Of a stretch of 64,000 nucleotides of DNA, positions 1-64,000 are shown in pieces. Under the pieces are notes generated by a model. The model made no database searches, was not told the DNA's origin, and saw only the letters and a list, made by a program, of their open reading frames with translations. The translations under genes and the position numbers were made by a program. Positions within the stretch are counted from its first letter, which is position 1; each line of letters starts with the position of its first letter. The stretch comes from Janibacter indicus (GTDB lineage Bacteria > Actinomycetota > Actinomycetes > Actinomycetales > Dermatophilaceae), in NCBI RefSeq assembly GCF_900176385.1, contig NZ_FWXN01000004.1, positions 124,001 through 188,000 on the forward strand, in the 5' to 3' direction.

Positions 1-129
1 TCGATCGGTGCGGTGCGCCTGAGCGACCTCGGTGCTCCCGCGCTGCCGCTCATGCTCGTGCTGCTGCTCGAGCTGGGGCTGGGCGCCCTGGCCGTTCTCG
101 CCCGTGACTGGTGGGTCCTGCGCCGCTGA
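1..129 (+). CDS. C-terminal end of a multi-pass membrane protein (DUF6350-like?)
   Basis: Only the last 42 codons lie in the window, in frame 1, ending at the TGA at 127-129. The peptide is almost entirely Leu/Ala/Val (for example LPLMLVLLLELGLGALAVLA) and ends in a short basic tail (RDWWVLRR), as a last transmembrane helix would. In many actinobacteria the membrane protein just upstream of purN is a DUF6350 protein, and purN is close by here, so that family is the best guess. The fragment is too short for a firm family call. Confidence 0.5.
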   Translation, partial: SIGAVRLSDLGAPALPLMLVLLLELGLGALAVLARDWWVLRR

Positions 130-261
130 GCGGATCCCCCTTCGTCCTGCCGCAGCGGTCCCGGGTGCCGTGACCGACTCGTGATGCAACCGGATCGCGG
201 CTCCGACCGTCTGCTGGGGTGAGCGGCCCCGCAGGGGGAGCCGCAGGACAGGGGCACTCCG

Positions 262-993
262 ATGAACCGCAGGACCCGACCGATCATGACCGTGGCGGCC
301 GCCGCCATCGCCGCGCTCTCGCTCGCAGCCTGTGGCGGTTCCGACCAGGCCGGGGACCCGGCGTCGCAGACCACGGTGACCGAGCGCTCGCAGATGACCA
401 CCTCGGCGACGACGACGCAGACTGCCTCCCCGGCCGCGAGCGCCACGTCGACCGCGGCCCCGGCCGCGCCCAGCAGCAGCGGGCCCTCCGCGGCGCCGGC
501 CGATCCGAGCGAACCCGGGACCGTGCCGCCCGATGCCAACGCGTCCGCACCGTCGGGCGGCGGCGACGAGCTGACGACCCGGGACTCCGAAGCGCTCTTC
601 GTCTCGCCGAGCGGCAGGATCAGCTGTCACATGACCGCCATGGGCACCACCCAGGTGCGGTGCGACCTCGTCGGCGCCACCTTCCCCGTCGCCGATGACG
701 TCGCCGCCGACTGCGAGTGGGACACCGGCACGAGCATGCACGTGAGCAGTGACGGAGGTGCGCAGGTCGGCTGCGTGAGTGACGTCGTCGCCACCGGCAG
801 AGCTGACTCCGAGCAGGCGCGGCTGTGGTGGCAGGAGTCCTTCGGCACCGCGGGCAACGGGCAGGCCGTCCTGCCCTATGGCAAGAGCCTCAACGTCGGT
901 GGCGCCCGGTGCACGAGCACCCGGGAGCACGTGCGGTGCACGGTCGATGGCCAGGGATTCACGATCAGCACCGGCGGGTACACGCTCGTCTGA
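262..993 (+). CDS. secreted lipoprotein of unknown function
   Basis: The 243-residue protein starts with a basic n-region, a hydrophobic stretch and a lipobox (LAAC, Cys at about residue 24), so it should be exported and lipid-anchored. Residues about 30-110 are a low-complexity Thr/Ser/Ala/Pro linker typical of surface-tethered actinobacterial lipoproteins. The C-terminal half (about 110-243) looks globular and has several Cys residues (SCHM, VRCD, DCEW, GCVS, ARCTS, VRCTV) that could form disulfides outside the cell. I recognise no enzymatic motif. The ATG at 262 gives an intact signal peptide. It stands alone between the upstream membrane protein and purN and has no obvious metabolic link to purN. 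Confidence 0.8.
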   Translation: MNRRTRPIMTVAAAAIAALSLAACGGSDQAGDPASQTTVTERSQMTTSATTTQTASPAASATSTAAPAAPSSSGPSAAPADPSEPGTVPPDANASAPSGGGDELTTRDSEALFVSPSGRISCHMTAMGTTQVRCDLVGATFPVADDVAADCEWDTGTSMHVSSDGGAQVGCVSDVVATGRADSEQARLWWQESFGTAGNGQAVLPYGKSLNVGGARCTSTREHVRCTVDGQGFTISTGGYTLV

Positions 994-1047
994 CGTCGAC
1001 GACGGGTCTCGTCCCCGGGACGACGAGGGGCGCTCACCCACGCGACC

Positions 1048-1053
1048 TAGACT
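1048..1053 (+). promoter_or_regulatory. -10 box for leaderless purN
   Basis: TAGACT fits the actinobacterial -10 consensus TANNNT. Only six bases separate it from the GTG of purN at 1060, so the transcript probably starts at or next to the start codon (leaderless). No convincing -35 hexamer is visible 17 bases upstream. The same hexamer recurs before the purH leader at 1668. Confidence 0.45.
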
Positions 1054-1059
1054 CGCGGG

Positions 1060-1662
1060 GTGAGCGCCCCCCTTCGTCTCGTCGTCCTCGTCTCCGGCTC
1101 CGGGTCCCTCCTGCAGGCCCTGCTCGACGCCCAGTCCGCGGGCACCCTGCCCGCGCAGGTCGTCGCCGTCGGCGCCGACAAGGAGTGCGCCGGCCTGGAG
1201 CGCGCGCGGTCGGCCGGGGTGGAGACCTTCGTCGAGGCGGTGCGCGACCACGCCGACCGCGGCGCGTGGGACGAGGCGCTCGCCGCCCGCATCGCCGAGC
1301 ACGCGCCCGACCTCGTCGTCACGGCCGGCTTCATGAAGATCCTCGGGCCGCAGGCCCTGGCCGCCGCCACCTTCGTCAACACCCACCCGGCGCTGCTGCC
1401 CGCCTTCCCCGGTGCCCACGGGGTGCGCGATGCCCTCGCGTACGGCGTGACCGTCACCGGGTCGACCGCCCACCTCGTCGACTCCGGCGTCGACACCGGG
1501 CCGATCATCGAGCAGCGCACCGTGGCGATCGCGCCCGACGACACCGAGGAGACGCTGCACAAGCGGATCAAGGTCGTCGAGCGCGAGATGCTCGTCGACG
1601 TCGTCACCGCCATGGCCACCGGCGGCTGGCGGGTCGAGGGACGACGGGTGCACATCGGCTGA
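1060..1662 (+). CDS. purN: phosphoribosylglycinamide formyltransferase (GART)
   Basis: PurN transfers the formyl group of 10-formyl-THF to GAR in step 3 of purine synthesis, in the cytosol. The 200-residue length is normal. The N-terminal SGSGS loop binds the GAR phosphate. The motif FMKILG, the catalytic stretch NTHPALLPAFPG (about 106-117, with the conserved Asn and His) and the DSGVDTGPII stretch (about 143-152, catalytic Asp) are all present. The start is GTG at 1060, directly behind a -10 box with no Shine-Dalgarno, so leaderless translation is likely. purH lies 122 bases downstream behind a ZTP riboswitch, so the two purine genes are adjacent but probably controlled separately. Confidence 0.95.
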   Translation: MSAPLRLVVLVSGSGSLLQALLDAQSAGTLPAQVVAVGADKECAGLERARSAGVETFVEAVRDHADRGAWDEALAARIAEHAPDLVVTAGFMKILGPQALAAATFVNTHPALLPAFPGAHGVRDALAYGVTVTGSTAHLVDSGVDTGPIIEQRTVAIAPDDTEETLHKRIKVVEREMLVDVVTAMATGGWRVEGRRVHIG

Positions 1663-1667
1663 GCATC

Positions 1668-1673
1668 TAGACT
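1668..1673 (+). promoter_or_regulatory. -10 box for the purH leader
   Basis: TAGACT lies six bases after the purN stop and 6-7 bases before the expected 5' end of the riboswitch aptamer (about 1680), so a transcript starting here would begin with the aptamer. No clear -35 hexamer is seen. It matches the -10 box of purN. Confidence 0.4.
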
Positions 1674-1679
1674 CGGGGG

Positions 1680-1762
1680 CACACGACTGGCGAAGGTGGA
1701 TCACCACCGGGGAGTGAGACAAGTCGAGGTGCATCGCCCGCCTGGGTGCACCCACCGCACCG
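1680..1762 (+). promoter_or_regulatory. ZTP/ZMP riboswitch (pfl motif) upstream of purH
   Basis: The leader carries the conserved blocks of the pfl/ZTP aptamer in order. The first is CGACTGGCG (about 1684-1692). It is followed by a small hairpin whose arms GGTGG and CCACC flank ATCA and which ends in CCGGGGAG. After a variable linker comes CGCCCGCCTGGG (about 1736-1747). GGCG of the first half can pair with CGCC of the second, as in the known pseudoknot. The family senses the purine intermediate ZTP/ZMP and switches on purH and folate genes, which fits its position here. A short palindrome (TGGGTGCACCCA, about 1743-1754) overlaps its 3' end. Only about 25 bases separate the aptamer from the start codon and no U-tract is seen, so control is more likely on translation than on termination (inference). 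Confidence 0.88.
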
Positions 1763-1784
1763 CAGCGACCCTCCAGGAGTACTC

Positions 1785-3383
1785 GTGTCAGACCGCCGTC
1801 CCGTCCGCCGTGCCCTCGTCTCCGTCTTCGACAAGACCGGCCTGGAGGACCTCGTCCGCGGGCTCGCCGACGCCGGGGTCGAACTCGTCTCCACCGGCGG
1901 CTCGGCCGCCACGATCGCCGGTCTCGGCCTCCCGGTGACCAAGGTCGAGGACCTCACCGGCTTCCCCGAGTGCCTCGACGGCCGGGTCAAGACCCTCCAC
2001 CCGCGGGTCCACGCGGGCATCCTCGCCGACACCCGGCTCGAGGACCACGTGCGGCAGCTCGAGGAGCTGGAGGTCGCCCCCTTCGACCTCGTCGTCGTCA
2101 ACCTCTATCCCTTCGCCGACACCGTCGCCTCCGGTGCAGGCGTGCAGGACTGCATCGAGAAGATCGACATCGGCGGCCCGACCATGGTGCGCGCCGCGGC
2201 CAAGAACCACGCCTCCGTCGCGATCGTCACCGACCCCACGACCTACGGTGACGTCCTCGAGGCGGTGCGCGGTGGCGGCTTCACCCTCGCCCAGCGCCAG
2301 CGCCTGGCCACCGACGCCTTCGTCCACACGGCCACCTACGACGTGGCCGTCGCCACGTGGATGGGCTCGGTCGTCAGCCCGAGCGACGAGACGCCCTTCC
2401 CCGGCTGGGTCGGTGGCACGTGGGCCAAGAAGTCCGGCCTGCGGTACGGCGAGAACCCGCACCAGGCCGCCGCGCTGTACGTCGCCGAGGGCGGGGGCGG
2501 CATCGCCGGCGCCGAGCAGCTGCACGGCAAGGAGATGTCGTACAACAACTACATCGACGGTGACGCCGCGCTGCGCGCCGCCCACGACCACGGCGACCAG
2601 CCGACCGTGGCGATCATCAAGCACGCCAACCCGTGCGGCATCGCGGTGGGGGAGAGCATCGAGGTCGCCTACGAGCGCGCCCACGCGTGCGACCCCGTCT
2701 CCGCCTACGGCGGCATCGTCGCGACCAACCGCCCGGTGACCGCGGCGATGGCCACGGCCCTCAACGACACCTTCTCCGAGGTCGTCGTCGCGCCCGACTT
2801 CGAGCCGGACGCGCTGGAGATCCTCAAGGAGAAGAAGAACCGTCGCCTGCTCAAGGTCGCGACTCCTGCCCCGGGCGGCGTCGAGACCCGGCCGGTCTCA
2901 GGTGGCCTGCTCGTCCAGCAGCGCGATGCCCTCGACGGCGTCGTCGAGGCGAAGGGGGACGACAAGCCGACCCAGGGCCACGGCGACGACCCGAGCGACT
3001 GGGCGCTCGTGACCGGTGAGGCTGCCGACGAGGCGACCCTCGCCGACCTCGCCTTCGCCTGGCGCGCGGTGCGCGCGACGAAGTCCAACGCGATCCTGCT
3101 CGCCAAGGACCAGGGCTTGGTCGGCATCGGCATGGGTCAGGTCAACCGCGTCGACTCCTGCCACCTCGCGGTGAGCCGGGCGGGCGAGAAGCGGGCGAAG
3201 GGGGCTGTCGCCGCCTCGGACGCCTTCTTCCCCTTCGCCGACGGGCTGCAGGTGCTGCTCGACGCCGGCGTCAGCGCCGTCGTCGCCCCCGGTGGGTCCG
3301 TCCGCGACGACGAGGTCGTCGCTGCGGCGCAGGCCGCCGGCATCACGATGTACTTCACCGGTACCCGCCACTTTGCCCACTGA
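1785..3383 (+). CDS. purH: bifunctional AICAR transformylase/IMP cyclohydrolase
   Basis: PurH carries out the last two steps of IMP synthesis: AICAR to FAICAR using 10-formyl-THF, then ring closure. The protein has 532 residues, the usual length. The N-terminal MGS-like IMP cyclohydrolase domain begins with [13 protein letters not shown] and contains STGGSA. The C-terminal transformylase domain contains KHANPCG (about 279-285) with the catalytic Lys-His, and ends in [10 protein letters not shown]...TGTRHFAH. The GTG at 1785 is preceded by AGGAG at 5-6 bases and begins at the conserved N-terminus; the ATG at 1746 would place coding sequence inside the riboswitch. Regulation is by the ZTP riboswitch just upstream. 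The last 11 bases overlap the next gene. Confidence 0.96.
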
Positions 3384-4371
3384 CGCACCCCGGGCGCCCG
3401 CGAGCCGGTACCGGCTGGCGCTCATCCTGGCCTTCGTCAGCGGGTGGGGCATGTCGGCCCAGTCGCGGATGAACGGCGAGGTCTCGTCGGTGCTCGGCGC
3501 GCCCGCGCAGGCGGCGGTGTGGAGCTTCGGCTCCGGGCTGGTCCTGCTCGGGCTCGCGACGCTCTTGTCGGCCCGGGTCCGTCGCGGCATCGGCCGCATC
3601 GCCGCTGCCCTTCGCGAGGAGCGGCTGCGCTGGTGGCAGTGCCTCGGCGGCGTCGGCGGCGGGTTCTTCGTCGCCATCCAGACCGCGGCGGTGCCGCTCG
3701 TGGGCGTCGCGATCTTCACCGTCGCGACGGTCGCCGGCCAGACGGCCACCGGCCTGCTCGTCGACCGGCTCGGGATCGGTCCCGGTGGACGCCGCCCGAT
3801 CCTGCCCAGCCGGGTGATCGCGGCCGTCCTCGCCGTCGCCGGCGTGGGCGTGACCGTCTCCGGCTCCCTGGGCGAAGGTGGACTCTCCCCCCTTCCCGTC
3901 GTCCTCGCGGTGGTGGCCGGCGCCGGCCTCGCGATGCAGCAGGGGGTCAACGGCCGGGTCAACCTCGTCAGCCGTGACGTCCTTGCGACGACGGGGCAGA
4001 ACTTCCTCACCGGCACCGCCTTTCTCGTCGTCTTCCTCGGCGTCCAGTGGCTGCGTGGTGCCTATGAGCCGGTGTCCTTCGCTGGCGTGCCGTGGTGGGC
4101 GTGGTGGGGCGGCTGCATCGGCGTGGTCTTCATCGCCGTGGCCGCGTGGGCCGTGCAGCACCTGGGTGTGCTCGTCTTCGGTCTGGCCCTGCTCAGCGGA
4201 CAGATCCTCTCGGCCCTGGCGATCGATCTGGCCGTGCCCACGTCCGGCCACGAGGTCACCCTCGTCATGGCCCTCGGAGCCGGCGTGACCTTGGCCGCGG
4301 CCACCGTCGCCGGGTGGTTCGCCCGCCCCACGCGGACCGCACCCGACCCCTCGACCCTCGTGAAAGGATGA
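3373..4371 (+). CDS. DMT-superfamily transporter with two DUF606 (YdcZ) halves
   Basis: This 332-residue membrane protein has about ten hydrophobic helices. Each half repeats the DUF606 hallmark, a Gln-rich N-terminal helix followed by an Asn-Gly motif: [10 protein letters not shown] in the first half and [10 protein letters not shown] in the second. Single DUF606 proteins are about 150 residues and work as pairs; here both halves are fused in one chain. The substrate is unknown. I chose the TTG at 3373, which overlaps the end of purH and gives a short basic N-terminus before the first helix; upstream in-frame sequence would lie deep inside purH. Placement between purH and folD may be simple co-transcription and does not prove a purine or folate substrate. 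Confidence 0.8.
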
Positions 4372-4376
4372 GATCC

Positions 4377-5222
4377 GTGACTGCACAGATCCTCGACGGC
4401 AAGGCGGCACTCGCGTCGATCAAGACCGAGCTCGCCACGCGGGTGGCGGCGCTCAAGGACCAGGGGATCACCCCCGGTCTGGGCACCGTGCTCGTCGGCG
4501 ACGACCCCGGGAGCTCGTGGTACGTCGCCGCGAAGCACAAGGACTGCGCCGAGATCGGCATCACGAGCATCCGCCGTGACCTGCCGGGCACCGCGACCCT
4601 CGACGAGGTCCTCGAGGTCGTGCGCGGTCTCAACGACGACCCGGCCTGCACGGGCTTCCTCGTGCAGCAGCCGACCGGCCTGGACGAGAACAGGATCCTC
4701 TCGGCGGTCGACCCGGCCAAGGACGTCGACGGGCTGCACCCGACCAACCTCGGGTGGCTGGTCCTCGGCGAGCCGGCCCCGCTGCCGTGCACCCCGATGG
4801 GCTGCATCGAGCTGCTGCGCCGCCACGACGTGCCGATCGCCGGCGCTCGCGTCGCGATCGTCGGCCGGGGGATCACCGTCGGGCGGCCGCTCGGCCTGAT
4901 CCTCACCCGCCGCAGCGAGAACGCCACCGTCGTCTCCTGCCACACCGGCACGCGTGACCTGGCCGCCGAGGTGCGTCAGGCGGACATCGTCGTCGCGGCC
5001 GCTGGCGTGCCGGGCATCATCACCGCCGACATGGTCAAGCCGGGCGCAGCGGTGCTCGACGTGGGCGTCAGCCGCGTCGACGGCAAGATCGCCGGCGACG
5101 TGGCCGACGACGTCGCCCAGGTCGCCGGGTGGATCAGCCCCAACCCCGGGGGCGTCGGCCCGATGACCCGCGCGATGCTGCTGACCAATGTCGTCGAGGC
5201 CGCGGAGCAGCAGCTGCGATGA
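4377..5222 (+). CDS. folD: methylenetetrahydrofolate dehydrogenase/cyclohydrolase
   Basis: FolD interconverts 5,10-methylene-THF and 10-formyl-THF, supplying the formyl donor that PurN and PurH need. The 281-residue length is standard. Family signatures are the substrate-pocket stretch [16 protein letters not shown] (about 46-61, with the catalytic Lys), QQPTGLDE (Gln and Pro of the active site), the nucleotide-binding GRGITVGRP (about 162-170) and the C-terminal [13 protein letters not shown]. The GTG at 4377 has AAAGGA eight bases upstream. An ATG at 4368 is in frame but too close to that ribosome-binding site. The gene overlaps DUF3017 by ATGA coupling. I see no separate riboswitch here. 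Confidence 0.95.
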
Positions 5223-5527
5223 GCGAGCCCGAGCAACCGACGGTTCCGGCCAGGCCTCCCCTTGACGTACCGGCGCTCGCCGCGTGGTGGGTCGTGGCGG
5301 CCGGGGTCGCCGTGGCCATGCTCTTCCTCGCGACCGACCACGTGCTGAGGGCGACCCTCTGCCTCGGGGGGAGCCTGCTGCTCGCGGCCCTGCTGCGGGT
5401 GACCGTGCGCGGGTCGACCATGGGGGGCATCGCCGTGCGCGGGCCGCTCGTCGACGTCATCACCCTCGTCGTCCTGGGTGTCGCTGTCCTCGTCTCGGGC
5501 TTCACCCTCGATCTCTCGGCCCGCTGA
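5219..5527 (+). CDS. DUF3017 small membrane protein
   Basis: A 102-residue protein with a Pro-rich cytosolic start (about 1-18) and three hydrophobic helices (about 20-42, 46-60, 77-97). DUF3017 proteins are small actinobacterial membrane proteins regularly found right after folD, and the size and position fit. No catalytic residues are visible and no function is known to me. Its ATG overlaps the folD stop (ATGA), so translation is coupled. The gene ends 15 bases before a strong bidirectional terminator. Confidence 0.8.
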
Positions 5528-5541
5528 TCCTGAGCGGACAC

Positions 5542-5585
5542 CGAAGGGGGCCCGTCGCACCATCTGGTGCGGCGGGCCCCCTTCG
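5542..5585. terminator. bidirectional terminator between DUF3017 and mdh
   Basis: A 21-bp stem (left arm 5542-5562, right arm 5565-5585) is perfect except for one G-U pair and has a very short loop. Convergent genes lie on both sides, and the hairpin is symmetrical enough to act on both strands. The outer ends of the stem are CGAAGGGGG and CCCCCTTCG, the same word that is over-represented across the window. Confidence 0.85.
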
Positions 5586-5600
5586 TGAGCCGTGCTGGCG

Positions 5601-6596
5601 TCAGCCCTTGATGAGGCCGAGCTTGGTGACGGCGTCGCGCTCCTCGGCGAGCTCGGCGACCGAGGCGTCGATCTTGCCGCGGGAGAAGTCGTCGATCTCG
5701 AGGCCCTGGACGATCTCCCACTTGCCGTCCTTGACCGTGACGGGGAAGGAGGAGATGAGGCCCTCGGGGACACCGTAGGAGCCGTCGGAGCAGACCGACA
5801 TCGAGACCCAGTCGCCCTCGGGGGTGCCGAGCGCCCAGTCACGGGCGTGGTCGACGGTGGCCGAGGCGGCGGAGGCCGCGGAGGAGGCGCCACGCGCCTC
5901 GATGATCGCGGCGCCGCGCTTGGCAACGGTCGGGATGAAGGTGCTCTCGAGCCACTCCTGGTCACCGACGGCCTCGGCGGCGTTCTTGCCGGAGACCTCG
6001 GCGTGGAAGAGGTCGGGGTACTGGGTGGCGGAGTGGTTGCCCCAGATCGTCATCTTCTTGATCTCGGTGACCGGCACGCCGAGCTTGGCGGACAGCTGGC
6101 TGATCGCCCGGTTGTGGTCCAGGCGGGTCAGGGCGCTGAAGCGCTCGTTGGGGATGTCGGGCGCGTTGTTCATCGCAATGAGGGCGTTGGTGTTGGCCGG
6201 GTTGCCCGTGATCGTCACGCGCACGTCGTCGGCCGCGACCTTGTTGAGGGCCGCGCCCTGCGGGGCGAAGATGCCGCCGTTGGCCTCGAGGAGGTCACCG
6301 CGCTCCATGCCCGGGCCGCGGGGGCGGGCACCGACGAGCAGCGCGTGGTTGACGCCGTCGAAGACCTTTTCGGCGTCGTCGCCGATCTCGACACCGGCGA
6401 GGGTCGGGAAGGCGCAGTCGTCGAGCTCCATGACGACACCCTCGAGGGCCTTGAGGGCCGGGGTGATCTCGAGCAGTCGCAGCTCGACCGGGGTGTCGGG
6501 GCCGAAGAGCGACCCGCTGGCGATGCGGAAGAGAAGGCTGTAGCCGATCTGGCCGGCGGCGCCGGTAACGGCGACCTTGACGGGAGTGGTGCTCAC
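5601..6596 (-). CDS. mdh: malate dehydrogenase
   Basis: MDH oxidises malate to oxaloacetate with NAD in the TCA cycle. The 331-residue protein has the N-terminal Rossmann motif TGAAGQIG (about 11-18), the NPANTNA loop (about 130) and the catalytic-His region [11 protein letters not shown] (His at about 187), typical of the long (about 330 aa) MDH group found in actinobacteria. The start is GTG at 6596. It is monocistronic, pointing toward the bidirectional terminator, with its promoter presumably in the 89-base gap before rskA's 3' end. Confidence 0.96.
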
Positions 6597-6685
6597 GAGA
6601 AGTCGTACCCCTTCGTGCGGTGATTGGGGAGCAGATACGGTCTCGACCCTACTCCGAGGCGGGGTGCCGGTGTCACCGGCGTCCG

Positions 6686-7411
6686 TCAGCCCAGCGCCAC
6701 GAGTGCCACGGGGTCGGTCGTCGGCTGCTGGGACCCTCCAGTGGGCTCGACGCTCAGGCCGACGCCCTCAGCTGCGGTGACATCACCCTCGAGCACCATC
6801 TCGCCGTCGGTGCCGGGCACCATCCCGGCGGAGGTCATGGCGCCCGAGGGGTCCTGCAGCCAGGCCTGGTAAGCGTGCCCGTCGCCGGGGTCGGCGAGCC
6901 CTTCGACGCGCAGCACGGCCTTGCCCATGCGCTCGGAGCGCACGACCCGGACCGTGCCGCCGTCGGCGGTGGTGACCTCCTGGGTGCGCGCATCGGGTGC
7001 CGCCGCGACCTCCTCGGAGATGCTCGTGGTGGCGCGGTCGACGACCTGCCAGGTGACACCGCCGCCGACGAGGAGGGCGGCAGCCGCGGCGAGGGCGACC
7101 CAGCGGCGCCGCGCCCGCCGGCGAAGGGAGAGCACCTGCGCCTCGTCCTCGGCGTGGGTGGGCGTGGGGTGCGCGGCGGGCGGCGGGTCCTGACGGGTCT
7201 GAGCGGCCCGGGCCAGGATGTCGTCCCGCAGTGACGGCGGCGGGGTGACCGCGACCGTCTCGGCGAGCAGCGGAGTGACCGCGCCGAAGGAGTCGACCTC
7301 GTCGCGGCAGGCCGGGCAGCGCGCGAGGTGCTCCTCGAAGTCGGCGCGCTCGTCGTCGTCGAGGGCGTCGAGGGCATAGGCCCCGGAGAGGCTGTGCAGG
7401 TCGTCGCTCAT
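6686..7411 (-). CDS. rskA: anti-sigma-K factor RskA
   Basis: RskA is a membrane anti-sigma factor that holds SigK inactive until regulated proteolysis releases it. The 241-residue protein has an N-terminal zinc-binding anti-sigma domain with His28-x3-Cys32-x2-Cys35 (HLARCPAC), a single transmembrane helix at about 104-126, and an extracytoplasmic RskA domain that ends in [15 protein letters not shown] and [14 protein letters not shown], conserved features of the family. Its ATG overlaps the sigK stop by four bases, so the pair is translationally coupled. It is the last gene of the minus-strand operon that starts at 10297. Confidence 0.9.
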
Positions 7412-8034
7412 GGGGTCACTCCCAGCTGGTCCCTCAGACGGATGAGTCCGTCGCGGATACGTGTCTTGGCGGTGCCGAGTGGTAGGTCGAGGAGGCTCGC
7501 GACCTCCGTGTGGGTGTAGCCGCCCAGGTAGGCCAGGCTCACGGCCTCGCGCTGGTTGGCGGTCAGCCCGTCGAGGGCCGAGCGCACCCGGGCGGCCTCG
7601 ATGCGGGCCGTCGCCGTCTCCGCGGTGGTGTCGAAGTCGACCTCACGGGACCGGGCGTGCCAGCCGTCGTCGCGGACCGCGGCGGCTTGGCTCGAGCGCA
7701 CCCGGTCGATGGCGCGGCGGTGGGCCATCGTGAGCAGCCAGCCGATCGCCGACCCGCGCCGCGGGTCGAAGTGGCTGGCCCGGCGCCACACCTCGAGGTA
7801 GACCTCCTGGGTCACTTCCTCGGACTGCGCCGGGTTGCGCAGGATCCGCAGGACGAGACCGTGCAGTCGGGGAGCTGTCTCGTCGTAGACGGCGGCGAAG
7901 GCGACCTCGTCCCCCTTCGCCACCTGCTTGAGGCGGTGGGCGAGCCGGTCGTGGCCCCCGTGGGCAGGCTCCCGCTCGGAGGCCGTGCGGGCGTCCGGCG
8001 GGTCCTGCTCACGGGGAGGGGGCACGAGGTCCAT
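7408..8034 (-). CDS. sigK: ECF sigma factor SigK
   Basis: A 208-residue extracytoplasmic-function sigma factor. Region 2 (about 35-100) includes AFAAVYDETAPRLHGLVLRI and EEVTQEVYLEVWRRA, which bind core polymerase and the -10 element. Region 4 (about 145-200) is a helix-turn-helix with NQREAVSLAYLGGYTHTEVA and LPLGTAKTRIRDGL, which reads the -35 element. The assignment to SigK rests on the paired RskA and on the MPT70-type lipoprotein next door; in Mycobacterium tuberculosis SigK drives mpt70 and mpt83. SigK-like promoter motifs stand before two genes of this operon, so autoregulation is likely. Confidence 0.9.
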   Translation of the reverse strand: MDLVPPPREQDPPDARTASEREPAHGGHDRLAHRLKQVAKGDEVAFAAVYDETAPRLHGLVLRILRNPAQSEEVTQEVYLEVWRRASHFDPRRGSAIGWLLTMAHRRAIDRVRSSQAAAVRDDGWHARSREVDFDTTAETATARIEAARVRSALDGLTANQREAVSLAYLGGYTHTEVASLLDLPLGTAKTRIRDGLIRLRDQLGVTP

Positions 8035-8048
8035 GGTGACGGATCAGG

Positions 8049-8705
8049 TTACTTCTTGGCGGTCGGCATGAGGACCGAGTCGACGATGTAGACCGTGGCA
8101 TTGGCGGTCTGGACGTCTCCGCAGACGACGTTGGCCTCGCCGACGGTGAAGTCCTCGCCCGAACCCTTGACGGTGATCTTGTCGCCGGCGAGGGTCTCGT
8201 GGGTGCCGGCGAGGTCCTCGGGAGCGAGGCGGCCCTCGACGACGTGGTGGGTGAGCACCGTCGTCAGCAGGCCCTTGGGGTCACCCATCGCCTTGTCGAG
8301 CGTGGCCTGGTCCATGGCGGCGAAGGCGTCGTCGGTCGGGGCGAAGACGGTGATGTCCTCGGAGGAGTTGAGCGTCTTGGCCAGGTCGGCCTCGGTGACG
8401 GCCTTGACGAGCGTCTTGAGGAGCGGGTTGTTGCTCGCGGCGGTCGCGACCGGGTCGGTCGACATGCCGTCGAAGGAGCCCTTGCCGTCCTCGGGCACGG
8501 ATGCGCACCCCTCGCCGAAGGGGGCGCCCGCCTCGGCGGCGTCGGTGGACGAGGACATCGAGTCGTCGGACCCCATCGACTCCGAGCTGCTCGACGAGCT
8601 CGCGGAGCTGCCGGTGTCGGTGTCGTCACCGCAGGCGGTGAGGGCGAAGGGGAGCGCGGCTGCGGCGAGCAGGGCGACGGTGCGGGTCGTGGTCATGCGG
8701 GACAT
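8049..8705 (-). CDS. fasciclin-domain lipoprotein, MPT70/MPT83-like
   Basis: The 218-residue precursor has a signal peptide with lipobox LTAC (Cys at about 26), a Ser-rich linker and one FAS1 domain (about 75-215). FAS1 hallmarks are ITVFAPTDDAF (H1 box), the His-containing LTHHVVEGRL and VYIVDSVLMP (H2 box). Several stretches match what I remember of mycobacterial MPT70: GCASVP, DPVATAASNNP and VVCGDVQTANATVY, including the two Cys that form its disulfide. The start at 8705 has GGAGG six bases upstream. In M. tuberculosis this protein is a SigK target, and a matching promoter lies at 8746-8772. The role is probably cell-surface adhesion or envelope interaction (inference). Confidence 0.9.
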   Translation of the reverse strand: MSRMTTTRTVALLAAAALPFALTACGDDTDTGSSASSSSSSESMGSDDSMSSSTDAAEAGAPFGEGCASVPEDGKGSFDGMSTDPVATAASNNPLLKTLVKAVTEADLAKTLNSSEDITVFAPTDDAFAAMDQATLDKAMGDPKGLLTTVLTHHVVEGRLAPEDLAGTHETLAGDKITVKGSGEDFTVGEANVVCGDVQTANATVYIVDSVLMPTAKK

Positions 8706-8745
8706 GTCGTGCCTCCGGTCATCGTGGGTGGCTGTGCGACAAGGG

Positions 8746-8772
8746 ATTCGGAGCCGTCGGGCGTGCGGATGG
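8746..8772 (-). promoter_or_regulatory. SigK-type promoter before the fasciclin gene
   Basis: Read on the minus strand, CCATCC (8772-8767) is followed after 15 bases by CCGAAT (8751-8746). The published mycobacterial SigK consensus, as I recall it, is CCATCC with 16-17 bases and CCGAAT, so both hexamers match exactly and the spacer is one base short. The -10 box ends 40 bases before the start codon. It fills the short gap between the oxidoreductase stop and the fasciclin gene. Confidence 0.65.
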
Positions 8773-8773
8773 G

Positions 8774-10297
8774 TCAGTCCGTCACGGTCACGGCGATCGA
8801 GTGCCAGCCGGTGGCGCCGGCGGGGAAGGGAGTGGCCTCCTGACGCGTCTGCACCTCGCCCGTGCCGTCGGTGGCGCGCACGGTGAGGTCGTGCCGACCC
8901 GGGGTCGCGTTCCACGGCAGGAACCACTGGCGCCAGCAGTCGACGCCCGCCTCGGTGCCGAGCGTCGCCCGGCGCCACTCGCCGTCGTCGACGCGCACGT
9001 CGACCCGCTCGATGCCGCGGCGCTGTGCCCAGGCGACGCCGCCGATGACGGTGCGGCCGGGCGGGATGCGACGCAGCGCCCGGGGCGTGTCGATCCGGGC
9101 CTGGGTGCGCACCCGGCCGTCGGTCGCCCAGTCGCGGTCTGTCCAGTAGGCGCTCGCCGCGTCGTAGCGGGTGACGGTCATGCGGGTGAGCCACTTCGTG
9201 GCGCCGACGAAGCCGTAGAGCCCGGGCGTGACGAGGCGGGCGGGGAAGCCGTGCTCGCGGGGCAGGGGGGCGCCGTTCATGCCGACGGCGACGAGCGCGT
9301 CGCGGTCGTCGAGGAGGGCCGAGAGCGGCGTCGAGATCGTCATGCCGTCGGTCGACGTCGAGAGCACCTGCAGGTCGGGGTCGCGTGGGTCGGTGTCGAG
9401 TCCGGCGCGGGCGAGCAGCTCGCGAGTGGGCACGCCGAGCCAGCGGGCGTGGCCGATGTAGGGGCCGCCGACCTCGTTGGAGACGCAGTTGAGGGTGATG
9501 TCGCGCTCGACCATCGGCGTGGCGAGCAGCTCGTCGATGTCCATCGTCACCTCACGTGGCACGTCACCGTCGATCGTCAGCGACCACTCGCCGGGGTCGA
9601 CGCGCGGGGCGAGGAGTGCGGTGTCGATCCGGTAGAAGTCGGCATTCGCCGTGACGAAGGGGGAGATCCCGGACTTGCCGACGTCCACCCCCTTCGGCAG
9701 GGCGGGCAGGGGCCGCGTCGGTCGCGGCAGGGTGAGCGTGGGCGGCGCGGACCGGGCGACGAGCGCCTGCCCTGAGCCGCCGATCGCCAGCGCGGCGGCG
9801 CCGGTGCCCCCGAGGGCGACGACCCGACGTCGCGTCGGGTGCGTGGGGTCGGCGTGGGCGGAGCCCGAGGGCAGCACCCGGGCGACGAGCAGGTCGAGCG
9901 TCAGGATCCCGACGACGGCCGCGACGAGGGCGGGGAGCCAGGCCACGTCGTCGGCGGTGGGCCGCAGCACCGCGGCCGCGCCGGCGAGGCCGGTGAGCAG
10001 CAGGAGGAGCAGCGTCGAGGCCAGCCGGGAGCGTGGCCGCACGGTGCCCGCGAGGGCCGCGAGGAGCAGGGAGACGACGGCGACCGAGCCGATGAGGATC
10101 GGCTTGTCGGCCGTGCCGAAGGTGCCGACCGCCCACTCCTTGACCGGGGTCGGGGTCGCGTCGATGACCTGGCTGCCGACGGCGAGGACCGGCGACGACG
10201 CGGGGGAGGTCAGGGCCGCGACGAGGTGGGCAGCGGCCGTGCCGAGGCCTGCCGCGAGGACGCCGCAGGCGGCGGGGAGTGCGGACCGAGAACTCAT
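8774..10297 (-). CDS. membrane-anchored molybdopterin-dependent oxidoreductase (sulfite-oxidase fold)
   Basis: The 507-residue protein starts with about four transmembrane helices (about 5-30, 64-84, 90-112, 118-140). An RRR-containing segment and a fifth hydrophobic helix (about 160-178) follow, then a periplasmic-type molybdopterin-binding domain of the sulfite oxidase family. The Cys in ITLNCVSNEVGGPYIGHARW fits the molybdenum ligand. LPREHGFPARLVTPGLYGF and KWLTRMTV are conserved family stretches, and about 400-505 looks like the Mo-co dimerisation domain. The substrate is unknown. It is first in the operon with the fasciclin gene, sigK and rskA, and the SigK-like promoter sits so close that the mRNA is probably leaderless. 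Confidence 0.88.
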   Translation of the reverse strand: MSSRSALPAACGVLAAGLGTAAAHLVAALTSPASSPVLAVGSQVIDATPTPVKEWAVGTFGTADKPILIGSVAVVSLLLAALAGTVRPRSRLASTLLLLLLTGLAGAAAVLRPTADDVAWLPALVAAVVGILTLDLLVARVLPSGSAHADPTHPTRRRVVALGGTGAAALAIGGSGQALVARSAPPTLTLPRPTRPLPALPKGVDVGKSGISPFVTANADFYRIDTALLAPRVDPGEWSLTIDGDVPREVTMDIDELLATPMVERDITLNCVSNEVGGPYIGHARWLGVPTRELLARAGLDTDPRDPDLQVLSTSTDGMTISTPLSALLDDRDALVAVGMNGAPLPREHGFPARLVTPGLYGFVGATKWLTRMTVTRYDAASAYWTDRDWATDGRVRTQARIDTPRALRRIPPGRTVIGGVAWAQRRGIERVDVRVDDGEWRRATLGTEAGVDCWRQWFLPWNATPGRHDLTVRATDGTGEVQTRQEATPFPAGATGWHSIAVTVTD

Positions 10298-10304
10298 GGA
10301 GGGG

Positions 10305-10332
10305 GTTCGGCGCTGCCCGGGGTGACGGATGG
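10305..10332 (-). promoter_or_regulatory. SigK-type promoter before the oxidoreductase-fasciclin-sigK-rskA operon
   Basis: On the minus strand CCATCC (10332-10327), 16 bases, then CCGAAC (10310-10305) match the mycobacterial SigK consensus except for the last base. The -10 box is followed by seven bases and then the ATG at 10297, so transcription should begin at or beside the start codon. Because sigK is in this operon, the site implies positive autoregulation. Confidence 0.65.
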
Positions 10333-10390
10333 GTCGGTCCGCCCGGGACGACGAAGGGCGCCGTCCTGAGGAGGCCGCCCGCGGCCGTCA

Positions 10391-10425
10391 CGAAGGGGGG
10401 AGGTCCACCGGACCTCCCCCCTTCG
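10391..10425. terminator. terminator downstream of icd
   Basis: A perfect 16-bp stem (10391-10406 with 10410-10425) with a three-base loop lies 13 bases after the icd stop on the minus strand. It should end the icd transcript before it enters the SigK promoter region. As at 5542, the stem ends are CGAAGGGG and CCCCTTCG. Confidence 0.8.
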
Positions 10426-10438
10426 CCTCGTCGTCAGC

Positions 10439-12658
<2,220 letters not shown>

Positions 12659-12668
12659 GTGTGTCCCT

Positions 12669-12708
12669 CCGTGGGGTGTGGGGTGGGTCTCCCCTGATCC
12701 TCCCACGG
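12669..12708 (-). terminator. possible weak terminator after the GT2 gene
   Basis: CCGTGGG (12669-12675) can pair with CCCACGG (12702-12708) across a 26-base loop that is itself G-rich on one side and C-rich on the other. It lies in the 88-base gap between the glycosyltransferase stop and the icd start, both on the minus strand. There is no U-tract, so the call is tentative. The icd promoter must also be in this gap. Confidence 0.3.
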
Positions 12709-12746
12709 GTCGGGCCGGTCGCGTCCCGCGGTCCGACGAAGGGAGG

Positions 12747-13721
12747 TCACCCCCGGTCGTCGTGGACCGGGGGGATGCGTGGTGGGCCGAAGCGGATGAG
12801 GCGCAGCTGCTCGATCGTCTCCTCGAGGAGCACACGGTTGGTGCGCTGCAGGTCGGCGAGGATGAGCAGCGCGAAGCTGAAGAGGGCGCCGACGAGCAGG
12901 GTCGTGCCGAAGATCAGCGACTGGATGTGGCCGGCCGAGTCGCCCATCGCGGCCAGGACGAGGAAGCGGACGAAGGGGATGAGCCCCAGCACGAGCAGGA
13001 CGCTGCCGACGATCCCGAAGAAGGCGTGCGGCTTGAACATGATGAAGGAGCGCACGATCGCCGATGCGGACTTGGCCATGTGCTGCCAGATGCTCGTAAA
13101 GAGCCGCGATTCACGGGTCTTGTCGTTGGTGACGACGGGGACGGACTCGATGGCCAGCCGCTTGTGGCCGGCCTGGATGATCGTCTCCATGCAGTAGGAG
13201 AACTCGGTGACGATGTTCAGCCGCATGAGGGAGGCGGCGGAGTAGGCGCGGAAGCCGCTGGCGGCGTCGGGCAGGTCGGTGCTCGCGGCCCGGTTGACCA
13301 CGGCCGACCCGAAGGACTGCATGCGCCGCTTGAAGGGGGAGAAGTGGGCGATCGTGGCGGTCTGCCGGTCGGCGACGACGATGTCGGCGCGGCCGGCGAT
13401 GATCGGCTCGACGAGGTCGCCGATGCGCTCCTGCGGGTACTGGTTGTCGCCGTCGGTGTTGACGAGGATGTCGGCGCCGTGACGCAGGGCGAAGTCGGCA
13501 CCGTCACGGAAGGAGCGGGCCAGTCCGAGCGGCCGGCTGTGCCGGATGAGGTGCGTGATGCCGAGCTCGCGGGCGACGTCTGCGGTACGGTCACTGGAGC
13601 CGTCGTCGATGACGAGGGTCTCGATGGTGTCGACGCCGGGGATGTGCGTCGGGATCGTCGCGAGGACCAGGGGGAGGGTCGCCTCCTCGTCGAGGCAGGG
13701 GATCTGGACGATCACCTTCAT
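12747..13721 (-). CDS. family 2 glycosyltransferase with C-terminal membrane helices (DPM1/GtrB-like)
   Basis: The 324-residue protein has an N-terminal GT-A domain with [24 protein letters not shown] (about 38-45) and the DxD-containing NTDGDNQYP (about 87-95). Two transmembrane helices (about 232-256 and 268-290) follow, then a basic tail. This layout fits polyisoprenyl-phosphate sugar transferases that load a sugar onto a lipid carrier at the inner face of the membrane. The ATG at 13721 is chosen because it begins the GT-A fold and has GGAGG eight bases upstream. It diverges from the exopolysaccharide genes that start at 13984 and may belong to that island. Confidence 0.85.
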
Positions 13722-13856
13722 GGTCAGGGCCTCCGCCGACGTCGCTTGTGGTGCCCGCAGCATCTCAACCTCGGCTGCGGTGCCGCCACCCGGGGGTCGT
13801 GCGACGAGCGAGCCGTCGTAGACGATCTTCGGCGGGCGACGGAGGTCACACGAAAA

Positions 13857-13899
13857 TTGTGGTCAAGGTATGGCAAGGATGGTAAGTGAACGGTAAAGT
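13857..13899 (+). promoter_or_regulatory. AT-rich promoter/operator region between GT2 and the exopolysaccharide genes
   Basis: The 262-base divergent gap (13722-13983) contains one conspicuously AT-rich patch. It holds TAAAGT (13894-13899), a good TANNNT -10 box, with a poor -35 candidate TGGCAA (13871-13876) 17 bases upstream. Near-direct repeats GGTAAGTGAAC (13881-13891) and GGTAAAGTTCC (13892-13902) abut one another and could bind a regulator. The rest of the gap shows nothing I can assign. Confidence 0.4.
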
Positions 13900-13983
13900 T
13901 CCTTCTCGAGATCGTGGCCGGGGAGGTCCACGAGCTCGGGGCGGACAGACCGCCCCTCGACACTTCGCTGGGGAGGCGAGTTC

Positions 13984-14232
13984 GTGCACATCGAGTTGAT
14001 GGTGTTCCTGGGGTGGGCTTCCGTGCCGGTCGTGGCCTACGGGGCAGGCATGTCGTTCCTGCGTCTCCGCGGCCGCAAGACAGTTCCTGGCGATGGTGCA
14101 GCCGCGTCGGCCCGGCTCGAGGAGTTGCGCCGCCGTGCTGTCGAGGCAGGTGCGTCTCGGGGCCGGATGGCCGAGGCCATCCGGCTGGCCGACGGTCCGG
14201 TTGCCGCATCCTTGACCAACCCGCGAGCTTGA
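13984..14232 (+). CDS. small membrane protein coupled to the initiating sugar transferase
   Basis: An 82-residue protein with one N-terminal hydrophobic helix (about 4-25), then LRLRGRK and a charged, Ala/Arg/Glu-rich amphipathic tail (about 38-70) likely to be helical in the cytosol. The GTG start at 13984 has a strong GGGGAGG seven bases upstream. Its stop lies two bases before the GTG of the next gene, which has no ribosome-binding site of its own, so translation is probably coupled. I recognise no family; the position suggests a partner or regulator of the membrane sugar transferase. Confidence 0.65.
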   Translation: MHIELMVFLGWASVPVVAYGAGMSFLRLRGRKTVPGDGAAASARLEELRRRAVEAGASRGRMAEAIRLADGPVAASLTNPRA

Positions 14233-14234
14233 CC

Positions 14235-15698
14235 GTGGTCGGCCTGCCACGTCTGGCTCCCGGCGTCGGCGCGGGCCGGGCAGCACTCCGACCGCTCCAG
14301 GGACTGCTTGCCCTGACCGACTTCCTCGTCATCACCTGGGCCACCTTCGGTGCGCAGGTCGTCCGATTCGGCATCGACGGCCGGACCGACGTCGCGGCGA
14401 CGAGTGGCGACGTCACCATCAGTTACACGTGGTTCAGCATCCTCCTCATCCTTGCGTGGTGGCTCGCCCTGCGCTTCCACGGCGTCTACGACATGCACGT
14501 CCTTGGGCACGGGACCGTGGAGTACCGGCTCATCGCGACGGCCACGCTGCGGGTCTTCGCTGTCGTGGCCATGGCTGCCTTCGCGCTCCAGGTGCAGGTC
14601 GCGCGCGGTTACATCCTGCTCGCGCTCCCGGCAGGGATCATCGTTCTGTGGGCCGCTCGTCGGGTCTGGCGCGCCTGGCTGGGTCACCGCCGGTCGGCGG
14701 GTGACCTCAGCCACGACGTCCTCGTCGTCGGTGACCCGAGCACGGTGCGTCACCTCGTCGACACGTTCGCGACCGTGCCCGAGGCCGGGTACCGCGTCAT
14801 CGGGGTGTGCACGGCGGCGGCCCCCGATGGCCTGGCCGACATGCCGGTGCTGGGCACCGAGCGCGAGGGGGCGCGCGTGGCGATCGAGCTCGGCGTCGAC
14901 GTGGTCGCCTGCGCCGACACGCACGCCCTCGGCGCCGGAGGCCTGCGGCGGCTCGGGTGGGCGCTCGAGGGCAGCGGCATCGAGCTGGTGGTCTCCCCGG
15001 GTCTGACGGAGATCGCCGGTCCGCGGGTGCTCACCCGGCCCGTAGCCGGTCTGCCGCTCCTGCACGTCGAGGCGCCGAGCTTTTCCGGCCCCCGGTTGGT
15101 GCTGAAGTCGACCATCGACTGGGTCGGGGCGCTCGCCCTCGTCCTCCTCTTCTCGCCGCTGCTGGTCGTCGTCGCCGCCCTGATCAGGCTGTCGGACGGT
15201 GGGCCGGTCTTCTTCCGGCAGGAGCGGGTCGGGCTCGACGGCAGGACCTTCCGCATGACGAAGTTCCGCTCGATGGCGGTCGACGCCGAGGACCGGCTCG
15301 ACCAGCTGCGCCAGCGCACCCCGGACGAGGTCGACCGCGGGGTGCTCTTCAAGCTCAAGGACGACCCGCGCATCACTCCGGTGGGGCGCTACATCCGGAG
15401 GTACTCGATCGACGAGCTGCCCCAGCTCTTCAACGTCCTCACTGGGCACATGAGCCTGGTCGGTCCGCGCCCGCCGCTGCCCTCGGAGGTGGCACGTTAC
15501 GAGCACGATGCGCACCGTCGGCTCCTCGTCAAGCCGGGCATGACGGGGTTGTGGCAGATCAACGGCCGCAGCAACCTCACCTGGGAGCAGTCGGTGCGCT
15601 TCGACCTCTACTACGTCGAAAACTGGTCGGTCGCGCAGGACCTCGTCATCCTCTGGCGGACCTTCCACGCCGTCGTCACCAAGGACGGGGCGTACTGA
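14235..15698 (+). CDS. polyprenyl-phosphate sugar phosphotransferase initiating polysaccharide synthesis
   Basis: This WbaP/CpsE-type enzyme moves a sugar-1-phosphate from its UDP form to undecaprenyl phosphate, the first step of repeat-unit assembly. Of 487 residues, the N-terminal part has about four membrane helices, then a CoA_binding_3-like Rossmann region (VVGDPSTVRHLV, about 165). A re-entrant helix and the catalytic sugar transferase domain (about 285-487) follow, with FRQERVGLDGRTFRMTKFRS, YSIDELPQLFNVL, MSLVGPRPPLP and KPGMTGLWQINGRS. The GTG at 14235 fits the usual length; a TTG at 14229 is also possible. It is followed, with a one-base stop/start overlap, by a broken methyltransferase. 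Confidence 0.92.
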   Translation: MVGLPRLAPGVGAGRAALRPLQGLLALTDFLVITWATFGAQVVRFGIDGRTDVAATSGDVTISYTWFSILLILAWWLALRFHGVYDMHVLGHGTVEYRLIATATLRVFAVVAMAAFALQVQVARGYILLALPAGIIVLWAARRVWRAWLGHRRSAGDLSHDVLVVGDPSTVRHLVDTFATVPEAGYRVIGVCTAAAPDGLADMPVLGTEREGARVAIELGVDVVACADTHALGAGGLRRLGWALEGSGIELVVSPGLTEIAGPRVLTRPVAGLPLLHVEAPSFSGPRLVLKSTIDWVGALALVLLFSPLLVVVAALIRLSDGGPVFFRQERVGLDGRTFRMTKFRSMAVDAEDRLDQLRQRTPDEVDRGVLFKLKDDPRITPVGRYIRRYSIDELPQLFNVLTGHMSLVGPRPPLPSEVARYEHDAHRRLLVKPGMTGLWQINGRSNLTWEQSVRFDLYYVENWSVAQDLVILWRTFHAVVTKDGAY

Positions 15699-16190
15699 TG
15701 CCCAGGGACGGGCGTCGTCGCTGGAGTGCCCCCCTTGGCCGCGCAACTACCGCGGCGTGTGGTCGACGCTTCTGACGAGCCGCCACCCGGTGGACTCGCT
15801 GCTGGGGTACGTCCGGGGGACCCGCAGCACATCCGTGGCGGTCCGAGCTGCGCTCGCCCACGGAGCTGGTGACGCTCCTCCACACCCGCACGACGTGCGC
15901 ACCGTCAACGAGGTCTTCCACCGGCACGACTACGGCACCGGGGCGCCGACCTTTCACGCTTCTACCGCGGTCTGGCCGGGTACCAGCCGACCAGCGACGG
16001 CAAGGTCGCCGTCGAGGTGCTCTGCGAGGGCCTCGCCCGGGGCCCGCGCGGGGTCCTCCAGGTCGTGGGCCGCATCGACCTGATCAAGGACGAGACCGAG
16101 GGCAGCGAGGAGTCGATCATCGCCGCGATCCCGCCCGATGGGAATGCCGCGATCGGGGAGATCGTCCACGAGTACCCGGCGGGTCAGGCA
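15698..16190 (+). pseudogene. degraded FkbM-family methyltransferase
   Basis: No single open frame spans this stretch, but pieces of an FkbM methyltransferase appear in order in changing frames. An ATG overlaps the preceding stop (TGATG) and opens a frame that stops at 15775. A second frame gives WPRNYRGVWSTLLTSRHP and later VRTVNEVFHRHDYG, typical of the FkbM N-terminal part. From about 15948 another frame reads RFYRGLAGYQPT, then IDLIKDETEGSEESIIAAIP and IGEIVHEY, the FkbM C-terminal core (normally DLIKIDxEGxE). The SAM-binding VDVGANIG segment is missing. At least two frameshifts and an internal deletion are needed to explain this. The gene was probably the second member of the transferase operon and is no longer functional. 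Confidence 0.75.
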
Positions 16191-16207
16191 CCTGCAGGGG
16201 TGACGCG

Positions 16208-16486
16208 TCAGGTGGTGAGCAGCCCGCGCGCCACGAGGTCGGCGACAAACCGGGTGACGTCGTCGCCCAGAGCCTCCTCGGGCACGCCGGCAGCCGTTGC
16301 GACCCTTGTCGACAGGTTGCTCGGGTCCTGTCGCAGCGCCTCGAGCCAGATGAGCGCCGCGGTCCCGTCGAGCACGTGGATCGGCCCGTGCGGCAGGCGC
16401 GCGACGTAGACCCTCGTGCCCCCGTCGTCGCGGTCGACGGTCCACCCGACCCCGGTCGGGACGCGGTGGGTGTCGCGGGCTGTCAT
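16208..16486 (-). CDS. PqqD-like small protein (RRE fold)
   Basis: A 92-residue protein with the PqqD pattern: a short beta-rich N-terminal half (GWTVDRDDGGTRVYVARL), then HVLDGTAALIWLEAL, where aromatic and acidic residues follow a Gly-Thr-Ala turn, and a helical C-terminal half ending in VTRFVADLVARGLL. PqqD-type domains bind leader peptides of ribosomal peptides. Divergent forms also sit in exopolysaccharide loci beside nucleotidyltransferases (HPr-rel-A type clusters). Here the ATG overlaps the stop of the glycosyltransferase-nucleotidyltransferase fusion (ATGA), so it is the fourth gene of that operon. No radical SAM enzyme or HprK-like kinase is seen nearby. Confidence 0.8.
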   Translation of the reverse strand: MTARDTHRVPTGVGWTVDRDDGGTRVYVARLPHGPIHVLDGTAALIWLEALRQDPSNLSTRVATAAGVPEEALGDDVTRFVADLVARGLLTT

Positions 16487-19400
16487 CGGGCCCGTCCCGT
16501 GACCTCGACGACGGCCTGCCGGACGCGGTCGACGAAGGCCCTTGCGATCTCCCCGGGTGTGGGTGGGCGGCCCAGTCGAGCGGCCAGCGCGTCGGTGTTG
16601 ACGAGGGGCAGCATGGCGATGAGCCGCAGCCTGGAGGGCGCATCGGGCGCGGTGCGGATCCTGGCCCGCCACTCGGACAGGCGGGAGTCCCCCTGGGTCA
16701 GGGCGAGCCAGTCACGCAGTCCGGCGGCGTCCTGGACGCGGTCCGTCTCCCCGGTCCCCACGGCGAAGGCGGTCTCGGCACCGATGGCCACAGCCTCCGC
16801 CGCCATCGCCGCACGGGCCTCGTCGTCGGCGTGGTGCCAGACGTGCTCGACGTCCGCCGTGGCCTGGCCTCCCTCGACATTGCGCGCGGCGTGCAGCACG
16901 AGCAGGACGCCGTGAGCCGCGGGTCCGGGCGTGGCACAGCGGGCGCCGCCGATGTCGCGGTGGGTGCGTCCTTCCCAGAGGTGGTCGAACGCCGCGGTGG
17001 CGTCCAGACCGATGCCGGGGAAGTGGCGGTGCACGTCGAGGTGACCCCATACCGGGTGGTCGAGCGTCGCCGCGTGCCCGAAGGGAGAGCCTGTCCGGAA
17101 CCCGCTCACGAGGCGGAACCCGGCGTCCGTCGTCAGTCGGAGGAGCAGCGCGACGTCCTCGGGACGCACCAGCACGTCGATGTCACCGGGCCGCCGGCCG
17201 GGGTGGGTCATCGCGTCGTCGATCGCCGCACCCTTGATGTGGAGCAGATCCACGCCGTGTGTTGCGGCGATGTGCTGGATCGCGGCGTGCCCCAGGCGCA
17301 CCCGGGCGCCCAGCGGGACGTCCGCGACGCCGTCGCCCGGCTGCCCGCCGCTGACCCGCTCCAGCACCGCGCGCATCTGCTCGACCCGCTCGGCCCAGGT
17401 CGGCACGGTCGGGTCCGACCCGGTCGGGAAGGTGTCACTGGCCGGGACCGCTGCCGCGACCGTCGCGGCGAAATCCTGCGCAGGGACGACCCGGCGGCGC
17501 TCGTCCGCGACGTCGCGGAAGCCGGACACGGGTGTGCTGACGACGACCCGACCTGCTGCCAGGTACTCGTGGAGCTTGATCGGGTCGAGGCTCTCGGTGA
17601 ACTCGTCGACGACGTGGGGGACGACGAGCACGTCCGCGTGCTGGAGGTACCCGCCGACCTCCGACGCGGGACGGGGGCCGAGGCGCACCACCCCCGCTGC
17701 CGCGAGCCGGGCGTCCTCGTCTCGCCCCAGGGCGTTGGGCCCGACGAGCACCAGCGTGCCCGTGTCGCCGAGCGCGTCCGCCGTGGCGACGCACAGGCCG
17801 AGGTCGAGACGGTCGCTGTGCAGCGTGCCGACGTAGACCGCGACAGGACCGGGCGGGAGGTCCGCCGGCCTAGCGCGGGCACGCCGGATGCCTTCCGCGT
17901 CGACGGCGTTCTGGATGAGGGTGACCGGCCGTCGCGGCGACTTGGTGCGCACGAGGCCCGTGGAGCAGACGACGACCTCGGCGCAGCCCTGCATCAGCTC
18001 GTCCTCCTGGCGGACGAGGCGCGCGTGGGTCGCGTCGTCCCGTTGGGCCGCGAGCCAGTCGTCGGTGATGTCGTACAGGGCGGGCCAGTCGCTCATCTCG
18101 AGCAGCTCGGCGCCAGCGGGGTCGTTGACCCACAGCGTCGGCTGCGGCAGGCCGGCGCGGGATGCCGACCTCAGGATGCCCCGGGCCCACCTGCGGTCGT
18201 AGCCGTGGTCGAGCAGGCGGGGGAGGGGCTTGGTCGGCTCGTGGAGCCAGATCGCGCCGGGCGCCACCCCGTCGAGCCGAGGTCCGATCCGCAGGCCGCG
18301 ACCGGGGCGGGGCAACGAGCCCGTGCGGATCGCCTGGGAGAGGTCGCTGGGCGGCTCGACGAAGAGGACCCTCAGCCCGGGGTCGGTACGCAGCAGGCCC
18401 GCCACGAGGTGCTGGTTCCTCCGCCACACCTCGTCCCACGGCTCGAGGGAGATGACGACCAGGCACCTGTCGGCGGGCCCGGTCGTCACGGCACGTCGGG
18501 CCGCCGCGTGCTCGTACACCGCGTCGGTGGCAGCTGCCTGACCGGTGATCGAGAAGGTGGAGTGCTGCCGTGCCCTGAGAGCTGCTCCGTAGGCCGCGCG
18601 CCGGCGCGGGTCGTGGGCGAGGGCGACCAGCAGCCTCCCGGCGGCCACCGGGTCGCCGACGGGGAAGAGTGCGGCCGCGGCCACCGGCCCCACGGTCTCG
18701 AGGTGGCCCGCAGCCGCACTGGCCACGACCGGCAGGCCGCTGGCCATCGCCTCGACGACGGCCAGCCCCAGCCCCTCCACTCCGCACGTCGCCATGAAGA
18801 TGCTGGCGCGGGACATGAGGGCATCGACGTCGTGCCGGTGGCCGAGGAAGGTCGTGCTCCCGCCGATGCCCAGTTCGCGCGCCAGTGCCTCCAACCGAGG
18901 GCGTTCGGCACCGTCACCGGCCACCCTCAGCTGCCATCCGTCGTCGGCGAGACCTGAGGCGGCGAAGGCCCGGATCCCGACCTCGGTCTGCTTTTCCGCC
19001 TCGAGGCGCTGGACCATCAGGACGGTTGGTTCGCGTGGTTCGCCGCTCTCACCGGCATGGCGATGCGGTATCCCCGGCAGGACCACGGTGGGCTCCCCTC
19101 CGACGACCTTCCTGATGTGCGAGCTGACCGCGATCTCGGCGTCCATCCGGCGAGCGGTCAGCCACAGTGCCGCTCGGCTGACCGCCCGGGAACCGCGACG
19201 GGCGGCGAAGTGGCGCGTACTGACGATCGGCGTGCCCACGAGGGTCGGCGCGATCGTCGCGGCGAGGTCGGCGGCCGACATGTGGGTGGCGACGAGATCG
19301 GCTGCTGACCCGGCGGGGCCGGCGAGCTGCCGGACGGCGTCGAGGATCCCCCGGACGGGACGAACGGACACCGCGGGACGGTCTATGGCGGCGCGCATCC

Positions 19401-19524
19401 GCTCGACGTCCCCGCCGAGCACGGTCACCTCGTGGCCGCGGTCGTGCTGGGCGGCGGCGAGCACGGCGACGTGGCTCTCGACGCCGGCGAAGTCCTGGGT
19501 GCACACCACGTGGGTGATCCTCAT
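16483..19524 (-). CDS. three-part fusion: GT4 - GT4-like - nucleotidyltransferase (NTP_transf_5-like)
   Basis: A continuous 1013-codon frame holds three enzymes. Residues 1-345 are a GT-B family 4 glycosyltransferase (VVCTQDFAGVESHV start, VQRLEAEKQTEVGIRA, CGVEGLGLAVVEAMASGLPV). Residues 346-735 are a second GT-B protein (VVISLEPWDEVWRRNQHL, LYDITDDWLAAQR, PIKLHEYLAAGRVVVSTPV), like enzymes that make UDP-galactofuranose or related linkages in such loci. Residues about 736-1013 are a nucleotidyltransferase-like domain with HIKGAAIDDAM and RRPGDIDVLVRPED, whose DxD would bind metal. No stop separates them; internal GTG codons (for example 18489) could act as secondary starts. It overlaps the wzy-like gene upstream and the PqqD gene downstream by four bases each. 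Confidence 0.85.
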   Translation of the reverse strand: MRITHVVCTQDFAGVESHVAVLAAAQHDRGHEVTVLGGDVERMRAAIDRPAVSVRPVRGILDAVRQLAGPAGSAADLVATHMSAADLAATIAPTLVGTPIVSTRHFAARRGSRAVSRAALWLTARRMDAEIAVSSHIRKVVGGEPTVVLPGIPHRHAGESGEPREPTVLMVQRLEAEKQTEVGIRAFAASGLADDGWQLRVAGDGAERPRLEALARELGIGGSTTFLGHRHDVDALMSRASIFMATCGVEGLGLAVVEAMASGLPVVASAAAGHLETVGPVAAAALFPVGDPVAAGRLLVALAHDPRRRAAYGAALRARQHSTFSITGQAAATDAVYEHAAARRAVTTGPADRCLVVISLEPWDEVWRRNQHLVAGLLRTDPGLRVLFVEPPSDLSQAIRTGSLPRPGRGLRIGPRLDGVAPGAIWLHEPTKPLPRLLDHGYDRRWARGILRSASRAGLPQPTLWVNDPAGAELLEMSDWPALYDITDDWLAAQRDDATHARLVRQEDELMQGCAEVVVCSTGLVRTKSPRRPVTLIQNAVDAEGIRRARARPADLPPGPVAVYVGTLHSDRLDLGLCVATADALGDTGTLVLVGPNALGRDEDARLAAAGVVRLGPRPASEVGGYLQHADVLVVPHVVDEFTESLDPIKLHEYLAAGRVVVSTPVSGFRDVADERRRVVPAQDFAATVAAAVPASDTFPTGSDPTVPTWAERVEQMRAVLERVSGGQPGDGVADVPLGARVRLGHAAIQHIAATHGVDLLHIKGAAIDDAMTHPGRRPGDIDVLVRPEDVALLLRLTTDAGFRLVSGFRTGSPFGHAATLDHPVWGHLDVHRHFPGIGLDATAAFDHLWEGRTHRDIGGARCATPGPAAHGVLLVLHAARNVEGGQATADVEHVWHHADDEARAAMAAEAVAIGAETAFAVGTGETDRVQDAAGLRDWLALTQGDSRLSEWRARIRTAPDAPSRLRLIAMLPLVNTDALAARLGRPPTPGEIARAFVDRVRQAVVEVTGRAR

Positions 19525-20852
19525 GATGACACTGCTCCGGCTGTGGCCCCGGGATGGCGCGCACCGTCCATCGTCGCGTCCTGGGCGAGGAGGGTGCCCC
19601 CTTCGTCGTCGTGCAGGGCCTGGACACCCAGGCAGATCCCGGCGATGACGAAGGGGATGGAGCACTGGCTCGCGACCCAGAAGAGGTCGAACTGCCCCTG
19701 GATGAAGCGGGACAGCACGGCCAGCACGGCCAGGAGGCCGTATTCCGGAGGGACCCGCCACAGGACGTACACGCAACCGATCATCAGCACGACGAACCCG
19801 GCCAACCCGATCAGCCCGGCGGAGGCGAGGACCTCGATCTCCGCGTTGGGGGGTTGGAAGGCGGGGTACCTGCCGGTGTACCAGTACCTCAGCCCGACCC
19901 CGACGAGGGGCTGGGTGGACCAGATCTCGATGGCGTCCCCGAACCACGTCAGGCGTTGGAAGTAGGAGTTGAACTGATTGCCGCTCTTCGACTGCTCCTG
20001 GACCAGGGTGCCGACGACGACGGCGGCGGGGATGACGACCAGCAGGATGAGCTTGGAACGACGGCGATCGGTGTTGGACCGGAGCACGAGGATCGCGAGG
20101 ACGATACCGAGCGCGATGATCGCCTGACGGGACTGGGTGAACCCCACGGCTGCTGCCAGCAGCCAGAAGATGCCGGCCGCGAGGTGCGGCTGCAGCTGGA
20201 GCCAGCGGGGTCGGACGTAGGCGATGAGGGCGGTCATCGCGAGGACCGTGCCGAGGAAGTTCTTCTGCATTCCGTAGCCGAGCTCCACCGGCCCGAAGGT
20301 GCCCTGGGCCAGGCTGATCAGGCCGCGGGCGACCACGAAGAGGGACAGGACGCACGCGGTGGCGAGCAGCAGCAGCATGCCCGTTCGCCCGTGGCCACCA
20401 CGACCGATGGCCCACCCGTAGATCAGCGCCCCACCGATGAGGAACCAGGCGTGGACCCACTCGACGCCGTTGGCGAGGTACGGGTTGGCGATCACCGTGA
20501 AGAGCGTGCTGGTCTGGTAGATGGCGGTGAACCAGAGGATCTGTCGCATGGGTCGGCTGTAGGGACGTCGGGCGAAGACCAGCGCCGGAATCGTGCCCAG
20601 ACCCAGGGCGAGGTCGGACACCGACAGGTCGACGCCGCCCCCGCCGACGCGGTATGTGACGTAGAGCAACGGCAGGAAGAGCAGGGGGACGAGTGCGGCG
20701 TCCACTGCGACGAGTCCGAGCAGGAGGACCGCGCCGGCCGCCGCCAGTGCGATCAGCGGCGTCTGAGGGACCAGCCACCCCACGCCGAGTGCGAGGAGCA
20801 GCGCGGCGAGCACGAGCGCCGCAGGCCCGCCGCTCGACCTCAGGGCGTCCAT
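19521..20852 (-). CDS. O-antigen polymerase/ligase-like membrane protein (Wzy/WaaL family)
   Basis: A 443-residue protein with about ten to twelve membrane helices. A large soluble loop at about 290-345 contains SKSGNQFNSYFQRLTWFGDA and PLVGVGLRYWYTG, the arrangement seen in Wzy_C domains, and VGFTQSRQAIIALGI is the typical short motif before it. Such proteins join lipid-linked repeat units outside the membrane. The start overlaps the end of the GT4-GT2 fusion by 13 bases and the stop overlaps the next gene by four, so it is translated as part of a tightly coupled operon. Polymerase versus ligase cannot be told from sequence alone. Confidence 0.85.
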   Translation of the reverse strand: MDALRSSGGPAALVLAALLLALGVGWLVPQTPLIALAAAGAVLLLGLVAVDAALVPLLFLPLLYVTYRVGGGGVDLSVSDLALGLGTIPALVFARRPYSRPMRQILWFTAIYQTSTLFTVIANPYLANGVEWVHAWFLIGGALIYGWAIGRGGHGRTGMLLLLATACVLSLFVVARGLISLAQGTFGPVELGYGMQKNFLGTVLAMTALIAYVRPRWLQLQPHLAAGIFWLLAAAVGFTQSRQAIIALGIVLAILVLRSNTDRRRSKLILLVVIPAAVVVGTLVQEQSKSGNQFNSYFQRLTWFGDAIEIWSTQPLVGVGLRYWYTGRYPAFQPPNAEIEVLASAGLIGLAGFVVLMIGCVYVLWRVPPEYGLLAVLAVLSRFIQGQFDLFWVASQCSIPFVIAGICLGVQALHDDEGGTLLAQDATMDGARHPGATAGAVSS

Positions 20853-22831
20853 GGTCGCTCTCCAGAGCGGGTAAGCGCAGCGGACCTGCCCGTCAGTGCG
20901 GTCTCGACCGCGACGGGGCCGCGGAGATAGCGCACCGCGCGCCGTCGGGCGGCGGCGGCTCGCTGGTCGCGGAGCACGATGCCCCTCACCACGGAACCGA
21001 GGATGGTTGCGGCCCGCGTGACCTGCCAGCCGACGTCGCCGAAGTGCTTGCGGTGGTATCGCTCCTGGGACGCGTGGAAGTGGGCGTCACGGAGCGAGGA
21101 GTCCGTGCTCGTCGCCCCGCCGAGGTGGGTCGCGGCCACCTCGGCGACGAGCTCGTGGCGCCAGCCCAGGTGTGCTGCTCGTCGGGCCCAGTCGGTCTCC
21201 TCCGCGTACAAGAAGAAGGACTCGTCCAGCTCGCCGACCTGGGCCAAGGCCTCGGCACGCAAAAGGAGGACCGAGCCGATCACGTACTCGGCGCGGCGAC
21301 AGCGGCCCAGTCCGATCGCCTCGACGATGCTGCCCCACGGAGTCGGGAAGGGCCACGAAACGCGACTGCTCCGACCCGATCCGTCGACCTGGGCCGGCCC
21401 CACGCTGGCGAGATCGGGCTCACGGAGCAGTCGCTCGTGCAATGTGCGGATGCCGTCCGGGTCGATCACGGCATCCGGGTTGAGGAGGAGGACGTCCGAC
21501 GACGGGTGGAGCCGGTGGGCCAGGCCGTGGTTCACGCCGGCGGCAAACCCGCCGTTGTTCCCCGGGTCGAGGTAGCGGACACCGAGGTCCTCGCACACCG
21601 CACGGACCCCGACGTCGGAGGAGTTGTCCACGACGGTGATCGGCAAGTGCCGGATCGGGGTGAGGGTGTCGCGGAGCATGTCCGCAGAGTGGTAAGCGAC
21701 GACGATGATCTCCAGCTCGCGGTGCGTGTCGTGCCGCTGGAGCCTTGCGACGGCCTCGTAGAGGGTCACGTACTCCGCGCCGATGGACTCCCAATCGTAG
21801 TCACGTGCCCGGGCCAGTCCCCGCGTGCGCATCGTCTCGTGGGTCGGCGTGTCATCACCGGCGCGCCCCAACGCCGCAGCCAGGGCGTCAGGGTCATCCG
21901 GGGGCACGAGGAGGCCGGCATCGCCCACGACGTCCGGCAGTGCGCCGCTGTCGCTCGCGACGACGGGGACACCGCAGGCCATCGCCTCGACAGCCACGCG
22001 CCCGAACTGCTCCAGCCAGCTGGCGGTCGTGCGTGACGGGACGGCGAGCACGTCCAGGCGTCGGTAGAAGTGGGGCAGTGCCGCCTGGTCGACCGGACCG
22101 AGGAACTCGACGCGGTCCGCAGCGGGCGAGCTCGCTGCCATCGAGCGCAGTCGCTCATGCTCGGGTCCTGCACCAGCGATCGCGAGGGTGAGCCGCGGGT
22201 TGCGGGCCACGGCCTCGATGAGGACGTCCACGCCCTTGTGGTGCTCCAACCGGCCCACGTAGCCCACCCGGATCGACGAGCCGTCGAGGTGCCCGGCTGG
22301 GTCGGGGGTGAACGTGGAGCCGTCGATACCCAGCCCGATGAGGACCGCGCGACCGATGAGGCCCTTGCGCCGGACGATCTCGCCCGCGCGCCGGTTGCAG
22401 ACGCTCACGGCGCCGGCGTGCCTCAAGGACCACTTCTCGCACCAGCCGAAGGGAGGTGGGTACCGTTTGTCGAGGTTCTGCGCCGAGTACAGCAGGTACG
22501 GAACCCGGTTGCGCCGGAGTGCCCGGATCGCCAGGACCTCGGCAGTGGCCAGGGCGAAGGGCTCCTCGTGGAGGTCCAGGACGTCCCAATCCTCCCCGAG
22601 CAGCTGCCACAGCCGGCGAGGGTCGTAGAGGAAGAGCGCCGGGTGGGTCCCGAGAGTGCGCACTGCCTCGATGTCCTCGCCGGGCCGAGGGGTCATGGCC
22701 ACCATTGACCCGCCTTCGTCCCACTCGGTCGCGGTCACCGAGTGGACCTCGATGCCCTGCGCCCTGGCGAACCGCTCGCGCGCCCGCCACGCGTCGACGA
22801 CCCCACTGTGACTGATCCTGAGGACACGCAT
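20840..22831 (-). CDS. GT4-GT2 fusion glycosyltransferase
   Basis: The 663-residue protein joins two enzymes. Residues 1-360 form a GT-B family 4 domain (YVGRLEHHKGVDVLIEAV, FGRVAVEAMACGVPVVASDS). Residues about 366-663 are a GT-A family 2 domain of the rhamnosyltransferase type (EIIVVAYHSADMLRD, TVVDNSS, NNGGFAAGVNHG, LLLNPDAVI, FLYAEETDWARRA). I chose the ATG at 22831 because AGGAG lies nine bases upstream; another ATG at 22837 is only three bases from it. It is the first gene of the minus-strand operon that continues with the wzy-like gene, the triple fusion and pqqD-like. It diverges from the BY-kinase gene. Confidence 0.85.
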   Translation of the reverse strand: MRVLRISHSGVVDAWRARERFARAQGIEVHSVTATEWDEGGSMVAMTPRPGEDIEAVRTLGTHPALFLYDPRRLWQLLGEDWDVLDLHEEPFALATAEVLAIRALRRNRVPYLLYSAQNLDKRYPPPFGWCEKWSLRHAGAVSVCNRRAGEIVRRKGLIGRAVLIGLGIDGSTFTPDPAGHLDGSSIRVGYVGRLEHHKGVDVLIEAVARNPRLTLAIAGAGPEHERLRSMAASSPAADRVEFLGPVDQAALPHFYRRLDVLAVPSRTTASWLEQFGRVAVEAMACGVPVVASDSGALPDVVGDAGLLVPPDDPDALAAALGRAGDDTPTHETMRTRGLARARDYDWESIGAEYVTLYEAVARLQRHDTHRELEIIVVAYHSADMLRDTLTPIRHLPITVVDNSSDVGVRAVCEDLGVRYLDPGNNGGFAAGVNHGLAHRLHPSSDVLLLNPDAVIDPDGIRTLHERLLREPDLASVGPAQVDGSGRSSRVSWPFPTPWGSIVEAIGLGRCRRAEYVIGSVLLLRAEALAQVGELDESFFLYAEETDWARRAAHLGWRHELVAEVAATHLGGATSTDSSLRDAHFHASQERYHRKHFGDVGWQVTRAATILGSVVRGIVLRDQRAAAARRRAVRYLRGPVAVETALTGRSAALTRSGERPWTP

Positions 22832-22925
22832 CGTCATACACTCCTAGGACAAGGGCTCTCGACTACGGACACTATCGCTGGTCAACGGCGCGGGAGCCAG
22901 GGAGACATCGACGGCAGGAGCACTG

Positions 22926-24341
22926 GTGCGGTTTACGGAGTTCGTCAGCGTCGTGACCTCCCGGTGGCGAATCATCGTGGCGTGCGTCGTGGTCGCGATG
23001 GCGGTGGCGGGAGTGACGACCTACCTCACAACACCGGTGTACACCGCCCAGGCCACGGTCTACCTGAGCGTCGAACCCGTGCAAGGGCGGGGCGACGGGA
23101 CCGTGGTCCTCACCACCAGCGATCTCGAGACCTACCAGTCGATCCTCGGCACACCCGCAGTGCTCGACCCGCTGCGCAAGGACCTGGGGATGGTCGAGGG
23201 GCACCCGATCGACGTGGAAGCGTCCGTCTCGTCGTCGACATCGATCGTCGACATCACGGCACGCTCCTCCAGCCCGCAGGAGGCCGCTGAGGTGGCCAAC
23301 GGGATCGGTCCACACCTGGCTGACGTGGCGGGCGACTTCTCCACCGTGATCACCAGCTCCAACAACAGGGTCGTGTCGCGGCCACTTCAGCCGGCGTCCG
23401 TGCCGACCAGCCCGACCTCGCCCAACCTGCGCAACAACCTCGCCCTGGCGCTGCTCGGCGGCCTGGTGCTGGGCGTCGGTCTGGCGTTGGTCCGGCACGC
23501 GCTGGACACCAAGGTCCGGTCGGAGGAGGACATCAAGAGTCTGTCAGACGCGCCGGTGCTGGCGACGCTGCCCGCAGAGCGCACGTCGGGCGGGGTCCTG
23601 CTGAGCATCGAGCACGACCCGCACGGCCAGCACGCCGAGAGCGTCCGACGCCTGCGCACCAACCTGCTCTTCGTGGACGTGACCACGGGCCGGCACTCCT
23701 TCGTCGTCACCTCGGCCGTGCCGGAAGAGGGCAAGACGACGACCGCGGTCAACCTCGCGCTCGCCATGGCGGATGCCGGGACCAAGACCCTCTTGGTCGA
23801 CGCCGACCTGCGCAGCCCCTCGGTCGCGGACGTGCTGGGGATCGAAGGCGCCGTCGGGCTCACGACGGTCCTGCTCGGTCACGCCACGCCTGATGAGGTC
23901 ATCCACCGGTGGGGCGCGTCCGGAGTGCACGTCATGCCGGCCGGGCAGGTGCCGCCCAACCCGAGCGAGCTCCTAGGGTCCCAGCCGATGGAGGACCTGT
24001 TCGCAACGTTGGTGGAGGACTACGACTTCGTCATCGTCGACAGCCCTCCCGTGCTCCCGGTGGTCGACGCCGTGATCGTCCAGCGGCTGACCGGCGGCAT
24101 CCTCATGGTCGCCGGACACGAGCGCACCAAGAAGCGTGATCTCGCCAGTGCGATGAAGCAGCTGTCCACGGTTGATGCGGCGGTGTCGGGGTTTGCGCTG
24201 AACTTCGCCCCCGCACGCGGCCACCGGGCCTACGGGTACGGCGGCGAGACCAAAAAGCAGGCAGCCGGGCGGGATCCTGCGATCGCGCGCAAGGTGGTCC
24301 CCGAGCCGGGCTCGCCGTCAGGCCGTGGTCGGCCGAGGTGA
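22926..24341 (+). CDS. Wzz/BY-kinase chain-length regulator (CpsC-CpsD fusion type)
   Basis: The 471-residue protein controls polysaccharide length and export. The N-terminal Wzz part has membrane helix 1 at about 15-35 and helix 2 at about 165-185. A cytosolic bacterial tyrosine kinase domain follows, with Walker A PEEGKTTTAVN (about 264-274), Walker A' LLVDADLRSP (about 289) and Walker B FVIVDSPPVLP (about 367). The C-terminus has a short RAYGYGGETKK stretch with two Tyr that may be the phosphorylated cluster; it is poorer in Tyr than most. The start is GTG at 22926, close behind a CAGGAG. The 88-base gap upstream must hold divergent promoters for this gene and the GT4-GT2 operon. Confidence 0.9.
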   Translation: MRFTEFVSVVTSRWRIIVACVVVAMAVAGVTTYLTTPVYTAQATVYLSVEPVQGRGDGTVVLTTSDLETYQSILGTPAVLDPLRKDLGMVEGHPIDVEASVSSSTSIVDITARSSSPQEAAEVANGIGPHLADVAGDFSTVITSSNNRVVSRPLQPASVPTSPTSPNLRNNLALALLGGLVLGVGLALVRHALDTKVRSEEDIKSLSDAPVLATLPAERTSGGVLLSIEHDPHGQHAESVRRLRTNLLFVDVTTGRHSFVVTSAVPEEGKTTTAVNLALAMADAGTKTLLVDADLRSPSVADVLGIEGAVGLTTVLLGHATPDEVIHRWGASGVHVMPAGQVPPNPSELLGSQPMEDLFATLVEDYDFVIVDSPPVLPVVDAVIVQRLTGGILMVAGHERTKKRDLASAMKQLSTVDAAVSGFALNFAPARGHRAYGYGGETKKQAAGRDPAIARKVVPEPGSPSGRGRPR

Positions 24342-24344
24342 TCC

Positions 24345-24365
24345 CTCAGGCTGGGCGGCCCTGAG
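24345..24365. terminator. weak hairpin between convergent genes
   Basis: CTCAGG (24345-24350) pairs with CCTGAG (24360-24365) over a nine-base loop, immediately after the BY-kinase stop and before the 3' end of the next gene on the other strand. The stem is only six base pairs and has no U-tract, so termination is possible but not well supported. Confidence 0.3.
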
Positions 24366-24386
24366 CGCATCGACCGGAGGTGTGGA

Positions 24387-25034
24387 TCAGTGCGTGGGCG
24401 CTGCCGTCGTGGTCGTTGGCTGCGTCGTGAGCTGGGGGTCCGTGGCCGGCTGCGAGGCCGCAGGCGTGGAGGGGGCAGGCGTGGGTGTGACGACGTCCGC
24501 CTCCGGGGCCGGTGCCGACGAGGGGGTCGTCGACTCGGTGGCGACCGAGCTCTTGTCGGGGTCTGCGCCGTGGGCGCCCTGGCAGTGGCCGAGCGGACTC
24601 AGCGTGAGGTTGCGGGTCTCGGCGCGAGTGGCGCCCCCGCAGTCCCGGTAGGAGTAGGTCAGGGTGAGTGCACCCTGACCTCTGGCGTTCGTTGTGCCCC
24701 CGGCGAAGGTCAGGGTGCTCGACTTCCCCGCTGACACGAAGACGGTGCCGCCTCCGGACACGACCGTCCGACCGTTGATCCGGACCTGGAACGTCCGGAT
24801 GCTGACGTTCACCCCGCAGCGCAGGCCGTTCGACAGCGTCAACCGGACAGTGTACGTCCAGCCCTCCTTGTGGGGACGGCAGCTCCACGAGGCGTCGGGG
24901 GTGATCGGCTGGGCACTGGCCGCGGTGGCGGGCGCAGCCACGCCGAGCGTCACGATCGGAGCGGTCCATGCAGCACCCTTGACCACCGACCGGCGGCCCA
25001 GCGGCTCCGCGCCCTGCGTCGAGTCATCCCCCAT
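24387..25034 (-). CDS. secreted protein with Tat-like signal and Thr/Pro-rich tail
   Basis: A 215-residue precursor begins with a twin-arginine-like signal (GRRSVVKGAAWTAPIVTLGV, about 13-32) and a probable AxA cleavage site near residue 40 (ATAAS). About 45-150 looks like a beta-sandwich domain with four Cys (SWSCRP, LRCGV, RDCGG, GHCQG) and strand-like alternation. About 155-215 is low-complexity Ser/Thr/Pro/Ala. The RRSVVKGAAW pattern is common in secreted actinobacterial proteins of unknown role. I cannot assign a function. It faces away from the PAP2 gene and has its own 151-base divergent promoter region with TANNNT boxes on both strands near 25088-25099. Confidence 0.7.
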   Translation of the reverse strand: MGDDSTQGAEPLGRRSVVKGAAWTAPIVTLGVAAPATAASAQPITPDASWSCRPHKEGWTYTVRLTLSNGLRCGVNVSIRTFQVRINGRTVVSGGGTVFVSAGKSSTLTFAGGTTNARGQGALTLTYSYRDCGGATRAETRNLTLSPLGHCQGAHGADPDKSSVATESTTPSSAPAPEADVVTPTPAPSTPAASQPATDPQLTTQPTTTTAAPTH

Positions 25035-25185
25035 GTTCGCATTCCTCCAGTTGCGAGACCCCGTGCAGCGTGGTAGCGCTGACTGTCACACACTAGCATC
25101 GTCACTGGCTCAGGAGAATGCCTGGTCGACGTCACACCCCCACAGGTCGGTAGCGCAGCAGAGCTCGCCGGAATCGAGGAGCCTC

Positions 25186-25788
25186 ATGGGCAGTCGGCAG
25201 TGGAGGCTGGCACTCGGTTGCGCAGTCGGCTTTGTCGTCGTCTACGTCGGCGCGGTGGTGGCCGAATCAGGCCAGCAGATCGACAACCAGGTGTTCGGGG
25301 CCGCCCAGCAGTTCGGCGGCGGGTCCGTGGCGATCCTCCTTCCGTGGGTGGCCCGTCGCCTCGTCCCCGCGGCTCTTGTCGTCGCCGTCGTCGTTGCTGC
25401 GCTCGTCCGGTGGCGGTGGGACCGGCGGCGTGTGCTCGAGGTTGCCGCGTTCGTCGTCGTGTCGGTGGTCGTCAGCCGGCTGCTGCGGGATCCTGTGCTG
25501 TGGCGGCCGGTCTACAGCGGCGAGGGGTACGCCTACCCCTTCAACACCTTCCCGTCGACGCACGTGACCCTGGTCGCCGCTCTGCTCGTTGCGGTGCGGC
25601 TCCTGTTGCCCCGCCGTCCGCGGGGGCTGGTCGTGGCCCTCGGCCTCGTGCTCGTCCTGGCGATGGTCGGCAACGTGGTCGGGCTCGCGCACCGGCCGAG
25701 CGACACCCTGGGGTCCATCCTCGTGGTCGGCACGGTCGCCGGAGTCGTCTTCGGCGTCAGCGCACGGGCCGACGCGGTTTCCAGCTGA
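25186..25788 (+). CDS. PAP2-family phosphatase, membrane-bound
   Basis: A 200-residue, about six-helix protein of the PAP2 phosphatase family. The three motif regions are RLLRDPVLWRP (about 98-108), FPSTHVTL (about 121-128; Ser-x-His as in PSGH) and GLAHRPSDTLGS (about 165-176; His, Arg, Asp). Such enzymes often recycle undecaprenyl pyrophosphate to the monophosphate, which would serve the glycan assembly coded here (inference). The ATG at 25186 has AGGAG five bases upstream. Its last 32 bases overlap the 3' end of the convergent GT2 gene. Confidence 0.85.
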   Translation: MGSRQWRLALGCAVGFVVVYVGAVVAESGQQIDNQVFGAAQQFGGGSVAILLPWVARRLVPAALVVAVVVAALVRWRWDRRRVLEVAAFVVVSVVVSRLLRDPVLWRPVYSGEGYAYPFNTFPSTHVTLVAALLVAVRLLLPRRPRGLVVALGLVLVLAMVGNVVGLAHRPSDTLGSILVVGTVAGVVFGVSARADAVSS

Positions 25789-26668
25789 TCCCGAGAGCGT
25801 CGCGCACGTCGCCGGCAGCCCCGCGCCACTGGGGCACGATCCAGTTCCTGATCGAGGCAGCCAGGCATCGGGTCTTCCCTGCGACGGGAAGGGGGGCGAC
25901 CAGGCATGCACGGAGCAGGTCGACATCGAGCCTGGTGTGGGGGAAGGCGAAGCGGCCGTGACCTTGCGGACGGTAGAAGGTGACGTCCCCGGCCCTGTCG
26001 GCCGAGTGGGCCAGCGGGTGCTTGCGCTGGAGGAAGGACTGCTCGGGCACCAGGGTGAAGAATCCGCGGGTGGCCAGCTCGGTGAGCATGACGTAGTCGT
26101 CCCCGACCACCGGCCGGAAGCCACGGGTCGCACGGAAGGTTTCGGTACGGACGAGCCCGTACACGAGGTGAGGAGCCTGGGCCCGCATGAAGTGGGCCAT
26201 CCGTTGGTGCGGGGTGGGCTCGTCGATCGTCAGGCTCGCGTCACCGAGGTCTTCGACGACGTCGCCGTGTTCGTCGATGATGCGCGTTCGCGTCATGGCG
26301 AGCACGCAGCCGCTTCCGGCCGCCTCCAGGGCTGCGACGCAGCTCGACACGAAGGTGGGCAGCTTGACGTCGTCGGCAGCGGTGATCGTCAGCAGCGACC
26401 CACGCGCCTCGCGGATGAGGTTGTTGTAGTTCCACGTGCCGCCCCGGTTGTCTGCGTAGCGCAGGTAGCGCACCCGGTCGTCGCCCGCCGCGGCGGACCG
26501 GCAGATCTCCTCGGTGCCGTCGCCCGACCCGTTGTCGCTGATCAGGATCTCGACGGCGGGGTGGTCTTGGGCCATCACGGACGCGAGCGTCTCCGGCAGG
26601 TACCTCTCGCCCTGGTACACCGGGATCCCCACGGTGACCAGGGGTGCTCGGTCCGTCGCGTCGATCAT
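25757..26668 (-). CDS. family 2 glycosyltransferase
   Basis: A 303-residue cytosolic GT-A enzyme. TVGIPVYQGERYLPETLASV opens the fold, ILISDNGSGDGTEEICRS holds the nucleotide-binding Asp, and TITAADDVKLP supplies the DxD-like metal site. No membrane helices are visible. It should add one sugar of the repeat unit; donor and linkage are unknown. The ATG at 26668 has GGGAGA six bases upstream and begins the fold; the open frame extends further upstream but without plausible protein sequence. It diverges from the GT4 gene at 26809 and overlaps the PAP2 gene at its 3' end. Confidence 0.85.
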   Translation of the reverse strand: MIDATDRAPLVTVGIPVYQGERYLPETLASVMAQDHPAVEILISDNGSGDGTEEICRSAAAGDDRVRYLRYADNRGGTWNYNNLIREARGSLLTITAADDVKLPTFVSSCVAALEAAGSGCVLAMTRTRIIDEHGDVVEDLGDASLTIDEPTPHQRMAHFMRAQAPHLVYGLVRTETFRATRGFRPVVGDDYVMLTELATRGFFTLVPEQSFLQRKHPLAHSADRAGDVTFYRPQGHGRFAFPHTRLDVDLLRACLVAPLPVAGKTRCLAASIRNWIVPQWRGAAGDVRDALGISWKPRRPVR

Positions 26669-26808
26669 GGTGTTCTCCCGATGCTGATGGCCTCGGTCCG
26701 CCCTGACGTCGGCGCTCCGCGCGCCTTTGCCTCGCCTGACAGTAGCAGCGGTGTCCACAGCGAGGTGGCTACTCTGGCGTCCATCGGGTGGCACGGGAGG
26801 AGTGACCG

Positions 26809-27834
26809 ATGCGGATGGCGTACCTGTTCGTCTCGAACGTCCAGCACGAGGAGGTCGCCCACCGCAGGGGTGAGGTGCCTTCCCACCGACTGTTCTTCGC
26901 GGTCGAGCTGCGAGAGCTCGGCCATGACGTCCACCTGTGTCCGTGGCGGGTGCCCTCCTGGGTGCCCGGTGCTGCGCAGTGGTGGAAGGTCGCCCAAGCC
27001 ATCTGGTGTGCGGTGATCCAGGGTCGCCTCGATGCCGTGGTCTGCACGCACGAGGCGGCGGCCAATGCTCCCTTGCTGCTGAAGGCCATGGGCGTCCTCC
27101 GGGTGCCCGTCGTTGTCCTGACTGTTGCGGCCACCGGCGAGCCCTACCGCGCGGACGACCTCGCGGGCCGGGTCCGGCGCCGGCTTCTGCGGGAGGCGGA
27201 CCGCCTCTGCACCTTCAGCTCGGCCCAGGTCCGGCAACTCGCCGAGATCCTCGGCATCGACGAGCGCCGCGTGTCCTTCGTCCCGCTCGGCGTCGACACC
27301 GACTTCTTCCGTCCCCGGGTCGGCAGGCCACGCCTGGACTACGTGCTCGCGGTGGGCACGAACGAGGGCAAGGACTACCCGACGCTCGTGCGGGCGCTCT
27401 CGCCGGGTGAGCGCCTCGTGGTCGTCACCGACGAGGACAACATCAGCCAGGCTCGGGCCGTGATGTCGGACCAGGACGTCACCTTTCGCTCCCACGTGCC
27501 GATCAGTGAGCTGCGTGAGATGTACCTCGAGTGCCGGGTCATGGTCCTACCGCTGCGGGACATCGGCATCTCCACCGGCCAAACGGTTCTGCTCGAGAAC
27601 CTCGCCGCCGGGACGCCGGTGGTCGTCAGCGACATCCCGGCCGTCGCCGACTACGTCGGTGGGGGAGCCAACCCGGTCGTCGTGCCGCCGGGCGACGTCG
27701 CTGGTCTCCGGCGGGCACTCCAGTCGGTGGGCTCGGCCGGTGCCGACGACACGACCCCACCCAGGTCCGCCAAGGACTCGGCCGACCTGTTGGCCGGTCT
27801 CATCCGCCGGGAGACCGTCCGCGGTTCGAGCTGA
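26809..27834 (+). CDS. family 4 glycosyltransferase
   Basis: A 341-residue GT-B protein. The C-terminal nucleotide-sugar domain shows VLAVGTNEGKDYPTLVRAL (about 184-202) and GISTGQTVLLENLAAGTPVV (about 249-268), the usual glutamate-containing motif region of GT4 enzymes. The N-terminal acceptor domain is less conserved. The start ATG has GGGAGGAG seven bases upstream. TACTCT at 26770-26775 may be its -10 box. It faces the convergent GT4 gene at 27845, ten bases away. Substrate unknown. Confidence 0.85.
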   Translation: MRMAYLFVSNVQHEEVAHRRGEVPSHRLFFAVELRELGHDVHLCPWRVPSWVPGAAQWWKVAQAIWCAVIQGRLDAVVCTHEAAANAPLLLKAMGVLRVPVVVLTVAATGEPYRADDLAGRVRRRLLREADRLCTFSSAQVRQLAEILGIDERRVSFVPLGVDTDFFRPRVGRPRLDYVLAVGTNEGKDYPTLVRALSPGERLVVVTDEDNISQARAVMSDQDVTFRSHVPISELREMYLECRVMVLPLRDIGISTGQTVLLENLAAGTPVVVSDIPAVADYVGGGANPVVVPPGDVAGLRRALQSVGSAGADDTTPPRSAKDSADLLAGLIRRETVRGSS

Positions 27835-27844
27835 CGGCGCCGGG

Positions 27845-28888
27845 TCAGCCTGCGAGCGAGGCCCACACCGCCGCATGCTGGGCCAGGCTCCGCTCCCAGG
27901 TGAGGTGAGCAGCACGACGGCGGCCGCGTGCCGCGATGGTGGCGACCTCCGGGTCGTTCGACGTGGCATCGATGATCCCCTGCGCGAGGGACGTGCTGTC
28001 CGGCTCGACGAGCAGAGCCCCGTCGCCGACGACCTCAGGCAGGGAACTGGTGGCGGCGGCGACCACGGTGGTGCCGACGGCCATGCCCTCGAGCGCGGGG
28101 AAGCCGAAGCCCTCGTACAGGGAGGGGACGATGACCGCCTCAGCAGCAGCCATCAGGCCCGGCATGAGATCGACGGCGACCATGCCGGTCAGGATCACGC
28201 CGGGTTGGTGGGCGAAGAGTGCCTGACGGCATGGGTGTGGGGGGCCGGTCAGGACGAGAGTGAGGTCTGGACGAGCCCGGTGGACCGCCGGCCAGGCGTG
28301 GGCGAGTCCGGCGAGGTTCTTGCGTTCGGACGCGCCCCCGGTGGTCATCACGAAGGGACGAGTGATGCCCAGTAGCGCGAGCGCCTCGGCCGAGGCTGGT
28401 GCCGCATCGAGGAAGCGTGGGTCGACTCCGTGGTGGATGACGTGCGGGTCCTCGATGCCCAGGAGATCGACCGCCTCCGAAGCACTGAAGTGCGAGACGC
28501 AGATGACGGCCGCGGCGCGACGGATCTCCTGGGCGGCGGCCGGGACGGGAGGCGACTCGTCGGGGTACTTCCACGCGACGACGTCGTGGAGGGTGATGAC
28601 GTCCACGGGCGCCGGTGGCAGTTCTAGGTTCATGCGGTGGACGACGGCGTTGCCGGGGTGGATGGCACGGCCCACGGCCCGCCGCGCCGCCACGGGCGCC
28701 CGCGCCACCTGCGCCATCGGCAGCCGATGCGTGCCTGCCAAGGGCGAGCGGAGGGACCGGACGACGGCCTCGCTCGTGGTCCACCCGGCGGGCAGGGCCG
28801 CAGCGGCACGGGCGAGAACCTGCTGCTCGTAAACGCCCGTGCCCAGCAGATCGGCTGCAGCCGTGCGTGCAATCCTCAGGTGGGGCAT
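27845..28888 (-). CDS. family 4 glycosyltransferase
   Basis: A 347-residue GT-B enzyme with HDVVAWKYPDE (about 101-111) and VICVSHFSASEAV (about 130) in the acceptor half, and FVMTTGGASERKNLAGLAHA (about 180-199) and PSLYEGFGFPALEGMAVGT (about 258-276) in the donor half, close to mannosyltransferases of the WbaZ/RfaG type. The ATG at 28888 has GGAAG five bases upstream. It diverges from the next GT4 gene with only 31 bases between starts, so their promoters must overlap coding sequence. Substrate unknown. Confidence 0.87.
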   Translation of the reverse strand: MPHLRIARTAAADLLGTGVYEQQVLARAAAALPAGWTTSEAVVRSLRSPLAGTHRLPMAQVARAPVAARRAVGRAIHPGNAVVHRMNLELPPAPVDVITLHDVVAWKYPDESPPVPAAAQEIRRAAAVICVSHFSASEAVDLLGIEDPHVIHHGVDPRFLDAAPASAEALALLGITRPFVMTTGGASERKNLAGLAHAWPAVHRARPDLTLVLTGPPHPCRQALFAHQPGVILTGMVAVDLMPGLMAAAEAVIVPSLYEGFGFPALEGMAVGTTVVAAATSSLPEVVGDGALLVEPDSTSLAQGIIDATSNDPEVATIAARGRRRAAHLTWERSLAQHAAVWASLAG

Positions 28889-28919
28889 GCACTCTTCCGT
28901 TCCTCAGGGGGTGACTGCC

Positions 28920-30107
28920 ATGATGGCCCCCGTGGGTGGGGCGAAGGGGGCATCCGTGTCCAAGGGTAGGCCGCGGCGCGTGGCGCTCATCGCATCGTCG
29001 TACCACCCGTACGTCGGCGGCGTGGAGGAGCACGTCCGGCAGCTCGCGCGAGAGCTGCATCGTCAGGGCGTCAGCGCAGAGGTGTGGACGGTCGACCGTG
29101 GTGAGCACCTCGGCGAGCAGGCCGTCGATGGGATCACCGTGAGGTACCTCCCGACACCGCTACCTGCTGCACAGGTGGGTGCCGTGCTCAGGTTCGTGGC
29201 GGCCCTGCCGGTTGCTGCTCGCTCGTGGTCCAGGGCCATGCGTCAGTTTCGTCCCGACGTTCTCCACGTGCACTGCTTCGGGCCCAACGGGGTGTACGCA
29301 CTCGCGGCTCATGCCATCGCCCGGACCCCACTCGTAGTGACCACGCACGGAGAGACCTTTGCCGATGACCACGGCGCCTACGACCGATCGGCCCTGCTGC
29401 GGATGGCGCTGCGCCGTTCGGTGGTCCGCGCGGTCGCCGTGACCGCGCCGGCCGAGTTCGTGCTGGCCGACCTGCGGGCCCGCTTCGGCCTGAGGGAGGG
29501 TGTCGTGGTCCCCAACGGTATCGACCCGCACCCGCAAGCGATGGAGCCGGTGGACCTGCCGCCCGGTCGACCGGTGGTGCTCGGTGTCGGTCGAGTCGAG
29601 CACATGAAGGGGTTCGACCTGCTGCTGGACGCCGCCGCTGATCCTCGGTTGGCCGGCGTCCAGGTGGTCATCGGCGGCGATGGCACCGACGCCGAGCGGC
29701 TGCGGGCACTGGCTCGCGCGGCCGGCATCTCCGAGCGGGTGCACCTGCTGGGTCGCCTGAGTCCGAGGCAGGTGGCCACGGCGATGTCACACGCCGATGT
29801 GGTCGTGGTGCCGAGCCGCCGGGAGGCCTTCGGGCTGGTGGCCCTCGAAGCATGGCGGGCTGGGACGCCACTCGTGGGCACGGTTCACGGGGGGATGCCG
29901 GAGTTCGTGTCCGACGGTGTCGATGGTGTGCTGGTCGACCCCATCGACTCCTCGGCACTTGCCGGTGCGGTCGCCGCGCTCCTTGCAGACCCGGTCACGG
30001 CGGCGGCCCTCGCGGCGGCGGGCAGCGCCCGGTGCGAAGAGTTCTCGTGGCAGGCCGTGGCTGACCTGTACTGCGACCTGTACGAGGCCGGAGGCCGTGA
30101 TGCCTGA
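28920..30107 (+). CDS. family 4 glycosyltransferase
   Basis: A 395-residue GT-B enzyme. The acceptor domain begins RVALIASSYHPYVGGVEEHV (about 22-41), the common Gly-Gly loop of GT4 proteins. The donor domain has VVLGVGRVEHMKGFDLLLDA (about 219-238) and VVPSRREAFGLVALEAWRAG (about 301-320). I chose the ATG at 28920 (a second ATG follows directly), 8-9 bases behind AGGGGG; a GTG at 28956 also fits. It is followed by a pyruvyltransferase whose start overlaps its stop, so the two form an operon. Confidence 0.86.
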   Translation: MMAPVGGAKGASVSKGRPRRVALIASSYHPYVGGVEEHVRQLARELHRQGVSAEVWTVDRGEHLGEQAVDGITVRYLPTPLPAAQVGAVLRFVAALPVAARSWSRAMRQFRPDVLHVHCFGPNGVYALAAHAIARTPLVVTTHGETFADDHGAYDRSALLRMALRRSVVRAVAVTAPAEFVLADLRARFGLREGVVVPNGIDPHPQAMEPVDLPPGRPVVLGVGRVEHMKGFDLLLDAAADPRLAGVQVVIGGDGTDAERLRALARAAGISERVHLLGRLSPRQVATAMSHADVVVVPSRREAFGLVALEAWRAGTPLVGTVHGGMPEFVSDGVDGVLVDPIDSSALAGAVAALLADPVTAAALAAAGSARCEEFSWQAVADLYCDLYEAGGRDA

Positions 30108-31017
30108 CCGTTTGGGCGATCGCGTCTGGCCCTACGACTCCGCCAGCAGGCGCCGCGCGCGCTCGTTGTGGCGAGTGGCTACCGCCGCTGCGCGGTCGCG
30201 GTCGATGGAGCCGATGATCCTGCCCGCCTACTGGTGGAACGGACACCCCAACTTCGGCGATGCGCTCACGCCGTGGATCCTCGCGCGGTACGGAGTCGTC
30301 GCGGTCCACACGCCTCCTGACAGGGCTCGTGCCTCAGGGGTCGGCAGCATCGTCGAACAGCTGCAGTCAGACTTCAGCGGGACAATCTGGGGCTCGGGAT
30401 TGCTGCACGGTGACCCGCTGGAGCTCCCGCAGGCTCGGGTCCTCGCGGTGCGCGGTCCGCTGACCAAGGCGGCGCTGGGTATCGAGGAGGACGTGGCGCT
30501 GGGCGATCCCGGACTGCTCGTGGGGCGATGGGCGTCGCGCGGCAGGGCCCGTTGGAGGATCGGCATCGTGCCGCACGGGGTGCACCGCGAGGACCCGTCG
30601 TTGCAGGATCTGGTCGCCCGGCGCGTGCGTGGAGCCACGGTCGTGGATGTCCGTCGAGGCCCCGGGGCAGTCATCCGGCACATCTCGCACTGCTCTGCCG
30701 TGCTCACCACCTCCCTACACGGACTGGTGGTGGCCGACGCCTTGGGGATCCCTGCTGCGTGGACCCAGCGCCACCCTCCGCTGTGGGGTGGCGACTTCAA
30801 GTTCCGTGACTACGAAGCCGTCGTGACACCGGGGCGCAGCCGAGAGATCCGAACCGACGGGGTCCTGTCATCGACGGACCTGCTCGCGGCCATGGCGCTC
30901 CCGGACACCGAGGCCCGGGAGGAGTCGATCGCCCGCGTGGAGGAGACCATCCGGGATCTGCCCGTGTCACGTGAGAGCGTGTGGCGAGTGCAGGCCATGC
31001 GGCGGGGACACCGCTGA
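30100..31017 (+). CDS. polysaccharide pyruvyltransferase family protein
   Basis: A 305-residue protein of the PS_pyruv_trans family, which adds a pyruvyl ketal from phosphoenolpyruvate to a sugar. Recognisable parts are AYWWNGHPNFGDALTPWIL (the Asn-x-Gly-Asp N-terminal motif, about 44-62), IWGSGLLHGD (about 97), VRGPLTKAALG (about 117) and LTTSLHGLVVADALGIPAAW (about 204-223, with the conserved Ser-x-His). The ATG at 30100 has GGAGG five bases upstream and overlaps the GT4 stop. A second, unrelated-looking pyruvyltransferase lies at 43423. Confidence 0.85.
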   Translation: MPDRLGDRVWPYDSASRRRARSLWRVATAAARSRSMEPMILPAYWWNGHPNFGDALTPWILARYGVVAVHTPPDRARASGVGSIVEQLQSDFSGTIWGSGLLHGDPLELPQARVLAVRGPLTKAALGIEEDVALGDPGLLVGRWASRGRARWRIGIVPHGVHREDPSLQDLVARRVRGATVVDVRRGPGAVIRHISHCSAVLTTSLHGLVVADALGIPAAWTQRHPPLWGGDFKFRDYEAVVTPGRSREIRTDGVLSSTDLLAAMALPDTEAREESIARVEETIRDLPVSRESVWRVQAMRRGHR

Positions 31018-31048
31018 CCGGGCTTACGTGGTGTGCCTCGCCCCCTGG

Positions 31049-32263
31049 TCAGGTCCTGGGCGTGATCGCCGCACGGGTCCTGCGCGCCCAGGCCATGGCG
31101 CCCCGTGACCGACGAAGCGCCTGACCGCGCATGATCGAGCGTCGGGGCCACACCCAGCCACGCAGAGCGGCCTCAGCAATCATCTCCGCCTCGTAGGGCT
31201 CAGACGGAGCGGCCAGCACCTCGGCCATGTAGGCGGCGCGCTGGCGAACACGCCACGGACGGAATACCTGGGGGGTGAACCTGCCGAGGCCGCCCACGAT
31301 CTCCAGCGTGAGCATCGTCCTCATGCACTTCTCGCACTGCGAGCAGTTGATGGGGGGTCCGTCGACCTCGTGGATGCACACGTCGAGGAACGGCCGCAGG
31401 TCAGCGGGGAGATCTGCCACGGCCAGGGTCTTGGCGACCCTGGGCTCGAGGCCGGTGATCCGGGCGGTCAGGCGGGCTGAAGAGAGGAGCGGCAGGGCGA
31501 GGGGCTCCATCTCGGCCGAGTCCGGCGAGGGGTGGATCCCGACCGGGTCGAGCGACGTGGATGCGCTGTAGAGCCATGTGCCGATGCCGGACGCGAGGAC
31601 GTGCGCGGCGGCAGCATTGCGCATGAACCCGGTCTGGAGGAACGCGGTCCTCGTGTAGGCCTCGTCGAGGCGGAAGTGCTCGTCGAGATTGCTGTCGAGG
31701 TCGATCAGCGGCAGTCCGAGTGTGCCGGTCGCTCTCTGGACCCTGGCCAGCCGCTTCTGGAAGAGCGCGGTGGAGCCGGGTGAGGATCCGTGCGAGCCGA
31801 CGTTGTTGAACAGGAGGTGAGTCAGGCGACGAACACCTGGATCCGGGTCGAGGTGGTGCCGGACCAGGGCGGCGAACGAATCGACGCCTCCGGAGAACCC
31901 CATCCCGACGCCGGGGGAGCGGTAGGTGGCATCATCGAGCTCAGAGCACTCCACGTGGATCCGTCGGTACTCCGGATAGGTGCGACAGACGACGTGCTGG
32001 ACGAGGTCCAGGGCGGAGTACAGGTCAGTTGAGACGCGTCCGTCGACCTGCAGGTCCCGGCCCTGCCGCATGGCCGGCAGAAGTAGGCCCAGGAGGGCGG
32101 GGTCCGCCACGGGAGAGAGCATGTCGTGGGCTGACGCGGGAACGCTGAACCACAGGTCATCGGTGGTCGAGCCGCGGACCCGGCTGGTCCAGATCGCCCG
32201 GTCGCCCTCAAGTCGAACTTCCGGAGCTCCGGTCGCCATGACCTCCGACACCTGGACCGCCAC
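31049..32263 (-). CDS. PP-loop (ATP pyrophosphatase-type) protein of unknown function
   Basis: The 404-residue protein has a PP-loop GMGFSGGVDSFAALVRHH (about 122-139), which binds ATP and adenylates a substrate in N-type ATP pyrophosphatases such as asparagine synthase, QueC and tRNA-thiolation enzymes. Near the C-terminus INCSQCEKCMRTM (about 310-322) gives a C-x2-C-x2-C cluster that could hold zinc, as in QueC, but the rest does not look like QueC. It starts with GTG at 32263 (an ATG at 32239 is also possible) and lies 29 bases after the flippase gene on the same strand. The role is probably an amide- or amino-forming modification of a sugar in this locus (inference). Confidence 0.7.
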   Translation of the reverse strand: MAVQVSEVMATGAPEVRLEGDRAIWTSRVRGSTTDDLWFSVPASAHDMLSPVADPALLGLLLPAMRQGRDLQVDGRVSTDLYSALDLVQHVVCRTYPEYRRIHVECSELDDATYRSPGVGMGFSGGVDSFAALVRHHLDPDPGVRRLTHLLFNNVGSHGSSPGSTALFQKRLARVQRATGTLGLPLIDLDSNLDEHFRLDEAYTRTAFLQTGFMRNAAAAHVLASGIGTWLYSASTSLDPVGIHPSPDSAEMEPLALPLLSSARLTARITGLEPRVAKTLAVADLPADLRPFLDVCIHEVDGPPINCSQCEKCMRTMLTLEIVGGLGRFTPQVFRPWRVRQRAAYMAEVLAAPSEPYEAEMIAEAALRGWVWPRRSIMRGQALRRSRGAMAWARRTRAAITPRT

Positions 32264-32292
32264 CTTTCACCCTCGTGCGCTTCGACGGGACG

Positions 32293-33855
32293 TCACCTGA
32301 TGACGAGCCCGAGTGTAGTGCGCGACAGCCGCTGCAAATTGGCCGGCAGGACGCGTTGCAGGGTAGCGGAATCGCCCACAGAGAGGCCGGTCGCGACGAC
32401 CTTGAGGAGGAGTACGTAGATGCCGCCGGCGCAGAGAGCTGCGGTCAGTGCGGCGGCGAGCAGCTGCACAGTCCCCGAAGGGTTGGCCAGGCCCGCCACG
32501 ACGTGGACGATCACCGCCGTCACGGACGCGACGACGGTGGCCCGAAAGGTCCCGAGGAACTCGAGGCGCCCGACCATGAAGCTCTCCGTCTCACGTGCCG
32601 CCAGCCACACGATGCGCGTGAGCACCACGGCAACCTTCGCGATAACCGCCCCCCAGGCTCCGAAGAAGGGGATGGCGATCAGCGCCAGCACGGTGGCAGC
32701 GACGGCAGAGAGCAGATTGACCATCAGGACGCTGCTGCCCTGCAGGCGCGCCGTGACAAAGGCCTGCATCGGGAACGTGAGCACCAGGAAGCCGGAGACC
32801 ACGGTGAGTGCCAGCACCAGGTCAGCGGCTGATGCGAAGGCGTCGCCGTAGAGCGTGGGGACGAGGATCGCGAGGACCGGGCCACCGATGGCAACCACGA
32901 ACCCTCCGAGCACGCCGCCAATGCGCGCCGTGCGACGGAAGGCGTCCTGGACGGCGTCGATGTCGACCTCTCTCAGGGCGGACACCGCCGGGGTGAGCGG
33001 GTTGAGCAAGGCGAGCGCCGGGGCCATCAGGTGACCGGCCAGCCCGAAGGCCACCGCATAGAGTCCCACCTGCTCTGCGGTGGACAGCGCCTCCAGGATC
33101 ACCACCTCGGAGCGATTCAGCGCGATGGCGCTCACGACGCCCGACGCGCCGATCGGCAGGGCAAATCTCCAAAAGCCTGGCGGCATCCCGGTCGGGAACC
33201 GTGGTGCGAGCAGTGCGACCCGGTAGTGCCGGTCGACCAGAGCGAGCGCCGCGATGACCCCGAGTCCGCCGACGACCATGCGCGTGGCCCACACGACGTC
33301 GGCCTTCGGCAGGAGGAACGCGGCGGTCAGCACGGCGCCCTGCATCACGATGTTGACCGCCATGGCCAGACGCGCTTCGGGGGCCGTGTCGTTCTGGATC
33401 GTCAGCGCTGCACCCGCGCCTCCGAATCCCGCAGGGATCCAGATGCCGAAGAGGATGGCGAGGACAAGGAGGGCCACGGGAACGTCCCCGAGCTGCAGCA
33501 CAAGAAGGGTCAGGACGGGGGCGCCGATCAGCAGCCGAAATCCCTGGCTACGACTCAGGAGCGACCGGACCTCGGATCGGTCGCCGCGTGAGTGTGCCTT
33601 CGCGCCGAACTGGACCAGACCGTCGCCGACGCCGGCGAGGACGACCACCCCGGCGATCTCCATGACCAGGGTGAGGTAGGCGACGCGTCCGTAACCTTCC
33701 ACACCGAGCAGGCGGGCGAGGAGGACGTTGACCACGAAGGCAAGGGGGAGTGACACCAGCACATGGATCATGGTCCACATGGCGCCGCTCACGGCTCTTG
33801 TCTCGAGGTCCCGGCGGCCGAGCCTGCCGGGCCCGGGGCCAGAGCCCGTGGTCAT
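32293..33855 (-). CDS. oligosaccharide flippase (Wzx/MOP family)
   Basis: A 520-residue protein with about 14 membrane helices. The N-terminal amphipathic segment RRDLETRAVSGAMWTMIHVL followed by LLARLLGVEGYGRVAYLTLV is the standard start of RfbX/MurJ-like flippases; VNLLSAVAATVLALIAIPFF is the typical second-half helix pair. It would move the lipid-linked repeat unit across the membrane for the Wzy-like polymerase. I use the ATG at 33855, just before the first conserved helix, with AGGA seven bases upstream; the frame stays open to 33954. The PP-loop gene follows in the same operon. Confidence 0.88.
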   Translation of the reverse strand: MTTGSGPGPGRLGRRDLETRAVSGAMWTMIHVLVSLPLAFVVNVLLARLLGVEGYGRVAYLTLVMEIAGVVVLAGVGDGLVQFGAKAHSRGDRSEVRSLLSRSQGFRLLIGAPVLTLLVLQLGDVPVALLVLAILFGIWIPAGFGGAGAALTIQNDTAPEARLAMAVNIVMQGAVLTAAFLLPKADVVWATRMVVGGLGVIAALALVDRHYRVALLAPRFPTGMPPGFWRFALPIGASGVVSAIALNRSEVVILEALSTAEQVGLYAVAFGLAGHLMAPALALLNPLTPAVSALREVDIDAVQDAFRRTARIGGVLGGFVVAIGGPVLAILVPTLYGDAFASAADLVLALTVVSGFLVLTFPMQAFVTARLQGSSVLMVNLLSAVAATVLALIAIPFFGAWGAVIAKVAVVLTRIVWLAARETESFMVGRLEFLGTFRATVVASVTAVIVHVVAGLANPSGTVQLLAAALTAALCAGGIYVLLLKVVATGLSVGDSATLQRVLPANLQRLSRTTLGLVIR

Positions 33856-33991
33856 GTCGACGTCCTGGTCGGCAGGCCCCGGCGCGGATCGTCGTCCACC
33901 CGGACCGGGGTGGCACGCTGCACAATCGTCACGGGTCGATCGTTGCACGGACATCCCCCGCGAGGCCGGTTACCTCACCCCGCTCCGCGGG

Positions 33992-33997
33992 TAGGCT
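33992..33997 (+). promoter_or_regulatory. -10 box for leaderless GT4-GT4 gene
   Basis: TAGGCT fits TANNNT and ends six bases before the ATG at 34004, the same spacing as for purN, and there is no Shine-Dalgarno. A leaderless transcript is likely. No good -35 is seen. Confidence 0.4.
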
Positions 33998-34003
33998 CCA
34001 CGC

Positions 34004-37328
<3,325 letters not shown>

Positions 37329-37330
37329 TC

Positions 37331-37864
37331 GTGGCGGTCCACGGCGTGTCCATCGCGATCCCCGAGCCCTGGGGGTCGCAGCTGCAGCAGCAGCGCGAGG
37401 ACGTCGGCGACCCGATGGCCCGGGCGATTCCGCCCCACGTCACGCTCATGCCGCCGACCGAGGTCCCCGACCGCGAGCTTGCGGCCTTCACCCACCACCT
37501 CGGGTCCGTCGCCTCGGCGCACGGCCCCTTCACGATGCAGCTGCGGGGCACCGGAACCTTTCGCCCGGTGAGCCCCGTGGTCTTCGTCCAGGTGGCCCGG
37601 GGGATCCCGATGTGCGAGCGGCTCGAGCAGGCCGTGCGGCGCGGGCCCGTCGTGCGCGAACTCGAGTTCCCCTACCACCCGCACGTCACGATCGCCCACC
37701 AGGTAAGCGATGCCCAGCTCGACGAGGCCTTTGGGGCGCTCGCGACCTTCGACGCGACCTTCGAGGTGACCGACTTCCACCTCTACGAGCACGGTGACGA
37801 CGGCGTGTGGCGCCCCATGACCGACTTCGCGCTCAGTGGGGAGCCTCTGCAGCCTTCATCGTGA
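37331..37864 (+). CDS. 2'-5' RNA ligase family protein
   Basis: A 177-residue protein with the two HxT/S motifs of the 2H phosphoesterase superfamily: PHVTLMPP (about 36-43) and PHVTIAHQV (about 116-124). Members hydrolyse or ligate 2'-5' or cyclic phosphate bonds in RNA or nucleotides; the natural substrate of bacterial forms is often unclear. It starts with GTG two bases behind the trpS stop, a position often seen in actinobacteria. The last 32 bases overlap the 3' end of the convergent MarR gene. Confidence 0.85.
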   Translation: MAVHGVSIAIPEPWGSQLQQQREDVGDPMARAIPPHVTLMPPTEVPDRELAAFTHHLGSVASAHGPFTMQLRGTGTFRPVSPVVFVQVARGIPMCERLEQAVRRGPVVRELEFPYHPHVTIAHQVSDAQLDEAFGALATFDATFEVTDFHLYEHGDDGVWRPMTDFALSGEPLQPSS

Positions 37865-38324
37865 GGTGCCCCTCCGGGTCGAGCCGGTCGAGGACGGCCG
37901 AGCAGATGTCGGACAGCTGGCCGACCTGCTCCGGGGTGAGTGCGTCGAGGACCTCCTCGCGCACGAGCGACACGTGACCTGGGGCGGCCGCGACGATCGT
38001 CTCCCAGCCCGCGTCGGTGAGCGTGGCGTCGGTGGCCCGCGCGTCGGTCTGGCTGGGTCGCCGGACGAGCAGCCCGCGCTCCTCGAGACGCCGCGCGACG
38101 TGCGACAGGCGGGGGAGGGTGGCCTGGGTCCGCTGGGCCAGCCACGACATGCGCAGCGTGCGCTCGGGTGCCTCGGAGAGCATCGCGAGCACCTGGTACT
38201 CGAAGTGCGTCAGGGCCGAGTCACGCCGCAGCTGAGCGTCCAGACGCGATGGCAGCAGCTCCGCCAGGGCGATGAGGCGAAGCCACGCCGTCAGCTCGTC
38301 GTCGGTGAGCCAGCGCGGTTCCAT
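37833..38324 (-). CDS. MarR-family transcriptional regulator
   Basis: A 163-residue winged-helix repressor. The DNA-binding part (about 45-110) includes LTHFEYQVLAMLSEAPERTL, RMSWLAQRTQATLPRLSHVA (recognition helix) and the wing RLEERGLLVRRPSQTDARAT with the conserved Asp-x-Arg; the ends are dimerisation helices. I chose the ATG at 38324 because the longer frame to 38360 would cover a perfect palindrome at 38343-38358 that is probably its operator. The ligand is unknown. It diverges from the RfbC-like gene at 38389, its likely second target. Confidence 0.85.
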   Translation of the reverse strand: MEPRWLTDDELTAWLRLIALAELLPSRLDAQLRRDSALTHFEYQVLAMLSEAPERTLRMSWLAQRTQATLPRLSHVARRLEERGLLVRRPSQTDARATDATLTDAGWETIVAAAPGHVSLVREEVLDALTPEQVGQLSDICSAVLDRLDPEGHLTMKAAEAPH

Positions 38325-38342
38325 CCGGTCATTCTGTCCCGT

Positions 38343-38358
38343 GCTTGTCGGGACAAGC
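38343..38358. promoter_or_regulatory. MarR-type operator palindrome
   Basis: GCTTGTC-GG-GACAAGC is a perfect inverted repeat with seven-base arms in the 64-base gap between the divergent MarR and RfbC-like genes. MarR proteins usually bind such 16-20 bp palindromes over their own promoter. The site could therefore repress both genes. Confidence 0.65.
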
Positions 38359-38388
38359 AACCGGGGTCAGGCACGGCATACTCGGTGC

Positions 38389-38955
38389 ATGGACGTCACG
38401 CACACGTCGATCCGGGGGGTCCTCGTCCTCACGCCGACCCCGCACCGGGACGATCGCGGCTTCTTCTCACGGACCTTCGACGCCGCCGTGGTCGCCTCGG
38501 CGGGCATCGACCCGCACGGCTTCGTCCAGGACTCCGTCTCCAGGTCCGCATCGGGCGTGGTGCGTGGGTTGCACGTCCGCGTCGGAGCGGGGGAGTCCAA
38601 GCTCGTGCGGTGCTCTCGGGGGGCGATCTTCGACGTGGTGGTCGACCTGCGGCCCGGCTCGCCCACGTACCTGCGGTGGCTCCCCTTCGAGCTCGACGAC
38701 GAGACCCCGCGCTCCGTGTACATACCGGCTGGGTGCGCCCACGGCTTCCAGGCGCTCACCGGGCCGGCGGACATCAGTTACCGGATCGACCGTCAGCACG
38801 ACCCCGCGGAGGACCTCACGATCTCCTTCCGGGACCCGCAGCTGGACATCCCGTGGCCGTTACCGGTGACCCTGGCCTCGGATCGGGATCTGGGCGCGCC
38901 GCCCATAGACCAGCTGGGCGAACGTCTGGCGATGATCGCCCCTGAGCTGCGCTGA
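38389..38955 (+). CDS. dTDP-4-dehydrorhamnose 3,5-epimerase family (RfbC-like)
   Basis: A 188-residue cupin-fold epimerase. Active-site features are DDRGFFSRTFD (about 23-33), VVRGLHVRVGAGESKLVRC (about 57-75, catalytic His in GLH), GAIFDVVVDLRPGSPT (about 79-94) and YIPAGCAHGFQALT (about 110-123). RfbC inverts C3 and C5 of 4-keto-6-deoxy nucleotide sugars. No rfbA, rfbB or rfbD is in the window, so it may act on the CDP-linked sugar of the neighbouring operon or on dTDP sugars made elsewhere. It stands alone on the plus strand, converging on the DUF4910 gene, and shares a control region with the MarR gene. Confidence 0.85.
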   Translation: MDVTHTSIRGVLVLTPTPHRDDRGFFSRTFDAAVVASAGIDPHGFVQDSVSRSASGVVRGLHVRVGAGESKLVRCSRGAIFDVVVDLRPGSPTYLRWLPFELDDETPRSVYIPAGCAHGFQALTGPADISYRIDRQHDPAEDLTISFRDPQLDIPWPLPVTLASDRDLGAPPIDQLGERLAMIAPELR

Positions 38956-38978
38956 CCAGCTTCTGCTGGGTGCCCCCC

Positions 38979-40298
38979 TCAACCCTCGGCGGCGTCCGAC
39001 GTGAGGGCCTCGAGGACCCCGGCGTCCAGCAGCCGACGCGCGGCCGCTCGGACGACGCCGAAGTCGGTGTCGGCCCGCTCGGCGATCTCGAGCAGCGAGG
39101 TCCGCCCGTCGGCCAGGGCGAGGACCCATAGCATCGCCATGACGGCGTCGTCGGCGGTTTGGCCGCCCGTCGTCGGGTAGAGGCCGCGTCGGCCAAGCTG
39201 GGGCTCGCCGCGCGGCAGGAGGTTGCGGTGCAGGCCGTCGTGCTCGATCACCTCGACGATCTCGAGGAGGGCCTGCACGGCCTCCTCGAGGTGATCGCCT
39301 GACAGCAGGTCGAGGTCGTCGGCCGAGGTGTGGTATTCCGGGTACTCGCCGTGCGGGGTGCGGGTCAGTCGGCCGACCGGCAGGTCGAATCCCAGGGAGT
39401 TGTACTGCCGTTCGTCATATCCCCAAGGGGTGTAGTCGCGGATCTCGCCACGGCGTCGTGCGACGACGTGCGCTGCTGCGCGGTCGATCGAGCGGTCGCC
39501 GTGACGGCTGCGCTTGTACACGAGGGGGCCTGGGCCACCCACGCCGGTGAGGACGAGCCCGTGCCGGACCCGGGGCAGCACGTCGGCGCGGTGCTCTAGC
39601 CAGACGAGGGAGCCGATGGTCCCGGGGGCGAAGACGAAGCGGTAGGTGAGGCGCCGCGAGGGGAGGGCACGGACCTGGCGAGCGAGCTCGACTGCGACGG
39701 CGAGCCCGCTGAGGTTGTCGTTGGCCATCGACGGGTGGCAAAGGTGGCTGCTCACGAGGACCTCGTCCTCGCTCTCGCCGGGCACGACCAGCTCGCCCCA
39801 GACGAGCTCGCCGGTCTCGAGCCGACTGTCGACCACGACGTCGTAGGGTCCCTCGTCCAGGGAGTCGAGCACACGCTGGGTGAGGCAGAAGCCCCAGTCC
39901 CGGTGGTAGTAGGTCGTGCGGTAGGGGATCCAGTCAGGGTGCTCGGGCAGGGTGTGCAGGTGCGGGCGCAGCGCCGCGAGGTCCATGCGCTCGCGGACGG
40001 GGACGCTGTAGCCGACGAGGTGCAGGTCGTGGTCGGCCAGGTCGACGACGCGTCGCCCGTCGACGTGAGTGACGTGTGCCGCTGCAACATTCCACTCGTC
40101 GGGGACCACCCAGTCGCAGGCTCGGCTGCCGGAGGGGACGGAGTGCCGCTCGATGGGCAGCTCGTCGGCGATGACGTCGAGGGTGGCCCTGACCCCGTCT
40201 CCCGTCAGGCTGCGCAGGTGCGGTCGCAGGCGGCGGACGCGGTCGAGGAGGAGGCCCCCCAGATTTTCGGATCGGTCGGTCTCGTCCACCGGGCTCAC
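38979..40298 (-). CDS. DUF4910 aminopeptidase-like protein with C-terminal winged-helix domain
   Basis: The 439-residue protein has a DUF2172/DUF4910 region resembling M28 metallo-aminopeptidases. [16 protein letters not shown] (about 200-215) supplies His and Asp, [14 protein letters not shown] (about 237-250) and [13 protein letters not shown] (about 329-341) supply further metal-site candidates. The last 80 residues (about 360-439: [20 protein letters not shown]) look like a winged-helix domain. DUF4910 proteins occur in nucleotide-sugar and surface-glycan loci, but their reaction is not known to me. It begins with GTG at 40298, overlapping the stop of the SDR epimerase gene by three bases, and is the last gene of that operon. 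Confidence 0.8.
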
Positions 40299-41317
40299 CC
40301 TCGGACGTGCAGCAGGGCGTCGAGCCGTCCGGACCGGGTCAGCTCCTCGATCCGCCGGAGGCGGACGTAGCGCGGGCCCTCGAAGTCCTCGGTGGTCAGG
40401 CCGATGCGCCCCATGTCCTCGGCCAGTTCGGCGATGCCCCGGGTGATGGTCCACTCCGGGGTGAACGCGGGCAGCCGGTCGCCGAGCTTGCGGAAGTCGA
40501 CACGGTAGTCGCGGGCGTCGGGGCCGGCGCCGTCCGCGAAGGTCACCGGGCGGCCGGTGAGCTCGGCGACGGAGGTCGCGATATCGCGGATCTGGACGAC
40601 GTCTTCGTCGCGGCCGATGTTGAAGGCCTCGTCGTGGACGTCCTCGCGGGGCGCCTCGAGCGCGGCGAGGAAGGCCATCGAGATGTCGCGGACGTGCACG
40701 AGGGGCCGCCACGGGCTCCCGTCGCTCTGGAGCCGGACCTCGCCCCGGGTGAGCGCCGTACCGGTGAGGTTGTTGACGACGATGTCGGCGCGCAGTCGAG
40801 GCGAGGAGCCGTAGGCCGTCGCGTTGCGCAGATATGTCGGGCTGAAGTCGTCGTCCGCCAGCCGGCCGAGGAGGGCCTCGGCGCGCACCTTGCTCTCGCC
40901 GTAGGGCGTCACGGGGTTGAACGCGCTGTCCTCCGCCTTGAGCGCGCTGCCACCGGCCCCGTAGAGCGAACAGGAGGAGGAGAAGAGGAATCGTTCGGTC
41001 CCTGCCGCCTTGGCCGCAGCCCCGATGTGCCCGACGGCATCGGCGTTGACAGCGTAGGTGGCGTCGGGGTTCAGGTGGCCGATGGGGTCGTTGGAGATCG
41101 CGGCGAGGTGGACGACGGCGTCAAAGCCCTCGAGGTCGGCGGCGACGATGTCCCGCACGTCACCCGTCAAAGAGGTGTATCCACCCGGCTGGGGGCCGAA
41201 GTCGCACCCGTCGTACCAACCGGCGTCGAGGCCCACGACCTCGTGGCCAGCTGCTTGGAGGATGGGTACCAGGACGGCTCCGATGTATCCACGGTCGCCG
41301 TTGACGAGTACGCGCAT
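40295..41317 (-). CDS. NAD-dependent sugar epimerase/reductase (extended SDR)
   Basis: A 340-residue extended SDR with the NAD-binding start [11 protein letters not shown] (about 6-16) and the active-site pair SSSCSLYG (about 113-120) and PYGESK (about 138-143, Tyr-x3-Lys). The SSxSxYG form, rather than TDEVYG, argues against a 4,6-dehydratase and for an epimerase or reductase acting on a nucleotide sugar. About 250-340 is the substrate domain. It lies 121 bases behind the aminotransferase gene on the same strand; that gap shows no feature I can name. Substrate unknown. Confidence 0.85.
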
Positions 41318-41438
41318 TCAAGTCCCCTTCGCGCAGGGCCGGATCAGGAGTCGACCGGCTCCGCGATCGTCTCACACAGCAGACTCTCGGAGTAGAGCCT
41401 GCTGCAGGTGGAGGAGCGCCCGGCTAGCTTCCCGGAGC

Positions 41439-42779
41439 TCACCCGCGGCCGAGCCGTCGTGGCGCTGCGAACTCGCGCAGCGCCGGCGCCACCGGGCGTC
41501 CCCTGAGCAGGCCAGCGACACCCCCCTGCTCGATCGCCCGGGCGTACACCGGCAGCGCCTCGCTCACGGCCGCGACCGTGAGGTCGACGTCTGCGTCGGT
41601 GTGGGCGGCTGAGATGACGAAGGACTGGGCCAGGACTCCCCGCTGCAGGAGCTCCTGGAGGAAGAGTGTGCGGAAGGCCTGCGACGGGGCGCCCAGGTGG
41701 TCCTTGGTCGTGAAGACGGCGCAGGAGGGACGGCCGATCACCGAGACGTGCTCGTGCAGGCCAGCCTCGCGGGCGGCCAGGTTGACCTCGGCGGCCAGCC
41801 GAGCTCCCTGACGTTCCATGACCCCGACGATGTCCTCCTCGCGGTAGACGCGTGAGACGGCCAGGTACGCGGCGAGGCCCGTGGCTTCGGGGCCGTGCGT
41901 CGTCGACAGCAGGAAGACCCGGGAGTCGTCCGTGTTGAGGCCGCCTCGGTCGAGCAGTGCCCGCTTGCCCGCGAGGGCCGAGACGGCTAGGCCGTTGCCC
42001 AGGGCCTTGCCCCACGTCGACAGGTCGGGGGTGATCCCATACACCGACTGTGCGCCACCGCCGGACCAACGCATGCCCGTGATCATCTCGTCAAGGACGA
42101 GCACGACGCCCTGCTCGTCGGCCAGCGTGCGCAGCCCCTCGAGGAATCCCGGAGCAGGCTCGGCGAGAGCAGTGGCCGCTTCGAGGATGAAGCACGCGAT
42201 GCGCCCCGGGTGTGCGTCGAGCAGCTCTCGGACGGAGTCGAGGTCGTTGTAGCGGAAGGAGACCGTCGTGCTGGTGTCGGCCGCCGGGATCCCGGCCTTC
42301 ATCGGCGTCGTCCCGATGAACCAGTCCGCTGTCGAGAAGAAGGGTTGGGACGCGCAGACGGCGACGAGCGGCCGGCCGGTGGCGGCACGGGAGAGCTTCA
42401 CCGCGGCCGTCGTGGCGTCGGAGCCGTTCTTGGTGAACTTGACCATTTCGGCTCCGGAGACCCGCGTCAGGAAGTCCTCTGCTGCGGCCAGCTCGAGGTG
42501 ATGCGGTCGGCTGAAGCTCGTGCCGTCCGCGACCGCCCGGGTCACTGCTTCCACCACCGCGGGGTGGCCGTGCCCCAGGGTGACCGATCGCAGGCCCATC
42601 CCGTACTCGACGAAGATGTTGCCGTCGAGGTCCTCGACCCTGGCGCCGCTGCCACGGCGGATCACCGGTGCCATCCCCTCCGGGTACTGGTCGCAGCCAC
42701 GGGCATAGGTGTGGGCGCCACCGGGAACGAGCTCGTGCAGCCGCTTCTGGGCGGCATTCGAAAGGCTGAAGCTGGTCAT
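41439..42779 (-). CDS. class III PLP aminotransferase, glutamate-1-semialdehyde aminomutase-like
   Basis: The 446-residue PLP enzyme resembles HemL: LVPGGAHTYARGCDQYPEG near the N-terminus, FTKNGSDATTAAVKLSRAAT (about 114-133, cofactor phosphate), VLVLDEMITGMRW (about 228-240, Asp on the pyridine) and WGKALGNG (about 255-262, Schiff-base Lys). HemL itself serves haem synthesis, but its place here between a PIG-L deacetylase and sugar enzymes argues for aminating a keto-sugar. Its ATG overlaps the PIG-L stop (ATGA), so it is translated with that gene. The N-terminal TYARGCDQYP matches sugar-locus paralogues better than housekeeping HemL (impression, not a search). Confidence 0.87.
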   Translation of the reverse strand: MTSFSLSNAAQKRLHELVPGGAHTYARGCDQYPEGMAPVIRRGSGARVEDLDGNIFVEYGMGLRSVTLGHGHPAVVEAVTRAVADGTSFSRPHHLELAAAEDFLTRVSGAEMVKFTKNGSDATTAAVKLSRAATGRPLVAVCASQPFFSTADWFIGTTPMKAGIPAADTSTTVSFRYNDLDSVRELLDAHPGRIACFILEAATALAEPAPGFLEGLRTLADEQGVVLVLDEMITGMRWSGGGAQSVYGITPDLSTWGKALGNGLAVSALAGKRALLDRGGLNTDDSRVFLLSTTHGPEATGLAAYLAVSRVYREEDIVGVMERQGARLAAEVNLAAREAGLHEHVSVIGRPSCAVFTTKDHLGAPSQAFRTLFLQELLQRGVLAQSFVISAAHTDADVDLTVAAVSEALPVYARAIEQGGVAGLLRGRPVAPALREFAAPRRLGRG

Positions 42780-43423
42780 GATTCGTCCGGGCCCAGGTCG
42801 AGCAGGACCTTGTGGCTGTGGAATGCCTCCGCGTAGCGCGAACGGCACTCCACTCCCCGCAGGCGCATCACGCCGAGGAAGAGCTCCTCGTCCCACCAGT
42901 CCCGGCCGTGCTGGCTCGGGTACCCCCGGTGCAGCAAGGCGACCTTGCGGCGCGCCTGCTCCTCGGAGAGGGGGACGTAGTGGGTCGGAGGGGTCAGGTC
43001 GGCGTCCCACTTCGGGATCTCGTAGTGCAGTACGACGGCACTACGCCAGGACGTGGCGGCGAGCTGTCCGAGGAGCCGGTGGTCCTGGTGGGCGTCGTCG
43101 ACCCGAGGAGCAAGGATCAGGTCGGGGGAGTGCACGGAGGCAAGCTCCTGGAGGGCCAGCTTGACGTCCTCCCACCGACCGGGCATTCGCCCGTCCGGGA
43201 GGTCAAGCACCTGGACACTCGCGCCGGGGACGAAGGACGGGAGAGCTGCCTCGGCCTCGGCACGCCGCTCCGGGGTGCCGGAGAGCACGACTGCGGAGAC
43301 GGTGGTCACTGGACGGTGAGCGAGGGTGAGCAGCAGGCCGCCACAGCCGATCTCGATGTCGTCGGGGTGTGCCCCTAGGCACAGGACCGACAGGCCTCCC
43401 GGGGCAGGTCTGAAGGTCATCAT
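42776..43423 (-). CDS. PIG-L family deacetylase
   Basis: A 215-residue zinc deacetylase of the LmbE/PIG-L family. LCLGAHPDDIEIGCGGLL (about 14-31) gives the metal-binding His-Pro-Asp-Asp, and APRVDDAHQDHRLLGQLA (about 104-121) supplies the third His. Family members remove acetyl groups from N-acetylated sugars, for example GlcNAc-inositol. It sits between a pyruvyltransferase and an aminotransferase with overlapping starts and stops on both sides, so it belongs to the sugar operon. Substrate unknown. Confidence 0.88.
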   Translation of the reverse strand: MMTFRPAPGGLSVLCLGAHPDDIEIGCGGLLLTLAHRPVTTVSAVVLSGTPERRAEAEAALPSFVPGASVQVLDLPDGRMPGRWEDVKLALQELASVHSPDLILAPRVDDAHQDHRLLGQLAATSWRSAVVLHYEIPKWDADLTPPTHYVPLSEEQARRKVALLHRGYPSQHGRDWWDEELFLGVMRLRGVECRSRYAEAFHSHKVLLDLGPDES

Positions 43424-44661
43424 CAGTGGGGTCCGGACAGTTCGATGGAGTGTGGGGGCCCGACCACCGAGGCGATGAAGTCGTCAAGGTGTGCGTCCAC
43501 GAGTGCGCCACGGCGAAGGGATTCTCGATTGACCTGCTCGCCCGTCCTCACCGCCGACACCACGGCGTGGTTGACCTGACTGATCACTTCCTCGACGTCA
43601 ATGGCTGAGACGTCGTGGGTCCATGACGACAACCCCAGCCCGGCCATGAGCTCATGGTGCTTGGGCCCGTAGGCCAGCGCGATGATCGGTCGCGCGGCCA
43701 CGGCGGCACCGATGAGGTTGTGGAATCGGCTGGCGACGACGACGTCCTGCGCGGCCATGACCTCGACGAGGTCGTCGAAGGTCGCAGACGCCTGGGAGCG
43801 AACGGACTCCGGATCATGACCGTGCTCGGACACCGACCGCCGAACGTGCTCGAAGGTCGTGGAGTCCACCCGATCTCCGATCAGGAGCGTCACCTCGAAC
43901 CCGTCGTCGAGCAGGCCCGCGGCGATCCGACCGATCGCCTCGGTGTAGTCCCGCTGGGCCGACGACCCGGTCGGCCCAGCGCTGTCGTCACCTGGCCAGG
44001 CCTGGACACCCAGACCGACCCGACGGCGTGGCCCTTCCCGAGGTGCTCGGCGGGCGGACGCGTCGGCCCGGCTGAAGGCAAGGTCCGACACGACGGGGTC
44101 ATCAGCCACGTCGACCCCCAGACCCGCCACCGCTTGCCGTGAGAGTTCGTCCCGATAGGAGCGGCTCGCCGCCAGCGTGCTCGTCACGCGGTTGAGGTAG
44201 GCGGTGCGCGGGTCGCTCGCGCGGTCGGCGCCGACGGCGAGTAGATGCATCTTGGTCCCGGTGAGCCGAGCCAGGACCGCCGTGGCAGCCAGCGCCCAGG
44301 GCAGCCCCCATGCCCCGTCGCCGATGCCGCTCTCGAGGGTGCCCGAACCGGGAACGATGACGTGCCCGGTCCGATGCAGCAGCCGCGTCATGGCGACGAG
44401 GTCGCACAGCTTGACCCAGGCACGATCTGCCGTGCGATTGAACCTGCGCAGGGCCGTCGTCCGGGACAAGGACAGGGAGGTAAGCGGCAACCCCGTGGTG
44501 GTGGTCTGCGCCGGCCCGAAGGACAGGATCTCCATCGGCAACCGCGGGTGGAGCCGAGCGAAGGCCTCGGCAACCACGGCGAGCGAGATGTCGTTGCCGA
44601 GGTTGCCCGTCCCCAGAAACCCGATGAACAGCACGCTCTTCTGGTGTCGACGACCAGCCAT
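43423..44661 (-). CDS. polysaccharide pyruvyltransferase family protein
   Basis: A 412-residue PS_pyruv_trans protein. The N-terminal loop LFIGFLGTGNLGNDISL (about 11-27), GHVIVPGSGTLESGIGDGAW (about 97), and the late motif VVVASRFHNLIGAAVAARPI (about 322-341, Arg-x-His in place of Ser-x-His) fit the family, with similarity to CsaB/WcaK types. It may transfer a pyruvyl group onto a sugar of this operon or act as a related GT-B enzyme. Its ATG overlaps the rfbF stop by one base and its stop overlaps the PIG-L start, so it is part of a chain of coupled genes. Confidence 0.83.
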   Translation of the reverse strand: MAGRRHQKSVLFIGFLGTGNLGNDISLAVVAEAFARLHPRLPMEILSFGPAQTTTTGLPLTSLSLSRTTALRRFNRTADRAWVKLCDLVAMTRLLHRTGHVIVPGSGTLESGIGDGAWGLPWALAATAVLARLTGTKMHLLAVGADRASDPRTAYLNRVTSTLAASRSYRDELSRQAVAGLGVDVADDPVVSDLAFSRADASARRAPREGPRRRVGLGVQAWPGDDSAGPTGSSAQRDYTEAIGRIAAGLLDDGFEVTLLIGDRVDSTTFEHVRRSVSEHGHDPESVRSQASATFDDLVEVMAAQDVVVASRFHNLIGAAVAARPIIALAYGPKHHELMAGLGLSSWTHDVSAIDVEEVISQVNHAVVSAVRTGEQVNRESLRRGALVDAHLDDFIASVVGPPHSIELSGPH

Positions 44662-45497
44662 CACGGAGTCGGCTCGACCGTCGGGACCGCAAGCGGCGAC
44701 GACACCGGCGGCCGGGGGGAGCTCTGTCGCCAGACGGCCCACGGGCTGGTGCCGAGGCGGTACTGCTCCTGCAGGGCCGTGCGCTCCTTGAGGGTGTCCA
44801 TCGGCGCCCAGAAGCCGTCGTACCGGACCGCCCGCATGCGTCCGTCGGCGGCCGCGCGCACGCACGCGTCCATGACGAGGTCCTCGTCCTCGTGCAGGTA
44901 GTCGAAGATTCCCTGGCGCAGGCAGAAGTACCCGCCGTTGATGGGGAAGGGCATCTCCGCGACGGGAGTGAGACCGGTGACCCTGCCGTCCTCGTCCATG
45001 TCGATGACGTGGAAGGACTCCTGCGGCTTGACGGCGAGCATCTGGCCTACGGCACCGGTGCGTCTGAACTCCTCGATGAGTTGGTTCATCGGCGCATCGG
45101 TGAGGACGTCCCCGTAGTTGGCCAGGAAGATCTCGTCGTCGCCGAGGTGGTGCCGCACGCGGCGCAGGCGCTCCCCGATCGCGGTGCTCAGGCCGGTGTC
45201 GACGAAGGTGATCGTCCACTCGCTGATGTCCGTGCCGAGCATCCGGATGTCCTCACCGCCCCGCCTCATCACGAAGTCGTTGGAGCCGGTCTCGTGGTAG
45301 TTGAGGAAGTACTCCTTGACCGCCTCGGCACCATGCCCCAGGCAGAGGACGAACTCCGTGTGACCGAAGTGCGCGTAGTAGCGCATCACGTGCCACAGCA
45401 CGGGGCGCGGGCCGATGGGCATCATCGGTTTGGGCAGCGACTGGTTGTCTGCGCGCATGCGCATGCCGAGACCACCGCAGAAGAGGACGACCTTCAT
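44661..45497 (-). CDS. rfbF: glucose-1-phosphate cytidylyltransferase
   Basis: RfbF makes CDP-glucose from CTP and glucose-1-phosphate. Of 278 residues, VVLFCGGLGMRMR (about 3-15) is the nucleotide-binding loop, LPKPMMPIGPRPVLWHVMRY (about 21-40) the conserved Lys-Pro segment, FLANYGDVLTDA (about 124-135) carries the metal-binding Asp, and FPINGGYFCLRQGIFDYL the sugar pocket. A Pro/Ser/Thr-rich tail extends past the usual end (about 258). CDP-glucose normally feeds RfbG (CDP-glucose 4,6-dehydratase), which is absent from the window. It follows the methyltransferase gene by 31 bases. Confidence 0.9.
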   Translation of the reverse strand: MKVVLFCGGLGMRMRADNQSLPKPMMPIGPRPVLWHVMRYYAHFGHTEFVLCLGHGAEAVKEYFLNYHETGSNDFVMRRGGEDIRMLGTDISEWTITFVDTGLSTAIGERLRRVRHHLGDDEIFLANYGDVLTDAPMNQLIEEFRRTGAVGQMLAVKPQESFHVIDMDEDGRVTGLTPVAEMPFPINGGYFCLRQGIFDYLHEDEDLVMDACVRAAADGRMRAVRYDGFWAPMDTLKERTALQEQYRLGTSPWAVWRQSSPRPPVSSPLAVPTVEPTP

Positions 45498-45528
45498 GGT
45501 TGGCTCCCTCCCGGACGGCCAAGGACCG

Positions 45529-46758
45529 TCACAGCTCCTCGAGGTGTGGCAGGGCGACGACGAGGCGGGTGCCCCGGTCGCGCAACGGCTGCAGTTGAGC
45601 AGCGATCTCCGTGCGCAGGTTCCACGGCATGATGAGCACGACGTCCGGACGCTCCTCGTCGAGGGCCTCGGTCGGGCGGATCGGGATGTGCGTCCCGGGA
45701 AGGAAGAGCCCGTGCTTGTGGGGGTTGCGGTCGACGGTGAAGGCCAACAGGTCGCGGCGGATCCCGCAGTGGTTGAGCAGCGTGTTGCCCTTGCCCGGCG
45801 CCCCGTAGCCGGCCACGGTGAGGCCCTCGCGGGAGCAGCCGACGAGGAACTCCAGCAGGTCGTTGCGCACGATCGCGACGGAGTCGGCGAACCCGTCGTG
45901 GCCCTCGAGGGTGTGCAGCCCCGCGGCCTCCTCGTCGGCGAGCACGCGGGCAACGGCGTCGCTGGGCGCTCCCGCCGACTCCGTGGGCCGGGACCACGTG
46001 CGTAGCGAGCCGCCGTGGGTGGTGAGCTCCTCGACGTCGACCACGGTCAGGCCGGCCGCCGCCAGCACCCGCTGCGTGGTCAGCAGGCTGAGGTACGAGT
46101 AGTGCTCGTGGTAGATCGTGTCGTACTCGTTGCCCTTGATCAGGCGAAGGAGGTGGGGGATCTCGATGCTCACGACACCGTCGTCGGCGACCAGCCGGCG
46201 CAGCCCCCTGCCGAAGTCGACGATGTCCGGGACGTGTGCGAAGACGTTGTTGGCGACGACCAGGTCGGCGCGGCCGTGAGCCTCGGCGATCGCCGCCCCC
46301 GTCTCTTCCCCGAGGAAGGTGGTCTCGGTGGGGATGCCCTTGCCGCGAGCCACCTCGGCGATGTTGGCGGCGGGCTCCACCCCGAGGGCGCGCAGCCCCC
46401 GGGCGACGACGTGCTGCAGGAGGTAGCCATCGTTGCTCGCGACCTCGACGACGAAGGCGTCGCTGTCGAGGCCGAGGCGCGAGATCGCGCCGTCGACGAA
46501 GTCCTTGGCGTGCTGCACCCAGGAGTCGGAGTACGAGGAGAAGTAGGCGTAGTCGCTGAAGATCTCCTCGGCGGGGATGTAGGCAGGCAGCTGCACGAGG
46601 AGGCACTCGGAGCAGATGCGGACGTGGAGCGGGTAGAAGATTTCACCTTGGTCCAGCTGGTCTGCCCTCAGGAAGCTCTCGCAGGGCGGCGAGGAGCCCA
46701 GATCGACGAAGGTGTCGCGCAACGGTGCGGAGCAGAGCCGACACGGTGGTGCGTCCAT
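45529..46758 (-). CDS. sugar C-methyltransferase (Methyltransf_13/11/14 architecture)
   Basis: The 409-residue SAM enzyme begins with a zinc-binding segment, CRLCSAPL plus a second pair in ICSEC (Cys6, Cys9, about Cys49 and Cys52). The SAM domain follows, with VVEVASNDGYLLQHV (about 97-111), and then a C-terminal Methyltransf_14 domain with GYGAPGKGNTLLN (about 306). This three-part layout is that of NDP-4-keto-sugar C-3 methyltransferases such as TylC3 and NovU. The enzyme would therefore make a branched-chain sugar in the pathway that starts with RfbF. It is the first gene of the minus-strand sugar operon; an inverted repeat lies 22-44 bases upstream. Confidence 0.88.
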   Translation of the reverse strand: MDAPPCRLCSAPLRDTFVDLGSSPPCESFLRADQLDQGEIFYPLHVRICSECLLVQLPAYIPAEEIFSDYAYFSSYSDSWVQHAKDFVDGAISRLGLDSDAFVVEVASNDGYLLQHVVARGLRALGVEPAANIAEVARGKGIPTETTFLGEETGAAIAEAHGRADLVVANNVFAHVPDIVDFGRGLRRLVADDGVVSIEIPHLLRLIKGNEYDTIYHEHYSYLSLLTTQRVLAAAGLTVVDVEELTTHGGSLRTWSRPTESAGAPSDAVARVLADEEAAGLHTLEGHDGFADSVAIVRNDLLEFLVGCSREGLTVAGYGAPGKGNTLLNHCGIRRDLLAFTVDRNPHKHGLFLPGTHIPIRPTEALDEERPDVVLIMPWNLRTEIAAQLQPLRDRGTRLVVALPHLEEL

Positions 46759-46779
46759 CTACACGTCCTCTTGTCCAGT

Positions 46780-46802
46780 GGCACCGGATCGACACCGGTG
46801 CC
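46780..46802. promoter_or_regulatory. inverted repeat upstream of the sugar operon
   Basis: GGCACCGG and CCGGTGCC form a perfect eight-base inverted repeat around a seven-base spacer in the 129-base gap before the methyltransferase gene. It could be an operator or a short leader hairpin. The rest of the gap holds no clear -10/-35 pair. Confidence 0.35.
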
Positions 46803-46887
46803 TGCACCGGCAACTATGCCAGCGCCCACCCGATGGACGCCATAGCCCTGCGGGGGCGAAGGCCGGTGCCGGGGAGCCCCTGAAGCG

Positions 46888-48054
46888 TCAGGCGGCGTGC
46901 CTGCCGATGGCGCTCTCGTAGTGCCCGACGAGCTGGTTCGTCAGGCTGCTCCACGAGCGCTCGGCGACCATGGCGGGACCCGCCGCACCCATCGCCTCGC
47001 GGCGGCTGGGGCTGTCGACGAGCTCGGCGACCCAGCGGGTGATGTCGCCGCGCACCTCGGGGTCGAAGAGGTACCCGGAGCGGCCGTGGTCGACGAGGTC
47101 GAGCGGTCCACCGACCGCGGGCGCGACGACCGGCAGGCCGGCCGCGGCCGCTTCCTGCAGCGTCTGGCCAAAGGTCTCCTTGGTGCCCGTGTGGACGAAG
47201 ACGTCGAAGGCTGCGTAGGCGCGGGCGAGGTCGGCGCCCGTGCGGGGACCGAGGAAAGCCGGGGGCAGGTTGGGACGCCCGGGCCTGGCCGCGACCGCCT
47301 CGGCCAGGCGCGCGCCGAGCTCGTTGCGGCTCGGGCCCTCGCCGACGAGGACCAGGCGCGTGCCGAGCAGCTGCGCCAGCTCGGCGAGGCGGTGCAGCTC
47401 CTTCTCCGGGGCGAGCCGACCGACGTAGCCGAGGATGACCTCGCCGTTGGGTGCGAGCGCCTGCTTGAGGGCCAGGGTCTCCGGGTCGTCCTTCCACTCC
47501 GGCGTGAAGAGGCGGGTGTCGACACCGCGACCCCACAGGTCGGTGCGCGGGATCCGGTGCTCGCGCAGCTCCTCGAGCGTCGGGCGGCTCGGGGCGAGCG
47601 TCAGGTCGGCGCGCTCGTGCAGTCGGCGCACCCACTCCCACGTCAGTGTGGACACCCCGCGCCCGAGAGCCCCGGGGCCGTGCTGCTTGACGTAGTTGGG
47701 CATGTCGGTCTGGTAGATCGCCACGGTCGGCAGGTCGAAGGTCTCGGCGTTGTGCAGGCCGCGTGCCCCGACGAGGAAGGGGGAGGCGACGTGGACCACG
47801 TCCGGCCTGAAGTCGCGCAGCGCCCGGCGCACCCCCCGGGTCGGCAGGCCGGCGCGGAACCCGCGGACCGGGACCGCCGGAAGGGTCCGCACGACGTGCC
47901 CCGCGAAGGTCGCCGGGGCCGGGCCGGGAGCGATGATCATCGCCTTGTGGCCCTGCTCGCGCAGGTTCTCGGCCACCCGGCAGACGCTCGTCGTGACACC
48001 GTTGAGGCTGGGCAGGAAGGACTCGGTCGCAATAGCCACTCGCACGGTCTCCAA
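46888..48054 (-). CDS. family 4 mannosyltransferase, MgtA/PimB-like
   Basis: A 388-residue GT-B enzyme. VAIATESFLPSLNGVTTSVC (about 6-25) with the Asn-Gly-Val-Thr loop is the hallmark of the PimB/MgtA/SqdX group; YVGRLAPEKELHRLAELAQL (about 214-233) and FVHTGTKETFGQTLQEAAAA (about 292-311) hold the donor-site residues, including the conserved Glu. Actinobacterial members use GDP-mannose to build phosphatidylinositol mannosides or lipomannan. The nearby manC gene makes GDP-mannose, which supports this. Exact acceptor unknown. Confidence 0.85.
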   Translation of the reverse strand: METVRVAIATESFLPSLNGVTTSVCRVAENLREQGHKAMIIAPGPAPATFAGHVVRTLPAVPVRGFRAGLPTRGVRRALRDFRPDVVHVASPFLVGARGLHNAETFDLPTVAIYQTDMPNYVKQHGPGALGRGVSTLTWEWVRRLHERADLTLAPSRPTLEELREHRIPRTDLWGRGVDTRLFTPEWKDDPETLALKQALAPNGEVILGYVGRLAPEKELHRLAELAQLLGTRLVLVGEGPSRNELGARLAEAVAARPGRPNLPPAFLGPRTGADLARAYAAFDVFVHTGTKETFGQTLQEAAAAGLPVVAPAVGGPLDLVDHGRSGYLFDPEVRGDITRWVAELVDSPSRREAMGAAGPAMVAERSWSSLTNQLVGHYESAIGRHAA

Positions 48055-48109
48055 TGTGACGGTGACGCCACCTCCCTTCGGTGTCGTGCAGGGGGGTGTC
48101 CGGTGATCA

Positions 48110-49081
<972 letters not shown>

Positions 49082-49159
49082 CGCGTCAGGCTATCGACCA
49101 CGATGCCCGGTGCCCTCGCGGCGGTGAGCGTGAGTCCTCTCACCGGGTAGCGTGCCGCC

Positions 49160-50251
49160 ATGACGACGTCAGGGGATCTTGATCGGTTGTGGGCCGTGGT
49201 GCCCGCCGGCGGCGCCGGGACGCGGCTGTGGCCGGTCTCGCGGGCGGAGTCGCCGAAGTTCCTGCACGACCTGACCGGCAGCGGCCGCACGCTCATCCAG
49301 GCGACCGTGGACCGCCTGCGGGTGCTGGCCGGCGAGCGGGTGCTCGTCGTCACCGGCGCCGCGCACGCCGACGCGGTGCGCGAGCAGGTGCCGGACCTGC
49401 CGGAGGACCTGCTGCTCGCAGAGCCCTCGCCGCGCGACTCGATGGCGGCGATCGGCCTGGCCGCGGCCGTGCTGGAGCGACGCGACCCCGACGCGATCAT
49501 CGGCTCCTTCGCCGCCGACCACGTCATCAGCGACGAGGAGGCCTTCGCCGCGGCGGTCACCGAGGCCGTGGCCGTCGCCGCGCGCGACGACCTGCTCGTG
49601 ACGATCGGCATCGAGCCGACCTTCCCGTCCACCGGCTTCGGCTACATCCAGATGGGCCCGCGGTTGCGCGCCCACCCGACCGCGGCGCGCGTGCGCCAGT
49701 TCGTCGAGAAGCCCGACGCGCGCAAGGCCGCCTCCTACCTGGCCACCGGCGAGTTCCGGTGGAACGCCGGCATGTTCGTCGTGCGCGCCACGACCCTGCT
49801 GGACCTGCTCGCCGAGTGGCACCCCGACCTGGCGGCGGGGCTGCGCGAGATCGCTGCCGACCCGAGCCTGCTCGAGAGCCGGTGGGAGACGCTCGAGAAG
49901 ATCGCCATCGACCACGCCGTCGCCGAGCCGGCCGCCGACGAGGGCCGCGTGGCCGTCGTCCCCGGGACCTTCGACTGGGACGACGTCGGCGACTTCAAGT
50001 CGCTCTCCTGCCTGCTGCCGGCCGGCGACGGAGCCATGACCGTCGTCGGTGACCCCGAGCGCGTTCAGGCCATCGACTCCGGCGGGCTCGTCGTCTCCGG
50101 ATCGGGCCGGATGGTGGCCGTCGTCGGCCTCGAGGACGTCGTCGTCGTCGAGACCGACGACGCCCTCCTCGTCGCCAGCCGCGAGCGCGCCCAGGACGTC
50201 AAGCTCGTCGTCGAGGCCCTCAAGGCTGCCGGGCGCACCGACCTGGTGTGA
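49160..50251 (+). CDS. manC: mannose-1-phosphate guanylyltransferase
   Basis: ManC makes GDP-mannose from GTP and mannose-1-phosphate. Of 363 residues, the N-terminal loop PAGGAGTRLWPVSRAESPKF (about 15-34) holds the nucleotide-binding Gly-rich motif and the Arg-x2-x-Pro-Lys signature. FAADHVISD (about 115-123) holds the metal site and FVEKPD (about 178) the sugar site. It is the short form, without the phosphomannose isomerase domain. The product would serve the MgtA-like mannosyltransferase and the surface glycan. Confidence 0.93.
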   Translation: MTTSGDLDRLWAVVPAGGAGTRLWPVSRAESPKFLHDLTGSGRTLIQATVDRLRVLAGERVLVVTGAAHADAVREQVPDLPEDLLLAEPSPRDSMAAIGLAAAVLERRDPDAIIGSFAADHVISDEEAFAAAVTEAVAVAARDDLLVTIGIEPTFPSTGFGYIQMGPRLRAHPTAARVRQFVEKPDARKAASYLATGEFRWNAGMFVVRATTLLDLLAEWHPDLAAGLREIAADPSLLESRWETLEKIAIDHAVAEPAADEGRVAVVPGTFDWDDVGDFKSLSCLLPAGDGAMTVVGDPERVQAIDSGGLVVSGSGRMVAVVGLEDVVVVETDDALLVASRERAQDVKLVVEALKAAGRTDLV

Positions 50252-50318
50252 CGCCGCGCGTTCACCCGGTGGGCACCTCCACGTCCCCGGCCGTGGACGT
50301 CGGTAGAGTCGCACCGCC

Positions 50319-51515
50319 ATGACTGCTCCCCTCGCCCCGACGCTGCTGCGTGTCGTCGACCGGCTGGTGCCCGAGCTGATCGACTTCCGGCGAGACCTGC
50401 ACCGCCACCCGGAGATCTCCTTCCAGGAGCACCGCACGACCGCGCGTCTGCGCGAGCGGCTGGAGGCCGCCGGGCTCGAGCCGCGCTCGGTGAGCGAGAC
50501 CGGGCTCGTCGTCGACCTCGGGGCCGCCGAGCCGCGTCGCCGCGTCGCCCTGCGCGGCGACATCGACGCCCTCCCCGTGCGCGAGCGCACCGGCCTCGAC
50601 TGGAGCTCGACCGTCGACGGTGTCTGCCACGCCTGCGGCCACGACGTGCACACCACGGCGCTGCTCGGTGCCGGGCTGGCGCTGGCCGAGGTCGCCGACG
50701 AGCTCGCGGCACGTCACGTCGGTGTGCGACTCGTCTTCCAGCCCGCCGAGGAGCAGATGCCGGGCGGGGCGCTCAAATTCGTCCAGTCCGGGGTGATGCA
50801 GGGCGTCGACACCGTCTACGCGGTGCACTGCGACCCCTCGCTCGACGTCGGCGAGATCGGCCTGCGCGAGGGTCCGCTCACCGCGGCTGCCGACCAGGTG
50901 ACCGTCACCCTGAGGGGGCGCGGTGGGCACACCTCGCGGCCCTTCCTCACCGAGGACCTGACCTACGCCCTCGGCAAGGTCGTCACCGACGTGCCGGCCG
51001 TCCTCAGCCGCCGGGTCGACCCCCGCGCCGGGCTCGTCGTCGTCTGGGGACGCGTCTCTGCGGGCGAGGCGATCAACGTCATCCCCTCGACCGGCGTCGC
51101 GCAGGCCACGCTGCGCATGCTCGACGTCGGCCTGTGGGAGGAGATCGGTCCGCTGCTCCACGAGGTCGTCGCCGACGTCGTGCGGCCCTACGGCGTCACC
51201 GCGGCCGTCGACCACGTCCGGGGCGTCCCCCCGGTGGTCAACGACTCGGCCGCCGTCGCCGCGCTCGGCCGGGCGACGATGGCCGCCGGCCTGCGCCCGG
51301 TCCCGACCCCGCACAGCCTGGGCGGCGAGGACTTCGCGTGGATGCTCCACGAGGCGGAGGGCGCGATGGCCCGGCTCGGGACCCGCACCCACGGCGGCCG
51401 CACCTTCGACCTGCACCAGGGCGACCTCGTCGTCGACGAGGGTGCGGTGCGGGGCGGCACCGCGCTGCTCACCCTGGCCGCGGCGGGGGAGTGGACCCGC
51501 GTCGAGGACGCCTGA
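50319..51515 (+). CDS. M20-family amidohydrolase
   Basis: A 398-residue M20D-type amidohydrolase. DFRRDLHRHPEISFQE (about 23-38), RGDIDALPV (about 80-88), CHACGHDVHTTALLGAG (about 106-122, with the metal Cys-His-His) and the late SLGGEDFAWML (about 329-339) are the conserved metal-site regions. RGRGGHTSRP (about 198) is the lid. Members cleave N-acyl amino acids, hippurate-like compounds or indole-3-acetyl conjugates; the substrate here is unknown. TAGAGT (50304-50309) is a possible -10 box nine bases before the ATG. A promoter region separates it from the nucleoside operon. Confidence 0.87.
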   Translation: MTAPLAPTLLRVVDRLVPELIDFRRDLHRHPEISFQEHRTTARLRERLEAAGLEPRSVSETGLVVDLGAAEPRRRVALRGDIDALPVRERTGLDWSSTVDGVCHACGHDVHTTALLGAGLALAEVADELAARHVGVRLVFQPAEEQMPGGALKFVQSGVMQGVDTVYAVHCDPSLDVGEIGLREGPLTAAADQVTVTLRGRGGHTSRPFLTEDLTYALGKVVTDVPAVLSRRVDPRAGLVVVWGRVSAGEAINVIPSTGVAQATLRMLDVGLWEEIGPLLHEVVADVVRPYGVTAAVDHVRGVPPVVNDSAAVAALGRATMAAGLRPVPTPHSLGGEDFAWMLHEAEGAMARLGTRTHGGRTFDLHQGDLVVDEGAVRGGTALLTLAAAGEWTRVEDA

Positions 51516-51597
51516 CCCGCAACCTTGCACCCGGGTGAGGGTTTTCCCCCTTCGGTCGCGGTCTCATAACAGTTGGTCCCACCGATCACACGGACTC

Positions 51598-51626
51598 CTG
51601 ACGTGGGGGCTGCCGCGACGTAGCAT
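51598..51626 (+). promoter_or_regulatory. promoter of the nucleoside transport operon
   Basis: CTGACG (51598-51603), 17 bases, TAGCAT (51621-51626) is a good housekeeping-type actinobacterial promoter. It would give a leader of about 45 bases before the TTG of the BMP lipoprotein gene, which also has AAGGAG at the right distance. Confidence 0.55.
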
Positions 51627-51679
51627 CCCGCGATGGCGCTCGTGCGTCACTCGTACCCCTGCTCGAGAAGGAGAGCGCC

Positions 51680-52711
51680 TTGCGTCACACCGTGAAGGCC
51701 GCATCGATCATGTCCGTCGCCGCCCTGGCCCTGACCGCCTGCGGCAGCAGCGACTCGGGTGGTGACGCCACGTCCGGGGAGGGCAGCGACGTCAAGGCCT
51801 GCCTCGCGTACGACGTGGGTGGCCGCGGCGACCAGTCCTTCAACGACTCGGCCGCCAAGGGCCTGGACCAGGCCAAGGAGGAGCTCGGCGTCGAGATCGA
51901 GGAGGTCGAGGCCAGCCAGGGCGAGAACGACGCTGCCCGCGAGGACCGCCTCAACCAGCTCGTCGACGCCGACTGCACCAACATCATCGGTGTCGGCTAC
52001 ATCTACGCCAAGGCGATCGGCGGGGCGGCCAAGGACAACCCGGACGTCTCCTTCGCGATCATCGACGACGCCTCGGCCGACTCCGAGGGCGACAACGTCG
52101 CCCAGCTCGTCTTCGCCGAGCACGAGGGTTCCTTCCTCGTCGGCGCGGCCGCGGCGCTGAAGTCCAAGAGCGGCAAGGTCGGCTTCATCGGTGGCACCGA
52201 CGTGCCCCTGATCAACAAGTTCGAGGCGGGCTTCAAGGCCGGCGCCCAGGCCGTCGACCCCAAGATCGACATCCAGACCAAGTACCTGGCCGAGGACGGC
52301 TCGGGCTTCGCTGACCCGGCGAAGGGCAAGACCGCCGCCGAGGGCATGTATGACAAGGGCGCCGACGTCATCTACCACGCGGCCGGCGGCTCCGGATCGG
52401 GCCTCTTCGAGGCCGCCAAGGCCAACAAGAAGATGGCCATCGGCGTCGACTCCGACCAGGCCAAGACCGCGGAGAAGGACGTCCAGGACGTCATCATCAC
52501 CTCGATGGTCAAGAACGTGGACGTCGCGGTCTTCGACTACATCAAGGCCTCGACCGAGGGTGAGCCGCTCACCGGCCTCCAGGAGTTCGACCTCAAGGAC
52601 GGCGGTGTCTCGTACGCCACCACCGGCGGCAAGATCGACGACATCACCAAGGAGCTCGACGACTACAAGCAGCAGATCGTCGACGGGAAGATCACCGTCC
52701 CGTCCAAGTGA
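51680..52711 (+). CDS. BMP-family nucleoside-binding lipoprotein
   Basis: The 343-residue substrate-binding protein of an ABC importer has a signal peptide with lipobox LTAC (Cys at about 17). The PBP1-BMP fold shows AYDVGGRGDQSFNDSAAKGL (about 40-59), GVGYIYAKAIGGAA, GFIGGTDVPLINKFEAGFKA (about 165-184) and YHAAGGSGSGLFEAA (about 226-240), as in PnrA/BmpA, which bind purine nucleosides. The start is TTG at 51680 with AAGGAG seven bases upstream. A strong hairpin follows, so this gene is probably expressed above the level of the ABC genes behind it. Confidence 0.92.
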   Translation: MRHTVKAASIMSVAALALTACGSSDSGGDATSGEGSDVKACLAYDVGGRGDQSFNDSAAKGLDQAKEELGVEIEEVEASQGENDAAREDRLNQLVDADCTNIIGVGYIYAKAIGGAAKDNPDVSFAIIDDASADSEGDNVAQLVFAEHEGSFLVGAAAALKSKSGKVGFIGGTDVPLINKFEAGFKAGAQAVDPKIDIQTKYLAEDGSGFADPAKGKTAAEGMYDKGADVIYHAAGGSGSGLFEAAKANKKMAIGVDSDQAKTAEKDVQDVIITSMVKNVDVAVFDYIKASTEGEPLTGLQEFDLKDGGVSYATTGGKIDDITKELDDYKQQIVDGKITVPSK

Positions 52712-52725
52712 CGCCGACCGGCACC

Positions 52726-52766
52726 CCGGGGCCCGTTCGCACGCACTGCGTGCGACCGGGCCCCGG
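52726..52766 (+). terminator. intercistronic hairpin after the binding-protein gene
   Basis: A 10-bp outer stem (52726-52735 with 52757-52766) and an 8-bp inner stem (52737-52744 with 52748-52755) with one mismatched pair and a three-base loop form an 18-pair hairpin with no U-tract. It lies between the binding-protein gene and the ATPase gene, where such structures give partial termination or 3'-end protection and raise binding-protein levels. Confidence 0.7.
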
Positions 52767-52828
52767 CCCGTCCGGGATCGCTACCCTTCGCCTGCGGCAC
52801 CAACCCGCGGACGTCCCACGGAGGCACC

Positions 52829-54378
<1,550 letters not shown>

Positions 54379-54382
<4 letters not shown>

Positions 54383-55482
54383 AGCTCAGCCTCCGTCGCC
54401 TCCTGCTGACGCTGGCCGCCCCCGCGCTCGCCATCGTCGTCGCCTTCGTCGTGACCTCGCTCGTCCTCGTGCTCGTCGGTGACCCCGTCGGCAAGGTGTG
54501 GTCGACGCTCCTGTCCGAGCCGCGCCCGCGCACGATGGTCAACATCATCAACAGCGGGATCACGTACTACATCGCGGCCGTCGCCGTCGCCGTCGGCTTC
54601 AAGATGAAGCTCTTCAACATCGGCGTCGACGGTCAGTACCGGATCGCCGCCTTCGCCGCGGCGCTCATCGCCGGTCAGGGCTGGCTGCCCGGGGTGCTCA
54701 ACATCGTGCTCGCGATGCTCGTCGCGATGCTCGTCGGTGGCTTCTGGGCAGGCATCGCCGGCTGGCTCAAGGTCCGCCGCGGAGTCTCCGAGGTCATCTC
54801 GACCATCATGCTCAACACGATCTCCGCCGGACTCGTCGGCTGGGGGCTGCGGACCTGGGGCCAGCGCGCCGAGGGGAGCAACACCCGCAACACGCAGGAG
54901 ATCCCCGAGTCGAGCCAGCTCGAGGGCTTCGCGGTCTTCGCCGACGCACCCAACCGGGTCTACACGCTGCTCGTGCTCGCGATCGCGATCGGCATCGCCT
55001 ACTGGTTCGTCATCAACCGCACCCGGTTCGGCTTCGACGTGCGCGCCACGGGTGAGTCCGAGTCGGCCGCCGTCGCGAGCGGTGTCAAGGTGCCGCGCAT
55101 GGTGCTCATCGCGATGATCGCCTCCGGCGCCGTCGCCGGCCTCATCAGCATGCCGGCCTTCTTCGGGGCCGACCACAGCTACGGGCTGAACTTCCAGGAG
55201 GGCGTCGGCTTCATCGGCATCGGCATCGCCCTGCTGGGTCGCAACCACCCGGTCGGCATCGCCTTCGCCGCGCTCCTGTGGTCGTGGCTGGAAAAGGCGA
55301 GCGACGGCCTGCAGCTGCAGGCCGGCGTCTCCCCGGCGCTCGTCTACATCATCCAGGGCGTCATCCTGCTGGCCGTCGTCATCGCCTACGAGGTCGTCGC
55401 CCGATTCGAGCGGCGCTTCGAGCAGAAGCAGGTCACCCGCCAGCTCGATGCCGGCGTCACCACGGAAGGAGCCACGGCATGA
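54379..55482 (+). CDS. nucleoside ABC importer permease (YufP-like)
   Basis: A 367-residue integral membrane protein of the BPD_transp_2 family with about eight to ten helices. KMKLFNIGVDGQYRIAAF (about 75-92) and VRRGVSEVISTIMLNTIS (about 133-150) are the typical loops, the latter the coupling region for the ATPase; LLGRNHPVGIAFAALLW (about 285) is conserved near the end. It forms the channel with the next gene's product. Start overlaps the ATPase stop and stop overlaps the next start, so the four transporter genes are one unit. Confidence 0.92.
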
Positions 55483-56741
55483 GCCTGAGTGTCGGCACCG
55501 AGACCGAGATCGCTCCGTCCACGACTGCCCGCCGCATCCCCTTCTGGGCCTGGCCGCTCGCCCTCGCCGGCGTCCTCGTCGCGCTCTCCGCGATCCGTCT
55601 GGTCACGGGGATCAGCGACATCTCCTCCTCCGGCACCCTCGGTGCCACCCTGGCGCTCGCCATGCCCCTCGCCCTCGCGGGTCTCGGTGGCCTGTGGTCC
55701 GAGCGGGCCGGGGTCATCAACATCGGCCTCGAGGGCATGATGATCCTCGGTACGTGGGGGGCCGCCTTCGGCGCGATCCACGGCGGCCCGTGGATGGGCA
55801 TCGTCGGTGCCATGGTCTGCGGCGCGGTCGGCGGGCTCGTCCACGCCCTGGCGACCGTGACCTTCGGCGTCGACCACATCGTCTCCGGTGTCGCGCTCAA
55901 CATCGTCGCCTTGGGCGTCGCGAGCTACCTCGCCGCCCGCTTCTTCGGCGAGCTCGAGGGCGGCAGCGACGTGCAGTCGCCGCCACTCCCTTCGCTCCCG
56001 CGGGTGGGCATCCCCGGCATCTCCGACCCGCTGAAGTCCGTCGAGGACAAGGGCTGGTTCTTCGTCTCCGAGCTCGCCGCGCTGCTGCGGGCCGCCACGA
56101 CCAACCTGTCGATCCTCACCGTCATCGCCCTGCTGCTCATCGTCGGCACGTGGTGGCTGCTGTGGCGCACCCCCTTCGGCCTGCGGGTCCGCTCGTGCGG
56201 TGAGTCGCCGGTCGCCGCCGAGACCCTCGGCGTCAACGTCTACCTCTACAAGTACGTCGCGGTGACGGCCTCCGGTGCACTCGCCGGTCTCGGCGGCGGC
56301 TTCCTCGCCATGGTCGCGTCCAACGCCTACCGCGAGAGCCAGACCGACGGCCGCGGCTACATCGGTCTCGCGGCGATGATCTTCGGCAACTGGCGCCCCG
56401 GCGGGGTGCTCATGGGTTCTGGACTCTTCGGCTTCATGGACGCCCTGCAGCTGCGCGGTGGCGGCGACGCGATCCACGCGCTGCTCCTGCTCATCGCGGT
56501 GCTGCTCGTCGGTCTCGGCCTGTGGCAGGTCCTGCGCCGCCAGCGCTACGTCCAGGGCACCATCGCCGTCGCCATCGGTGTCGCCGTCGGCGTGATGTTC
56601 GTGATCACCGAGACCGTCCCCGGCGACGTCACCCGGTTTGCGCCGCACCTGACGACCCTGCTCGTCCTCGCCTTCGCCAGCCAACGCCTGCGCATGCCGG
56701 CGGCCAACGGCAAGGTCTACCGCCGCGGAGAGGGCCACTGA
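55479..56741 (+). CDS. nucleoside ABC importer permease (YufQ-like)
   Basis: A 420-residue BPD_transp_2 permease. SERAGVINIGLEGMMILGTW (about 75-94) is the hallmark of the second permease of BMP-type importers, and VRSCGESPVAAETLGVNVYL (about 237-256) the coupling loop. It is about 100 residues longer than a minimal YufQ, with an additional loop (about 160-200, QSPPLPSLPRVG) and a C-terminal extension of two more helices. It overlaps permease 1 by four bases; cdd follows one base after the stop. Confidence 0.92.
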   Translation: MSLSVGTETEIAPSTTARRIPFWAWPLALAGVLVALSAIRLVTGISDISSSGTLGATLALAMPLALAGLGGLWSERAGVINIGLEGMMILGTWGAAFGAIHGGPWMGIVGAMVCGAVGGLVHALATVTFGVDHIVSGVALNIVALGVASYLAARFFGELEGGSDVQSPPLPSLPRVGIPGISDPLKSVEDKGWFFVSELAALLRAATTNLSILTVIALLLIVGTWWLLWRTPFGLRVRSCGESPVAAETLGVNVYLYKYVAVTASGALAGLGGGFLAMVASNAYRESQTDGRGYIGLAAMIFGNWRPGGVLMGSGLFGFMDALQLRGGGDAIHALLLLIAVLLVGLGLWQVLRRQRYVQGTIAVAIGVAVGVMFVITETVPGDVTRFAPHLTTLLVLAFASQRLRMPAANGKVYRRGEGH

Positions 56742-56742
56742 C

Positions 56743-57153
56743 GTGGCCGGCCCCGCCGCGACGGACTGGCAGCGACTGCGCGAGGCCGCGGTCGAGGCGA
56801 TGGAGCGGGCCTACGCGCCCTACTCCAACTTCCCCGTGGGCGTGGCCGGCTACGCCGACGACGGGCGCCTGCTGAGCGGGTGCAATGTCGAAAATGCGTC
56901 GTACGCCGTCGGCCTGTGCGCCGAGTGCGGGCTGATCAGCGACCTCGTGCGCACCGGGGGCGGCCGGCTCGTCGCCGTGTGGTGCGTCGATGCGCGAGGT
57001 GAGACGCTCATGCCCTGCGGCCGCTGTCGCCAGCTGCTGTGGGAGCACGGCGGGCCGCAGTGCCGCATCCAGACGCCGGAGGGCGAGCGGGGCCTCGCCG
57101 AGATCCTGCCCCAGGCCTTCGGTGCCGATGACCTGACGAAGGGAGCACCGTGA
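56743..57153 (+). CDS. cdd: cytidine deaminase
   Basis: Cdd deaminates cytidine and deoxycytidine to uridine and deoxyuridine. The 136-residue tetrameric form is typical. YAPYSNFPVGVAGYADDGRL (about 25-44) starts the fold. GCNVENASYAVGLCAECGLI (about 46-65) holds the zinc Cys and the catalytic Glu (Cys-Ala-Glu), and MPCGRCRQLL (about 90-99) the other two zinc Cys. GTG at 56743 sits one base after permease 2, so the product acts on cytidine imported by the transporter. It overlaps deoA by four bases. Confidence 0.95.
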   Translation: MAGPAATDWQRLREAAVEAMERAYAPYSNFPVGVAGYADDGRLLSGCNVENASYAVGLCAECGLISDLVRTGGGRLVAVWCVDARGETLMPCGRCRQLLWEHGGPQCRIQTPEGERGLAEILPQAFGADDLTKGAP

Positions 57154-58451
57154 CCGAGCAGCACGACGCCGTCGACATCATCCGGACCAAGCGGGACCGC
57201 GGGGAGCTGACGCCCGAGCAGATCGACTGGGTCATCGACGCCTACACCCGAGGGGTCGTCGCCGACGAGCAGATGTCCTCGCTCGCGATGGCGATCCTGC
57301 TCAACGGCATGACCCGTCCCGAGATCGCCCGGTGGACCGCGGCGATGATCGCCAGCGGCGAGCGGATGGACTTCTCCGGCCTGAGCCGGCCGACCTCCGA
57401 CAAGCACTCGACCGGTGGGGTCGGCGACAAGATCACCCTGCCGCTCGCGCCCCTCGTCGCGGTCTTCGACGTCGCGGTGCCGCAGCTGTCGGGCCGCGGT
57501 CTCGGCCACACCGGCGGCACCCTCGACAAGCTCGAGTCGATCCCCGGCTGGCAGGCCGACCTGACCAACGACGCGATGCTCGCCCAGCTCGAGGACGTCG
57601 GCGCGGTCATCTGCGCCGCGGGTGCCGGGCTGGCCCCCGCCGACAAGAAGCTCTACGCCCTGCGCGACGTCACCGGCACCGTCGAGGCGATCCCGCTGAT
57701 CGCCAGCTCGATCATGAGCAAGAAGATCGCCGAGGGCACCGGGGCGCTCGTGCTCGACGTCAAGGTCGGCTCGGGGGCCTTCATGAAGACCCGCGAGGAC
57801 GCGAGCGAGCTCGCGCGCACGATGGTCGACCTCGGCACCGACGCGGGGGTCAACACCGTCGCGCTCATCACCGACATGTCCGTGCCGCTCGGTCTGACCG
57901 CCGGCAACGCCCTCGAGGTGCGCGAGTCCGTCGAGGTCCTCTCCGGCGGCGGGCCGCAGGACGTCGTCGACCTCACCGTGGCCCTGGCCGACGAGATGAC
58001 CCGCGCCGCGGGCCAGGAGGTCGGTGCCGACGAGCTGCGCGCCGCGCTGTCCGACGGGCGGGCGATGGACGTGTGGCGCCGGATGATCTCGGCGCAGGGT
58101 GGCGACCCCGATGCCGACCTGCCGACCGCTGCCGAGACCGAGACGATCACCGCCGACGCCGACGGTCACCTCGAGCACGTCGACGCACTCGCCGTGGGTG
58201 TCGCCGCCTGGCGCCTGGGTGCCGGGCGGGCCCGCAAGGAGGACCCGGTGCAGGCCGGCGCCGGCGTCGAGCTGCACGTCCGCCCGGGTGAGCGGGTGAG
58301 CGCGGGCCAGCCGCTGATGACGCTGCACACCGACACCCCGGAGCGCTTCGCGCGGGCGCAGGAGTCTCTGGCGGGCGCGTGGCGGATCAGCGACGCGGCG
58401 CCGGCACAGCGCGAGGTCGTGCTCGACCGGATCACCGCCCGGGAGGCCTGA
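57150..58451 (+). CDS. deoA: thymidine (pyrimidine-nucleoside) phosphorylase
   Basis: The 433-residue enzyme splits thymidine, deoxyuridine or uridine with phosphate to a base and (deoxy)ribose-1-phosphate. SDKHSTGGVGDKITL (about 85-99) is the phosphate loop and SGRGLGHTGGTLDKLES (about 114-130) the family signature; SSIMSKKIAEGTGALVLDVK (about 186-205) and the C-terminal PYNP domain complete it. GTG start overlaps the cdd stop. Together with cdd it channels imported pyrimidine nucleosides to uracil/thymine and sugar phosphates that DeoC (61117) can cleave. Confidence 0.95.
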   Translation: MTEQHDAVDIIRTKRDRGELTPEQIDWVIDAYTRGVVADEQMSSLAMAILLNGMTRPEIARWTAAMIASGERMDFSGLSRPTSDKHSTGGVGDKITLPLAPLVAVFDVAVPQLSGRGLGHTGGTLDKLESIPGWQADLTNDAMLAQLEDVGAVICAAGAGLAPADKKLYALRDVTGTVEAIPLIASSIMSKKIAEGTGALVLDVKVGSGAFMKTREDASELARTMVDLGTDAGVNTVALITDMSVPLGLTAGNALEVRESVEVLSGGGPQDVVDLTVALADEMTRAAGQEVGADELRAALSDGRAMDVWRRMISAQGGDPDADLPTAAETETITADADGHLEHVDALAVGVAAWRLGAGRARKEDPVQAGAGVELHVRPGERVSAGQPLMTLHTDTPERFARAQESLAGAWRISDAAPAQREVVLDRITAREA

Positions 58452-58452
58452 C

Positions 58453-58812
58453 GTGCCCGAGCTCAACGCCGAGCCCTCGATCATCGACGTCCCGGGCGGC
58501 AAGGTCATCGCCGAGCACGTCGGCCGGGTCGCCACCGGCAGCACCGCGATGTCGGTGGCCCACATGAAGGCCCCGGCCGGGTGGTCCGAGCCGGCCCAGC
58601 GGCCGGACTTCGACGAGGTCACGCTCGTCGTCGCGGGGACGGTCCTCGTCGAGCACGACGCCGGCACCACCGAGGTGCACGCCGGGCAGAGCATCGTCAC
58701 GCGGGCGGGGGAGCGGGTGCGCTACTCGACCGGCGACGCCGGTGCCGAGTACGTCGCGATCTGCGCCCCCGCCTTCGCCCCGGACACCGTGCACCGCGAG
58801 GATGAGGCATGA
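58453..58812 (+). CDS. cupin-domain protein in the nucleoside operon
   Basis: A 119-residue single-domain cupin. [20 protein letters not shown] (about 36-55) and [20 protein letters not shown] (about 77-96) fit the two cupin boxes, but the usual His residues are mostly replaced, so metal binding is doubtful. It starts with GTG one base after deoA and overlaps add by four bases (ATGA), so it is a regular operon member. I do not know its function; it may bind a nucleoside or sugar phosphate. Confidence 0.75.
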
Positions 58813-59957
58813 GCCTCGACGAGGCCGCGATCCGGGCCCTGCCCAAGGTCGTGCTGCACGACCACCTCGACGGGGGTCTGCGGCCGGCCACGGTCCTGGA
58901 GATCGCCGACGAGGTCGGTCACGAGCTGCCGGTGAGCGGTGCCGACCGGACCGCCGAGGGGCTGGCCCGGTGGTTCCGCGAGTCCGCGGACTCCGGGTCG
59001 CTGGAGCGCTACCTCGAGACCTTCGCGCACACCGTCGGCGTCATGCAGACCGCGTCGGCACTGCGGCGCGTGGCCCGTGAATCGGTGCTCGACCTGGCCC
59101 GCGACGGCGTCGTCTACGCCGAGTCCCGCTACGCCCCCGAGCAGCACCTGGCGGGTGGGCTGAGCCTCGAGCAGGTCGTCGAGGAGGTCGACGCCGGCTT
59201 CCGCGAAGGGGAGGAGCTGGCCGCCGCCGAGGGGCGCCCGATCGTCGTCCGGTCGCTGCTCACCGCCATGCGGCACGCCGCGAAGTCGCGGGAGATCGCC
59301 GAGCTGGCCGTGCGCTACCGCGACCGGGGTGTCGCGGGCTTCGACATCGCGGGCGCCGAGGCCGGGTACCCGCCGAGCCGGCACCTCGACGCCTTCGAGT
59401 ACCTACGCCGCGAGAATGCGCACTTCACGATCCACGCTGGGGAAGCCTTCGGTCTCCCGAGCATCTGGGAGGCGCTGCAGTGGTGCGGCGCCGACCGTCT
59501 CGGGCACGGCGTGCGCATCGTCGACGACATCGGCTTCCGCGGCGCGACGGTGACCGACGACCCCCTGGCGGCCAACGAAGCAGCGCGCGAGGACCCCTCG
59601 CAGCTGCGGCTCGGGCGTCTGGCCGCCTTCGTCCGTGACACCCGGGTGCCGCTCGAGATGTGCCCGCACAGCAATGTCCAGACCGGGGCGGCGCCGTCGA
59701 TCGCGGCGCACCCGATCACCCTGCTGGCCAAGCTGCGCTACCGGATCACGCTCAACACCGACAACCGGCTGATGTCCGACACGTCGATGACCCGCGAGAT
59801 GCACGCCCTGGTCACCGAGGCGGGCTGGGACCTCGACGACCTGCGCTGGGTGACGACCAATGCGATGAAGTCGGCCTTCCTCCCCTTCGACGAGCGTCTG
59901 GAGCTCATCGAAGGGACGATCAAGCCCGCCTACGCCGCCGCTGCAGCCGCCGGCTGA
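58809..59957 (+). CDS. add: adenosine deaminase
   Basis: Add converts adenosine and deoxyadenosine to inosine and deoxyinosine. Of 382 residues, [14 protein letters not shown] (about 13-26) gives the zinc His-x-His, [16 protein letters not shown] (about 206-221) holds the zinc His and catalytic Glu, [12 protein letters not shown] the catalytic His, and [13 protein letters not shown] (about 315-327) the zinc Asp. It is slightly longer than the bacterial mean (about 340), as is usual in actinobacteria. It is the last gene of the nucleoside operon; a 45-bp palindrome 33 bases downstream may terminate the transcript. Confidence 0.95.
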
Positions 59958-59990
59958 CTCGCTCCGCGGTCGATCGCGTCGCCGCGAGCG

Positions 59991-60035
59991 GTGGAGGTGA
60001 ACACGCCGACGAGTCCTCGGCGTGTTGACCTCCAC
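59991..60035. repeat. 45-bp palindromic element, left copy
   Basis: Two 19-base arms (59991-60009 and 60017-60035) pair at 18 of 19 positions around the loop CGAGTCC. It lies 33 bases after the add stop and 92 bases before the cargo gene. A diverged copy with the same loop stands at 61041-61085, in the same orientation, 1050 bases on. As RNA it would be a very stable hairpin and could end the nucleoside operon. Confidence 0.8.
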
Positions 60036-60127
60036 TGGTCATCCACAGATCGGTGGCGAGGCGTCCCACCCTCCACAGACGAAGGGCGGAGCCGTGCTGC
60101 CCGTCGGCTGTCGACTGTGCTGTGGCG

Positions 60128-61123
60128 ATGATCCAACGCGCCAGGACCGTGCACGAGGTTGCCACCCGTGCGGCTGCCGATCACGACGGAGTCGTCAGCC
60201 GGCGGCTGCTCCGGGCCGTGGGGGTCGACCGGAACGAGGTTCGCCGTCAGCTGCGAGCCGGTCGGTGGCGATCACACGGCAGGTGGACCATCGCTGTGCA
60301 CACCGGTGACCTCAGCCCCCTGGCCCGACGGTGGCGGGCCGTGTGGGAGGTCGGTGAGCGCATCGCCGTGATCGACGGGGCCAGCGCCCTGCACCACCGC
60401 GGGCTCAAGGGGTTCACGACCGAGGGCATCCACGTCTCGATCCCGCACACCGCGACCCCGCACGCGGTCGAGGGCGTGGTCCAGCACAAGGTGCGCCGAC
60501 CCTCCCCGCGGCCCGTGGCCCCGGGCGCCCTGCCCGTCGCTACCCCCGGCCCGGCCGCGGTGCGGGCCGCCCACTGGGCTAGATCCGACCGCGAGGCGGC
60601 CCTGATCCTGGTGCTCCCTGTCCAGCAGCGGCTCGTCACGGGCGACCAGCTCCTGTCGGCGACCACCAGCGTGCAGGGGCGGACCCGACGCAAGTTCATC
60701 AAGACCATCGCGGCCGACATCGCGTTGGGTGCCCAGGCACTCGGTGAGCTCGACTTCGCCCGGATCTGCCGTCGCCATGCACTGCCTGAGCCCGACCGGC
60801 AGGTCGTCCGACAGGGACCCCGTGGACGGATCTACCTCGACGTGAGGTGGGCCTGCGGGCTGGTCGTCGAGATCGACGGGGCCGGGCACCGGTGGGGGCT
60901 CGCGGTGTCGGAGGACAACCTGAGGCGCAATTCCGGCACTCTGTCCGGGGACCTGGTGCTGCAGATCGACACCGTCGGCCTGCGGCTCTTCGAGGACACC
61001 TTCATGGAGCAGGTCGTCGCGGCACACCGACTGCTCAGGGGTGGAGGTGTACACGCCGACGAGTCCTCGGCGCGTTTACCTTCACCCGAAGGCAAGGGAG
61101 CGGTGGGAGGGGCGACTCAGTAG
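60128..61123 (+). CDS. AbiEi-like/DUF559 protein (possible defence or cargo gene)
   Basis: The 331-residue protein has an N-terminal winged-helix-like part (about 5-50: HEVATRAAADHDGVVSRRLL, RNEVRRQLRAGRW) as in AbiEi-type antitoxins. A middle region (about 60-200) and a C-terminal DUF559/Vsr-like nuclease fold follow, with RIYLDVRWACGLVVEIDGAG (about 236-255; acidic and Glu/Asp residues in the right places), then SEDNLRRNSGTL and LRLFEDTF. Such proteins are numerous in actinobacteria; most are annotated as unknown or as AbiEi relatives. ATG at 60128 (GTG at 60122 possible). The frame runs through the right-hand palindrome, which codes for the last 20-25 residues, and overlaps deoC by seven bases. 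Low CCCCTTCG content and flanking repeats suggest acquisition. Confidence 0.65.
   Translation: MIQRARTVHEVATRAAADHDGVVSRRLLRAVGVDRNEVRRQLRAGRWRSHGRWTIAVHTGDLSPLARRWRAVWEVGERIAVIDGASALHHRGLKGFTTEGIHVSIPHTATPHAVEGVVQHKVRRPSPRPVAPGALPVATPGPAAVRAAHWARSDREAALILVLPVQQRLVTGDQLLSATTSVQGRTRRKFIKTIAADIALGAQALGELDFARICRRHALPEPDRQVVRQGPRGRIYLDVRWACGLVVEIDGAGHRWGLAVSEDNLRRNSGTLSGDLVLQIDTVGLRLFEDTFMEQVVAAHRLLRGGGVHADESSARLPSPEGKGAVGGATQ
61041..61085. repeat. 45-bp palindromic element, right copy
   Basis: The same architecture as the left copy: 19-base arms (61041-61059 and 61067-61085) around CGAGTCC, but with four mismatches between the arms. The central CACGCCGACGAGTCCTCGGC stretch is identical in both copies. 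It sits inside the 3' end of the cargo gene frame and 32 bases before the deoC stop, so it may terminate transcription from both sides. Confidence 0.8.
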
Positions 61124-61896
61124 GTGGCGCTCGGCCCGGCGTCGGCGGTCTGACCCGGCTCCGGGACGAGCAGACCGGCCGCGCCGACCTGCTCTGCCTC
61201 GGCGAGCAGCGCCGCGGTGCTCGAGGTGCCGATGCGGGTGACGCCCTCGGCGAGCATCGCCAGGAGGGTGGGGATGTCGCGGACGCCGCCGGAGGCCTTG
61301 ACCTCCATGGAGTCGGGGGTGTTGGCCCGCATGAGCGCGACGTCGGCCAGGGTCGTGCCCCCGCCGGCGAAGCCCGTGGAGGTCTTCGTGAAGTCGGCCC
61401 CCGCGTCGGCGCTCGCCCGGCAGGCGTCGATCTTGGCCCGCTCGTCGAGCAGCGCGGTCTCGAAGATCACCTTGACGATGACGCCGGCCTCGTGGCCCAC
61501 CTCGACGACCGCAGCGATGTCGTCGCGCACGGCCGTGACGTCGCCGCCGCGCAGTCGGCCGATGTTGAGCACCATGTCGAGCTCGGTGGCTCCGTCGGCG
61601 AGGGCCTGGCGGGACTCGGCGACCTTGGCCGCGGTCGACGTCGTGCCGTGGGGGAAGCCGATGACCGTGCACACCCGGGTCGGGCTGCCCTCGACGGAGG
61701 CGATGGCCTGCGCTGCCAGCGCGACGTCGCTCGGCCGCACGCACACGCTCCAGATGCGCTGGGCGGCGAGCTCGCGGACCGAGGCGGACACCTCGTCGGG
61801 CGTCAGCTCGGGCTTGAGCAGGGCGTGGTCGATGAGGTCGGCGACGTCCTGGACGGTCAGGGTCGTGCCGGGGGCGAAGGGGGGACGGCGGGTCAT
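61117..61896 (-). CDS. deoC: deoxyribose-phosphate aldolase
   Basis: DeoC splits deoxyribose-5-phosphate into glyceraldehyde-3-phosphate and acetaldehyde, the last step of deoxynucleoside catabolism. Of 259 residues, LIDHALLKPELTPDEV (about 21-36) begins the TIM barrel, VIGFPHGTTSTAAKVAES (about 78) is conserved, VKVIFETALL (about 141-150) holds the proton-relay Lys, and DFTKTSTGFAGGG (about 168-180) the Schiff-base Lys. It converges on the cargo gene, overlapping it by seven bases, and heads a separate minus-strand direction from the nucleoside operon it serves. Confidence 0.94.
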   Translation of the reverse strand: MTRRPPFAPGTTLTVQDVADLIDHALLKPELTPDEVSASVRELAAQRIWSVCVRPSDVALAAQAIASVEGSPTRVCTVIGFPHGTTSTAAKVAESRQALADGATELDMVLNIGRLRGGDVTAVRDDIAAVVEVGHEAGVIVKVIFETALLDERAKIDACRASADAGADFTKTSTGFAGGGTTLADVALMRANTPDSMEVKASGGVRDIPTLLAMLAEGVTRIGTSSTAALLAEAEQVGAAGLLVPEPGQTADAGPSATY

Positions 61897-61900
61897 GCCC

Positions 61901-62536
61901 TCAGCCTAGGGCGTCGACCCAGCGCGACCCCACCTCGCGCAGCCGCCCGGAGCCGGCGGTCAGCTCGGCCACGAGGGGGCCCAGGGCGGCGACTTCTGTG
62001 GCCGGGACCCCGAGCGTCAGGGTGACCTCGGCGGCGTAGTCGGCGTCGACGACGTGCACGCCTCGTGAGCGTAGCTCGTTGTCGACCCGCCCGGCCTCGA
62101 CGTGCGAGACGGTCAGCGCGTGCTCGACGACGAGCTCACGGCGCAGCACACCGACCTCGTCGAGCCCGGCCCGCACCGCGTCGCCGTAGGCGCGCACGAG
62201 CCCACCCGTGCCGAGCAGCACCCCGCCGAACCAGCGGGTGACGACCGCGACGACATCGCTCACCTCGTGCCCGGTGAGGACCTCGAGCATCGGGGCTCCG
62301 GCCGTGCCGGAGGGTTCGCCGTCGTCGGAGGAGCGGGTCACCCCCGCGTCGGGACCCAGGACGAAGGCGGAGCAGTGGTGCCGGGCGTCCCAGTGCTGCT
62401 TGCGCAGGCGCTCGACGACGGCCCGGGCACTCCCTTCGTCCTCGACTCGCTCGAGGGTGCACCGGAAGCGTGACCGCTTGACCTCGAGCTCGACCTCGCC
62501 GTCACGGGCGATGGTGCGGTACGACGTCGGGCCCAC
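61901..62536 (-). CDS. YigZ/IMPACT-family protein
   Basis: A 211-residue protein of the IMPACT/YigZ family. EVELEVKRSRFRCTLERV (about 14-31) opens the N-terminal domain. HWDARHHCSAFVLGPDAG (about 48-65), SSDDGEPSGTAGAPMLEVL (about 69-87, the family signature) and VTRWFGGVLLGTGGLVRAYG (about 100-119) follow, then a C-terminal DUF1949 region. The biochemical role is not settled; eukaryotic IMPACT regulates translation. The GTG at 62536 gives the normal length, as the frame upstream belongs to noise. DeoC follows four bases after its stop. Confidence 0.88.
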   Translation of the reverse strand: MGPTSYRTIARDGEVELEVKRSRFRCTLERVEDEGSARAVVERLRKQHWDARHHCSAFVLGPDAGVTRSSDDGEPSGTAGAPMLEVLTGHEVSDVVAVVTRWFGGVLLGTGGLVRAYGDAVRAGLDEVGVLRRELVVEHALTVSHVEAGRVDNELRSRGVHVVDADYAAEVTLTLGVPATEVAALGPLVAELTAGSGRLREVGSRWVDALG

Positions 62537-62541
62537 GGCAC

Positions 62542-63159
62542 TCAGGCGCCGGCGAGCTCGCGCTCGGCCTGCGTGGGGGTGGCGCAGCGCGCGCCGAGCT
62601 CGACGTGCCGGGCGACGACGCGCGGCTCGTCCCGCATGAGGACCAGACCGCGGCGGACGAGGGTGAGCGGCGGCTTGCGGCGCTCCTTGAGGTCGCGGGC
62701 CAGCCGCAGTACGAAGGTCTTGAGCCGGTGGTGGCGTATGCACCAGGCGGAGTGGAGCAGCCCGGCCTCGCGCAGGGCGGGGATCGCCTCGGCCGCGAAG
62801 ATGCCCTCCGCGACGACGAGGTCGTCGGGTCGCGCCGTCACGGTGTGCTCGCCCGTGGCCCGCGAGACGCTGATGTCGTAGATCGGCATCGCCGCCGTCC
62901 CGGTCGCCAGGAGGGCGCTCATCGCGGCGACGGCCGCCGGCTCGTCCCAGCTGTCGGGGTGGTCCCAGTCGACCATGCCGAGCTCCTCGCTGCGGGGCAG
63001 GTCGGGGGCGTCGAGGTCCTTGTAGAAGTCGTCGAGCCGCACGACCGGCCACCCGTGGTCACGATGCAGGCGGGCGGCGAGACGGGACTTGCCGGAGCCA
63101 CTCGGCCCGGCGAGGACGACGACACGTCCGGTCGAAGGGGGCTGGGCTGGCGTCGGCAC
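62542..63159 (-). CDS. uridine kinase-like P-loop kinase
   Basis: A 205-residue P-loop kinase. VVVLAGPSGSGKSRLA (about 13-28) is Walker A, VVRLDDFYKDLDAP (about 40-53) the substrate-Asp region typical of uridine kinases, and DLVVAEGIFAAEAI (about 116-129) Walker B with the catalytic acidic residue. Family members phosphorylate uridine/cytidine or related small molecules; the pyrimidine-salvage context supports uridine kinase, but the sequence is divergent. GTG at 63159 chosen (a TTG a few codons upstream is possible). Five bases separate it from the YigZ gene. Confidence 0.82.
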   Translation of the reverse strand: MPTPAQPPSTGRVVVLAGPSGSGKSRLAARLHRDHGWPVVRLDDFYKDLDAPDLPRSEELGMVDWDHPDSWDEPAAVAAMSALLATGTAAMPIYDISVSRATGEHTVTARPDDLVVAEGIFAAEAIPALREAGLLHSAWCIRHHRLKTFVLRLARDLKERRKPPLTLVRRGLVLMRDEPRVVARHVELGARCATPTQAERELAGA

Positions 63160-63208
63160 GAGAGCCAACAATACGTGGGTCGAGGTGCGAGGAACGAGCC
63201 TCGAGACC

Positions 63209-64000
63209 CTAGAGCGCCGTGAGCGACTCCATTGCCGCGCGCACCCGACCGAGCCGCTCGGCGGCCCGGTCCCGTGCCGGCCCCAGGTCGTCCTGGTCGG
63301 CGACCGGCTCGATCGCCTCGAGGTAGACCTTGAGCTTGGGCTCGGTGCCGGAGGGACGCACGATGATCCGGGAGTCGTCGTCGAGCAGGTAGCGCAGCCC
63401 GTCGGTCGGCGGCAGTCCACCGGCGCCGGCCGAGAGGTCCTCGGCGCTCGCGACGGGAGAGCCGGCGACCTCGGCGGGCGGTGTCTCGCGCAGCCGGGCC
63501 ATGATCCGCCCGATGTCGGCGAGGTCCTCGACCCGGATGGAGAAGGCGTCGGTGGCGTGCACGCCGAGCTGGCGGTGCAGGTCGTCGAGCACGTCGAGCA
63601 GGGTCCGGCCCTCGGCCTTGAGGATCGCGGCGAGCTCGGCGATGAGCAGCGCCGCGGAGACGCCGTCCTTGTCACGCACGAGGTCGGGGGCGACGCAGTA
63701 GCCGAGCGCCTCCTCGTAGCCGTAGTGCAGGTCGTCGACGCGGGCGATCCACTTGAAGCCGGTGAGGGTCTCCTCGTGCGCCACCCCCGACAGCCGGCAC
63801 ATCGCGGCGAGCAGCCGCGAGCTGACGATGGAGTTGGCCATCCGGCGTCCTTCGGGGACGCCGCGCATGATCAGGTGCGAGGCGAGGAGCGCGCCGAGCT
63901 CGTCGCCGCGCAGGAGGCGCCAGCCGCCGTCGACGTCGCCGTCGGGCACGGCGACGGCGCAGCGGTCGGCGTCGGGGTCGTTGGCGATGACGAGGTCCGG
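63209..64000 (-). CDS. phosphosugar mutase (phosphomannomutase/phosphopentomutase type), C-terminal part
   Basis: The 5' part of the gene lies beyond the window; about 263 codons are visible. ANDPDADRCAV near the edge is the metal-binding loop of alpha-D-phosphohexomutases, GEELGALLA-type variant RGDELGALLASHL follows, and FKWIARV with YEEALGYCVAPD forms the sugar-binding region. IIVRPSGTEPKLKVYLEA is the phosphate-binding loop near the C-terminus. Mutases of this kind convert deoxyribose-1-phosphate to the 5-phosphate for DeoC, or make mannose-1-phosphate for ManC; the neighbourhood favours the former (inference). Confidence 0.9.
   Translation of the reverse strand, partial: PDLVIANDPDADRCAVAVPDGDVDGGWRLLRGDELGALLASHLIMRGVPEGRRMANSIVSSRLLAAMCRLSGVAHEETLTGFKWIARVDDLHYGYEEALGYCVAPDLVRDKDGVSAALLIAELAAILKAEGRTLLDVLDDLHRQLGVHATDAFSIRVEDLADIGRIMARLRETPPAEVAGSPVASAEDLSAGAGGLPPTDGLRYLLDDDSRIIVRPSGTEPKLKVYLEAIEPVADQDDLGPARDRAAERLGRVRAAMESLTAL

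Follow-up and report, generated by a model that had tools for sequence, protein, structure and literature searches.

A conserved SigK-type promoter before a sulfite-oxidase-fold molybdenum enzyme gene points to a wider SigK regulon in Janibacter and its relatives

The stretch of Janibacter indicus DNA analysed here (64 kb; hereafter the window) contains two SigK-type promoter sites, one before a gene coding for a sulfite-oxidase-fold molybdenum-cofactor oxidoreductase (SOE) and the other before a fasciclin-sigK-rskA unit, and both sites are real and very probably functional. Comparison with related genomes revealed that the site before the SOE gene comes and goes with sigK; SOE thus probably belongs to the SigK regulon as a conserved target whose promoter is fixed in position and probably leaderless. 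Together with a sortase pair located elsewhere in the genome, SOE and fasciclin-sigK-rskA would be the outputs of a SigK/RskA stress module, a proposal that we hold with considerable confidence on comparative sequence grounds. The features of the locus are the following:

10391..10425, no strand: strong hairpin in the gap that separates the SOE promoter from the isocitrate dehydrogenase gene (-40.3 kcal/mol, z -5.4)
10305..10332, minus strand: SigK-type promoter site 1, an exact match to CCATCC-N16-CCGAAC, kept in relatives at 7-8 nt
8774..10297, minus strand: SOE gene, sulfite-oxidase-fold molybdenum-cofactor oxidoreductase (PF00174, solved relatives, hydrophobic segments)
8746..8772, minus strand: SigK-type promoter site 2, an exact match to CCATCC-N15-CCGAAT
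8049..8705, minus strand: MPT70/MPT83-like fasciclin lipoprotein gene (PF02469, 1nyo, N-terminal hydrophobic segment)
7408..8034, minus strand: sigK, ECF sigma factor without cysteines (PRK09646; best solved relative 4nqw SigK)
6686..7411, minus strand: rskA, anti-sigma-K factor, full length at 241 aa (PF10099, PF22618; one hydrophobic segment)

Profile and solved-structure matches agreed with the original prediction that the operon holds sigK, rskA and an MPT70/MPT83-type lipoprotein gene. The SOE gene starts with the ATG at 10297 and codes for 507 residues with a Pfam Oxidored_molyb domain (PF00174); among the best 80 of 528 confirmed relatives, the closest named genomes with the enzyme, from Janibacter, showed 66-87% identity. 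Its stop codon is separated from the fasciclin gene by a gap of 68 nt that contains site 2. The fasciclin protein (PF02469) has MPT70 as best solved relative (1nyo, 133 bits), keeps both MPT70 cysteines in that alignment, and carries a lipobox, LTAC, read by eye. The sigK gene begins 14 nt past the fasciclin stop codon and codes for a protein with the Pfam domains Sigma70_r2 and r4 that scored above the curated cut-off of PRK09646 (257.1 bits, cut-off 226) and matched SigK as best solved relative (4nqw, 160.9 bits). The rskA gene overlaps the end of sigK by 4 nt, and its product matched RskA_C (PF10099, 84.5 bits) and RskA_N (PF22618, 34.5 bits), both above cut-off.

The pattern initially proposed for the sites, CCATCC-N15-17-CCGAAY, had exactly two matches in the window, both on the minus strand, a number never reached in 100 shuffles (mean 0.09). 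Site 1 (10332-10305) ends 7 nt 5' of the SOE ATG, in agreement with the predicted CCATCC-N16-CCGAAC seven bases before the oxidoreductase start; the CCATCC-N15-CCGAAT predicted before the fasciclin gene was likewise found as an exact match, site 2 (8772-8746), which ends 40 nt 5' of the fasciclin ATG (8705). The form found in relatives is slightly wider than the initial pattern: CMATCCG, a spacer of 15 or 16 counted from CMATCC, and VCGAAY. In the whole genome (3.42 Mb) the initial pattern gave 3 matches against 3 for a backwards control, so the raw count was rejected as proof by itself. With VCGAAY as second hexamer and a spacer of N15-16, CCATCC gave 3 matches against 0 backwards and CAATCC gave 2 against 0. 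The argument for the sites is carried, at the level of sequence, by placement and conservation. One CAATCC-type sequence, CAATCC-N16-ACGAAC (L164, G000:C9:188103-188130), lies 40 nt before a flavin amine-oxidase-like frame, a possible further target; the second CAATCC-type genome match was inside an Mrp/Nuo-like coding region and was taken as chance.

No sigma-70 consensus promoter was found between 6400 and 12800. A scan of the same interval for terminators with a T-run gave two terminator-like matches, both inside the isocitrate dehydrogenase gene, and made no call at the hairpin at 10391..10425, a possible transcription barrier that may protect SOE against read-through. The word CCCCTTCG (with CCCCCTTC and CCTTCGTC) occurs at 34 places in the window against 3.24 expected (about 10-fold over-represented; maximum in shuffles, 11), and inverted copies of the CCCCTTCG-type word at 10391-10398 and 10418-10425 are the arms of this hairpin 5' of the SOE promoter.

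Conservation of the site before SOE was analysed in a named sample of 80 loci that carry an SOE relative (the top 80 among 528 confirmed ones) and in 30 loci fetched from the host family, 68 of whose 79 genomes had an SOE match. SOE starts were set by position relative to the window protein, ignoring the motif, and the 250 nt upstream were scanned. Left out of the counts were L109, whose upstream sequence is missing, and, in the host family, the partial or broken SOE matches of G029, G033, G038, and G054 and the genomes with distant matches only. Allowing at most one mismatch to CMATCC/VCGAAY, a site preceded SOE in 27/30 named and 24/25 family loci containing sigK (scrambled motifs: mean 0.6, maximum 3, and mean 0.3, maximum 2, respectively), that is, in 51 of the 55 sigK-linked SOE loci when two duplicate loci are included. 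At exactly 7-8 nt it was present in 18/30 and 23/25 of them (scrambled: mean 0.02, maximum 2, and mean 0.03, maximum 5). In the union of both samples, which includes the window's own locus (L004) and excludes the duplicates L005 and L007, a site at 7-8 nt was found in 39/53 loci with sigK, 5/6 with fasciclin only, and 2/48 with neither, counts that are not independent events since the loci are related by descent. The hexamers were therefore found to be conserved upstream of orthologues in relatives, a comparison set beforehand as the refuting test, and this lends good support to control of both units by SigK.

Site-positive named SOEs included those of Janibacter, Knoellia, Phycicoccus, Nocardioides, Kineosporia, Quadrisphaera, Phytoactinopolyspora, and one Acidimicrobiia assembly. 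A site at 7-8 nt was missing from 14 of the 53 sigK-linked SOEs, and the branches of Williamsia and Arthrobacter have theirs 31-124 nt upstream of SOE. Among named SOEs whose loci lack both sigK and fasciclin, 8/44 showed a match within 250 nt and 1/44 at 7-8 nt; the orphan locus L048 has a site, and three Microbacterium orphans (L067, L072, and L077) have a match at 180 nt. SOE paralogues from the same genome, taken from 20 host-family genomes, had a site at 7-8 nt in 1/20 and a match with at most one mismatch anywhere in the scan in 8/20, one at the start codon (L145) and another in L158. The far-upstream sites of paralogues L144, L147, L148, L154, L156, and L163 were discarded, being inside the end of the preceding coding gene, whose peptide we take to be the end of RdgB/HAM1. 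In a tree of 127 SOEs, most leaderless-type SOEs fell in one clade of 48, and further sigK- or fasciclin-linked SOEs were distributed over three other branches, some with the site further upstream.

The presence of the site was then set against the presence of sigK in the whole genome. A SigK match (threshold 1e-30) was detected in 48 of the 79 host-family genomes (39 of 50 SigK candidates being scored in G007), and the family loci were completed with 28 further SOE loci. Genomes with a SigK match had the site at 7-8 nt in 38/45 SOE loci (24/26 in the first set and 14/19 among those added), and genomes without one had it in 1/13 (1/4 and 0/9); the nine added loci of the latter contained no match with at most one mismatch anywhere in the 250 nt. 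Six of these 13 loci are paralogue-type SOEs (47-51% identity), a type in which the site is seldom present anyway; orthologue-type SOEs (at least 54% identity) in six SigK-less genomes had the site in 1/7. The sole exception, L012, comes from G044, whose assembly has about 160 contigs. As for the five misses among the 19 added loci, L239 and L243 are without a readable N-terminus, L246 has no site near the start, and L248 and L251 are paralogue-type SOEs. In G023, G018, and G047 the SOE site is present and sigK lies at least 40 kb away or on another contig. These results indicated that the SOE site accompanies sigK at the level of the genome and not merely of the neighbourhood. In G038, of the same genus, a leaderless-type SigK site was also observed just before the apparent start of sigK (C15:4203-4240), and the SOE match of that genome is in three pieces on another contig (C60:6-1476).

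The same data bear on two other explanations of site 1. The motif could be a chance occurrence or a neutral relic, as the genome-wide frequency of the initial pattern, no higher than that of its backwards control, would allow; against this, a fixed distance is kept across genera with scrambled controls near zero, and the site is lost together with sigK, making this explanation extremely improbable. Alternatively, another ECF sigma factor with a similar recognition sequence could drive SOE, the sigK neighbourhood being incidental. Loci bearing the site without sigK in the fetched flank (the 5/6 fasciclin-only and 2/48 orphan loci) and the site-bearing SOE of G044, which has no SigK match, would be compatible with this. 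However, fasciclin-sigK-rskA is preceded by the same sequence, the mpt70 promoter is reported to respond to SigKs of several species (PMC7509140), and the site follows SigK over genomes (38/45 loci versus 1/13). We consider a different sigma factor quite improbable, and recognition of site 1 by SigK is the reading adopted in what follows.

At ECF promoters, transcription is expected to start about 7-8 nt past the second hexamer. With a spacing of 7-8 nt this expected start falls on the ATG, so that a leaderless SOE mRNA is predicted. Strong conservation outside the motif was seen in the 25 loci that share N15 and a gap of 7 nt: 92% for G at -28, 96% for G at -16, 92% for C at -5, and 84% for C at -1; near-invariance inside the hexamers partly reflects how these loci were chosen. 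The start codons of site-positive SOEs, which are computed, were ATG in 44/46 cases and GTG in two. A Shine-Dalgarno-like word preceded 1/46 site-positive SOE starts, 6/61 site-negative SOE starts, and 21/36 fasciclin starts; as site-negative SOEs seldom have the word either, this measure alone does not separate the SOE classes. Fasciclin genes accompanied by sigK had a site upstream in 25/31 named and 25/25 family loci, at 34-120 nt with one exception at 3 and one at 213, and none at 7-8 nt. Most probably, then, the fasciclin mRNA has a leader and the SOE mRNA is leaderless, as predicted from these distances.

It could still be that SigK uses these sites and that the SOE mRNA carries a short leader, either because the start codon lies further downstream or because transcription starts a few bases upstream. 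The SOE starts are computed ones, and leadered versions do exist, as in the branches with the site 31-124 nt upstream, which means that leaderless starts are not universal. On the other hand, the distance of 7-8 nt recurs in 46 plus 14 more loci with starts chosen blind to the motif, nearly all site-positive starts are ATG (44/46), and the window SOE, inspected by eye, has no further in-frame ATG before its first hydrophobic segment. A short leader is thus unlikely, and a leaderless SOE mRNA is preferred. Across the order, an exact site followed at 7-8 nt by RTG gave 64 matches in 54 of 198 genomes, against 4 for the backwards control. Thirty of the 64 were fetched for gene identity: six open SOE relatives by BLAST (L139 aligning from residue 162 only), and eight, from other families of the order, start alike 7 nt past exact sites (L129-L132 and L134-L137). 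The two of these eight tested by Pfam, L129 and L134, share DsbD_TM and thioredoxin-like domains with DipZ. The fetched set also comprised a sortase (L117), the unrelated GtrA-like L115 and LuxR-like L127, and several short, chance-looking frames.

The third exact match to the initial pattern in the genome lies outside the window, about 70 kb away (contig C28, 204935-204908; locus L003), 58 nt before the gene of a secreted protein of 263 residues. This protein carries at its C-terminus a GVDTG-type sorting signal (28.9 bits, cut-off 29.0); downstream there is a sortase gene whose product, a fragment ending at the locus end, scored 141.8 bits with the class F model (cut-off 166) and above cut-off with Pfam Sortase. 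Relatives of the GVDTG protein were found in 37/79 host-family genomes, with a sortase match in 28/30 of the loci fetched. The site was kept in 26 of these 30, the Janibacter locus itself included (250 nt, one mismatch allowed; mean of 0.69 and maximum of 4 with scrambled motifs), and was missing in L168, L182, L188, and L191. In 4/34 genomes that have both, sigK is at most 2.2 kb from the gene of the GVDTG protein. This third target independently supports the view that a SigK regulon is marked by the sites.

SOE contains four strongly hydrophobic segments, a twin arginine (156-157) before a weakly hydrophobic fifth, and the Mo-ligand cysteine at 271. The twin arginine and the cysteine are present in 55/55 sigK-linked SOEs (window and two duplicate loci included), and the only conserved histidine of the membrane part is H24, in the first segment (43/55). 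SOE probably carries out redox chemistry that depends on molybdenum and acts on sulfur compounds outside the membrane; the repair of oxidised methionine is one possibility. That SOE is simply a sulfite dehydrogenase and not a methionine-sulfoxide type of repair enzyme is a credible though not the favoured alternative: the best solved relatives of SOE are sulfite oxidases (2a9d), and the best curated matches are sulfite dehydrogenases (SoxC, 106 bits; SorA, 100 bits; then SorT, 78.6 bits), ahead of MsrP (46.5 bits). All these scores, however, are far below the curated cut-offs (420, 600, 570, and 207, respectively). In sulfite oxidase, sulfite is bound by arginines of a CAGNRR motif, and in the alignment these arginines face a glutamate and a gap in SOE (CVSNE in the window protein), which speaks against a plain sulfite dehydrogenase.

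SOE has parallels in two known systems. Sco3746-type Sec/Tat molybdenum proteins (PMC5449189, a table of which lists a Phycicoccus homologue) have, like SOE, several membrane segments and a molybdenum domain outside, and share with it a twin arginine before a weakly hydrophobic last segment, a likeness by description; in contrast, the heme histidines predicted in segments 2-4 of Sco3746 (PMC5449189) are not conserved in SOE. MsrPQ, the Gram-negative system for methionine-sulfoxide repair (PMC5449189), also links a molybdenum enzyme exported by Tat to an electron path in the membrane, although SOE scores far below the MsrP cut-off.

The window SigK has no cysteines at all, and a cysteine pair matching C133/C183 of the tubercle-bacillus SigK, identified through its 50-residue spacing in the 4nqw alignment, was present in 5/31 named relatives. 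RskA was complete in 30 of the 31 named loci, the remaining one being cut by a contig end. Disulphide control has been published for the tubercle-bacillus SigK in a paper that also reports many cysteine-less SigK members (PMC7509140), and therefore the cysteine pair does not define the SigK group. Since the window SigK is cysteine-less, this published control cannot operate in it, and with the disulphide sensor absent, any redox link lies in the products of the regulon. The original prediction of a wider, possibly redox-linked role for SigK was in this way upheld in part: the enzyme target is conserved and its output redox-like, but SigK itself is without a cysteine switch. The signal of SigK/RskA has been described as obscure (PMC9861118); the loss of RskA protein under UV in a soil actinobacterium (PMC8965627) and the induction of MPT70/83 homologues by light in one mycobacterium (PMC9861118) could serve, by analogy, as leads to it.

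In the mechanism we propose, RskA, a membrane anti-sigma factor with one span, would hold SigK until an envelope signal frees it, and RNA polymerase with the freed SigK would start at CMATCCG-N14-15-VCGAAY sites. Site 1 would fire the SOE gene, giving an mRNA that is most probably leaderless, with the A of the ATG as first base. Site 2 would fire fasciclin-sigK-rskA as one leadered transcript, and since this transcript carries sigK, the switch would amplify itself. The third site, about 70 kb away, would fire the sortase-anchored surface protein and the class F sortase. The outputs would reach the surface by different routes: Sec and Tat for SOE, lipoprotein export for the fasciclin protein, and sortase for the third.

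Part of this picture is already known. According to PMC7509140, the mpt83-sigK-rskA cassette goes back to a description in 2008, including a SigK site that even Gram-negatives keep; the same source covers the occurrence of the cassette outside mycobacteria as well as SigKs that lack cysteines. The cassette of actinobacteria and Yersinia (PMC7509140) has the same order of fasciclin, sigK, and rskA, and a SigK site; the Janibacter locus adds an upstream molybdenum enzyme with its own SigK site, and its SigK is cysteine-less although RskA is full length. The SigK of the tubercle bacillus also drives fasciclin antigens (mpt70 and mpt83) together with dipZ (PMC9861118, PMC3078919), and DipZ-like genes follow exact sites in some of the relatives studied here; neither an SOE nor a sortase is in the target lists consulted in those two sources. 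The new part is SOE as a SigK-linked gene, which Veyrier 2008 may already show. Our literature search, which did not extend to the 2008 study of SigK evolution, found no paper linking SOE or the sortase pair to SigK, none joining fasciclin and molybdopterin with an anti-sigma or ECF sigma factor, and none joining ECF19 with fasciclin; SigK, regulon, mpt70, and molybdopterin are mentioned together in PMC5885015.

A broader reading, which we offer as speculative and rather unlikely in its full form, is that the older, non-mycobacterial role of SigK would be a response to envelope oxidation whose three outputs are each exported by a separate route, and in which a deeply conserved leaderless mRNA codes for the enzyme, the sigma factor sits on a leadered self-amplifying mRNA, and the MPT70/83 antigens of tubercle bacilli are the remnant of an enzyme-centred regulon. 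More directly, the fixed distance between promoter and ATG in actinobacteria of two classes offers a clean case of leaderless versus leadered targets in one regulon. MPT70 and MPT83, targets of SigK, are major antigens, and a conserved enzyme target, found in bacteria that are harmless, offers a measurable chemistry for working back to the signal; the conserved SOE site points to an overlooked part of the job of SigK.
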